Source: a virus. Taken from it: DNA of 35,821 bases. Location: the IMG/VR virus record IMGVR_UViG_3300042375_000704, positions 1 to 35,821 of that record. One strand, written 5' to 3'. Below the pieces are notes generated by a model. That model did not search any database. It saw only the letters and a list, made by a program, of their open reading frames with translations, and had not been told where the DNA came from. Each line of letters begins with the position of its first letter. Within the stretch, counting starts at the first letter, position 1. Shown here piece by piece: positions 1 to 35,821 of the stretch. Position numbers and translations under genes: made by a program.

Positions 1-228
1 TGCATTTGCGAAACGACATGAAATTGCGTTGGATCGAAAACGCAACAAAGCAAGGTCACTCGTTGCAAATCGGAAGGGACCCAGACGGGATTATATCGGA
101 AATGCAACGAGCGGCCTTTATCCCACTCGCACTATATAGCCTTTTGGACACATGCCGGAAACGCAAAATCCTACGGCAAAAACCCCCACCCCCTAAATTT
201 TTTGAACCTACCTGCGGATTTCGGAAAC
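1..228. other. Left-end non-coding region, possible packaging or control site
   Basis: I see no convincing gene here. A reading frame open on the plus strand runs into the terminator and the 3' end of the isomerase gene and looks like chance. The stretch contains two inverted repeats (TTGCGTT 24-30 with AACGCAA 39-45; CTCGTTGCA 59-67 with TGCAACGAG 103-111). It also has a TATAAT hexamer on the minus strand (90-95) and a C-rich tract running into T-rich DNA at about 180-204. C-rich/T-rich tracts of this kind are often found near cos sites and small-terminase genes of siphophages, but no terminase is in view, so that role is only a guess. Confidence 0.35.
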
Positions 229-254
229 AAAAAAAAAGGCGCCTAACCGGCGCC
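229..254 (-). terminator. Rho-independent terminator of the leftward operon
   Basis: On the minus strand a 6-bp GGCGCC stem (249-254 with 238-243) closes a 5-base loop and is followed by nine T residues (complement of A229-237). The stop codon of the KdsD-like gene lies inside the hairpin, so the terminator overlaps the end of the gene. It ends the leftward transcription unit that begins near 6514. Confidence 0.85.
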
Positions 255-863
255 TTCCTCTCGCAACTTCTCACCTATGGAGCCACCAGGGTGCAGCGCG
301 GTTAGCTTATTTTTGTTGAAACCGATCCTCTCAGCCACCGCCACTACAAGCGCATTGCCTAGCGCCATCTGCATCAGAGATGCCTTCAGAGGCACCATGC
401 CTGAAGGATCAATCTCAGGCAGCCGCGCGAGCGGCAGCACGTTCTGCACATTTAGCGCAAGCGTGCACTCATCCCCGCCAGCCGTAATGAGATACGCAGG
501 TGTTCCTAGATAGCCAACCCGGTTGAGAATTGGCTCAAGCTCTTTCGTCTCCCCAGAAACGGAAAGCGCAATGAGAACACCTGCCCCTTGTAGGATACCC
601 ATGTCCCCGTGAACTGCGTCAGTAGGGTGTAGGAATGCGCTAGAGACGCCAATGGCGTTGAAGCACGACGCGAGATATCGCCCTACAAGCCCTGATTTAC
701 CAACGCCAGAAAAAATAATTGGGCGGTGGGAGTTCCACGCGCAATCAATCTCTTCAACGACACTAGTAAACCGATCATCAACCAAATCTGCCGTCGCTAC
801 AAGCGACCGGGACTGCGACAGCAAATTGTCTTGAGCGACAATGCGTTCTTCTTCGTCATCCAT
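243..863 (-). CDS. kdsD: KdsD/KpsF/GutQ-type arabinose-5-phosphate isomerase, SIS domain only
   Basis: A 206-residue SIS-domain sugar-phosphate isomerase. In this family the reaction is D-ribulose 5-phosphate to D-arabinose 5-phosphate, the first step of Kdo synthesis, in the cytoplasm. Motifs seen are GVGKSG (Lys56), HPTDAVHGDMG (His85), SGETKEL (Glu105) and LHPGGSIG (His191). They match the Lys/His/Glu/His set of E. coli KdsD. The two CBS domains that complete the roughly 330-residue bacterial enzymes are absent, so the protein is a catalytic core, as in some short viral and bacterial homologues. The start ATG overlaps the stop of the MazG-like gene (TGATG), which suggests coupled translation. 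Its partner enzyme KdsA is encoded at 10581-11432. A different sugar-phosphate isomerase activity cannot be excluded from sequence alone. Confidence 0.85.
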   Translation of the reverse strand: MDDEEERIVAQDNLLSQSRSLVATADLVDDRFTSVVEEIDCAWNSHRPIIFSGVGKSGLVGRYLASCFNAIGVSSAFLHPTDAVHGDMGILQGAGVLIALSVSGETKELEPILNRVGYLGTPAYLITAGGDECTLALNVQNVLPLARLPEIDPSGMVPLKASLMQMALGNALVVAVAERIGFNKNKLTALHPGGSIGEKLREEGAG

Positions 864-1258
864 CAGAACTTCTTCCCACCTTCGGCTGCACGGTTCTCAG
901 GCTTATGGTCAGCGCGAGAGGCGTTGTATTTCATCTTGCGTGCAAGCGTGCCGCCAAACTTCTTGAAACCCAAGGCGCCTGCCAAGTCAAAAATGCGAAT
1001 GACGCAATCTGCCAACTCAACTTCGAGCATTTCGCAGTCAGGCAGCTTGTCATCTTTCAGCCCCTTGCGCGCCCCTTCCATTGCCTCAGCCAACTCGCTG
1101 ACGGCAAGCATCAACTTTGTTGACGTCACATAAGGATCGCGCGGGTTGATACCCTCCCACCACCCCGCTCGTTTTGAAGCAAGGTGGCAGGCGTCAGTTA
1201 GACAGTCCGCAGAATACGCAATCTCGTAGTATGCGGGCATTGAGGGGTGTTCAGACAT
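863..1258 (-). CDS. MazG-like nucleotide pyrophosphohydrolase
   Basis: Protein of about 131 residues with an all-alpha NTP pyrophosphohydrolase (MazG/dUTPase-2 superfamily) pattern: a helix with SELAEAMEGAR followed by a second helix with EVELADCVIRIFDLAG, giving the ExxE...ExxD metal-binding arrangement. Family members hydrolyse (d)NTPs to monophosphates; phage versions are thought to clean nucleotide pools or lower ppGpp. The start is uncertain. ATG at 1258 overlaps the upstream stop in an ATGTCTGA junction. ATG at 1267 or 1303 would add 3 or 15 residues, but neither has a well-placed ribosome site. The stop overlaps the start of the KdsD-like gene. Confidence 0.75.
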   Translation of the reverse strand: MSEHPSMPAYYEIAYSADCLTDACHLASKRAGWWEGINPRDPYVTSTKLMLAVSELAEAMEGARKGLKDDKLPDCEMLEVELADCVIRIFDLAGALGFKKFGGTLARKMKYNASRADHKPENRAAEGGKKF

Positions 1259-1634
1259 CTGTTGCATTTTCCATAAGGCGTTGCGCGTCGTGCACGATTT
1301 CATTCCAATCGTCAGGCGGGTATTCGCTTTTCAGAACGGCAACGATACTGTCATTCAACGTCATCCCATTGCCTTGGGCGCTTTCGTCAATCCAGGCTTG
1401 GAGACGTTGCACTTCAAGGGTCTTGAACCGCTTCGACGTAGTGGCCTTCTTGAACCACTCCGGGTCCAGGCTCTGCGTCATCTCACGGTATTCGACCTGA
1501 TCCTGAATGCTCATGATCGCCACATTCAGTTGGGCGATGCGCTCACGAGCTTCGGCAGTCGTGGATGGCGGAGTGAAAGGGGGCAGGCCGTTCGTATTGT
1601 AAAGGTTGTCGCTTACTGCGGACTGAGTTTGCAT
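1251..1634 (-). CDS. Hypothetical phage protein, 127 residues
   Basis: I do not recognise this protein. It is acidic, with a Pro/Thr-rich N-terminus (PPFTPPSTT) and a mostly helical remainder. The stretch TTAEARERIAQLNVAIMSIQDQVE could form a short coiled coil, and it ends with a WNEIVHDAQRLMEN helix. A good ribosome site (AGGAAAG, about 6 bases upstream) supports the ATG at 1634. It lies between the 56-residue basic protein and the MazG-like gene in the leftward unit and overlaps the latter by 8 bases. Coding status is supported by the spacing and ribosome site, not by homology. Confidence 0.7.
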   Translation of the reverse strand: MQTQSAVSDNLYNTNGLPPFTPPSTTAEARERIAQLNVAIMSIQDQVEYREMTQSLDPEWFKKATTSKRFKTLEVQRLQAWIDESAQGNGMTLNDSIVAVLKSEYPPDDWNEIVHDAQRLMENATDV

Positions 1635-1713
1635 GTGCTTTCCTAAAATCCATGCGTTGAGAAGGCTAGAAGGCTCTAGGTATCCCGGTGGCTGAGATGT
1701 GTCAACCCCAAAG

Positions 1714-1747
1714 TAGAACGGCCCTGAGCGTTGCCAGAGCCGTTCTA
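1714..1747 (-). terminator. Long hairpin between genes, possible attenuator
   Basis: Perfect 9-bp arms (TAGAACGGC 1714-1722 and GCCGTTCTA 1739-1747), extendable inward by about four pairs to an 8-base loop. It lies in the 122-base gap between the 56-residue gene and the next gene of the same leftward unit. Read leftward it is followed by CTTTGGGG, a poor T-tract. It may therefore be a leaky terminator, an RNA-processing site or a 3'-end stabiliser rather than a full stop. Confidence 0.5.
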
Positions 1748-1756
1748 GCCTTGCGC

Positions 1757-1927
1757 TTACTCCTTGCCGCCCTTCTGCTTCAGAGGCGGCTTGCCAGCCT
1801 TCTTGCGAGCCTTGTTGGCCACGGAGTAGGCGATAGCCACTGCCTGCTTCGTATCGCGCCCGGAGCGCACTTCCTTGGCGATGTTCTCCGAGATGGTCTT
1901 CTTGCCGTAACCCTGCTTCAGCGGCAT
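1757..1927 (-). CDS. Small basic phage protein, 56 residues
   Basis: This gene starts with [20 protein letters not shown] and ends in a Lys/Arg/Ala-rich tail ([10 protein letters not shown]...). It belongs to a family of short basic phage proteins of the MPL-K-GYSKKTIS-NI type with an AVAIAYSVA helix. These are widespread in phages but have no known function. The start is fixed by a very strong ribosome site (AGGAGGG, 7 bases upstream) that begins right after the exonuclease stop. The charge suggests nucleic-acid contact, which is inference only. Confidence 0.85.
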
Positions 1928-1930
1928 GAC

Positions 1931-2539
1931 TTAGCCCTCCTGATTGTCCGCAAGACCCTTCCTGCGTTGCAGTTCAAAGTATATCCGGCCGCATGCCCTC
2001 GCGTCCACAAGGGCATCGTGCGCCCCCTCTAGGCGCTCAGCAAACAAGAAATCGATGCACTCGCTGAGCTTAGGCCACTTGTAGTCTGCCTTGTGCTTGG
2101 AGCGTCCCGAGAGGATTTTGCACACGGGGGTCATAGCCTTCATCGTGCAGAAAGCTCGCTTGCCATAGAGGCGTTCACGGAAGTCGGCGCCAAAGGCGCG
2201 GTGCCAAGCAGTCCGAAGCACGAGAGCGTCAAAGGCGAGGTTGTGGGCAACCAACACGTCAGCGCGGTCCACCATCGCCCCGAACGCGCCCAGCACCGCA
2301 GGCGCCTCCAAGCCATGCGCGTTAGCCTTCGCCTGCGTGATGCCATGCACCTTAGCAGCACCCGGCTGGATGGCCTTGAGGTCGGGGCGCACTAAGCACG
2401 AGAGGGTGGAGAGAACCTCACCGTCATCGCCGCAGAGCAGCGCGGCCAACTGCACCACGTCAGGCTGCTCTGGGTCTTCGGCTTCAAAGCGCCTGTCTAT
2501 CAGGCCGGAAGTCTCGGTATCGAAGATCAAAATGCTCAT
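1931..2539 (-). CDS. DnaQ-like (DEDDh) 3'-5' exonuclease
   Basis: A 202-residue exonuclease of the DnaQ/RNase T superfamily. Exo I is FDTETSG (Asp7, Glu9), Exo II is VAHNLAFDALV, and Exo III is HDALVDA (His174, Asp179), which is the complete DEDDh set. Such proteins remove nucleotides from 3' ends in proofreading, DNA repair or RNA trimming. The start at 2539 puts Exo I at the N-terminus as usual for the family; an in-frame ATG 27 codons earlier would run into the repeat array. It is the first gene leftward of the origin-like region. The polymerase at 22322-24369 has its own (split) exonuclease domain, so this could provide extra proofreading. Confidence 0.85.
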   Translation of the reverse strand: MSILIFDTETSGLIDRRFEAEDPEQPDVVQLAALLCGDDGEVLSTLSCLVRPDLKAIQPGAAKVHGITQAKANAHGLEAPAVLGAFGAMVDRADVLVAHNLAFDALVLRTAWHRAFGADFRERLYGKRAFCTMKAMTPVCKILSGRSKHKADYKWPKLSECIDFLFAERLEGAHDALVDARACGRIYFELQRRKGLADNQEG

Positions 2540-2549
2540 GCACCGGGTA

Positions 2550-2902
2550 TGGACGGCGCCGTAGGGGGATTTCAAGCCTTGGACGTGGACGGTTGCTTTG
2601 GACGGTCTTGGACGGAGCAATATTCCCTCCGTCCAGACAATAACCCCTTGATATCTTAGGGCCTTGGACGGTTTGGACGGTTTGGACGCTTACTTTATAT
2701 CTTTTTGAAAATATATATAGAGGTAGAGAAATAAATGTCCAATAATATTTATCTATTTATTCTTCTCCTCTCTGAGCCAGACTCTCCAAAAACACCGTCC
2801 AACCGTCCAAACCGTCCAAAACTATATGTTTCAATAAGTTAGGGGATGTGCCGCCGTCCAAAACGGACTGTCCAACCGTCCAAAAACATGTCTTCCGTCC
2901 AA
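2550..2902. repeat. Iteron-like array of TTGGACGGT repeats, candidate replication origin
   Basis: At least 15 copies of a 7-9-base unit, consensus TTGGACGGT. Forward copies start at 2550, 2579, 2586, 2598, 2608, 2664, 2673 and 2682; the last three are strictly tandem at 9-base steps. Reverse copies (ACCGTCCAA) start at 2629, 2794, 2802, 2811, 2854, 2868, 2876 and 2895. Except for the copy at 2629, all forward copies lie left of an AT-rich core and all reverse copies lie right of it. The array sits between the primase-helicase terminator and the exonuclease gene. This is the architecture of an initiator-bound origin. A leftward promoter for the exonuclease must also lie here. Confidence 0.8.
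2691..2765. other. AT-rich core between iteron clusters (possible unwinding element)
   Basis: A roughly 75-base tract made almost wholly of A and T, with TATATC, ATATATATAG, AATAATATTTATC and related stretches, in an otherwise moderately GC-rich genome. It is bracketed by iterons pointing inward from both sides and holds one partial copy (GTCCAA at 2737). Such tracts commonly serve as the DNA unwinding element of an origin. It could also contain promoters. Confidence 0.6.
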
Positions 2903-2928
2903 AACGGGGTGCATGGCGCTGCTTCTGC

Positions 2929-2970
2929 AAAAAATACCCCCTGGATTAAATTAATTCAGGGGGTATTTTT
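2929..2970. terminator. Bidirectional rho-independent terminator after the primase-helicase gene
   Basis: A long inverted repeat: TACCCCCTG and CAGGGGGTA arms, extended inward by ATTAA/TTAAT around one G-T mismatch. It is flanked by six A on the left and five T on the right, so it can act in both directions. It begins six bases beyond the stop codon of the primase-helicase gene (2976). It should insulate the origin-like region from transcription of that gene. Confidence 0.88.
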
Positions 2971-2975
2971 CTGAT

Positions 2976-5900
2976 TTATTCTCCAAGGGGTGGCGCTGTC
3001 TCGAACTCAGGATCGAGCATGATGCCGAGGGTTTTGGCATCTATCCGAAAGTGGCCGACGCCATCCCCGCGTCCAGGGATATAGGAAGACGTGGCGCGGT
3101 CCTTCCTTTGGCGCTGCAATACGCCTGCCGCGTCGAGCGCCTTCACCACATTCGCCTGCCTATTTGCGCCTTTGCTCGGCTGAGTGATTCTATCCGCCAA
3201 GATATAAATCAACGCACCGTCATGCCATCCATCCGCTTCGACGCTGTGGCGAGATGTGTCATCTACGGCGAAGATCGACATGTTGAGGCGCTTAGCGATC
3301 CACTGCCGCACGTCATCCACAATCGCTTCTTCCGAGTTCGCCGCAGCGCTCTCCTCAAAAGCACCCCACACGGCGAGAATGGCGTTGGAAATCCGCTCCG
3401 CACTTCCCACCGACAAGATGCCAAACTCCTCAGCCAACTCCGCAGCCAGGGCCAGCAGCGCCGCCACGCGCGCCACCCGAGAGACCAATCCCGTCCTATT
3501 CTCACTCAGCCTCGCCTCATGGTGGCCTAAACGAGCCTGCAACTCCCCAACGCGATCAACATATCCCCGAGAAACCAACCCCTCCACAAAGGCAGGCCCC
3601 GCCCAACCAAAGTTCTCAATCACCCCTGCTTCAAGGCGCCGCAACGCCTCTACGTCCGTCACCACAACGTCAAGCGCGTCCACGTCCACGTCCAGCAGCC
3701 GGGCCGCAGCGCCTTTGGCCATCTTCTTGCCTGTGGCATCCTCGAACCGCTGAGCAAGGCCCTGTTCGCCTGAAATCAGAACGAACGTTTGCCACACCGA
3801 CGACTTGCGCAGCCCTTGCCCCGTGATGTTCATGCGCGCCTTGCCCGCACCAGAGGTCACGGAGAACACAAGGCTCTCCAAGTCCTTCGCCTGCATCATG
3901 GCCGTCTCGTCCAAGGCCAGGATCGTATGGTTGGCGTTCTCAGCCAGCACATCCACAGAGTTCGATGTGCCTCGCAGGCTTACAAGCAAGCCACCATCGC
4001 GATTAGCCTGTGGGTCTGGCGAGGTCCAAGCGGAAACCGCCAATTTCAATGCGGTCGTCTTGCCCTTGGAGGTTTCACCGCACAAAGCCAAGCCACTCGT
4101 TGGCAAGTTGAGCAACCCAACCAATGGACCCACAAAACCAGCAGCCACAGCCAACGCCCAATGTGCGCAGCCTTCCAAATCCAACACGCCATCAATAACG
4201 CTGCGCCACCCCTCAAGGCTGCCACCGCGAGACACCTTCTCACCTACCACGAGGTCGGGCCTGAGAATGGCGTCAGTGGCACCATAGATGGCCCCGCTAG
4301 GAACGGCGAAAGATACCCCGCGCTTGTCCCACCCCCGACTATCCAAAGAGGTATAGATCACGTCAGGGGACTTCACGCGCATATAATGGACAAACGCCTT
4401 GTCAGCGTTAATCTCAAACAACCAACCAAGGGAGTGAAGCCGCCCCAGCACGTCCGTTGGCGCTGTGACCACCCTGCCCTTCTCAATCATCACCGAGACG
4501 GGTTTGCCCCACTTATCGCGCAGCTTGTATTCGGTTGTAATCTCACCGCTATTGGCCGAGATAAATTCGCGGACAAAGGTAATAGGCGTCCAAAGACTGA
4601 CAAAAGCCCCACCACCTTTTTTCTTTTTCTTCTTCGAGCCTTCCTCGTCTTCCTCCTCCGCCTTCTCATAGCCATACCACCACACACCATCCGCGAGGCG
4701 GTAGGAGGCTGCCTGTCCGTGCCACTTCTTCGGCATCGGATATTCCGCCATCACATCTTCTGGTGTCTCGACCTTAACGCTCTCAGCGCCATCAGGCGTG
4801 GCTAATGCTACGTCAGCTTTGAAGCTCTCCAAAGGGGCTTCGTCATCGAACACCCCCATCTCCACGCGCTCCATCTCTGCCGCCACTTCAGGCAGAGTGC
4901 GCGCCCACTCTGCGGCAGACGTATAATCGTTATCAAACAGCACGGCTTGGATGTGGTCAAAGGCAGTGCCCACATAGCCTTCAAGCGGATCGCCGTTGTG
5001 CGTCGAGAACATCCGTGTGTTGCCAGCCACGATGCGGCATCCACCAGGGGCCTCGCTCTTAAGCCACGTCACACGGCCATCGCTCGTATCTATGCGGTAA
5101 TGGGCATAGAGGAAGCGATTGATGCAGTCCGATATGGAGAAGCACCGATTAAAGGCGCCGATCACACCGGGGCGGTTAAAAGCCTCCTGTGCGCGCTCAC
5201 TTTCATCGGAGAAATCAACCGTGACCTCCTCACGTTCAGCTTGCGCCTCCGTATGAAGCCCTTCTACGTCTTTGAGGTAGACTCGGTTATCAAAATTCTC
5301 AACCAAGATATACCTGTCCTGCCCCGCTTCGGCCACAGGGTCTACTGTGCCACCGTCGAACTTTGGCGTGGCAATATAGTGAATACGCTCACGCTCAAAG
5401 AGGGTCTTATCAATGCGAGGCTTGCGGCCCAACTCGCGCGTCCTGCGTGCATACCATGCCCGCCACGCCGCCCCGTCCATCGGCTTTTCCAGCCAAAACC
5501 AACAATGCGCTGAGATTCCAGGCTTCAAACCTGCCGAGGAAGAAAGTTGCAACACATAATCAGCGCAAGCAAAATCAGGGCCAAGCTCCATCCCGATTGC
5601 CTTTTGAGCCCAGGGCATTGGGTTGGCCACGTCAAAGTCGCCCATGCCTTCAATCTGAAGGCCATCAAAATCAAAACAGACCCAATTGATCGGTAAGTCC
5701 TGCACGATGCCCTTACGGCGTAGGAAATGCGGATGCTTTTCGCCTTTCCGCACAAAAGGCACCATCTGCGAAGCAGGAACGGGCTTGCCCTGTTTTCCCA
5801 TCTCCGTGATATGCACCTTACGCTGCTCCTCCAAGGCACACATCTCCGCCAGGGGGTGCCAAACCCCGCGCATGACTGCAAACCTCTCACCCTTTGGGTG

Positions 5901-6071
5901 CTTCAGACGCCCCCTGATAGCAGCAGACAGGCTTTCAAGGCTGTCTACCCCACTAACTACGTCAGAAATCCAATATGTATTGGCCTTTGCGGGCTTCTGG
6001 ATGGGCTTTGAGGCCCAACCCATCGTAAATGTCTTACGCTGTGGGTGGTCGCACGCGAAGATGAAGTGCAT
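2976..6071 (-). CDS. Primase-helicase fusion (AEP-type primase plus DUF927-type helicase)
   Basis: A 1031-residue replication protein. The N-terminal third has archaeo-eukaryotic primase features: VCFDFDG (Asp134, Asp136) as metal-binding motif I, SSSAGLKPG...AHCWFW (His189) as motif II, and a later basic/Asp region. A low-complexity acidic then Lys-rich linker (EEEDEEGSKKKKKK, around residue 480) leads to a DUF927-like RecA/AAA+ ATPase. Its P-loop is GETSKGKT (665-672) and its Walker B is LALDETAM (Asp721, Glu722). Such fusions prime and unwind DNA at phage or plasmid origins. The start overlaps the stop of the upstream gene (TGATG) with AAGG seven bases before it. The gene ends at a strong terminator next to the iteron array, so it is the natural candidate initiator. 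The DUF927 assignment is from motif recognition. Confidence 0.85.
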   Translation of the reverse strand: MHFIFACDHPQRKTFTMGWASKPIQKPAKANTYWISDVVSGVDSLESLSAAIRGRLKHPKGERFAVMRGVWHPLAEMCALEEQRKVHITEMGKQGKPVPASQMVPFVRKGEKHPHFLRRKGIVQDLPINWVCFDFDGLQIEGMGDFDVANPMPWAQKAIGMELGPDFACADYVLQLSSSAGLKPGISAHCWFWLEKPMDGAAWRAWYARRTRELGRKPRIDKTLFERERIHYIATPKFDGGTVDPVAEAGQDRYILVENFDNRVYLKDVEGLHTEAQAEREEVTVDFSDESERAQEAFNRPGVIGAFNRCFSISDCINRFLYAHYRIDTSDGRVTWLKSEAPGGCRIVAGNTRMFSTHNGDPLEGYVGTAFDHIQAVLFDNDYTSAAEWARTLPEVAAEMERVEMGVFDDEAPLESFKADVALATPDGAESVKVETPEDVMAEYPMPKKWHGQAASYRLADGVWWYGYEKAEEEDEEGSKKKKKKGGGAFVSLWTPITFVREFISANSGEITTEYKLRDKWGKPVSVMIEKGRVVTAPTDVLGRLHSLGWLFEINADKAFVHYMRVKSPDVIYTSLDSRGWDKRGVSFAVPSGAIYGATDAILRPDLVVGEKVSRGGSLEGWRSVIDGVLDLEGCAHWALAVAAGFVGPLVGLLNLPTSGLALCGETSKGKTTALKLAVSAWTSPDPQANRDGGLLVSLRGTSNSVDVLAENANHTILALDETAMMQAKDLESLVFSVTSGAGKARMNITGQGLRKSSVWQTFVLISGEQGLAQRFEDATGKKMAKGAAARLLDVDVDALDVVVTDVEALRRLEAGVIENFGWAGPAFVEGLVSRGYVDRVGELQARLGHHEARLSENRTGLVSRVARVAALLALAAELAEEFGILSVGSAERISNAILAVWGAFEESAAANSEEAIVDDVRQWIAKRLNMSIFAVDDTSRHSVEADGWHDGALIYILADRITQPSKGANRQANVVKALDAAGVLQRQRKDRATSSYIPGRGDGVGHFRIDAKTLGIMLDPEFETAPPLGE

Positions 6072-6514
6072 CAGATTACCTTAAAAATACCGTCTACGAG
6101 GCGGAGTGAAACGTTTTTCGCAAGATTGGTAAGCCCTACAACCCGCGTATAGTCAGGCCCACCATCGACGCAGGGGCCACTAAAGGAAAACGTTCTGAAG
6201 TCGTGGCGCCAACGAGAGAAGATGACTTCGCCTTTCATCTCCAATCCATGCCAAAGGTGAGTCGCAACAGAAGTTGCGTCGCAGATCATCCAAGTTGGCA
6301 TATCAAGCCTCGCTTGGGATTTGTAGACGCCAAAGTAGTGGTTAGTGTAGCCCTCACGAGGCTTCGGGGTATAGAACACGGCCACAGGGATAGAGGACCA
6401 AATACCCTTGCTGCTGCGCACCGCAAAGTCGCCTACGTAGAGAGCATCAGCTTCAAGGCGTCGGACCTGCGAACGGTCAAAGAGCCAATAAGGCTCCCCC
6501 ATGTTGATCTGCAT
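6071..6514 (-). CDS. Hypothetical phage protein, 147 residues
   Basis: Unrecognised. It has many aromatic residues and no obvious transmembrane segment. Fragments such as EPYWLFDRSQVRRLEADALYV and WSSIPVAVFYTP suggest a compact beta-rich fold. It is the first gene of the leftward unit, directly before and translationally coupled to the primase-helicase (TGATG), so a role in initiation or its control is possible. A GGGAAAG element about 8 bases upstream supports the ATG at 6514. ATG at 6502 is an alternative start. Confidence 0.72.
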   Translation of the reverse strand: MQINMGEPYWLFDRSQVRRLEADALYVGDFAVRSSKGIWSSIPVAVFYTPKPREGYTNHYFGVYKSQARLDMPTWMICDATSVATHLWHGLEMKGEVIFSRWRHDFRTFSFSGPCVDGGPDYTRVVGLTNLAKNVSLRLVDGIFKVI

Positions 6515-6606
6515 TTACAACAACTTTCCCGCTTGCGTTGAGGAGCGTGGTAGGCTATGCCACGCCTTGCCCTTGTCGGTCAAGGGAGAAGAAAGGAACC
6601 CTCTAA
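6515..6606. promoter_or_regulatory. Divergent control region with overlapping promoters and inverted repeats
   Basis: This region separates the leftward and rightward units. A rightward promoter may be TTGCGT (6533-6538), 17 bases, TATGCC (6556-6561). A leftward one may be TTGACC (complement of 6578-6583) with a -10 near GCATAG (6554-6559), so the two -10 elements overlap. Two inverted repeats lie here: GCGTGG 6545-6550 with CCACGC 6560-6565, over both -10s, and CCCTTG 6570-6575 with CAAGGG 6581-6586. The first could be an operator and the second an operator or mRNA-leader hairpin. The promoters match consensus only partly. Confidence 0.45.
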
Positions 6607-6960
6607 ATGACTGAAACTACGAAAAGTAAGAGCTTGGCCCGCTTGCAAGCGTTGGAGACCGTGGCGGAGACGGCGCGGACCATGGAGAAACACGGCTTTG
6701 GCACCCCGGCGCTGGTCATGGCTCTACGCGCCCTCGACGCCCTCTCCGCCGATCCCGCGCCTGCGAAGATGGCGGGGGCCAAGACGGTGCAAATTACGGC
6801 TATTCCCGCTGGTGACGGGTTGGTTGCTTGCGTGTTTGCCCTTAGAGATGACGGCTCAATTTGGGGCAAGCGCGTTGATGACGGGAATTGGTGGCGAGAG
6901 AGCGATATTCCGACCGATGAAGCCTCGTGCCTCCCGTTGGTGAAGGGGGATGGGCCATGA
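6607..6960 (+). CDS. Hypothetical protein, 117 residues, first gene of rightward unit
   Basis: Unrecognised. The N-terminal half is helical and Ala-rich (LARLQALETVAETARTM...ALRALDALS). The C-terminal half reads as a short beta unit with FALRDDGSIWGKRVDDGNWW, reminiscent of small phage proteins that end in a tryptophan-rich strand. AAGGA about nine bases upstream supports the start, and the stop overlaps the next start (ATGA). Codon use here is more GC-rich than in the following replication genes, which fits a separately acquired accessory module. Confidence 0.7.
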   Translation: MTETTKSKSLARLQALETVAETARTMEKHGFGTPALVMALRALDALSADPAPAKMAGAKTVQITAIPAGDGLVACVFALRDDGSIWGKRVDDGNWWRESDIPTDEASCLPLVKGDGP

Positions 6961-7382
6961 GCGCCTACCGTTGCGAGCCGCGCGAGGAACTACGCGGTGT
7001 GGATGGATGGCATTGGCTTACAGGGCACAACCCTGTCCTTTGGATCGCTGATCGCCAAGAGTGGCAATGGGGTGAGGATGATTGGGTGACGCCCGAGGCG
7101 GCTTACCGATATGACTACCGCTACCTCGCCCCCGTCGCCACCCCCGCCGAGGTCGAAAGGCTGCGGGCGGAGGTGGAGCGGTTGCAGGAAGCGTTGATCC
7201 CGCTTGTCGCCGTCATCCCTGATATTTGCGACGCACTGGACTTGGACCCCAACGAAACGTCGATCCGCGTCCGTGTCGATGGTGGCGCGCGGGACGGCGA
7301 AGTGTTGGCCGAGCGCACCCTTACCGACATGCTGACCGCCGCCCGCGCAGCACTCGCGAAGGAGCCGGGCAATGAAGGTTGA
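6957..7382 (+). CDS. Hypothetical protein with short coiled coil, 141 residues
   Basis: Unrecognised. A Trp-rich N-terminal part (WHWLTGHNPVLWIADRQEWQWG) is followed by a heptad-like stretch, EVERLRAEVERLQEALIPL, which should form a coiled coil, and a C-terminal TDMLTAARAALAKE helix. Proteins built this way are common in accessory regions of phages of Gram-negative bacteria and have no assigned function. The start at 6957 is chosen because ATGA overlaps the preceding stop. An upstream in-frame ATG at 6927 would overlap the previous gene more. Confidence 0.68.
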   Translation: MSAYRCEPREELRGVDGWHWLTGHNPVLWIADRQEWQWGEDDWVTPEAAYRYDYRYLAPVATPAEVERLRAEVERLQEALIPLVAVIPDICDALDLDPNETSIRVRVDGGARDGEVLAERTLTDMLTAARAALAKEPGNEG

Positions 7383-7677
7383 GGATGTGCCGGAGCATTT
7401 GATGGGGCTTGGCATTACCGCGTTTCAAGCAACTCCGAACGGAGGCAATGTTGTTGCTTACGCCCTCGCCGCCGTGATCCCCGCCATTCAGAACGAGGCG
7501 TTGGAGCGGGCGGCGGTAATGGCGGATGAACGATATGCGGCGAACAAAGAAGACGCGGTGATCGTATGTCATGCACGCCCCATCAATGGGGCGCTGCTGT
7601 TCAATCATCAGACCCGCTATGACGAAGCCGGACGCATCGCCGCAGCCATCCGCGCACTGAAGGAGACAAAAGAATGA
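7372..7677 (+). CDS. Hypothetical protein, 101 residues
   Basis: Unrecognised. It ends in EAGRIAAAIRALKETKE, a C-terminal pattern shared by many small phage proteins. It contains ALERAAVMADERYAANKED, also typical of them. It overlaps the previous gene by 11 bases and the next one by four (ATGA), so the whole run 6607-8032 is translated as one coupled block. Confidence 0.65.
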   Translation: MKVEDVPEHLMGLGITAFQATPNGGNVVAYALAAVIPAIQNEALERAAVMADERYAANKEDAVIVCHARPINGALLFNHQTRYDEAGRIAAAIRALKETKE

Positions 7678-7844
7678 GCCAATACCTACCAACCAATGAA
7701 GATAAGCTACGCGGCGAACTACTCGTCCTTTTGGACCACATCGACTACGAAAGAGGCGCGTGCCGTCCTAACGAAATGATCGGTGCAGTATTGCCTGTGG
7801 AAGTATTGCGGCGGTGCAAGAATACGCTAAAGGAGACGACATGA
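7674..7844 (+). CDS. Small hypothetical protein, 56 residues
   Basis: A short gene with ATGA overlaps at both ends: its start overlaps the stop at 7675-7677 and its stop overlaps the next start at 7841. The product begins MSQYLPTNEDKLRGELL and contains LLDHIDYERGACRPNEMIG and VLRRCKNTLKE. It is helical and charged, and I do not recognise the family. The exact fit between its neighbours is the main evidence. Confidence 0.65.
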   Translation: MSQYLPTNEDKLRGELLVLLDHIDYERGACRPNEMIGAVLPVEVLRRCKNTLKETT

Positions 7845-8032
7845 CCGCAAAGCGTCAGACGTGCCAATGGTGGGCCGATAGCCGAATTCAGGACTTTAAC
7901 CTAGGGCAATGCCGCATTCGTGCGCCCGGACCTGCGCCATATGAACGCAACAAAAAAGACATCACGTATACAGCACCGTGGCCATTTGTCGGCGCCACAG
8001 ATTGGTGCGGTGAACACCAACTTGCCCGCTAA
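7841..8032 (+). CDS. Small Cys-rich protein, likely metal-binding, 63 residues
   Basis: The product has three conserved-looking cysteines in a TCQWW ... GQCRI ... DWCGEH arrangement with a WPFVGATDW segment. This is the layout of a common family of small phage proteins (C-x-x-W, then CR-x-x-P, then WCGE) thought to bind zinc or another metal. The function is unknown. AAGGAGACGAC stands before the start at 7841. A 40-base gap with a strong ribosome site separates it from the next gene. Confidence 0.72.
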   Translation: MTAKRQTCQWWADSRIQDFNLGQCRIRAPGPAPYERNKKDITYTAPWPFVGATDWCGEHQLAR

Positions 8033-8072
8033 AAAAACCACTGAGCAGTAATCAGCCCTATAAAGGAGCAAA

Positions 8073-8558
8073 ATGATGCACAAGAAAGTCTATCTAGCAG
8101 GCCCTATTGGCGGCAGCACTTATGACGAAGCGCAAAACTGGCGCATGGACCTCGATCATCTGCTTCAAAGCAGCAGCAACGGCGCTATCCGAGGCTACAG
8201 CCCCCTACGTGGCAAGGGCGCTCTAAAGCACGAAGGCCCTCTTACCACCAGCGCCTACCCGTTCTATTCACCGCTGGCCACAAGCAAGGCTATCCTGAGC
8301 CGCGACTTTAATGACTGCCGCACAGCAGACCTTATTATCGCCAACCTTCTTGAACAGGACGAAGGGGCACCCCCTTCGCTCGGCACTATCATGGAAATTG
8401 GTTTTGGCTTCGCACTTCAAGTGCCAATACTTGCGATTTCCAAGGATAGGAGCCGCAACCCTATTGCCAAGCACGCTATGATCCTAGGCGCAGTTGGCTT
8501 TTGGGCGGATAGCCTCAATGAAGCCGCAGATATGGCTTGCTCTATCCTCCTGCCGTAA
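8073..8558 (+). CDS. Nucleoside 2-deoxyribosyltransferase-like protein
   Basis: A 161-residue protein with the N-terminal KVYLAGPIGG motif and the SLGTIMEIGFGFA motif (Glu108 at the position of the nucleophilic Glu) of nucleoside 2-deoxyribosyltransferases. RDFNDCRTADLIIANL supplies the usual Asp residues. The family swaps the base on a deoxynucleoside or hydrolyses N-glycosidic bonds of (deoxy)nucleotides. In phage this suggests salvage or base exchange in the nucleotide pool. It stands beside a dCTP deaminase-type enzyme, which fits. GGAG four to five bases upstream supports the start; ATG at 8073 or 8076 are equivalent. Confidence 0.78.
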   Translation: MMHKKVYLAGPIGGSTYDEAQNWRMDLDHLLQSSSNGAIRGYSPLRGKGALKHEGPLTTSAYPFYSPLATSKAILSRDFNDCRTADLIIANLLEQDEGAPPSLGTIMEIGFGFALQVPILAISKDRSRNPIAKHAMILGAVGFWADSLNEAADMACSILLP

Positions 8559-8573
8559 AGGGAGAAAAAACAA

Positions 8574-9089
8574 ATGGTTATTACCGGCTCAGAAATCCTC
8601 GCCCGCAATATCTTCTCGCCTGCCACCCCACGCACCCATCATCCTGAAACAGGTATGACTTTTGGTGCTGGCCCTGCCGGATATGACATCCGAATCAAGC
8701 AGGCCCTATACCTCTATCCAGGTCAGTTCGCATTGGCCAGTTCTCTCGAACACTTCAACGTGCCGACTGATCTTGTTGGCTTCGTCCACGACAAGTCCTC
8801 GCTCGCCCGCCTTGGCTTGTTCCTTGGAATGGGGGTAGTTGAAAGCGGGTGGCGGGGTTATTTAACCATAGAGATCAAAAACCAAGGCTATCGTCCTATC
8901 CACCTACTCGCGGGACAACCTATAGCCCAAGTGGTTTTCCACCTTGTCGTCAACCCCACTCAAGGCTATAATGGCCGATACCAAGACCAAGCTGACGAAC
9001 CCACTCCTGCAAAACTCGCAGAAGCATACGAAAAGGTAAACCATGACACTGAATACTCTTCAGAGCCAAGCCGCCGATGGCTTGATTGA
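8574..9089 (+). CDS. dcd: dCTP deaminase / dUTPase-fold protein
   Basis: A 171-residue trimeric dUTPase-superfamily protein. It shows DKSSLARLGLF, matching the SSLARLGL motif of Dcd, and GWRGYLTIEIKN, where the Glu of TIE aligns with the catalytic Glu of dCTP deaminase. AGQPIAQVVFHLV and YNGRYQDQ form its C-terminal motif. Dcd makes dUTP from dCTP for dTMP synthesis. The A-H pair before the catalytic loop in E. coli Dcd is replaced here by GMGVVE, so deaminase, dUTPase or bifunctional activity cannot be told apart. GGGAG nine bases upstream sets the start. The last 47 bases overlap the helicase gene. Confidence 0.8.
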   Translation: MVITGSEILARNIFSPATPRTHHPETGMTFGAGPAGYDIRIKQALYLYPGQFALASSLEHFNVPTDLVGFVHDKSSLARLGLFLGMGVVESGWRGYLTIEIKNQGYRPIHLLAGQPIAQVVFHLVVNPTQGYNGRYQDQADEPTPAKLAEAYEKVNHDTEYSSEPSRRWLD

Positions 9090-10578
9090 GTTTGCCACCA
9101 AGAAGGAGCATTCTTTTGCGCTCCTTCTTGGCCCTGCGGGTAGTGGCAAGACGTTCACCATCTCACACGTTATCAAGGCCCTGGAAAGCACCAAGCGCCC
9201 CATCCTAGTCGCTTGTCCGACGCACAAGGCGAAGTCCGTGCTGGTGAAGTCTCTTGCCCGCTATGGCATCTCTGTCGCGGCCACTACAGTTTCTGCCCTA
9301 ATCGGTAAAGCACCCTCAACCACGGATGACCCAGATGAAGAAGGCCAAGCGCAGTGGAAAAGAGGCGGCGGAGATACCTTGGAATCTGGTAGCATTCTGG
9401 TCCTTGATGAAGTCTCAATGGTTGATGTCGCTGACATGCGCGCCATCAAACGCGCGGTCGAAGCGGCGCAAGCGCAAGCTATCCTAACAGGCGACTTCGC
9501 ACAGTTGCGCCCCGTAAAAGGCACGTCCATCGTAGATGCGGTGGAGAAAATACCTGTGCGCTTCAAACTGAGCGAAGTCATGCGAAGCGGCAGTCAAGGT
9601 ATCGTGGCTGTTAGCAAGTCTGTCCGCACAACAGGCCAGATCGACCTAGACGCGATAGATAACCAAAGCGTCTTTGCATACCATTCAAGCGACAAGTTCG
9701 AGCATGCGTTCGTATCCGCGCAAGATGCTGTCGCTGTGGCCTATACCAACAAACGCGTGAGCGAGTTAAATAGGATGAAGCGCCGCGCCATCTACGGCGC
9801 TGACGTTCACGACTTCATGCCCGAAGAAAATCTTATCTTGACTGAGGCCCCGTTCTTTATCTGGGCGCGCGGAGCTACGAGTGGCAAGTATTCCAACATT
9901 AAAGTCGCAGACAACAACAGCCAACTTATAGTAAAGCATGTCGGCTTCATGGGCGAAGAACGTCATCCATTCTCTGAGAAGACGATCCCTTACTACGATC
10001 TTTCTCTTTTCAATCCTGAGACTAACCTTACCTTCGATGCAAAAGGTTTGACGTTTGATATGTACGTCAACCACTTGAAGCCAGCGTTGGAAGATGCACT
10101 TGGCAATGTCCGTAAGTTTGCGGACCAACTCGCTAAGCTCGACCGCGAGCTAGAAAAGCGCTTTGCGCGCGGAGGCATCGAAGATAACAAGCGCCTCTCG
10201 ATTACCGAGGCGCAGGCTCGCAAGTTCTTCAAGCCAGAGCAGTATGATTGGCTCTATGAAGCTGCACTCAAAAACCCAAAATACCTCACATACTCGCTCG
10301 ACTTCATGACCGACGAACAGGCCTTTACGCCAGCCAAAGGCTCTTGGTCATCCCTACGAGGGCTTGCATGGGCAAGAGATTATTTTGGTTTTCGTAGCAA
10401 GTTCGCCGTTCTTCTCTACGAACATGCCAGCACGGCGCACAAAGCCCAAGGCTCTACCTACAAGCATGTTTTCGTGGATTGGCCCAACCTTGAGACGATC
10501 AGGGATCACGAAGATAAGCAAGCGGCTTGCTATGTGGCCGTAAGTCGTGCTTCTGATACCCTCCATATCAGGATTTAG
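9043..10578 (+). CDS. SF1B DNA helicase, Dda/RecD2-like
   Basis: A 511-residue ATP-dependent helicase. Motif I is LLGPAGSGKTFT near the N-terminus, motif II is LVLDEVSMVD, and motif III is TGDFAQLRPV. The C-terminal motifs are HASTAHKAQGSTY and ACYVAVSRASDTLHI. The order and spacing match Dda/RecD2/Pif1-type 5'-3' helicases, which remodel forks and load recombination proteins. A middle insertion (about residues 260-430) is of no known type. It overlaps the Dcd-like gene by 47 bases, has AAAAGG upstream of its ATG, and is followed two bases later by kdsA. Confidence 0.88.
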   Translation: MTLNTLQSQAADGLIEFATKKEHSFALLLGPAGSGKTFTISHVIKALESTKRPILVACPTHKAKSVLVKSLARYGISVAATTVSALIGKAPSTTDDPDEEGQAQWKRGGGDTLESGSILVLDEVSMVDVADMRAIKRAVEAAQAQAILTGDFAQLRPVKGTSIVDAVEKIPVRFKLSEVMRSGSQGIVAVSKSVRTTGQIDLDAIDNQSVFAYHSSDKFEHAFVSAQDAVAVAYTNKRVSELNRMKRRAIYGADVHDFMPEENLILTEAPFFIWARGATSGKYSNIKVADNNSQLIVKHVGFMGEERHPFSEKTIPYYDLSLFNPETNLTFDAKGLTFDMYVNHLKPALEDALGNVRKFADQLAKLDRELEKRFARGGIEDNKRLSITEAQARKFFKPEQYDWLYEAALKNPKYLTYSLDFMTDEQAFTPAKGSWSSLRGLAWARDYFGFRSKFAVLLYEHASTAHKAQGSTYKHVFVDWPNLETIRDHEDKQAACYVAVSRASDTLHIRI

Positions 10579-10580
10579 CC

Positions 10581-11432
10581 ATGCTCCCGCGCCAGAACAC
10601 CGTAGAGATTGGCCGTGCCTGCTTCTCCAATGCGCTGCCGCTGTCCTTTATTGCAGGCCCCTGCCAGATCGAGAGCAGGGAGCAGGCACTAGAGATTGCG
10701 CAGTCCCTTGCGGAGTCTGCCAAGCGCCTCGATGTGGACCTCGTGTTTAAGGCCAGCTTCGACAAGGCCAACCGGACTTCGAGCTTTGGCGCGCGTGGCA
10801 TCGGCCTCAAGGCTGCGATCCCCATCTTCCAAGAAATCAGAGAGACTTTCAGGCTACCTGTCATCACGGACGTTCACGAACGCGAACATTGCTATGCCTT
10901 GGAAGGCGCTGTGGACGCGCTACAAATCCCTGCATTCCTCTGTCGGCAGACAGACCTTCTTATGGCAGCAGCCAAGACGTGGCTGCCCGTTATGGTCAAG
11001 AAAGGCCAGTTTCTTGCACCAAACGACATGGCAAACGTCGTAGAAAAGCTCACCGTAGCTGGGAATAGCAAAATCTTACTAGCTGAGCGCGGAACAACAT
11101 TCGGATACAACAATCTTGTCGTTGATATGCGCTCACTACCTATCATGAAGCAGACAGGCTACCCTGTTATCTTTGACGCGACACACTCTGTCCAGCTTCC
11201 TGGCGGGGCAGGCGGAGCTAGCAGCGGCCAGAGGCAGTTCGTAGAGCCTTTGGCCCGTGCTGCGGTGGCTGTGCGCGTGGCGGGGGTGTTCATTGAAACT
11301 CACCCAGACCCCGACAAGGCACTATCTGACGGGCCTAACATGGTGCCCCTGTATAGGATGCACGGCCTCATGCGTCGCTTGACGGCCATAGACGACCTTG
11401 TTAAGAGTGCCAAATACACAGGAGCCTACTAA
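10581..11432 (+). CDS. kdsA: 3-deoxy-8-phosphooctulonate (Kdo-8-P) synthase
   Basis: A 283-residue full-length KdsA (E. coli protein 284). It condenses phosphoenolpyruvate with D-arabinose 5-phosphate to Kdo-8-phosphate, the second step toward the Kdo of lipopolysaccharide. Seen are FKASFDKANRTS, LQIPAFLCRQTDLL, VKKGQFLAPNDM, RGTTFGYNNLVVDM, VIFDATHSVQ and FIETHPDPDKALSDGPN. Cys28 in AGPCQIES, with the His, Glu and Asp of the last motifs, marks the metal-dependent class rather than the metal-free E. coli type. AGGA seven bases upstream sets the start. It sits between a helicase and nrdA, far from the KdsD-like gene (243-863) that would supply its substrate. KdsC and KdsB are not in the window. 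Confidence 0.95.
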   Translation: MLPRQNTVEIGRACFSNALPLSFIAGPCQIESREQALEIAQSLAESAKRLDVDLVFKASFDKANRTSSFGARGIGLKAAIPIFQEIRETFRLPVITDVHEREHCYALEGAVDALQIPAFLCRQTDLLMAAAKTWLPVMVKKGQFLAPNDMANVVEKLTVAGNSKILLAERGTTFGYNNLVVDMRSLPIMKQTGYPVIFDATHSVQLPGGAGGASSGQRQFVEPLARAAVAVRVAGVFIETHPDPDKALSDGPNMVPLYRMHGLMRRLTAIDDLVKSAKYTGAY

Positions 11433-11713
11433 TGGAAGACCATCCGATTCTCTCCAAACTCGGCACCATTGACAGAATGGCCCTGGGTGCTGAACTAGCC
11501 GCAGAAGGTAGCTCCGTTTTTGCGACCGGCTTCATTCACGGCCTCAAGTATGCTGCTGAACTGATCGAGAATATCCACAACAATGTGGAAAATCTCAGTG
11601 AAGATACAAGGCGTGCTTTTACAGCCCTTGTAATTACACTGGCAGGAAGTGCTGAAAACTACGTGGCTGAAATCAAGAAGGGCGAAGCAAGTAGTCTTTA
11701 CGACGAAAACTAA
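11432..11713 (+). CDS. Hypothetical protein, 93 residues
   Basis: Unrecognised. It is predicted mostly helical (FIHGLKYAAELIENIHNNVENLSEDTRRAFTALVITLAG) and acidic. Its start overlaps the kdsA stop (TAATG), so translation is probably coupled. The last gene before a 78-base gap that leads to nrdA. No motif points to a function; involvement in Kdo metabolism would be guesswork. Confidence 0.65.
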   Translation: MEDHPILSKLGTIDRMALGAELAAEGSSVFATGFIHGLKYAAELIENIHNNVENLSEDTRRAFTALVITLAGSAENYVAEIKKGEASSLYDEN

Positions 11714-11735
11714 AAGTCAAGTCCTTTCCTAAAAA

Positions 11736-11768
11736 CCCTTAGCCGCGTTAAGGTGGGGGTTCCCTTAA
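11736..11768 (+). promoter_or_regulatory. Leader with two mutually exclusive hairpins before nrdA
   Basis: The TTAAGG at 11748-11753 can pair either with CCCTTA upstream (11736-11741) or with CCTTAA downstream (11763-11768). It lies 24 bases ahead of the nrdA start. Competing stems of this kind may act as an attenuator or translational switch, but they are short and may be chance. I saw no NrdR box. Confidence 0.3.
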
Positions 11769-11791
11769 ATATGTCCTGAGCAGGAAATACC

Positions 11792-13567
11792 ATGAGCGCC
11801 AAGCGTTTTTCTATTGCCGTTGACCATAGCCGTGACGTTTTCCTGACGGACTTCAGTAAGCAAACCCTAAAGGATCGCTACCTCCTCCCCGGCGAAAGCT
11901 ATCAAGACCTATTCGCCCGCGTTGCTTGTACATACGCCGATGATAGGGCCCACGCAGAGCGTCTATATCAATATATGAGCCTGCTTTGGTTCATGCCTGC
12001 CACGCCTGTCCTGGCCAACGGAGGCACTACGCGCGGTCTACCGATTAGCTGTTTTTTGAACGAGGTTGAGGATAATCTTGAGGGTATTGTAGGCACTTGG
12101 AATGAGAACGTGTGGCTGGCGTCGAGTGGCGGGGGCATTGGCACCTATTGGGGCAATGTGCGTGCCGTGGGCGAAAGCATTGGCGCACGTGGCGAGAGCA
12201 GCGGCATCATGCCCTTCCTCAAGGTCATGGACAGCCAGACCCTAGCGGTAAGCCAAGGCAGCCTACGTCGCGGCTCTGCGGCTGTCTACCTAGACGTGAG
12301 CCATCCTGAGATTGAAGAATTTATCGAGATGCGCCGCCCTACTGGCGGGGATACTAACCGCAAGTCCCTCAATCTACACCACGCGGTCGTCATCCCTGAC
12401 TCCTTCATGCACGCTGTAGAGAAAGGCGAGACGTGGAACCTTGTTAGCCCCAAAAATGGCGCTGTCCTCAAAACGCTTGACGCACGCGCGCTTTGGGTCA
12501 GGCTGTTGACAGCGCGCATTGAGACGGGCGAACCGTATTTTCTGTTTGTTGATACTGTGAATAAGCACATCCCAGAGCATCATAAGAAGTTAGACTTGTT
12601 TGTTAGCACGTCAAACCTTTGCAACGAGATTACCTTGTTTACAGGCCGCGACCATCACGGGGAGATGCGAACGGCGGTATGCTGCCTATCCTCCCTCAAC
12701 CTCGATACATACATGAGTTGGAAGGACACACCGAAGTTCATCGAGGATGTTATGCGCTTCCTTGATAACGTCCTACAGGACTTCATCGACCGTGCGCCAC
12801 CAAGCATGGCCGCAGCCATCTACAGCGCCACGCAGGAGCGTTCTGTGGGCCTAGGCGTCATGGGCTTCCACTCCTTCCTACAAAGCCAAGGCGTGCCCTT
12901 CGAGTCGCCTTCTGCGATTGCCTGGAACAAGAAGATTTTCAAGCATATCCAAAACCGCGTTGAAGCAGCGGACAGGGTGCTTGCAGACGAGCGCGGACCT
13001 TGCCCTGACGCCGAGGAAGCAGGCTTCCACAAGCGGTTCTCAAACAAGTCGGCTATTGCGCCCACGGCCTCTATCTCGATTATCTGCGGCGGAGTTTCGC
13101 CCTGCATCGAGCCCTGGCCCGCAAACGTGTTCACGCAAAAGACCCTTTCTGGCTCCTTCCCTGTCCGAAATACCTACCTGTCTGCGGTTCTTAACAAGTA
13201 TGGTAAGAACACAAAGGGCACTTGGGATAGCATCGTGGCGAACAAGGGTAGCGTCCAGCACCTTGAGTTCTTGACCGATTGGGAGAAGGCGACGTTCAAG
13301 ACGGCCATTGAGCTTGACCAGAACTTCATCATCCGCCACGCCGCAGATCGCCAACCGTTTATTGACCAAGGCCAGTCTGTGAACCTGTTTTTTCCTGCGG
13401 ATACGACGAAGAAGGAACTTCACGAGGCGCACATGAGGGCATGGAAATCTGGCCTCAAGGGGCTATACTATTGCCGCTCTCTTTCGGTGCAACGCGCTGA
13501 AGTTGTAAGCGAAAAGGTTCCTGCCAAGAACGCCAATGACGGCGAAACATGCGAGGTATGTCAATGA
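11792..13567 (+). CDS. nrdA: Class I ribonucleotide reductase, large (alpha) subunit
   Basis: A 591-residue NrdA that reduces ribonucleoside diphosphates to deoxy forms with NrdB. Catalytic residues are present: LPISCFLN (Cys87), SNLCNEITL (Asn275, Cys277, Glu279), AVCCLSSLN (Cys297), the LYYC tyrosine pair for radical transfer, and a C-terminal CEVC redox pair. The N-terminal ATP-cone that senses dATP in E. coli NrdA (761 residues) is missing, so feedback inhibition at that site is not expected, as in many phage enzymes. AGGA six bases upstream sets the start. NrdB is 3.5 kb downstream, beyond a leftward fibre cassette, which is unusual for the pair. Confidence 0.95.
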   Translation: MSAKRFSIAVDHSRDVFLTDFSKQTLKDRYLLPGESYQDLFARVACTYADDRAHAERLYQYMSLLWFMPATPVLANGGTTRGLPISCFLNEVEDNLEGIVGTWNENVWLASSGGGIGTYWGNVRAVGESIGARGESSGIMPFLKVMDSQTLAVSQGSLRRGSAAVYLDVSHPEIEEFIEMRRPTGGDTNRKSLNLHHAVVIPDSFMHAVEKGETWNLVSPKNGAVLKTLDARALWVRLLTARIETGEPYFLFVDTVNKHIPEHHKKLDLFVSTSNLCNEITLFTGRDHHGEMRTAVCCLSSLNLDTYMSWKDTPKFIEDVMRFLDNVLQDFIDRAPPSMAAAIYSATQERSVGLGVMGFHSFLQSQGVPFESPSAIAWNKKIFKHIQNRVEAADRVLADERGPCPDAEEAGFHKRFSNKSAIAPTASISIICGGVSPCIEPWPANVFTQKTLSGSFPVRNTYLSAVLNKYGKNTKGTWDSIVANKGSVQHLEFLTDWEKATFKTAIELDQNFIIRHAADRQPFIDQGQSVNLFFPADTTKKELHEAHMRAWKSGLKGLYYCRSLSVQRAEVVSEKVPAKNANDGETCEVCQ

Positions 13568-13731
13568 GTGTCCCTACCCAGACCGATATCTACTTCGATC
13601 TGAAAGAGTATTTCCCCAATCTCAGCAATGAGACGCGCTTAGAGGTTGCCATGTTCATGCATGGCAAGCTCATGGAAGCGTATGAAAGCGGGAAGGAAGA
13701 CGCTGGCGGGGAGAACGGGTCCGTCGATTAA
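13564..13731 (+). CDS. Small hypothetical protein after nrdA, 55 residues
   Basis: Acidic helical peptide (FDLKEYFPNLSNETRLEVAMFMHGKLMEAYESGKED). The start at 13564 overlaps the nrdA stop (ATGA) and has GAGG seven bases upstream; in-frame ATGs at 13549 and 13558 are less well placed. The stop overlaps the stop of the leftward gene at 13728, so the two units meet tail to tail. A small accessory factor of the reductase is possible but unproven. Confidence 0.65.
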   Translation: MSVPTQTDIYFDLKEYFPNLSNETRLEVAMFMHGKLMEAYESGKEDAGGENGSVD

Positions 13732-14030
13732 GGTGAGGTAGGGTCTATTATCGTAATAGACCCATCCACCGTCTTTCTGCGGCCTTGGCTTGTCTCGGCC
13801 AAGACTTGCACAACGTATTCTTTCCCCGATTCACCACCAGACAACCAGAAAACCACATAAGCACCAGTAGCAACTGGTGCTTTTGTGGCTGTGCCTAGCG
13901 TCAAGCCAGAAGACACCGTAACCACACAAGAAGAAAGAGTATCACCAGAGGGTAGCCAACTGGTGAAAGCAACCGAATGGTCGAGTTCGTCCAACGGGTG
14001 CTGCTCTTTCAAAGTTAAAAGATCAGTCAT
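13728..14030 (-). CDS. Phage fibre-tail adaptor-like protein, 100 residues
   Basis: Small beta-rich protein with the pattern of the fibre-tail adaptor family: SWLPSGDTLSSCVVTVSSGL, then VVFWLSGGESGKEYVVQV, then TSQGRRKTVDGSITI. Such proteins lie next to tail-fibre genes and are believed to join fibre and tail. It is the last gene of the leftward cassette 16896-13728. AAGGGGG about seven bases upstream supports the start. A 23-base perfect palindrome lies in its last codons. Confidence 0.6.
   Translation of the reverse strand: MTDLLTLKEQHPLDELDHSVAFTSWLPSGDTLSSCVVTVSSGLTLGTATKAPVATGAYVVFWLSGGESGKEYVVQVLAETSQGRRKTVDGSITIIDPTSP
13741..13763. terminator. Perfect hairpin at the convergent gene junction
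   Basis: GGGTCTATTA, loop TCG, TAATAGACCC: ten perfect base pairs. It starts ten bases past the stop of the rightward gene and lies inside the 3' end of the leftward gene. There is no T-tract on either side, so it may be a weak bidirectional terminator or an mRNA 3'-end stabiliser where two transcription units collide. Confidence 0.5.
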
Positions 14031-14063
14031 GATAAAACCCCCTTGGCCCCACGAGGCAGCCTC

Positions 14064-14092
14064 AATATACAGCGCATATAAAAAATCAACAA
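14064..14092 (-). promoter_or_regulatory. Possible leftward sigma70-type promoter
   Basis: On the minus strand TTGTTG (14087-14092) and TATATT (14064-14069) are 17 bases apart, in an AT-rich 72-base gap. Transcription would begin near 14057 and serve the adaptor-like gene (start 14030). The match is fair; no other support. Confidence 0.35.
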
Positions 14093-14102
14093 GCCACGGG
14101 CG

Positions 14103-14483
14103 CTAAGAAGCCTCAACTTCGTAAACCCTGATGGATTCAGGAATGAAGTAAACTGTGTCTTGTGCGGGTATCACATAGATACGGGCTGAAGGTGGAAGCG
14201 AAATTGCGGAAATAGAAGCAGTGAGAGCCTCAAAGGTGATATTTATAGAAGGGATATTGGCACTAAATTTAGTTAGAGGAGCAAAACCCATAACTGCTAT
14301 AGTAGCAGAGGGGACAACGACGGACTTACCCGTGAAAACAAAAGGCGCTAGAGCAGCGACAAGAATATCAACTGAAGGTGCTAATACGTCAACTGGCGGT
14401 AAGTAGTTTTCGGTGACGCGGAAATCACCGCTCTCACTTATCCTCGTATCTCCAATTTCTGTAATGCGAACGCCTTCAACCAC
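14103..14483 (-). CDS. Putative tail-fibre-associated protein, 126 residues, GTG start
   Basis: A beta-rich, Val/Ile/Ala/Pro-rich protein beginning VRITEIGDTRISESGDFRVTEN, a repeated short strand pattern seen in phage structural proteins. No named family. The only available start is GTG at 14483 because an in-frame TAA lies a few codons upstream. A GAAAGAG stretch is a weak ribosome site. Its place within the fibre cassette supports a structural or assembly role. Confidence 0.6.
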   Translation of the reverse strand: MVEGVRITEIGDTRISESGDFRVTENYLPPVDVLAPSVDILVAALAPFVFTGKSVVVPSATIAVMGFAPLTKFSANIPSINITFEALTASISAISLPPSARIYVIPAQDTVYFIPESIRVYEVEAS

Positions 14484-14580
14484 CGTAAGGACTCTTTCTT
14501 ACAAAGGAGGAGATAGGCGAAAAAAAGGATTTATCTTTTGTTCTAAGGTTTTGACCCTTTGCACCTTCTTCTCAACCATC

Positions 14581-14793
14581 TTAGGCATCAGTATTTCCCT
14601 TCGCAAGATATTCAGCTTCACGCATTACGCGAGTGCCTTCAGGCGGAACCCACTGGGTTTCACCATCCCACAGACAGATGTTCACTACGGTCCCCGCAGG
14701 AATCACTACCTCTCGCAGGCCCTTTTCAGGATCAAACTCTTGCCGCGTTGTGTCAGCAAGAGAAATAATAACCCAACGATCTACTTCAGCCAT
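14581..14793 (-). CDS. Small protein next to the fibre gene, 70 residues
   Basis: The product contains VVNICLWDGETQWVPPEGTRVM, which resembles short proteins encoded beside tail fibres in many phages. Function unknown; possibly fibre assembly. GGAG seven bases upstream of ATG 14793 decides the start. It follows the fibre gene stop by one base. Below it, 14484-14580 holds no convincing gene. Confidence 0.7.
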   Translation of the reverse strand: MAEVDRWVIISLADTTRQEFDPEKGLREVVIPAGTVVNICLWDGETQWVPPEGTRVMREAEYLAKGNTDA

Positions 14794-14794
14794 T

Positions 14795-16312
14795 TTAATA
14801 CTCCACAATGATTACAACACCGGGGCCACCGGCTCCGCCTGCGCCACCAACGAAACCGCTGGTGCTGTTGCCGGCACCGCCGCCGCCACCACCTGCACCA
14901 TAAAGTCCGCCAGCGCCGCCTGCGCCACCATTGCCTGTAGAACCTGCACCACCACCGCCACCACCTGAATACCCTGCATACGGCCCAAGATTAACTGCTG
15001 TATATGCCGCGCCGGCAGTTCCCGCAGTATTGACCGCACCGCCAGCAGTCCAAACCGGACCAACAGTATCTCGTTGGGTCGCACCGCTAATAGCGCCTGC
15101 TTGAGCAGTTCCGGCAGCGTTAAATCCACCACCAGAACCCCCGGCGGAAGGCCCAGGTGCATTAAGGCTATTTCCGCCTTGATTTGATGCGCCTATTGCG
15201 GTAGTTCCGCCACCGCCAGAACCTACAAATACGCCGTTAGCCCCGCCAGCCACAGTCCCGCCAAACCCTCCCGCACCAGCAGCATTAGCGTTGCTACCTG
15301 CGGCAACGTTTGTGCCAAATCCGCCAGAAGAAGCACCTGTTCCATATCCGCCACCCCCACCCCCACCGGAACCTGTAATTGCAATTCCAGGAGCACCACC
15401 GCCACCACCAGTCGCAATATACGCACCAAACGAAGTGCTGCCGCCTTGGCCACCCTGGCCAGCCAACGTCCCTCCTGTGGGAGTAACACCGCTCTGACCC
15501 GCGACACCACCAGCGGCGATTGTTACCGCAACTGAAGCCGCCAAATCGGTTGCATTAAAAGTACGGTAATACCAACCGGCACTGCCGCCACCGCCGCCAC
15601 CCGACCCGCCGCCTACAGCGGCATACGAACCACCAAATCCTCCCCCACCGCCACCACCGACAACAAGAACCTGAACCGTCTTTGCATTCGGGTTTTTCGT
15701 CCAAGTTGCCGAACCAGCAGACGAAAACACCGTGACAATCGGCGCAATAGCCACGGCGGTATCAAGCGCCCAAGTATTTGTTGCCGTTTTCTTGAGAAAT
15801 CCAGAAGTTCCCGCCAACGCGGCAACAGCATCGAGGTCGGCGTCCCATGCTTGGACATTAGAGTTGATGGCTAGTCCTAGATTGGTGCGGGCCGTTGTCG
15901 CATCGGTAGCGCCTGTGCCACCCAAAGAAATGGGCAGACTCGCGAGTTCTTCGATGGCCCCCGTCGTCGCAGTAGTGCGCCCTAAAACGCGCGCCGTAGC
16001 CATTGTCAGCCCAGAAGACGTGATAGCGCCAGAAGCCGCAGCGCCAAGACTTGTTCGAGCCCCCGCCGCTGTAGAGGCCCCGGTGCCCCCGTAGCCGACG
16101 CCCACCGTTGATCCTTGCCATGTCCCCGTCGCTAGGGTGCCCACGGTAGTGATAGAAGTTGAACCCGGGTATCCACCGAGGACAAAAGTTTGAATCTGCG
16201 TCGCTGATGCTTTGCGCGAACCATAAGGCCCAGCGCCTTGGCTTACTTCAAAGATATCACCCGATACGATTGCGGACGCTGACGAAAGTTCTGAAATTTT
16301 CAAGTTTGCCAT
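14795..16312 (-). CDS. Tail fibre / receptor-binding protein with Gly-rich C-terminal domain
   Basis: A 505-residue fibre protein. It begins MANLKISELSSASAIVSGDIFEVSQG, a virion-attachment type N-terminus. It continues with short fibre repeats (GYGGTGASTAAGARTSLGA; LGGTGATDATTARTNLGL) typical of trimeric tail fibres. Residues about 200-505 are a glycine-rich domain starting VLVVGGGGGGG and containing many GGGGG runs. It ends GGPGVVIIVEY, like the Gly-rich tips that bind receptors in several phages. It probably selects the host. AAGGA nine bases upstream fixes ATG 16312, not the TTG three codons before. It is the largest gene of the inverted cassette. No collagen-like repeats or chaperone domain are visible. 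Confidence 0.85.
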   Translation of the reverse strand: MANLKISELSSASAIVSGDIFEVSQGAGPYGSRKASATQIQTFVLGGYPGSTSITTVGTLATGTWQGSTVGVGYGGTGASTAAGARTSLGAAASGAITSSGLTMATARVLGRTTATTGAIEELASLPISLGGTGATDATTARTNLGLAINSNVQAWDADLDAVAALAGTSGFLKKTATNTWALDTAVAIAPIVTVFSSAGSATWTKNPNAKTVQVLVVGGGGGGGFGGSYAAVGGGSGGGGGGSAGWYYRTFNATDLAASVAVTIAAGGVAGQSGVTPTGGTLAGQGGQGGSTSFGAYIATGGGGGAPGIAITGSGGGGGGGYGTGASSGGFGTNVAAGSNANAAGAGGFGGTVAGGANGVFVGSGGGGTTAIGASNQGGNSLNAPGPSAGGSGGGFNAAGTAQAGAISGATQRDTVGPVWTAGGAVNTAGTAGAAYTAVNLGPYAGYSGGGGGGAGSTGNGGAGGAGGLYGAGGGGGGAGNSTSGFVGGAGGAGGPGVVIIVEY

Positions 16313-16317
16313 GAGGC

Positions 16318-16398
16318 TCAATCCTTATTGCGAAAAAGGTTCCCACCACAACCAATAACAGGCGTAGTGGAAATAAGAGGTATCAGAAAAGCCAACAT
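16318..16398 (-). CDS. Candidate tiny lipoprotein-like peptide, 26 residues
   Basis: A short frame with GGAG seven bases upstream of ATG 16398. The product is hydrophobic at its N-terminus (LAFLIPLISTTPVIGC) and ends CGGNLFRNKD. VIGC fits a lipobox, giving a possible ten-residue lipidated peptide. It ends five bases before the fibre gene and sits in a 152-base gap that otherwise holds nothing obvious. An earlier in-frame ATG would give 40 residues but lacks a ribosome site. It may be real, or just a leader that couples translation to the fibre gene. Confidence 0.4.
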   Translation of the reverse strand: MLAFLIPLISTTPVIGCGGNLFRNKD

Positions 16399-16464
16399 AT
16401 TCTTGCTCCGAACTACCAAGTAGACGACATGCCGGTGCATTAGTTAACTAAAAACTCAATATCT

Positions 16465-16896
16465 TCAAGCCACAGTAAAGGTAAAGATACCGTTAGTATT
16501 CCAAATTACCTTGAAATCAGTGCCCTCACCTGCGGACTGAGAGCCGTCGAAATTAATGAACGCTAACGGAGGATCATTTGCGTCGGTGTCGTTAAATAGA
16601 ACGGCAAAAGCGGCAGTGATCGGGCCTCCTGTAGCGGCCCACGCTACGTCATCAGCATCAAACTTAGCGTCGTTCGTCGTGACCGTGGTTACAGCGACGT
16701 TTGTAAGTGCCTTACCACCGGCGGTATATCCCGTCCCCGCGGTAGTCTCTTCACCAGTGACGCTCGCGAGAGTGGTAGCGGCTGCATCAAAAGAAGTGCT
16801 TGCATATAGCTTCAACTTATACGCGTCACCAGAAGCATTTTCGCCGGAGGCAAAGCGCCGAGTAGTGTGGTTATACAGGGAGATGGTGACGGCCAT
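16465..16896 (-). CDS. Phage structural protein of unknown role, 143 residues
   Basis: The sequence follows a pattern common in phage virion proteins: YKLKLYAST at the start, then ASVTGEETTAGTGYTAGGKALTNV, KFDADDVAWAATGGPITAAFAVLFND, and a terminal NTNGIFTFTV. These proteins are found near tail-fibre genes and seem to be beta-sandwich decoration or fibre-base proteins. No formal name is known to me. GGGGA about eight bases upstream supports ATG 16896. It is the first gene of the leftward cassette, divergent from nrdB. Confidence 0.72.
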   Translation of the reverse strand: MAVTISLYNHTTRRFASGENASGDAYKLKLYASTSFDAAATTLASVTGEETTAGTGYTAGGKALTNVAVTTVTTNDAKFDADDVAWAATGGPITAAFAVLFNDTDANDPPLAFINFDGSQSAGEGTDFKVIWNTNGIFTFTVA

Positions 16897-16986
16897 GCGA
16901 ATATTCCCCGGAATAAAAACGTAGATTTATGAAAAAAGCAATTTTGGAGTATCATACAGATAGGCGCGAAAGCAATGCCCCCGCGC

Positions 16987-17015
16987 TTGTCGCCCCCAAC
17001 CTTATGTGCTAGAAA
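16987..17015 (+). promoter_or_regulatory. Possible promoter of nrdB
   Basis: TTGTCG (16987-16992), 17 bases, TAGAAA (17010-17015), in the 143-base divergent gap between the fibre cassette and nrdB. It gives a leader of about 18 bases. Because the leftward cassette interrupts the rightward unit, nrdB needs a promoter in this gap. The match to consensus is moderate. I could not fix the promoter of the leftward cassette, though TATGAT on the minus strand lies in the same gap. Confidence 0.35.
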
Positions 17016-17039
17016 GGCGTCTTCTTGAAAGGGCAACAT

Positions 17040-17999
17040 ATGACAAGCCTCACCACTCCGTCCATCGGCTACAAGCCTTTCCGCTATCCTTGGGCCTATG
17101 ATGCGTGGCTTCAGCAGCAGCGCATCCACTGGCTTCCAGAGGAAGTGCCTTTGGCAGACGATGTGCGTGATTGGCAGAAGCGCCTAGAGCCTTCTGAAAA
17201 GAACCTACTGACACAGATTTTCCGCTTCTTCACGCAGGCTGATGCGTCCGTGGCGGAAAACTATGTCCACAACTATCTACCCATCTTCAAGCCGACTGAA
17301 GTAGTCATGATGCTGTCCGCTTTTGCGACTAGCGAAACAGTCCATGTCGCTTCTTATTCACATCTTCTTGATACGGTCGGAATGCCTGAGAGTGAATACA
17401 CCACTTTCATGCAGATCAAGGAAATGCGCGACAAGTATGACTACTTCAGCAGCTTCTCGGTCGATAATCCGCGCGAAGTCGCCAAGACTCTTGCCGCGTT
17501 CGGAGCATTTACTGAAGGGTTACAGCTTTTTGCGTCTTTTGCCATGCTTCTCAACTTCCCTCGCTTTGGTAAGATGAAAGGCATGGGGCAGATCATTGCG
17601 TGGTCTGTTCGAGACGAGACGTTGCACTGTGAGAATATCATCCGGCTTTTCCATACCTATTGCGCGGAAAATCCAAGTCTTTTTGACGACTCGCTCAAGG
17701 CTGAAATCTACGAAATCTGCAAGACTATCGTAGAGCATGAAGATGCGTTCATTGATTTGGCGTTTGCTCTAGGCCCTGTGCATGGCATGACTGCCGATGA
17801 AATCAAGCAGTATATCCGCTTCATCGCAGATAGGCGCTTGCTTCAGTTGCGTATGGTGCCAATTTATAAGGTCAAGGACAACCCCCTACCTTGGCTCGAT
17901 GAGTTGCTGAACGCGCCGGAGCATACCAACTTCTTCGAGAACCGCGCCACTGAGTATAGCAAGGCGGCGACCAAGGGCGAGTGGGGCGACGTATTTTGA
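17040..17999 (+). CDS. nrdB: Class I ribonucleotide reductase, small (beta) subunit
   Basis: A 319-residue NrdB, the radical-generating partner of NrdA. All metal ligands and the radical site are visible: an Asp in FFTQADASVAENY, SETVHVASY (Glu99, His102, radical Tyr106), a Glu in FGAFTEGLQ, and the Glu and His of VRDETLHCEN. The C-terminus is short and acidic (KGEWGDVF), as needed to dock on NrdA. AAGGG six bases upstream sets ATG 17040; an upstream TTG is unlikely. Its stop overlaps the start of the RuvC-like gene. Confidence 0.95.
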   Translation: MTSLTTPSIGYKPFRYPWAYDAWLQQQRIHWLPEEVPLADDVRDWQKRLEPSEKNLLTQIFRFFTQADASVAENYVHNYLPIFKPTEVVMMLSAFATSETVHVASYSHLLDTVGMPESEYTTFMQIKEMRDKYDYFSSFSVDNPREVAKTLAAFGAFTEGLQLFASFAMLLNFPRFGKMKGMGQIIAWSVRDETLHCENIIRLFHTYCAENPSLFDDSLKAEIYEICKTIVEHEDAFIDLAFALGPVHGMTADEIKQYIRFIADRRLLQLRMVPIYKVKDNPLPWLDELLNAPEHTNFFENRATEYSKAATKGEWGDVF

Positions 18000-18463
18000 T
18001 CCTTGGCATCGACCCAGGTCTAAGCGGGGCTTTGGCCCTGCTTGACCAAAACGGTAAAGTTCTTGCTATCGAGGACATGCCGACTATCGAAGTCGTCGTT
18101 AACGGTAAGAAGCGCAGGAGCGTGCCCCCTGCGGCACTCGCGGCTATGATAAAAAACATGGCACCACAGAAGGCATTCCTTGAAAGTGTTGGCGTTCGAC
18201 CGGGAGAAGGCGCTGTCGGCGCTTTCTCTTTTGGGCGCAATCTCGGACAGATCGAAGGGGTCTTGGCGGCACTTCAAATCCCTACTACGCTCGTCCACCC
18301 TGCAACGTGGAAGCGGCGCATGAACATTCCTGCTGACAAGGGAGGAGCGCGTTTGAAGGCGATGGCGTTGTTCCCTGATAGGGTAGATTTGTTTAAGCGC
18401 GTGAAGGATGATGGTAGGGCGGAGAGTGCGTTGCTGGCCTATTACGGGTTGAGCAATGCCTAA
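17981..18463 (+). CDS. RuvC-like Holliday junction resolvase
   Basis: A 160-residue RNase H-fold nuclease: GIDPGLSGALALLD near the N-terminus (first Asp), AFLESVG (Glu), and KDDGRAESALLAYYG (terminal acidic pair). This matches the RuvC-type phage resolvases that cut four-way junctions before packaging and in recombination. The start is either GTG 17981 (AAGG four bases upstream, 19-base overlap with nrdB) or TTG 17996, which overlaps the nrdB stop. It overlaps the SNF2 gene by eight bases. Confidence 0.85.
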   Translation: MGRRILILGIDPGLSGALALLDQNGKVLAIEDMPTIEVVVNGKKRRSVPPAALAAMIKNMAPQKAFLESVGVRPGEGAVGAFSFGRNLGQIEGVLAALQIPTTLVHPATWKRRMNIPADKGGARLKAMALFPDRVDLFKRVKDDGRAESALLAYYGLSNA

Positions 18464-19865
18464 CTGGCAAGCGGGCCTTCTCCCCTACCAGATTGAAGGC
18501 GTCAACTTCCTTGTCGCCAAAAAGACTGACAACTCCAATGCCGGTCTTTTTGATGACATGGGGCTTGGCAAAACGGCGCAGGCGATCAGGGCGGCTGATG
18601 CCCTTAACCTGCGCCGTATCCTAGTCGTTTGCCCTGCCGTGGCGCGGATCAACTGGCAGCGCGAAATGCTGAATTGGCAGATAATTCCACGAACAACTTT
18701 CGTGATTAAAAATATCAAGTCTGACATTCCACTTGAAGCAGATGTGGTTATTGTCAGCTACGATATGCTCGCCAACCCTACACTACGCGCTAAAATCCTT
18801 GATATGGGGTTTGATCTTCTTATCATTGACGAAGCGCAAGCACTTAAGAACCGAACAGCCCTACGCACGAAGGCGGTATATGGCGAAAGACTTAACGGCC
18901 AAGGAGGCATCCTAGAGGCCACCAAACGCACATGGATTCTAACGGGCACTCCGCTGCCAAACAACGCTTCAGAAATCTACACACACCTACGCGCACTAGC
19001 CTCCGAGCGGCTACAAACGCCAGAAGGCCGCATGACATACGCTCAATTCGTAAAATACTTTTGCGTTTTGGACATACTGCATTTTGGTATGCGGACAGTT
19101 GAGCGTATTAAAGGCAACAAAAATACAGGCGAATTGCGCCAACGTATTGATGGTTTCTTCATCAGACGTAAGAAAGAAGATGTGTTGACGCAGTTGCCCG
19201 CACTCCAATGGGGCACGATTGTTCTTGAGCCGCCCAAGTCCGCGCTCAAGGAAGTTATGGCGCTTGAGAAAACGCAAGCTATCTCAGAAGTCAAAGCCGT
19301 CCTGGCCGCAGCGGCTGCAAACCATCATAATAAAGATGGCACCTTATCAGACGATATTCTTCGTAATGCGGATAAGCAAGCGCTTGCATCCCTGCGCCGT
19401 GCTGTCGGGCTTGCAAAAGTAGAGCCGACAAGTGATTTCATCAAAGAAGAATTGGAGAATGGCGCGAAGAAGATTATCTTGTTCTGCTACCATCGAGAAG
19501 TTATCTCACAAGTAGCGGAAAAGCTCAAAGCCTTTTCCCCTGTCGTGATTACAGGGGACACCGCACGTAATACTCGACAAAAGGCGATTGATGACTTTCA
19601 AGGCAAACCAGATATCCGTGTCTTTATTGGTCAGATCACAGCTACTAACTCGGCCATTACTCTGACGGCAAGCGATAATGTTTTGATTATGGAACCGTCG
19701 TGGACCCCTGCCGAGAACGTCCAGGCAGCGGCGCGGGCTCACCGAATCGGCCAAGAAAGTTCTAGCGTGCTTGCCAGATACGTGGTATTGGCTGGCTCGA
19801 TTGATGAAGATTTGACTCGCGTTATCATACGCAAGTCAAAGCAAATCAGCGAAATCATGCTCTAA
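18456..19865 (+). CDS. SNF2-family DNA-dependent ATPase / helicase
   Basis: A 469-residue compact SF2 protein. Q-motif-like region LLPYQIEGVNFLV, motif I DDMGLGKTAQAI, motif Ia VVCPAVARINWQREM, motif II LIIDEAQALKN, motif III WILTGTPLPNNASEI, then C-terminal VITGDTARNTRQKAIDDFQ and QAAARAHRIGQ. The layout resembles SMARCAL1/HepA-type annealing helicases and phage SNF2 proteins that remodel forks or recombination intermediates. It overlaps the resolvase gene by eight bases, pointing to a shared recombination role. Confidence 0.9.
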   Translation: MPNWQAGLLPYQIEGVNFLVAKKTDNSNAGLFDDMGLGKTAQAIRAADALNLRRILVVCPAVARINWQREMLNWQIIPRTTFVIKNIKSDIPLEADVVIVSYDMLANPTLRAKILDMGFDLLIIDEAQALKNRTALRTKAVYGERLNGQGGILEATKRTWILTGTPLPNNASEIYTHLRALASERLQTPEGRMTYAQFVKYFCVLDILHFGMRTVERIKGNKNTGELRQRIDGFFIRRKKEDVLTQLPALQWGTIVLEPPKSALKEVMALEKTQAISEVKAVLAAAAANHHNKDGTLSDDILRNADKQALASLRRAVGLAKVEPTSDFIKEELENGAKKIILFCYHREVISQVAEKLKAFSPVVITGDTARNTRQKAIDDFQGKPDIRVFIGQITATNSAITLTASDNVLIMEPSWTPAENVQAAARAHRIGQESSSVLARYVVLAGSIDEDLTRVIIRKSKQISEIML

Positions 19866-19875
19866 GGGATAGAAG

Positions 19876-20397
19876 ATGGACCGCAACGAAGCGATTGCAC
19901 GGATTGCCGAGACGGCAATTGAAGGCATCTACAAAATCTCCAACGACGCTATCCACCTTCTTGCGGGCGTGAGCCTAGAAGAGGATACGGTGGAGAATAC
20001 GACTACTGTTGCCTCTACAGGTGAGAAGCGCCCACGCGGCAGGCCGCGCAAGACTGACGCTTCTACGGTAGTGTCCGTGGCCATTGTAGAGCCGCAACAG
20101 ATCGAGATTGTGGAAGAAGCGGCAGACTGTCAGGAAATGGACGCCTACCATAGCGATACGTTTAATGTGGAAGAACGTGATTTTCCGATGTTCCCCGACG
20201 AATGGTTTGCTAAAAACGTAGAGCAAGGCCGCAAGTATTGCCGCGATCTACTTTCTGCGCGACTCTCTGAAATCGGTCCTGACGCAACTCGTAAGGAGAT
20301 TGCGGACAACACACAAATGGCGCGAGTATCCGACTTTGACGCCCAAGCGTGCATGAAATACTATCGGGCTATCACGCGGGCCATCATCAATGTCTAA
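19876..20397 (+). CDS. Hypothetical protein with AT-hook, 173 residues
   Basis: No family recognised. A clear AT-hook core, KRPRGRPRK, lies near residue 52 and predicts minor-groove binding to AT-rich DNA. The N-terminus is helical; the C-terminal half (FPDEWFAKNVEQGRKYCRDLL ... ATRKEIADNTQMARVSDFDAQACMKYYRAI) could be a small helical domain. AAGGG lies upstream of the ATG. The stop overlaps the next start by eight bases. It may coat or bend DNA for the neighbouring recombination proteins; this is inference. Confidence 0.75.
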   Translation: MDRNEAIARIAETAIEGIYKISNDAIHLLAGVSLEEDTVENTTTVASTGEKRPRGRPRKTDASTVVSVAIVEPQQIEIVEEAADCQEMDAYHSDTFNVEERDFPMFPDEWFAKNVEQGRKYCRDLLSARLSEIGPDATRKEIADNTQMARVSDFDAQACMKYYRAITRAIINV

Positions 20398-21616
20398 CCT
20401 GCCTGTCCATGCTGATCGTGCCCATGCTTCTTTAGGCGCGAGTTCCGCTTCTCGGTGGATCGCCTGCCCCGGCTCTGTCAATCTATCTGAGGGGATGCCA
20501 AATATCTCCTCTGAATATGCACGCGAAGGCACCGCAGCACACGAGTTGGCGGAGATGTGCTTGCGCCAAGGCAAGCCTGCTTCTGACTTCTTAGAGCAGG
20601 AGATTGAGGGCTTCGAAGTCACGGAAGACATGGCTGAGGCGGTGCAGGTTTATATCGACGCCGTGCTAGCCGAAGCCAAAGGCAACAAGCTGTTCATCGA
20701 ACAACGGTTCACGCTAGAGGCCCTTAATCCGCCTGTGCCTATGTTTGGCACAGCGGATGCAGTCATCTGGAATGAACGTGAGAAGCGCCTGACCGTAATG
20801 GACCTGAAGTATGGCGCTGGTGTGCCTGTGAAGGTGCAGAACTCCCCTCAGCTTTCTTACTATGCCTTGGGCGCCATGCTGGCTTTGGAGGCACAGGAAG
20901 GCATCTTCCCACGCCATATCCGCATGGTCATCGTGCAGCCCCGCTACCGCCATGCTGACGGGCATATCAGGTCTTTCGAGACAGACGCCTACTCACTTCG
21001 CATCGAGTTCGCGGATGACCTTCTCGCCGCAGCACACAAGACGCAGGAGGCCGATGCTGCCCTTAACGCGGGCGACCATTGCCGGTTCTGCTTGGCGCAG
21101 CCTAAGTGCCCTCGCCTACACGAACAGGCGGTAGCACTGGCACAAGCAGAGTTTGACGATGGTTTTTTGCCCCCTGAGCCCGAGGGCCTGAGCGAAGAAC
21201 AGATTGGCCAGATTCTCGCCAAGGCCGATGTGTTCAAGGGGTGGATCAACTCTGTCCAAGCATACGCGCAGCGTAAGCTGGAACAGGGTGGCGCTGTCCC
21301 CGGCTACAAGCTCGTAGCCAAGCGGGCGCAACGCAAGTGGCAAAGCGAAGATGATGCCATCGACCTCCTGAACAGCATGGGGCTTGAGGATGATGATATC
21401 TTCACGCGCAAGCTAATCTCGCCCGCGCAAGCCGAGGAAAAACTTGGTAAGAAGAAGGCGATTAAGGATAGACTGGCAGAGGTCATTGTGGCAGTATCTT
21501 CAGGCAACACCATCGCATCGCTATCCGACAAACGGCCCGCAGTTGTGGTCCAGATCGGCGGAGAGTTTGATGACACGTTGGCGTTGGACCACGACGGCTT
21601 CCGCAACTACGAATAA
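20390..21616 (+). CDS. DUF2800-type Cas4/RecB-like PD-(D/E)XK nuclease with Fe-S cysteines
   Basis: A 408-residue protein. It begins with SSASRWIACPGSVNLSEG and EGTAAHELAEMCL, followed by the nuclease core FGTADAVIWN ... LTVMDLKYGAGVPV ... QLSYYALGAML. An HCRFCLAQPKCP cluster, with the early Cys in WIACPGS, could hold an iron-sulphur cluster as in Cas4 and AddB. Phage members are placed with SSB and polymerase and probably process DNA ends for recombination. It overlaps the AT-hook gene by eight bases. The C-terminal 150 residues are less conserved and may bind a partner. Confidence 0.85.
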   Translation: MSNLPVHADRAHASLGASSASRWIACPGSVNLSEGMPNISSEYAREGTAAHELAEMCLRQGKPASDFLEQEIEGFEVTEDMAEAVQVYIDAVLAEAKGNKLFIEQRFTLEALNPPVPMFGTADAVIWNEREKRLTVMDLKYGAGVPVKVQNSPQLSYYALGAMLALEAQEGIFPRHIRMVIVQPRYRHADGHIRSFETDAYSLRIEFADDLLAAAHKTQEADAALNAGDHCRFCLAQPKCPRLHEQAVALAQAEFDDGFLPPEPEGLSEEQIGQILAKADVFKGWINSVQAYAQRKLEQGGAVPGYKLVAKRAQRKWQSEDDAIDLLNSMGLEDDDIFTRKLISPAQAEEKLGKKKAIKDRLAEVIVAVSSGNTIASLSDKRPAVVVQIGGEFDDTLALDHDGFRNYE

Positions 21617-21673
21617 TTTTGCCCCTCTTTAACATCGTGGCTGGGCAATGGTGTGCGCGCACAAGGGGCAAAA
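21617..21673 (+). promoter_or_regulatory. Structured leader of the single-strand binding protein gene
   Basis: TTTTGCCCCT (21617-21626) and AGGGGCAAAA (21664-21673) are perfect 10-bp arms enclosing 37 bases that include the 12-base palindrome TGTGCGCGCACA (21652-21663). The structure ends 34 bases before the SSB start and follows the nuclease stop directly. Phage SSBs such as T4 gp32 repress their own mRNA through a structured leader, so a similar role is possible. It might also be an inefficient terminator. Confidence 0.45.
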
Positions 21674-21707
21674 TGCACGCCAACCCGGCTCCAAGGAGAA
21701 CGCTCAG

Positions 21708-22280
21708 ATGAGCGAGACGAACGTAGTTACCCCCAAGGCCCGACTTGCTTTCCCCGCTCTGTTTGAGCCTCGTGGGTTCAATGGCAACACGCCGAAGTTT
21801 TCCTGTGTTCTTGTGTTCGACAAGGCCGCGCAGGAGACAGCGGAGTTCCAGAATTTGAAGAAGGCGGCTGGCGCTGCCGCTAAGGCCAAGTTTGGTGACA
21901 AGCCGCCAAAGAATGTGCGTTCGCCTTTCCGTCCTGGTTCCGACAAGGAAGGCACCGCTGGCTTTGACGACGATTGCATCTTCATCACCGTAAGCAGCAA
22001 GAAGCAGCCCAAGGTAGTGGACCGCAAGAAGGTCGAAGGCAAGTTCCCTGTCATCACCGACGAAGATCGCCTCTACCCTGGCTGCTTCGTGCGCGCGAGC
22101 GTCAATGCTTTCGGGTATGACAACAGCGGCAACAAGGGCGTGTCGTTTGGACTGAACAATGTTCAGTTCATTGACGACGGTGAGCGCATCGCAACTGGCG
22201 GTGGGCGCAGCGCTGATAACGACTTCGATGATGTTGCCGGCAGCAATATCAGCGAAGGCGATGCCAAGGACTTGTTCTAA
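21708..22280 (+). CDS. Single-strand DNA-binding protein, DUF2815 family
   Basis: A 190-residue DUF2815 protein, a T7 gp2.5-like OB-fold SSB. Typical features are ARLAFPALFEPRGFNG, KFSCVLVFDKAAQE, a central basic segment (AAKAKFGDKPP), RLYPGCFVRASVNAFGYDN ... GVSFGLNNVQFIDDGERI, and a C-terminal acidic tail ending DAKDLF. Such tails recruit other replication proteins. It should coat single strands during replication and recombination. AAGGAG nine bases upstream fixes the start. A strong terminator follows 10 bases past the stop. Confidence 0.88.
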   Translation: MSETNVVTPKARLAFPALFEPRGFNGNTPKFSCVLVFDKAAQETAEFQNLKKAAGAAAKAKFGDKPPKNVRSPFRPGSDKEGTAGFDDDCIFITVSSKKQPKVVDRKKVEGKFPVITDEDRLYPGCFVRASVNAFGYDNSGNKGVSFGLNNVQFIDDGERIATGGGRSADNDFDDVAGSNISEGDAKDLF

Positions 22281-22290
22281 GGCAAGAGGA

Positions 22291-22318
22291 GAAGGGGCAG
22301 AAATGCCCCTTCTTTTTT
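22291..22318 (+). terminator. Rho-independent terminator after the SSB gene
   Basis: GAAGGGGCA (22291-22299), loop GAAA, TGCCCCTTC (22304-22312) and six T. It ends three bases before the polymerase start, so the polymerase message either reads through or has its own promoter upstream. When folded, the hairpin would bring AGGAG (22287-22291) to nine bases from the polymerase ATG. Confidence 0.9.
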
Positions 22319-22321
22319 CCA

Positions 22322-22774
22322 ATGCAAGACACACCTACCTATCACATCGACTACGAAACTAAATCCACCGCCAACCTTAAATTGGTGGGCATCTATCGCT
22401 ACGCCGAACATCCAAGCACCGATATCCTGTGTATGGGGTATGCGCGTAATGCAGAGCCCGTCCAGATATGGACGCCCGATCTTCCATGGCCTGTAGAATT
22501 GAACAGGCATATTAGGCAGGGCTTTCCAATCTTTGCTCACAATGCGCAGTTTGAACGGCTGATTACCAAGAACATCGCCGTAGCGCGCTATGGTTGCGCC
22601 CCGGTGGCGTTGGAGCAATGGTTCTGCACAGCCGCCATGGCAGCAGCTATGGCCCTCCCACGGTCGCTAGAAGGACTTGGCGAGGCACTAAGCCTGCCGA
22701 TCCAAAAGGACATGGAAGGCAGCAGGCATATGTTGAAAATGACGAAGCCGAGGAAAGGGCAAAAAGTCGCGTGA
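22322..22774 (+). CDS. DNA polymerase I family, N-terminal 3'-5' exonuclease part
   Basis: A 150-residue first part of a phage family-A polymerase. It opens with YHIDYETKSTANLKLVGIYRYAEHP (Exo I Asp and Glu) and contains FAHNAQFERLI (Exo II) and SLEGLGEALSLP ... MLKMTKPRKGQK. Homologues continue from that last motif into an Exo III YCxxD motif, but here the frame ends at TGA (22772-22774) and the rest lies in the -1 frame. Possible causes are a true split gene, programmed frameshifting or a sequence error. No ordinary ribosome site stands before ATG 22322; AGGAG lies beyond the terminator hairpin. Confidence 0.85.
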   Translation: MQDTPTYHIDYETKSTANLKLVGIYRYAEHPSTDILCMGYARNAEPVQIWTPDLPWPVELNRHIRQGFPIFAHNAQFERLITKNIAVARYGCAPVALEQWFCTAAMAAAMALPRSLEGLGEALSLPIQKDMEGSRHMLKMTKPRKGQKVA

Positions 22775-24369
22775 TAGACGAAGACGACGACGACGGCTTC
22801 GCCCACGTCCGTTGGTGGGACGACTTTGAGATCACTGGCAAGACAGAGGCAACGCGTGAAAAGCAGCGTATCGAATACCTCGCGCGCCTTGAGAAACTAT
22901 ATCAATATTGCCGCACAGACGTTGAGGCTGAACGCCTAGCCGAGACACGGCTTTACCCTCTCTCACCATCGGAGCGGCAAGTCTATCTGCTTGACCAAAT
23001 CATCAATGACAGGGGCATAAGCGTAGACCTTGAAACCACGCGCATGGCCCTAGAGTTGGTAGAGAAGGCGGGGGGCAGGCTGAACGAACGTCTTGCCAAG
23101 ATCACGAATGGTCTTGTCACGACGATCAACCAACGCGACAAGATGATCCAGTGGTTCGCCATGCAAGGCAGCCCCTTCACGAGTCTTGATAAGCAGGGCA
23201 TCGTTAACGCGCTCAAGGATACGTCGCTACCGCCACAGGTGCGCGAAGTCCTAGAGATACGCCAGATCGGTGCCAAGTCCTCCACAAAGAAGCTACAAGC
23301 TATCCTCAATATGGCTGATAGCGAAGGCCGCATCCACGGCAACTTGCTCTATCACGGGGCGTCTACAGGACGCTTCTCGGGCAAAGGCGTTCAGTTGCAA
23401 AACTTGCCCCGCCCTGAAATTCTCAAAGAACCTGAAGAGGCTATCCCTTATATTAAGAAAGGGGATATCGACCTTATTGAGATGTGCTTTGGCCCGGTGC
23501 AGACCGTAGCCGCTGACGTGATCCGCAGCCTCGTCATGGCCGCAAAAGGGAAGGTGCTTTACGCGGCAGACTTTGCGGCTATCGAGGCCCGTGTTCTGGC
23601 GTGGCTCGCTGGCCAGCAAGACCTTGTTGACCAATTTGCGAATGGCGATGACATCTACTGCAACTTTGCAAGTATTATTTATGGTAGACCTATTAACAAG
23701 AAAGACGATGCACGCTCCCGCCAGCTAGGAAAAGCATCAGTGCTCGGCCTGGGCTACGCCATGGGTGCCTCTAAGTTCGCTTTGACTTGCGCCAAGGACC
23801 AGATTTTCTTGGAAGAAGAAGAATACAAGCGCGTCGTTACTTTGTATCGCGAAACCTATTTTAAGATACCGCGCCTTTGGCACGCCTTGGAACGCGCCGC
23901 GATGCGTGCGATCAGCAACCCAAACAGCGTGGTCACGCTGCGGAACATGAAGTTCAGGATGCGCGATGGCAACCTGCGCCTGCTTCTACCGTCAGGCCGT
24001 GCGCTGAATTACCCCGAGGCTCGCGTCTGCAAGGTAAAAACACCTTGGGGCGAGATGAAGAATGGCGTGCAGGTCATGGCAGTGAACTCCATGACTCGTA
24101 AATGGGAGCAAACTACCATAAGCCCTGGCACCTTTACCGAGAACGTGGTGCAGGCTGTCTCCCGCGACCTCATGATATCGTCAATGTTCCGACTTGAGGA
24201 ACACAACTACCCCGTGTTGTTGACAGTTCATGACGAAGTGGTTTCTGAGGTTGACGAGGGATACGGAAGCGTGGCAGAGTATGAAGCGTTGGTAGCTGCC
24301 ACGCCTGATTGGGCGGCAGGGCTGCCCGTCAAAGCCGAAGGCTGGTCTGGTAAAAGGTATAGAAAATGA
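22771..24369 (+). CDS. DNA polymerase I family, Exo III and polymerase part
   Basis: This part of about 532 residues carries Exo III (YCRTDVEAE), then polymerase motif A (DFAAIEARVLAWLAG), motif B (RQLGKASVLGLGYAMG) and motif C (LLTVHDEVVSEV), a complete palm/finger set. If it is a separate protein, GTG 22771 overlaps the stop of the first part (GTGA) and AAAGGG stands 11 bases upstream. If the parts are joined by a -1 shift at the A5 run (22761-22765), the full protein is about 682 residues, a normal size for this phage family. The frame is open back to 22594, but that upstream section is not homologous. Stop overlaps the next start (ATGA). Confidence 0.88.
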   Translation: MIDEDDDDGFAHVRWWDDFEITGKTEATREKQRIEYLARLEKLYQYCRTDVEAERLAETRLYPLSPSERQVYLLDQIINDRGISVDLETTRMALELVEKAGGRLNERLAKITNGLVTTINQRDKMIQWFAMQGSPFTSLDKQGIVNALKDTSLPPQVREVLEIRQIGAKSSTKKLQAILNMADSEGRIHGNLLYHGASTGRFSGKGVQLQNLPRPEILKEPEEAIPYIKKGDIDLIEMCFGPVQTVAADVIRSLVMAAKGKVLYAADFAAIEARVLAWLAGQQDLVDQFANGDDIYCNFASIIYGRPINKKDDARSRQLGKASVLGLGYAMGASKFALTCAKDQIFLEEEEYKRVVTLYRETYFKIPRLWHALERAAMRAISNPNSVVTLRNMKFRMRDGNLRLLLPSGRALNYPEARVCKVKTPWGEMKNGVQVMAVNSMTRKWEQTTISPGTFTENVVQAVSRDLMISSMFRLEEHNYPVLLTVHDEVVSEVDEGYGSVAEYEALVAATPDWAAGLPVKAEGWSGKRYRK

Positions 24370-24785
24370 CAGGAACGCTTATCTTCAAGAAGTTCATCTC
24401 GCGCGCGGACATACGAGCCACATTCCCGACGTACATCTACCTGTTTGGCGACAACATGAAACGTGTCGGCATGGGCGGTCAGGCATACTCCATGCGTGGG
24501 GAGCCAAACAGTTTTGGCGTCCCGACCAAGTGGGCACCAGATAGCCAAGAATGGGCTTATTTTAGCGACGGCGATTTCCCTGGTCCAGTGGAGCGGGCAA
24601 TCGACTTTCCAATGAATCTTGCTTTTGGGTGGCTTTCCAGAGATGGCACGGTCGTTGTTCCTACGGATGGCCTTGGCACCGGCTTGTCTGGATTGACGAC
24701 ACGCGCTCCGCAAATCTACAATTACATCGAATACCGACTCGCCCTTTTGGCGAAGTATGCTACAACCATCAACCACGAGGACTAA
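24366..24785 (+). CDS. DUF7831-like (macrodomain-like) protein, 139 residues
   Basis: Contains YLFGDNMKRVGMGGQAYSMRGEPNSFGVPTKW and VVVPTDGLGTGLSGL, the signature of a small phage family listed as DUF7831. The GDN...G-GGQA pattern resembles nucleotide-ribose binding loops of macrodomain-like proteins. The substrate is unknown; binding an ADP-ribose or nucleotide signal is only a suggestion. It begins inside the polymerase stop (ATGA), so production is tied to the polymerase. Confidence 0.72.
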   Translation: MTGTLIFKKFISRADIRATFPTYIYLFGDNMKRVGMGGQAYSMRGEPNSFGVPTKWAPDSQEWAYFSDGDFPGPVERAIDFPMNLAFGWLSRDGTVVVPTDGLGTGLSGLTTRAPQIYNYIEYRLALLAKYATTINHED

Positions 24786-24790
24786 GAACC

Positions 24791-25042
24791 ATGTCTGAAG
24801 CAGGCCACAACTCTATCGCCTCCGACCGACTTCTCTCCATCATTGAGCGTGTCGAACGCCTTAATGAAGAAAAGAAGGATATCCAAAGCGCTGTCAAGGA
24901 TATCATGGCGGAGGCTAAGGGGGCGGGTTTTGACCCCAAGGTTATCCGTGAAGTTATCAAGATGCGCGCGGAAGATAGGGGTGACCGAGAGGAGCGCGAG
25001 GCAATTCGAGACGCCTATCTAAAGGCGCTCGGGATGTACTGA
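24791..25042 (+). CDS. GapR/DUF2312 family DNA-binding protein
   Basis: An 83-residue helical protein with the GapR signature: SDRLLSIIERVERLNEEKKDIQSAVKDIMAEAKGAGFDPKVIREVIKMR. GapR of Caulobacter is a dimeric/tetrameric protein that encircles overtwisted DNA ahead of replication forks and transcription. The length and order of helices match. The family is nearly confined to alphaproteobacteria and their phages, which is the best host clue here. It follows the DUF7831 gene by five bases and precedes a strong terminator. Confidence 0.88.
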   Translation: MSEAGHNSIASDRLLSIIERVERLNEEKKDIQSAVKDIMAEAKGAGFDPKVIREVIKMRAEDRGDREEREAIRDAYLKALGMY

Positions 25043-25047
25043 AAAAT

Positions 25048-25080
25048 ATGCCGCCACAAAAAAGTGGCGGCATTTTTTTT
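25048..25080 (+). terminator. Rho-independent terminator after the GapR-like gene
   Basis: ATGCCGCCAC (25048-25057), six-base A loop, GTGGCGGCAT (25064-25073) followed by a T8 tract. It ends the replication unit. The next gene, phoH, needs a new promoter downstream. Confidence 0.92.
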
Positions 25081-25124
25081 AAGGCCGAGGATACTCGTTT
25101 AACCGAGAAAGATAAGTCAAGGCA

Positions 25125-25153
25125 TTGCTTAGTGCCACCAACCTTTCTACTTT
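25125..25153 (+). promoter_or_regulatory. Possible promoter of phoH and following genes
   Basis: TTGCTT (25125-25130), 17 bases, TACTTT (25148-25153), in the gap between the terminator and the phoH start at 25184. The upstream terminator makes a promoter here likely. Match is moderate. Confidence 0.4.
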
Positions 25154-25183
25154 TTAGTGGCTAAACTTGCATAGGAGACTTCA

Positions 25184-25999
25184 GTGGCCGCAATCCGTCT
25201 GACCAAATCCGAGAAGCGCCGGACCCGCAAAGCCACTAAGACCCCAAAAATCCAAACGCCTGAGTTTAATCTCGCACCACTTTCTCCAAAAAACCCGGCA
25301 CAATCTAAGTATCTTTCAGCAATTCAGAAATACCAGCAAGTGTTTGCACTAGGCCCCGCAGGCGCAGGCAAGACGTATCTTGCTACGCATTATGCCGTGC
25401 AAGAGATACTGGCAGAGCGATGCAGGAAGTTTATCGTCGCTCGACCCATGATTTCTTCTGACCGCAGCGAGAATATTGGCTTCCTCCCTGGCGACCTCAA
25501 TATGAAGTTTACGCCATGGGCAATCCCCATTATAGATGTGATTGAAAAGCTAGTCGGCAAAGTGCGCGCACAAGAATGGCTCCGTAAGGGGACCATTGAG
25601 TTTGCACCTTTCCAGTTCATGCGAGGCCGCACTTTCGACGGCGGCGCTATTGTTCTGCTTGACGAAGCGCAGAACTGCACCAAGGAACAGTTGCGTCTTT
25701 TTGTCACGCGCCTTGGCGATTGTAAGGTTATCGTCTCGGGCGACCCACAGCAGAGCGATATCCGCGACTCTGGCCTAACCTACGTAGTTGATTTGGCAAA
25801 GCGCTACCAGATCGGTGCCGAGGTCTGCCGCTTCACCAGTAAGGACATTGTTCGCAGCCGACTTTGCCAAGCATGGGTTGAGGCTTTTGACAGCGAGAGT
25901 AATTTTGATATTGACATAAAAAAGCAAAGCGAGCATAGAAGCGACGCTATGCTTTTTGTGCGACCTTTACCCTATTATGGTGCCTATGACGCGGATTGA
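25184..25999 (+). CDS. phoH: PhoH-like ATPase
   Basis: A 271-residue PhoH family P-loop protein. It has a basic N-terminus (KSEKRRTRKATKTPK), FALGPAGAGKTYLATHYAV (Walker A), VARPMISSDRSENIGFLPGDLNMK, GAIVLLDEAQNCTKEQLRLFVTRLG (Walker B) and VIVSGDPQQSDI. PhoH proteins are common in phages; they are RNA/DNA-linked ATPases whose role in infection is unclear. The start is GTG 25184, with AGGAG six bases upstream. The N-terminal PIN domain of PhoH2 proteins is absent. Confidence 0.92.
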   Translation: MAAIRLTKSEKRRTRKATKTPKIQTPEFNLAPLSPKNPAQSKYLSAIQKYQQVFALGPAGAGKTYLATHYAVQEILAERCRKFIVARPMISSDRSENIGFLPGDLNMKFTPWAIPIIDVIEKLVGKVRAQEWLRKGTIEFAPFQFMRGRTFDGGAIVLLDEAQNCTKEQLRLFVTRLGDCKVIVSGDPQQSDIRDSGLTYVVDLAKRYQIGAEVCRFTSKDIVRSRLCQAWVEAFDSESNFDIDIKKQSEHRSDAMLFVRPLPYYGAYDAD

Positions 26000-26025
26000 C
26001 AGCGGTATGCTGTGCCAAGTGAGTA

Positions 26026-26337
26026 ATGGCGCGGCATAATAAACCTCCTCCCGATATAGGATATTGGACGGAGCGAGATTTACGCCAAGCGCGTGACTGG
26101 AAACGTGCGGGTTTCACGATCCCTGAAATCGCTCAGGCGCTTGGCAGGGACGTAACGCACGTCCAAATAAAATGGGAGATGGACGCTTTTTCTTTGGAGA
26201 TAAAACCAAAAATCCCAAAGAACTGCTTGTCGTGTTCTCAAGTCTTTGATAGTGATGGGGCGCACAATCGAATCTGCGATAAGTGCAGGCTCAAGCAGTC
26301 TACAAGCGCATCTGTTATCGGAGAATACGGAACATGA
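26026..26337 (+). CDS. GcrA-like helix-turn-helix protein with zinc ribbon, 103 residues
   Basis: The N-terminal part, YWTERDLRQARDWKRAGFTIPEIAQALGRDVTHVQIKW, looks like the helix-turn-helix of GcrA/Myb-like regulators. The C-terminal NCLSCSQVFDSDGAHNRICDKCR has four cysteines in two CxxC pairs and should bind zinc. GcrA is an alphaproteobacterial cell-cycle regulator that works with sigma70. A phage homologue could redirect host transcription, but the match is only at the motif level. Ends with an ATGA overlap. Confidence 0.65.
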   Translation: MARHNKPPPDIGYWTERDLRQARDWKRAGFTIPEIAQALGRDVTHVQIKWEMDAFSLEIKPKIPKNCLSCSQVFDSDGAHNRICDKCRLKQSTSASVIGEYGT

Positions 26338-26552
26338 CCCTAGCCTTAAACACTTGGATCGACATCGGTGAGCGAAGCCGTGAAGTGCGCCCGCTTCTCT
26401 GGAAAACATACCCCATGTCCCCTATGACGGTTGGACAAGCATATGATATGGCTGTAGCCAATCGCATCTACATGATGCACCGCCACGAACCCAATCGGGT
26501 TGTGATGCAGGTTTGGATTCCCAAGCCTATCGACAAGAAGATTTATGGATAG
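26334..26552 (+). CDS. Hypothetical protein, 72 residues
   Basis: Unrecognised. Contains WIDIGERSREVRPLLWKTYPMSPMTVGQAYDMAVANRIYMMHRHEPNRVVMQVWIPK, a mixed alpha/beta sequence with no signal or membrane segment. The ATGA overlap with the regulator gene fixes the start. Nine bases precede the next gene. Confidence 0.65.
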   Translation: MTLALNTWIDIGERSREVRPLLWKTYPMSPMTVGQAYDMAVANRIYMMHRHEPNRVVMQVWIPKPIDKKIYG

Positions 26553-26560
26553 AGGGTGAC

Positions 26561-26995
26561 ATGCAACTGCCGACAGTGAAGTTACGCCATAAGGCGACAG
26601 GTCGAACAAAGATTGTCAATCAGACCAAGTATGCTGATAACCTCAGTGCTTGGTCAGGATGGCAAATTGTCTCCATGCGAGGAGGCTCAGCTCCAGACGC
26701 TATGGTGGCGCTCGAACGGCAGCAAGAGCGTATCGAAGAGGCTCGTAAGCACAACCCTTCGTCTCCGGCATACGCGGACCCGCAGCGTGCCTTTGAGGCA
26801 CGTTCGGGTTTTGCGGTTACGACCTACGACCCCAAAGAGAGCGAGTTCACAACCGCTATCTCTGACCCCGTAGAGGCACCAGAAGAATCTGAAATCGAAA
26901 CGCGGGAAGTGCCCGTTATTGGCGGCAGCCAAACGGTAAAGGTCAAAAGCAAGCCCGGTCGAAAGCCGAAGTCAATCAGTGATGAGGTTCTATGA
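26561..26995 (+). CDS. Hypothetical protein with basic C-terminus, 144 residues
   Basis: Unrecognised. It starts MQLPTVKLRHKATGRTKIVNQTKYADNL, a compact strand-rich segment. A long acidic, Pro-rich region follows, then a C-terminal VKSKPGRKPKSISDE that recalls a degenerate AT-hook. AGAGGG four bases upstream supports ATG 26561, in preference to a start at 26513 inside the previous gene. Its place before the next short gene (ATGA overlap) suggests one coupled set. It might help connect head and tail, or bind DNA; no firm evidence. Confidence 0.62.
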   Translation: MQLPTVKLRHKATGRTKIVNQTKYADNLSAWSGWQIVSMRGGSAPDAMVALERQQERIEEARKHNPSSPAYADPQRAFEARSGFAVTTYDPKESEFTTAISDPVEAPEESEIETREVPVIGGSQTVKVKSKPGRKPKSISDEVL

Positions 26996-27192
26996 GCAAT
27001 CAAGTAATTGTTGACGCTATGGCGTTAAATACGCTGTGCGAAGAAGCAACCCGGCATATGGCTTTGCGCGACCTTGTGGGGCATGTGCGGTCCAGCGTCA
27101 AGGCAATGCCAAAGTCAAAGGCGAAGCCCAAGCCTGAGCCAGAGCCTGAAGTTTATCCCGTCCCCGCACCGCAGTCCGACGAACCGATCTAA
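26992..27192 (+). CDS. Hypothetical protein with Pro/Glu/Lys tail, 66 residues
   Basis: Helical N-terminus (MSNQVIVDAMALNTLCEEATRHMALRDL) followed by an extended low-complexity tail KSKAKPKPEPEPEVYPVPAP. The tail is likely disordered or a linker. Start overlaps the previous stop (ATGA). Function unknown. Confidence 0.6.
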   Translation: MSNQVIVDAMALNTLCEEATRHMALRDLVGHVRSSVKAMPKSKAKPKPEPEPEVYPVPAPQSDEPI

Positions 27193-27207
27193 AACTAGAG
27201 GCACACT

Positions 27208-27993
27208 ATGAAGTATCTAGCAGTCACGTCTTTTAGCCAGGAAGGCTACGAGGCATACGGGCGAAATATGATTGAATCATATCTCGCCAATCCACTAGCC
27301 AATTCTGAGCTTTGGGTGTTCAGTGACACCGCTTTGCTTCATGATACGGTCGATACGCCGCTTGTGAAGTTCTTCGCTCTAGACGAAGAAGCGGCCAGCC
27401 TCACTGAGTTTAAGGCGCGGCACAACTCTCCTGTTGTCCACGGACGATTTGGGCGCACATACGACTACCGTTTTGACGCGGTGAAGTTTGCCCATAAGCC
27501 CGCTGCAATTGCGGCAGCTACCCGCATCTTCAGCGCGCTAGATTTAGGGGATCAGCCAGAAGTTCTGGTTTGGTTTGATGGCGACACGGTATTCAAGAAG
27601 CCTCTTACGGACGCGTTCTTGGTTGATAAGTTCCCGACTTGGGCGCATATTGGGCATTTCCCGCGCAACAACAACCACACAGAAGCGGGCATTCTTATGT
27701 TCCGCGTCAACAACGCCAATGTTGTGGCGATGCTCCGCATCTTCTGGCAGGTCTACGTCGAGGACCAAGTTTTCCGCTTGCCTGCTTGGACAGACTGCCA
27801 TGTGTTCGATACGCTCGTAGCGGGCGGGGTGAAGGACGGTATGGTGCGCGCCGTCAATCTCGGGGATGATCTTTCGTTCAATACAAGCCACCCCATCGTC
27901 AATTCTGATTGGCGTGGGTATGTGGATCATTTGAAGGGCGCACGCAAGCAGGCGGGTGCTTCATACAACTCTGATGTGGTGGTGCAAGCCTAA
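27208..27993 (+). CDS. Putative glycosyltransferase, first of the sugar cassette
   Basis: A 261-residue GT-A type fold. It starts KYLAVTSFSQEGYEAYGRNMIESY and carries a DxD-like metal site in VLVWFDGDTVFKKPL. AHIGHFPRNNNHTEAGILMF and TDCHVFDTLV are typical acceptor-side motifs of phage glycosyltransferases. It should move a sugar from a nucleotide donor; acceptor unknown (DNA, virion protein or surface polysaccharide). AGAGG six bases upstream; stop overlaps the methyltransferase start (TAATG). Confidence 0.8.
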   Translation: MKYLAVTSFSQEGYEAYGRNMIESYLANPLANSELWVFSDTALLHDTVDTPLVKFFALDEEAASLTEFKARHNSPVVHGRFGRTYDYRFDAVKFAHKPAAIAAATRIFSALDLGDQPEVLVWFDGDTVFKKPLTDAFLVDKFPTWAHIGHFPRNNNHTEAGILMFRVNNANVVAMLRIFWQVYVEDQVFRLPAWTDCHVFDTLVAGGVKDGMVRAVNLGDDLSFNTSHPIVNSDWRGYVDHLKGARKQAGASYNSDVVVQA

Positions 27994-28697
27994 TGACAGA
28001 TATCAAGAAGGTGGCGGGAATTTGGCTTCCCGCCACAGAGGAACACCTTCTTCCTTTCCTTGAAGGTGCTGCTAAGCGGAACAGCAAGGGTGAAGGGAGT
28101 TACCAGCTTCATACCTTAGTCGCCATGCTCAACCACACTCCGACCAATCAGCGCAACCTAGTGCTGGACGTAGGCGGGAATGTCGGCATGTGGTCTATGC
28201 ACTTCGCCCGTGCTTTTGACCGCGTTGTGGCCTACGAGCCTATCGAGATCAACCAACGGTGCTTCATGCTCAATACCATTGAGCATCCAGAGAAGCCTAC
28301 GTCTAATGTCGAACTACGGCGTGTGGCTCTCGGCAATGCAATTGGCGAAGTGGTCATGGAGTATCGCCCCGAAGTTACATCGGGCACTCATGTCGCCTCG
28401 GAAGATACCGCAAAGCGGGAGGCGTCGTCCATCAACTACACCGTGCCTTTAACTACGCTCGATGCAGAGAACCATCCTTTTGTAAGCGCGATCAAAATGG
28501 ACGTAGAGGGATATGAATATCCCATTGTTCTTGGTGCTGAAGGCACGATCCGGCGGTGCAAACCTATTATTTGTATCGAGCAAAAGCCGTGGGATATTTT
28601 TGAGTGGAAGCAGTATGCGGCACTCGAATTGCTTTTGTCTTGGGGCGCCACGGTTAAGCAGCGCGTCGTTGACGATTTTATTCTTGGGTGGGATTGA
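27993..28697 (+). CDS. FkbM-type SAM-dependent methyltransferase
   Basis: A 234-residue Rossmann methyltransferase: VLDVGGNVGMWSMHFAR (SAM motif I), VVAYEPIEINQRCF, and SAIKMDVEGYEYPIVLGAEGTIRR, the FkbM family signature. FkbM proteins O-methylate sugars or related hydroxyl groups. Between two glycosyltransferases with overlapping start and stop codons, it probably caps or decorates a phage-made glycan. Acceptor unknown. Confidence 0.88.
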   Translation: MTDIKKVAGIWLPATEEHLLPFLEGAAKRNSKGEGSYQLHTLVAMLNHTPTNQRNLVLDVGGNVGMWSMHFARAFDRVVAYEPIEINQRCFMLNTIEHPEKPTSNVELRRVALGNAIGEVVMEYRPEVTSGTHVASEDTAKREASSINYTVPLTTLDAENHPFVSAIKMDVEGYEYPIVLGAEGTIRRCKPIICIEQKPWDIFEWKQYAALELLLSWGATVKQRVVDDFILGWD

Positions 28698-29440
28698 TGG
28701 TGCCGACCATCTATATGGGCTTCGATAGCCGAGAAGTCGAAGCGTATAAAGTAGCAGAGTTCAGTTTGAAGCGGCGGGCCTCTGTGCCCGTCAGCGTTGT
28801 CCCTCTCAAAATTAACGACTTACGCGATCAAGGGATGATTTGGCGTCAGACTGAAACGCGAGAAGGCAAACTGTGGGACGTGATTTCAGAAGCCCCGCAG
28901 GCAACAGAGTTCGCGATCAGCCGGTTTTTGACTCCAATCCTGCATAGAGCAAAATATGGTTATGCAGGATGGGCCGTCTTTGTCGATTGCGATGTCCTAT
29001 TCTTAGATGACGTTGCAAAACTGTTTGACTTGCTAGAAAGCAAGTATGCAGTGATGTGCGTCAAGCACCAGTATAACCCATCCACCCTGCTAAAGATGGA
29101 TGGTCAAATCCAGACTAGCTACAGTTTCAAGAATTGGTCCTCAGTCATGGCGTTCAACTGCAATCATTTTGCAAATGATTGCTTGAACCTTGCACATATC
29201 AATTCTGTGCCTGGGCGAGATTTACATCGGTTTGACTGGATTAAAGACCCAGACAAGCACATCGGCGCGCTACCACAAGAGTGGAACGCGCTTATCGGTG
29301 AGCCGGGCTACGATATCCAGACGGCAAAGATTGCCCACTATACGCTAGGTGGCCCTTGGATGGGCAACACCATTTCACCTGAAGCGGATGCTGTTTGGCT
29401 TGACGAACGAGATGCCTTTGTAAAGTCTGGCGGAAATTGA
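28697..29440 (+). CDS. Putative glycosyltransferase, second of the sugar cassette
   Basis: A 247-residue protein with YMGFDSREVEAYKVAEFSLKRRAS at the start and a clear DxD in AVFVDCDVLFLDDVAKLF. WSSVMAFNCNH and IAHYTLGGPWM are seen in GT8-like and phage glycosyltransferases. It differs from the gene at 27208 and probably adds a different sugar. TGATG overlap with the methyltransferase stop fixes the start. A promoter for the neck genes may lie within its last codons (29418-29446). Confidence 0.8.
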   Translation: MVPTIYMGFDSREVEAYKVAEFSLKRRASVPVSVVPLKINDLRDQGMIWRQTETREGKLWDVISEAPQATEFAISRFLTPILHRAKYGYAGWAVFVDCDVLFLDDVAKLFDLLESKYAVMCVKHQYNPSTLLKMDGQIQTSYSFKNWSSVMAFNCNHFANDCLNLAHINSVPGRDLHRFDWIKDPDKHIGALPQEWNALIGEPGYDIQTAKIAHYTLGGPWMGNTISPEADAVWLDERDAFVKSGGN

Positions 29441-29446
29441 TATAAC
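29418..29446 (+). promoter_or_regulatory. Likely promoter before the neck genes
   Basis: TTGTAA (29418-29423), exactly 17 bases, TATAAC (29441-29446) at the end of the glycosyltransferase gene. A small hairpin, CCGAA/TTCGG, follows near the expected start of transcription. It would drive the head-tail connector set. Confidence 0.5.
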
Positions 29447-29472
29447 CCGAACCTTCGGATGGGGTGGAAGTT

Positions 29473-29964
29473 ATGGCTCTTATTCTTGAAGATGGTTCGG
29501 GTAAAACCAATTCTCAGACATACGTTCTTGGCGCGGACGTTGCAGCGTATGCACGTCTCTATGGCCTCGCTCCTCCGGTATCAGCGGATGCGGATATTAT
29601 GAAGGCTATGCGTTATGTCGAAGGCGCATATTACGAACGCTGGATCGGGCTCAAGAAGACAGAAAATCAGGCCCTTTCTTGGCCCCGCGCGTATGCTGTT
29701 CGCCGCGATGGCTGGACAGTTGATGAAAGCGAACTTCCAAAAGAATTGAAAGACGCGGTATGCGCTTTAGCACTTCGGTCACGTAATGGGGAGAACCTTA
29801 TCCCTGATTTGACGCGCAGCGATTCCGTTCTCGAAGAACAGATCGGGCCAATTCGTGTGAAGTATGATTCTAGGGCGAGGTCTTTGCCCTTATTTCGGGA
29901 CATCGAGTTCATCCTAAAGCCTATTTGCCAACCCCTTGGTTTCCCACAGATCGTCAGGACATGA
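29473..29964 (+). CDS. DnaT-like / head-tail connector (adaptor) protein
   Basis: A 163-residue protein beginning MALILEDGSGKTNSQTYV, with YVEGAYYERWIGLKKTENQALSWPRAYAVRRDGW and LKDAVCALALRS. This is the family listed as phage DnaT-like ssDNA-binding or head-tail connector, whose members fold like gp6/gp15 adaptors on the portal ring. The position at the head of the neck genes favours a connector. GGTGGAAG precedes ATG 29473; the stop overlaps the next start (ATGA). Confidence 0.78.
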   Translation: MALILEDGSGKTNSQTYVLGADVAAYARLYGLAPPVSADADIMKAMRYVEGAYYERWIGLKKTENQALSWPRAYAVRRDGWTVDESELPKELKDAVCALALRSRNGENLIPDLTRSDSVLEEQIGPIRVKYDSRARSLPLFRDIEFILKPICQPLGFPQIVRT

Positions 29965-30338
29965 GCGCTAGTATTTTTGAACGGCTTCGCGACGGAACAG
30001 GTCTTCGCCTACTTCAGAAATACGGCGACGTTTTCCGAGTATCGAGACAAGGCGATCAAGTATTCAATCCCTCAACGGGGTCGGTCACTGCAAGCACGGC
30101 GACACAAGATTTACGCGGAAAATCTTTTTCGCGTGATAGTCGTTTTGACGACCCCGAGTTTGCTGAAACCTCTGAAGTCGAAATTTATCTGACTGCTAGT
30201 GGCGCGTCGTTCGCACCAAAGCCAGGGATGACAATCGGCTCCCCTGTGTCAACTACTGAGCCGTATAAGATTACACGAGTGCAGGCGATACCGGAAAGTG
30301 GCACAGTCGTCATGTATCGACTTTTGGCTCAAAAATAA
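29961..30338 (+). CDS. Putative head-tail stopper protein, 125 residues
   Basis: A beta-rich protein (GLRLLQKYGDVFRVSRQGDQVFNP ... EVEIYLTASGASFAPKPGMTIGSP ... YKITRVQAI) of a size and order expected for head-tail stopper/joining proteins. No specific family name is certain. It follows the adaptor by ATGA overlap and runs into the next gene by TAATG. Confidence 0.65.
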   Translation: MSASIFERLRDGTGLRLLQKYGDVFRVSRQGDQVFNPSTGSVTASTATQDLRGKSFSRDSRFDDPEFAETSEVEIYLTASGASFAPKPGMTIGSPVSTTEPYKITRVQAIPESGTVVMYRLLAQK

Positions 30339-30823
30339 TGTTCGCACAGCAAGTTGCTAATTTCGCCCAAAGGACGGAACGCCGACTTGCTAGAACGGTT
30401 TCTGGCGCTGTGACTAAACTCGCCACGAACATCATCAAAGCCACGCCGATTGACCTTCCCTTTGGTATGCACGACCCCGATAGCGTAGGTCGGGCAAGAG
30501 GCGGATGGGTTGCTGGATTTGATACCAATCTAAATTCTAATGCCTACCGCTTAGACTCAACAGGCGAAGCGACTTCTCGGGACGCGGCTGCTAACTACGC
30601 GCTCTATTCCCCCCGTGTCCACACCACGCTCTACCTTGTTAATACGGTTGGATATATTGGTAAATTGGAATTTGGCGGGTATGATTTTGACAACGAACGC
30701 CGAGTCAAAACGCTACCCTCTGGGTTCTCTTTCCAAGCCCCCTATGGCATGATGCGCGTTAATGCCAAGGCGTGGCCTTCTCTCGTCTCCAATGCGGCCC
30801 GCGTGGCTAGGACAGTTCGATGA
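30338..30823 (+). CDS. Tail-completion / HK97-gp10-like neck protein
   Basis: A 161-residue protein: long N-terminal helix (NFAQRTERRLARTVSGAVTKLATNIIKATPID) and a strand region with VHTTLYLVNTVGYIGKLEFGGYD, then MMRVNAKAWPSLVSNAA. The pattern fits HK97 gp10-like proteins that finish the neck before tail attachment. The operon order adaptor, stopper, gp10-like, terminator is the normal siphophage layout. Confidence 0.7.
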   Translation: MFAQQVANFAQRTERRLARTVSGAVTKLATNIIKATPIDLPFGMHDPDSVGRARGGWVAGFDTNLNSNAYRLDSTGEATSRDAAANYALYSPRVHTTLYLVNTVGYIGKLEFGGYDFDNERRVKTLPSGFSFQAPYGMMRVNAKAWPSLVSNAARVARTVR

Positions 30824-31230
30824 GTTTGAAGTCAATCCGTAACGCCCTGAACGCGCGTCTCAACAGCCTTTCTTCGCTTCCTAGTGTGGCGTGGGAGAAC
30901 GTATCTTTTACGCCCAAGACTACGGAAATCCATTTGCGGGTGAACTTCTTACCAGCACCGACGCGCCCCGCCGCCAACCACAGGAGCGCCATGGATTTCG
31001 AGAGCGGCGTCTATCAGGTTGATGTTTATGCGCCCCAAGACCAAGGCCCTAATCCGGCTTCTGACTTGGCGGAGAGGATTAGGGCGCATTTCTATCGCGG
31101 CCTTGTCCTGACAAGCGACTCTATTTCAGTCAACATCGAAGCCACGCCGAGCATGGCGTCGAATGACCGAGAAGGTCCGTTCTGGCGCATTCGATTGACT
31201 GTTCCTTGGTTCTCCTACGTCCCGACTTAA
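30820..31230 (+). CDS. Tail terminator protein (DUF4128-like)
   Basis: A 136-residue protein: N-terminal IRNALNARLNSL helix, PAPTRPAANHRSAMDFESGVYQVDVYAPQDQGPN, and a C-terminal GPFWRIRLTVPWFSYV. This matches DUF4128/gpU-like tail terminators that cap the tube. ATGA overlap with the previous gene. The tail-tube genes follow after a 101-base gap with a strong promoter. Confidence 0.8.
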   Translation: MSLKSIRNALNARLNSLSSLPSVAWENVSFTPKTTEIHLRVNFLPAPTRPAANHRSAMDFESGVYQVDVYAPQDQGPNPASDLAERIRAHFYRGLVLTSDSISVNIEATPSMASNDREGPFWRIRLTVPWFSYVPT

Positions 31231-31237
31231 CAACGCA

Positions 31238-31266
31238 TTGACTTGCAAGGAGCCATTCAATTATAC
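31238..31266 (+). promoter_or_regulatory. Strong promoter before the first tail-tube gene
   Basis: TTGACT (31238-31243), exactly 17 bases, TTATAC (31261-31266): the best sigma70 match in the window. It begins just past the tail-terminator stop and gives a leader of about 60 bases with two hairpins. It should raise production of the abundant tube protein above that of the neck proteins. Confidence 0.65.
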
Positions 31267-31288
31267 GTGGAAAGGTATATATTTTTTA

Positions 31289-31323
31289 GCGGCAACGCAT
31301 TTTTGCCGCCCTAAGTTCTTAGG
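31289..31323 (+). promoter_or_regulatory. Two leader hairpins, one overlapping the tube ribosome site
   Basis: GCGGCAA/TTGCCGC (31289-31295, 31303-31309; loop 7) is followed by CCTAAG/CTTAGG (31310-31315, 31318-31323; loop 2). The second stem takes in the AGG of the ribosome site AGGAG (31321-31325), six bases before the ATG. The first has no T-tract, so it is more likely a 5' mRNA stabiliser than a terminator; the second may temper translation. Confidence 0.4.
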
Positions 31324-31331
31324 AGAACAAC

Positions 31332-32531
31332 ATGAGCGGTTCAATTGCAGCGGGTTCGCTTACTGAACTAGGGTATATTGCGGAAGTGAGTTTCGGCTCT
31401 ACCCCTGTCAGTTCTGCTTTTCAGCGAATCCGGGACGTAAGTTTCTCGGTCAATCTTCAGAAGGAAGCATATCAGTCGGAGGAGCGTCGCTCTGACCGTA
31501 TGCGCCAAGATGTGCGCCACGGCTATCGCTCCGTCACCGGCGACATTGTTGGCGAGCTTTCTCAGCAGTCTTGGGATGACTTTATCCAGGCCATCATGGG
31601 CGGCACTTGGGCAACCGGCGCTTCGGCTCCTTTCTCCAGCGTCGCTTCCAACTCTGCCACCAACCGTATTACGGTGGGCTCTGCCAACTTCCCGACAGCC
31701 GGGATTCGAGTTGGCGATGTTTTCTCTATCGCAGCAAGCCCAGCAGTGGCTGGTCTGACTGATCGCTTCTTCACCGCACTGAGCGTCGGCGTGTCCACCA
31801 TCGAGGTTGAGCCCGGCACTATCGGGACCACGGCTACCGCTTCTGCTACTATCTCGGTTGCAGGCCGCAAGGTTGCCATCGGCAACACCTATCGCTCTTT
31901 CACCATTGAGCGTTGGTTGTCAGACCGCAACCTATACCAGCAGTTCCGTGGCGTCCGTATGAGCCAGATGACTATTTCCATCCCGGCTTCTGGCATGGTC
32001 ACGGCGACCTTCAGTGTCGTTGGCCGCGACGGCACCTCGTTCTCCTCCACCACTGTCGCTTCTGGCTACACCGCGACCCCGCAGACCACCCCGTTCGCCG
32101 CAGTAAACGGCGAAATCTATGAAGGCGGCGTTGTTCTTGGCCTCGTGACCGCCGCCGAAATTTCTATCAACAACACTTTGGCGGGGCCGCAGGTCATCGG
32201 CACCGACCTGACCCCTGATATTCTTTTCGGTCGTTTCGCTGACGTAAGCGGCACGATCACGGTGTTGTTCACCAGCCCAGACATGCACAGCAAGTTTGTG
32301 ACCGAGACGGAAACTACGTTGATTATCCGTCTACAGAACAAGGATGCGCTTGACAGCACTACGGAGTTTGTAAGCATCGTGTTGCCCCGTATCAAGTATA
32401 GCGGCGGTGACGTTGATGACAGCCCTGATACTGGCATCACAGTGACCATGCCTTTCGTGGCGCTGAAGCCTATCGCTGCCAACGTCACGCAGGGCACTTC
32501 GTCTATTTCTATTCAACGCGGTAATGCCTAA
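31332..32531 (+). CDS. Tail tube protein, copy 1 (likely major)
   Basis: A 399-residue phage tail-tube family protein (Phage_tube_2-like). It begins MSGSIAAGSLTELGYIAEVSFG and has IRDVSFSVNLQKEAYQSEERRSDRMRQD, GYRSVTGDI, QSWDDFIQAIMGGTWA, NTYRSFTIERWL, NLYQQFRGVRM, and ILFGRFADVSGTITVLF. It is the shortest complete copy and has the strongest promoter and ribosome site, so it is probably the main tube subunit. Inner residues 130-180 are Thr/Ala rich and may be an inserted loop. It shares its whole length with the copy at 32608. Confidence 0.88.
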   Translation: MSGSIAAGSLTELGYIAEVSFGSTPVSSAFQRIRDVSFSVNLQKEAYQSEERRSDRMRQDVRHGYRSVTGDIVGELSQQSWDDFIQAIMGGTWATGASAPFSSVASNSATNRITVGSANFPTAGIRVGDVFSIAASPAVAGLTDRFFTALSVGVSTIEVEPGTIGTTATASATISVAGRKVAIGNTYRSFTIERWLSDRNLYQQFRGVRMSQMTISIPASGMVTATFSVVGRDGTSFSSTTVASGYTATPQTTPFAAVNGEIYEGGVVLGLVTAAEISINNTLAGPQVIGTDLTPDILFGRFADVSGTITVLFTSPDMHSKFVTETETTLIIRLQNKDALDSTTEFVSIVLPRIKYSGGDVDDSPDTGITVTMPFVALKPIAANVTQGTSSISIQRGNA

Positions 32532-32540
32532 TGGGGTTCT

Positions 32541-32576
32541 TGTCGATGGCAAAGGGGCAACTCTTTGCCATCGACA
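32541..32576 (+). terminator. 13-bp hairpin between tube copies 1 and 2
   Basis: TGTCGATGGCAAA (32541-32553) and TTTGCCATCGACA (32564-32576) pair perfectly around a 10-base loop. It lies nine bases after the first tube gene. There is no T-tract, so it may protect the 3' end of the major message or partly stop transcription, lowering the output of the later copies. Confidence 0.5.
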
Positions 32577-32607
32577 GGGCTTAGTGGCGGGATGCGGGGA
32601 GTAGGAA

Positions 32608-35037
32608 ATGAGTGGCAGTATTGCGGCTGGATCACTTGTAGAATACGGATACACGTCTGAAGTCGTTTTTGGCTCGACCCCAACTGGCCGCGCTTTCAAA
32701 AAAGTTCGCGACGTTGGCTTTTCACTAAACCTACAAAAAGAAATTTACCAATCCGAAGAACGTAAAACAGACCGTATGCGCCAAGACGCGAGGCACGGGT
32801 ATCGCTCCGTAGCTGGCGAAGTGAACGGTGATATATCTGAGCAGTCATGGGATGATTTCCTAGAGGCAGTTATAGGGGGCACTTGGGCTAATATTACCCC
32901 TGTGTCTACTACCCTCAATATCAGCATCGACTCTACTGCCAATAAGATCACTTCGCTAACTTCTTCTTTTGATTTTCTTACCAGCGGAATTACGGTTGGC
33001 GACGTATTTTTTGTCGTAACAAACCCCGGTCCCGTCTCTGGCTTTAGCGGTGAATACCTCACAGTATTGAGTGCCACTGCTTCTACGATTGAAGTTGAGC
33101 CAAATACGATTACGACAACGGCGGCATCTGTCTCGGTTGCTCGGATTTATGAAGTGGGCCGCAAAGTTTCTATCGGCAACACATACCGCTCTTTCACCTT
33201 CGAGCGTTGGTTGACTGACAGGAACCTATATCAGCAGTTTCGCGGCGTCCGTATAAACCAAGTCACTTTTTCTATCCCCGCCTCTGGCCTTGCTTCCTTG
33301 ACCTTTGGTGTTTTAGGGCAAGACGCAACTATATTTTCTTCTACTACGGTCGCCTCAGTTTACTCAGAAGCGCCGCAGACAACGCCTTTTGCTGCGGTAA
33401 ATGGTGCGTTGTTTGAAGGAGGACAGGTTCTAGGCCTCGTGACGGCTGCGGAAATCACCCTCAACAACAACATGGCTTCTTCTCAAGTTGTCGGCTCCAA
33501 CATCGTTCCTGATATCTTGTTTGGCAGATACGCGGACGTGACAGGGACCATCACGGTTCTTTTCTCTGACGCAAGCGCACTTAATAAGTTCGTAGACCAA
33601 GTTGAATCTAGTTTGGTTATCCGCCTACAAAATAAAGACGTGCTTGACCAAGACACGCAATTCATCAACCTCGTTCTGCCACGTATCAAATACTCCGGGG
33701 GCGACATTGACGACGGTGTAGAAGGCGGTGTGACACTGACTTTGCCGTTTATTGCCTTGGCCCCTCTATCAATTAATCCAGCGCAGGGTTCTACTTCCCT
33801 TTTCATTCAAGCAAGCAACGTTGTCCCTCGGACTGAGTTGTTCGACTTTTTGTCTGGCGTGCCTTCTGGCTGGACCTACAGCCGCGCTAGTAACGCCACC
33901 TATTTCAGCAGCACAGGTGTTCTGACTGTTGCGAGTGCGGATGTGGCGCGAGTTGATTACGACCCAAGTGGGTTGGCGGTGCGGGGTCTGCTCTGTGAAC
34001 CAAGCCGCACAAATTGGGTTCGCAACAGCATCGCTAGTGCTACGGTAGCCGGAACGCCGGGAACACTACCTACGACTTGGAGCGGAGGCACCGCTTCAAG
34101 TGTAACTCGGCAGATCGTGGGGACCGGAACAGAAGACGGTATCGAATATATTGATATAAGGTGGGCGGGAAATGGTGGAGAGGCCGCGTTTGAATTAGCT
34201 TTCGATACAGGCACACACACGTCCGCTGCACAAACCGAAGTGTGGACAGGAAGTGTTTTTCTAAAATTGGTCGCTGGTTCTTTTACGGGTTTGGGGGGAA
34301 CTGGTCCACGAGTTTATGAATTTCCTGGCGTAGACCAAACCAGAACGGACATAAGAAGCATCGTGACAGGCGCTGCACTTAGAACGCAGCGTATCCAAGT
34401 ATCAAGAACGAATGTAAACGCGGGCACCACCCATATGGGGATGCGTTTTCTCATAACGCCATCGGCAACAGCGTGGGACTTCACGCTGCGTTTTGGCCTT
34501 CCACAACTCGAATTGGGCTCGTTCGCTACAAGCCCTATTAGAACTTCAGGCGCCACTGTAACCCGCGCCGCTGATCGTTTGACATACGACCTCGCTGCCA
34601 ACGCGCCTTGGTTTCAATCGTCAAGCGGATATACATACGGGATGGAATATATCACCCCAAGTTTGACAGAAACTAGCCAAGTAATATTAGGTGTCTCTAC
34701 CGGTTCTTTCCAAAATTCAAATTATTTTGACGGCAATAACTCTTTCGTCCATTTGGTTAACGGCATAAGCGTGACCTCGTTTTTTGACACGCGTATAAAC
34801 GCGCCACTTCAGACCAACAAGGTCGCCGCCACCGTCAATTTCAGGGAAATTCTTTTTACTGTGAACAACAGCAGCGGCACCGTTTTGTCCAATCCAGGCT
34901 ACCCCAACATAACGACGCTCGCAGTTTTAAGCTCGCCATGGTCGCCAGCAGGCAACTACAGAGCGGGGTGGGCCCGCACCGTCACTCTAAGCAACTACCG
35001 ATACACTGCCGCCGAACTTCGGAGCCTTACGACATGA
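32608..35037 (+). CDS. Tail tube protein, copy 2, with added C-terminal adhesin-like region
   Basis: An 809-residue fusion. Residues 1 to about 395 follow tube copy 1 (MSGSIAAGSLVEYGYTSEVVFG, QKEIYQSEERKTDRMRQD, SEQSWDDFLEAVIGGTW, NLYQQFRGVRI, ILFGRYADVTGTITVLF). The extra 410 residues start where copy 1 ends. They include FDFLSGVPSGWTYSRASNATY, GLLCEPSRTNWVRNS and LELGSFATSPIRTSG, which are typical of phage spike/fibre carbohydrate-binding domains. A final beta-rich, lectin-like segment (about 660-809) follows. The protein should be built into the tube with its extra domains on the outside. The ribosome site is weak. Stop overlaps the next start (ATGA). Confidence 0.85.
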   Translation: MSGSIAAGSLVEYGYTSEVVFGSTPTGRAFKKVRDVGFSLNLQKEIYQSEERKTDRMRQDARHGYRSVAGEVNGDISEQSWDDFLEAVIGGTWANITPVSTTLNISIDSTANKITSLTSSFDFLTSGITVGDVFFVVTNPGPVSGFSGEYLTVLSATASTIEVEPNTITTTAASVSVARIYEVGRKVSIGNTYRSFTFERWLTDRNLYQQFRGVRINQVTFSIPASGLASLTFGVLGQDATIFSSTTVASVYSEAPQTTPFAAVNGALFEGGQVLGLVTAAEITLNNNMASSQVVGSNIVPDILFGRYADVTGTITVLFSDASALNKFVDQVESSLVIRLQNKDVLDQDTQFINLVLPRIKYSGGDIDDGVEGGVTLTLPFIALAPLSINPAQGSTSLFIQASNVVPRTELFDFLSGVPSGWTYSRASNATYFSSTGVLTVASADVARVDYDPSGLAVRGLLCEPSRTNWVRNSIASATVAGTPGTLPTTWSGGTASSVTRQIVGTGTEDGIEYIDIRWAGNGGEAAFELAFDTGTHTSAAQTEVWTGSVFLKLVAGSFTGLGGTGPRVYEFPGVDQTRTDIRSIVTGAALRTQRIQVSRTNVNAGTTHMGMRFLITPSATAWDFTLRFGLPQLELGSFATSPIRTSGATVTRAADRLTYDLAANAPWFQSSSGYTYGMEYITPSLTETSQVILGVSTGSFQNSNYFDGNNSFVHLVNGISVTSFFDTRINAPLQTNKVAATVNFREILFTVNNSSGTVLSNPGYPNITTLAVLSSPWSPAGNYRAGWARTVTLSNYRYTAAELRSLTT

Positions 35038-35312
35038 GTAAATATATCTACTCTTTCCACCGCTTTGACGATAGAGATGCTTTTCTTCAAACATGCCTCG
35101 ACGCAGGTTTTCAATTCTATGAAGGCGTCCCTTGCCCGAATGAAGGCGACGCTATTGACGACATCGGCACTCTAATCGACCAAGAGAGCGAAGATGGCCC
35201 CCCTATTGTTCTGCCAGGATATCATGTTAACATGGCTTGGAAGAACGAGATGAACCCTGTATTTGCGGCTTCGGAAGTCTCCCCGCAAAATCCACGCAGG
35301 CTTTGGTTTTAA
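35034..35312 (+). CDS. Small protein associated with the adhesin gene, 92 residues
   Basis: Starts MSKYIYSFHRFDDRDAFL and has a DDIGTLIDQE ... GPPIVLPGYHVNMAW motif with a closing PQNPRRLWF. Proteins with G-x-HVN and PxxPRR are often placed right after phage fibre or spike genes. Function unknown; chaperone or attachment partner are options. ATGA overlap with the tube-adhesin gene suggests equal translation. Confidence 0.68.
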   Translation: MSKYIYSFHRFDDRDAFLQTCLDAGFQFYEGVPCPNEGDAIDDIGTLIDQESEDGPPIVLPGYHVNMAWKNEMNPVFAASEVSPQNPRRLWF

Positions 35313-35344
35313 CTTATTCAGTGATGGGGTGAAAAAGCGAGGCG

Positions 35345-35821
35345 ATGAGCGGTAGTATCGCAACAGGCTCGCTTGCCGAATACAGTTATGTCGCGGAAAG
35401 CGTCTTTGGCTCTACGCCTGTAGGCCAACCGTTTAAGCGTATCCGCGATGTAAATCTTAACGTCAACCTACAAAAAGAAATCAGGCAACCAGACGCACGG
35501 CTCTCATCTCGCGTGCGGCAAAATCTATTTCACGGATATAAAAGTGTATCTGGTGATATTTTAGGCGAAATTTCAGAGCAGTCTTGGGACGATCTGCTTG
35601 AAGCGGCCATAGGTGGAACATGGGCGACCGCTGCCCCTATTGCGAGTGCGTTTACGGCGAGTGTTGATGCAGCGAACAGCCGCATCACTTGTGCAACTGC
35701 GGGATATAACCTGATATCTAATGGTTTCAGAGAAGGCGAGATTTTCTATCTTACCTCCCCAAACGGACCAGTGGCGGGTATAACAGGCGTCTACCTTACC
35801 GCAGTCAGCGTTTCTTCTTCG
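35345..35821 (+). CDS. Tail tube protein, copy 3 (cut by the window end)
   Basis: An open frame of 159 codons with no stop before the window ends. The product begins MSGSIATGSLAEYSYVAESVFG and follows both other tube proteins: KRIRDVNLNVNLQKEI, HGYKSVSGDILGEISEQSWDDLLEAAIGGTWAT. It differs where the others have the acidic/basic SEERR stretch (here RQPDARLSSRVRQN). Whether it also has an extra C-terminal region cannot be seen. GAGG lies close before the ATG. Confidence 0.88.
   Translation, partial: MSGSIATGSLAEYSYVAESVFGSTPVGQPFKRIRDVNLNVNLQKEIRQPDARLSSRVRQNLFHGYKSVSGDILGEISEQSWDDLLEAAIGGTWATAAPIASAFTASVDAANSRITCATAGYNLISNGFREGEIFYLTSPNGPVAGITGVYLTAVSVSSS

Follow-up and report, generated by a model that had tools for sequence, protein, structure and literature searches.

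Facing iteron sets 3′ of a DUF927 primase-helicase gene form a probable replication origin in a tailed phage

We analyzed the full 35,821-nucleotide stretch of IMG/VR virus record IMGVR_UViG_3300042375_000704 (hereafter “the window”), with a focus on a repeat array located 3′ of a primase-helicase gene. The window encodes its own DNA polymerase, a Gp2.5-like single-stranded DNA-binding protein, a ribonucleotide reductase, a tail tube, and a connector, i.e., its own replisome together with virion genes, which identifies the record as a phage and not as a satellite. The same gene content sets it apart from PICI elements, small satellites that lack virion and replisome genes. The array begins ~74 bp past the primase-helicase stop codon, beyond a terminator hairpin that is probably bidirectional because it is symmetric, and is found at the same position in two related contigs (L004 and L005, see below). 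An earlier reading of the letters made without database searches (hereafter the first-pass annotation) had placed the array between this terminator and an exonuclease gene, beside the primase-helicase, all of which was as described (Table 1).

Table 1 Features of the array region and of the genes around it (positions in the window).
Feature	Position	Strand	Remarks
DnaQ-type exonuclease (RNase_T)	1931–2539	−	Next gene past the array; 99% identical in L005
Look-alike outermost copy, TATGGACGG	2549–2557	+	Unchanged in L004 and L005
Co-varying block: initiator gene end (~53 codons) and array	2584–3135		66% identity to L005 inside, 94% outside
Left iteron set, outer copies	2585–2593, 2598–2606, 2608–2616	+	Plus one reverse copy near 2628
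Left iteron set, inner triad	2664–2672, 2673–2681, 2682–2690 (variant GGACGC)	+	Set spans 2585–2690
AT-rich core between triads, proposed unwinding element	2691–2793 (103 bp)		Least stable 75 bp of the record at 2689–2763
Right iteron set, inner triad	2794–2802, 2802–2810, 2811–2819	−	Set spans 2794–2902
Right iteron set, outer copies	2853–2861, 2867–2875 (variant GGACAG), 2875–2883, 2894–2902	−
Terminator hairpin, symmetric	2930–2970		Between primase-helicase stop and array
Primase-helicase (1031 aa)	2976–6071	−	Pfam DUF927, E = 6e-34; PHROG primase/helicase
Primase-helicase C-terminal ~86 codons, putative HTH-type iteron reader	2976–3236	−	Last ~53 codons (to 3135) in the divergent block
147-aa protein	6071–6514	−	Directly upstream of primase-helicase; 97% identical in L005

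The array covers ~320 bp (2585–2902) and contains 12 exact GGACGG units, nearly all of them as (T)TTGGACGGT, along with two variants; the earlier count of about 16 copies is reached only when degenerate copies are included. Allowing ≤1 mismatch, TTGGACGGT matched 16 times in the whole window compared to a shuffle mean of 6.7, and 13 of these matches fell within 2585–2902. The repeats proved real when set against shuffled sequence: the densest 360 bp contain 13 TGGACGG, whereas none of 300 dinucleotide shuffles of the whole record had more than 2, and across all 400-bp windows of the 35.8 kb, the array window had the highest copy number of any 7-mer (13; runner-up, 5). The units are also strongly oriented: six of the seven left copies point right and all seven right copies point left (Fisher P = 0.005), so that the first-pass description of forward copies left and reverse copies right of a core applies to 13 of 14 units, the sole exception being the reverse copy near 2628. 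Three tightly spaced copies per side, also described earlier, were recovered as two triads, with spacings of 9/9 bp on the left and 8/9 bp on the right. The look-alike copy next to the exonuclease gene is probably not an iteron, since it is invariant in both relatives while the other copies change. An Rfam search returned no RNA family.

The tract between the two sets, reported in the first-pass annotation as 75 AT-rich bases, stands out for its low stability: positions 2689–2763 (81% AT) are the least stable 75 bp of the 35.8-kb record, at −1.02 kcal/mol per step for a record mean of −1.46 (sd 0.08) and a next-lowest value of −1.18, i.e., 5.4 sd off the mean. GC skew, which had been proposed as a check, displayed no origin signature and is uninformative here because it mostly follows gene direction.

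Next, we compared the array between relatives. Only three close relatives were present in the collections, one of them without the array region, and the co-variation described below thus rests on three sequences. Scans using the exonuclease and the helicase C-terminus as queries retrieved the same two relatives again, and a genome-contig search with the helicase yielded a single remote fragment, from a Rhodospirillales bin. In these two IMG/VR contigs, L004 and L005, the primase-helicase is 78% and 94% identical to that of the window, respectively, and both gene order and mirrored array are the same. The first-pass annotation had suggested looking for the repeat beside the same gene in related phages: the array is indeed kept in both relatives covering the region, with its unit switched throughout, to TTTGGGCGG in L004 (GGGCGG) and TTTGGATGG in L005 (GGATGG). 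Within a constant TTTGG..GG frame, the two variable bases of TGG..GG are AC in 12 of 12 units in the window, AT in 14 of 15 in L005, and GC in 11 of 12 in L004, a tally that omits the outermost TATGGACGG copy next to the exonuclease, identical in all three, and, for L004, CATGGGAGG at the exonuclease start codon. Exact tandem-unit matches occurred only at the array site in the whole 55-kb and 64-kb relative contigs, which thus carry a single array each, although these contigs may be incomplete. A dozen sites changing the same base together would be expected from recognition by a protein, and not from chance.

Differences between the primase-helicase and its L005 homolog are concentrated at the C-terminal end: 20 of the last 86 residues differ, compared to 41 of the 945 residues elsewhere (Fisher P = 1e-8). 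Synonymous divergence is raised there as well (pS of 0.52 at the C-terminus vs 0.20 in the remainder of the gene, and 0.11 for the exonuclease), so that protein-level selection alone does not account for the pattern and the DNA segment itself is more diverged. An unbiased search for low-identity segments between the window and L005, ranging from the 147-aa gene to the exonuclease gene, identified 2584–3135 as the maximal segment, with a score of 236 for a highest value of 29 across 1000 permutations. This block ends before the exonuclease gene, and the AT-rich core within it is still recognizably homologous to that of L005 (partly conserved) although the iterons switch. Since non-coding DNA always diverges faster, it is the coding part of the block, together with the concerted change of unit, that carries the weight here. 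Both a segment exchange with a relative about as distant as L004 and a joint divergence of gene end and array would fit these data.

The protein encoded beside the array combines an N-terminal primase-like part (WVCFDFD and SAHCWF motifs) with a helicase half made of DUF927 and AAA+ (Walker A at residues 665–672), and no TOPRIM family match was obtained in Pfam. The best PDB matches of the helicase half were 5dgk (SCCmec Cch) and 8tch, the structure of a “pathogenicity island protein.” With a profile of 11 phage helicases, including eight homologs added from deposited phages, these matches reached E = 2e-62 for 8tch and E = 1e-37 for 5dgk, and spanned most of the helicase length, into the C-terminal domain, which makes the window protein an initiator of the SaPIbov1 Rep/Cch type (DUF927, AAA+). 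Studied members of this helicase family bind iterons just 3′ of their own gene via the C-terminal domain (PMC7581432, PMC6092414). In SaPI Rep, this domain recognizes iterons that directly follow the gene, the protein apparently acting as two hexamers, while Cch2 binds and unwinds repeats downstream of its gene, and its isolated C-terminal domain binds them (PMC7581432). For the window protein, an HMM built from other phages aligned through residue 996, and a Pfam search recognized no HTH in the C-terminal domain; the Pfam “Cch helix turn helix” was found at the C-terminus of four related phage DUF927 helicases. Profile–profile comparison with other helicase C-termini gave weak matches (probabilities of 8% and 0.5%), and AlphaFold models were too poor to use (pLDDT 32 for the helicase half and 40 for the 147-aa protein). 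The first-pass annotation had named either the primase-helicase or the 147-residue protein as the candidate binder. The primase-helicase C-terminus is the likely reader of the iterons, because the low-identity block covers its codons together with the array, whereas the 147-residue protein is disfavored because it includes no block of extra divergence.

To place this layout in a broader context, we searched for arrays in other phages. When DNA was scanned, without use of gene information, for TTTGGNNGG-type units in facing pairs 100–130 bp apart, the scan returned L004, L005, and a further contig, L013. In each of them, the array is 3′ of a primase-helicase gene; the L013 array lies ~15 bp 3′ of a PriCT_2 primase-helicase gene. 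A scan for exact 18-mers gave four matches, three of which were rejected as origins because they were coding repeats such as KPSKPSK. The one kept, in contig L009, consists of two facing pairs ~68 bp 3′ of a D5/DUF5906 primase gene. There (L009:7601–7730), the unit TTTGGACGG is the same as in the window, and the D5-type primase is unrelated to the window’s; chance or convergent recognition could each explain this common unit. Among eight deposited phages with DUF927 genes, the top repeat window of the locus was exactly 3′ of the DUF927 gene for four, namely phiAH14b (GGGGAACA), Epona (AGGTGAAAC), Klebsiella phage P12620-1 (TGAACCAAC), and Ruminococcus phiRg507T2_3 (GTAACAA). These units are unrelated to that of the window, while the arrays are similar and in the same place. 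Weaker arrays were observed 3′ of the DUF927 helicase gene in Jekyll and AC844P2, and none 3′ of this gene in U10 and Rollin. The mirror symmetry, called unusual in the first-pass annotation, is thus normal for this initiator class, as similar arrays lie 3′ of helicase genes in other phages. Klebsiella phage P12620-1 offers a good cultured system for testing the origin model; its array (L022:4338–4628), 3′ of a DUF927 helicase gene that is not annotated, has 11 copies of GAACCAA.

Taken together, the array geometry, its position relative to the gene, the helicase family, a conserved layout, and a helicase C-terminus that has diverged jointly with the iterons point to a replication origin. The origin proposed in the first-pass annotation is well supported by an array kept beside the same gene in both relatives and at an equivalent place in unrelated phages, and by the adjacent helicase belonging to a family whose studied members read iterons just behind their own gene. 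We consider it highly likely that the array is an origin working along the following lines. The C-terminal domain of the primase-helicase would bind the 9-bp units as two facing assemblies that nucleate on the two triads, with outer copies acting as reinforcing sites. By analogy, the two assemblies would then melt the AT-rich core between them through their DUF927/AAA+ motors, each loading on one strand as one of two motors. Forks would leave in both directions, with the N-terminal primase domain priming and the phage DNA polymerase extending. Finally, the end of the initiator gene and the origin would form a single specificity cassette, exchanged or diverging together.

Repeats of this kind could also serve other functions. 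As a transcriptional operator, they would be bound by a repressor or activator of the exonuclease operon and play no role in replication, which would suit an array 5′ of the exonuclease gene with an invariant outermost copy and flank. However, no sigma-70-like promoter was found in 2400–3100, and an operator would need far fewer than the 14 sites that are arranged here as mirrored sets on the two sides of a melting core. Moreover, the layout recurs in phages with a different downstream gene, and the divergent block takes in the helicase C-terminus instead of a regulator, which makes an operator very unlikely. A centromere-like or packaging site (parS/pac), with another phage protein as its binder, e.g., the 147-aa protein, would fit the density of the repeats and the presence nearby of a small protein without assigned function. 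We regard this as extremely unlikely: no partition protein was found among the ORFs searched near the array, the array tracks helicase genes in unrelated phages, and the 147-aa protein shares 97% identity with its L005 homolog, with an ordinary pS of 0.195, though every iteron differs.

A closer alternative retains the origin but changes what is recognized, i.e., the mirrored triads would extrude a ~24-bp cruciform and the helicase would read this structure instead of the 9-bp unit. A strong hairpin is predicted for the array region (−32 kcal/mol, z = −6.9), and plasmid pRN1 and phage BIP-1 are proposed to use a stem-loop 3′ of a replication gene (PMC4234260). Such a hairpin would nonetheless be expected from any mirrored iterons, and triad spacing is unequal (9/9 on one side, 8/9 on the other). 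The triads may be read as a hairpin, but this leaves the scattered copies unexplained: about half of the copies lie outside the triads and yet have the same unit and undergo the same switch, and the scattered copies of several phages form no single stem. A stem-loop origin is therefore very unlikely.

The origin read as facing iterons is closest to the Rep-ori systems of SaPIs and PICIs (SaPIbov1 Rep; Gram-negative PICI pri-rep-ori). The helicases are related (8tch, E = 2e-62 for the phage-family profile), the ori follows the initiator gene directly on its 3′ side, an AT-rich core lies between two sets of iterons, and, as in some PICIs, the primase is fused to the helicase. In PICIs, the origin is 3′ of the initiator gene and always has an AT-rich region with one iteron set on either side, a plan said to be absent from all other known bacterial replicons (PMC6092414). 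Unlike SaPIs and PICIs, the window is a tailed phage with its own DNA polymerase, single-stranded DNA-binding protein, ribonucleotide reductase, and structural genes, and its iterons are different. Cch of SCCmec likewise carries DUF927, and the C-terminal domain of Cch2 binds direct repeats that immediately follow the Cch2 gene (PMC7581432), but the Cch2 site consists of three 5-nt iterons in one 23-bp stretch instead of two facing sets, and Cch2 belongs to the Primase_Cterm/D5 group with its primase as a separate complex. Lambda O and plasmid Rep_3 origins have a cognate initiator of those families and direct repeats on one side of an AT-rich region, whereas the initiator here is DUF927/AAA+ and the repeats point inward from both sides. 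Phage P4 uses two separate cis sites (ori and crr). It resembles the window in that its alpha protein joins primase, helicase, and origin-binding winged-helix domain and in having repeats at the origin. The searches made here turned up no similarity to P4. P4 alpha has a TOPRIM primase (PMC4234260). In plasmid pRN1, too, the origin closely follows, on the 3′ side, the gene of a primase-helicase that ends in a winged-helix domain (PMC4234260), though this origin is reported as a stem-loop without iterons, whereas the window has iterons, with a stem possible.

On the features found here, the SaPI/PICI-type Rep-ori plan is present in a tailed phage with its own polymerase. In some dairy phages, the origin is known to lie behind a replication gene. 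For the PICI-type plan in self-sufficient tailed phages, no description was found in the open-access literature searched. For a switch of origin type in which reader domain and sites change jointly, the PLE RepA of V. cholerae is a direct parallel, in that the DNA-binding domain covaries with the origin iterons and the pair is exchanged between elements (PMC8263062). RepA is a different type of initiator, however, i.e., RepA_N-type without helicase or primase and with an N-terminal DNA-binding domain, and PLE is a satellite.

With confidence divided about equally for and against, we propose that the last ~53 initiator codons and the origin form an exchangeable cassette, that near-identical phages thereby fall into mutually incompatible origin types (GGACGG, GGATGG, and GGGCGG) as a phage counterpart of PLE replicon swapping, and that the PICI-type plan is common among DUF927 phages. 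One exchange would then move both reader and origin, which suggests why the origin lies behind the gene end encoding its reader. If true, origin-targeting nucleases, satellites, or competing phages could be what drives cassette exchange. The lineage also supplies natural pairs of initiators that are 94% identical yet have different iterons, and these are well suited to mapping which residues read which base.

Outside of the array region, several other features were observed in the window. Auxiliary metabolic genes are found among the replication genes, namely a class I DAHP synthase (10581–11432) and a SIS-domain protein similar to arabinose-5-phosphate isomerase (243–863). Between the primase-helicase operon and a deoxyribosyltransferase gene, a patchily conserved stretch of small ORFs (6665–8033) interrupts an otherwise 91–94% alignment with L005 and L006, which suggests an exchange hotspot of accessory early genes. 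A Gly-rich tail-fiber-like gene with CGCCACC repeats (14795–16321, minus strand) lies between two ribonucleotide reductase subunit genes. Finally, two adjacent proteins (31332–32531 and 32608–35037) both match Phage_tube_2 and the PHROG minor tail protein, the second with an extension of ~400 aa, and possibly derive from a tandem duplication of a tail gene.
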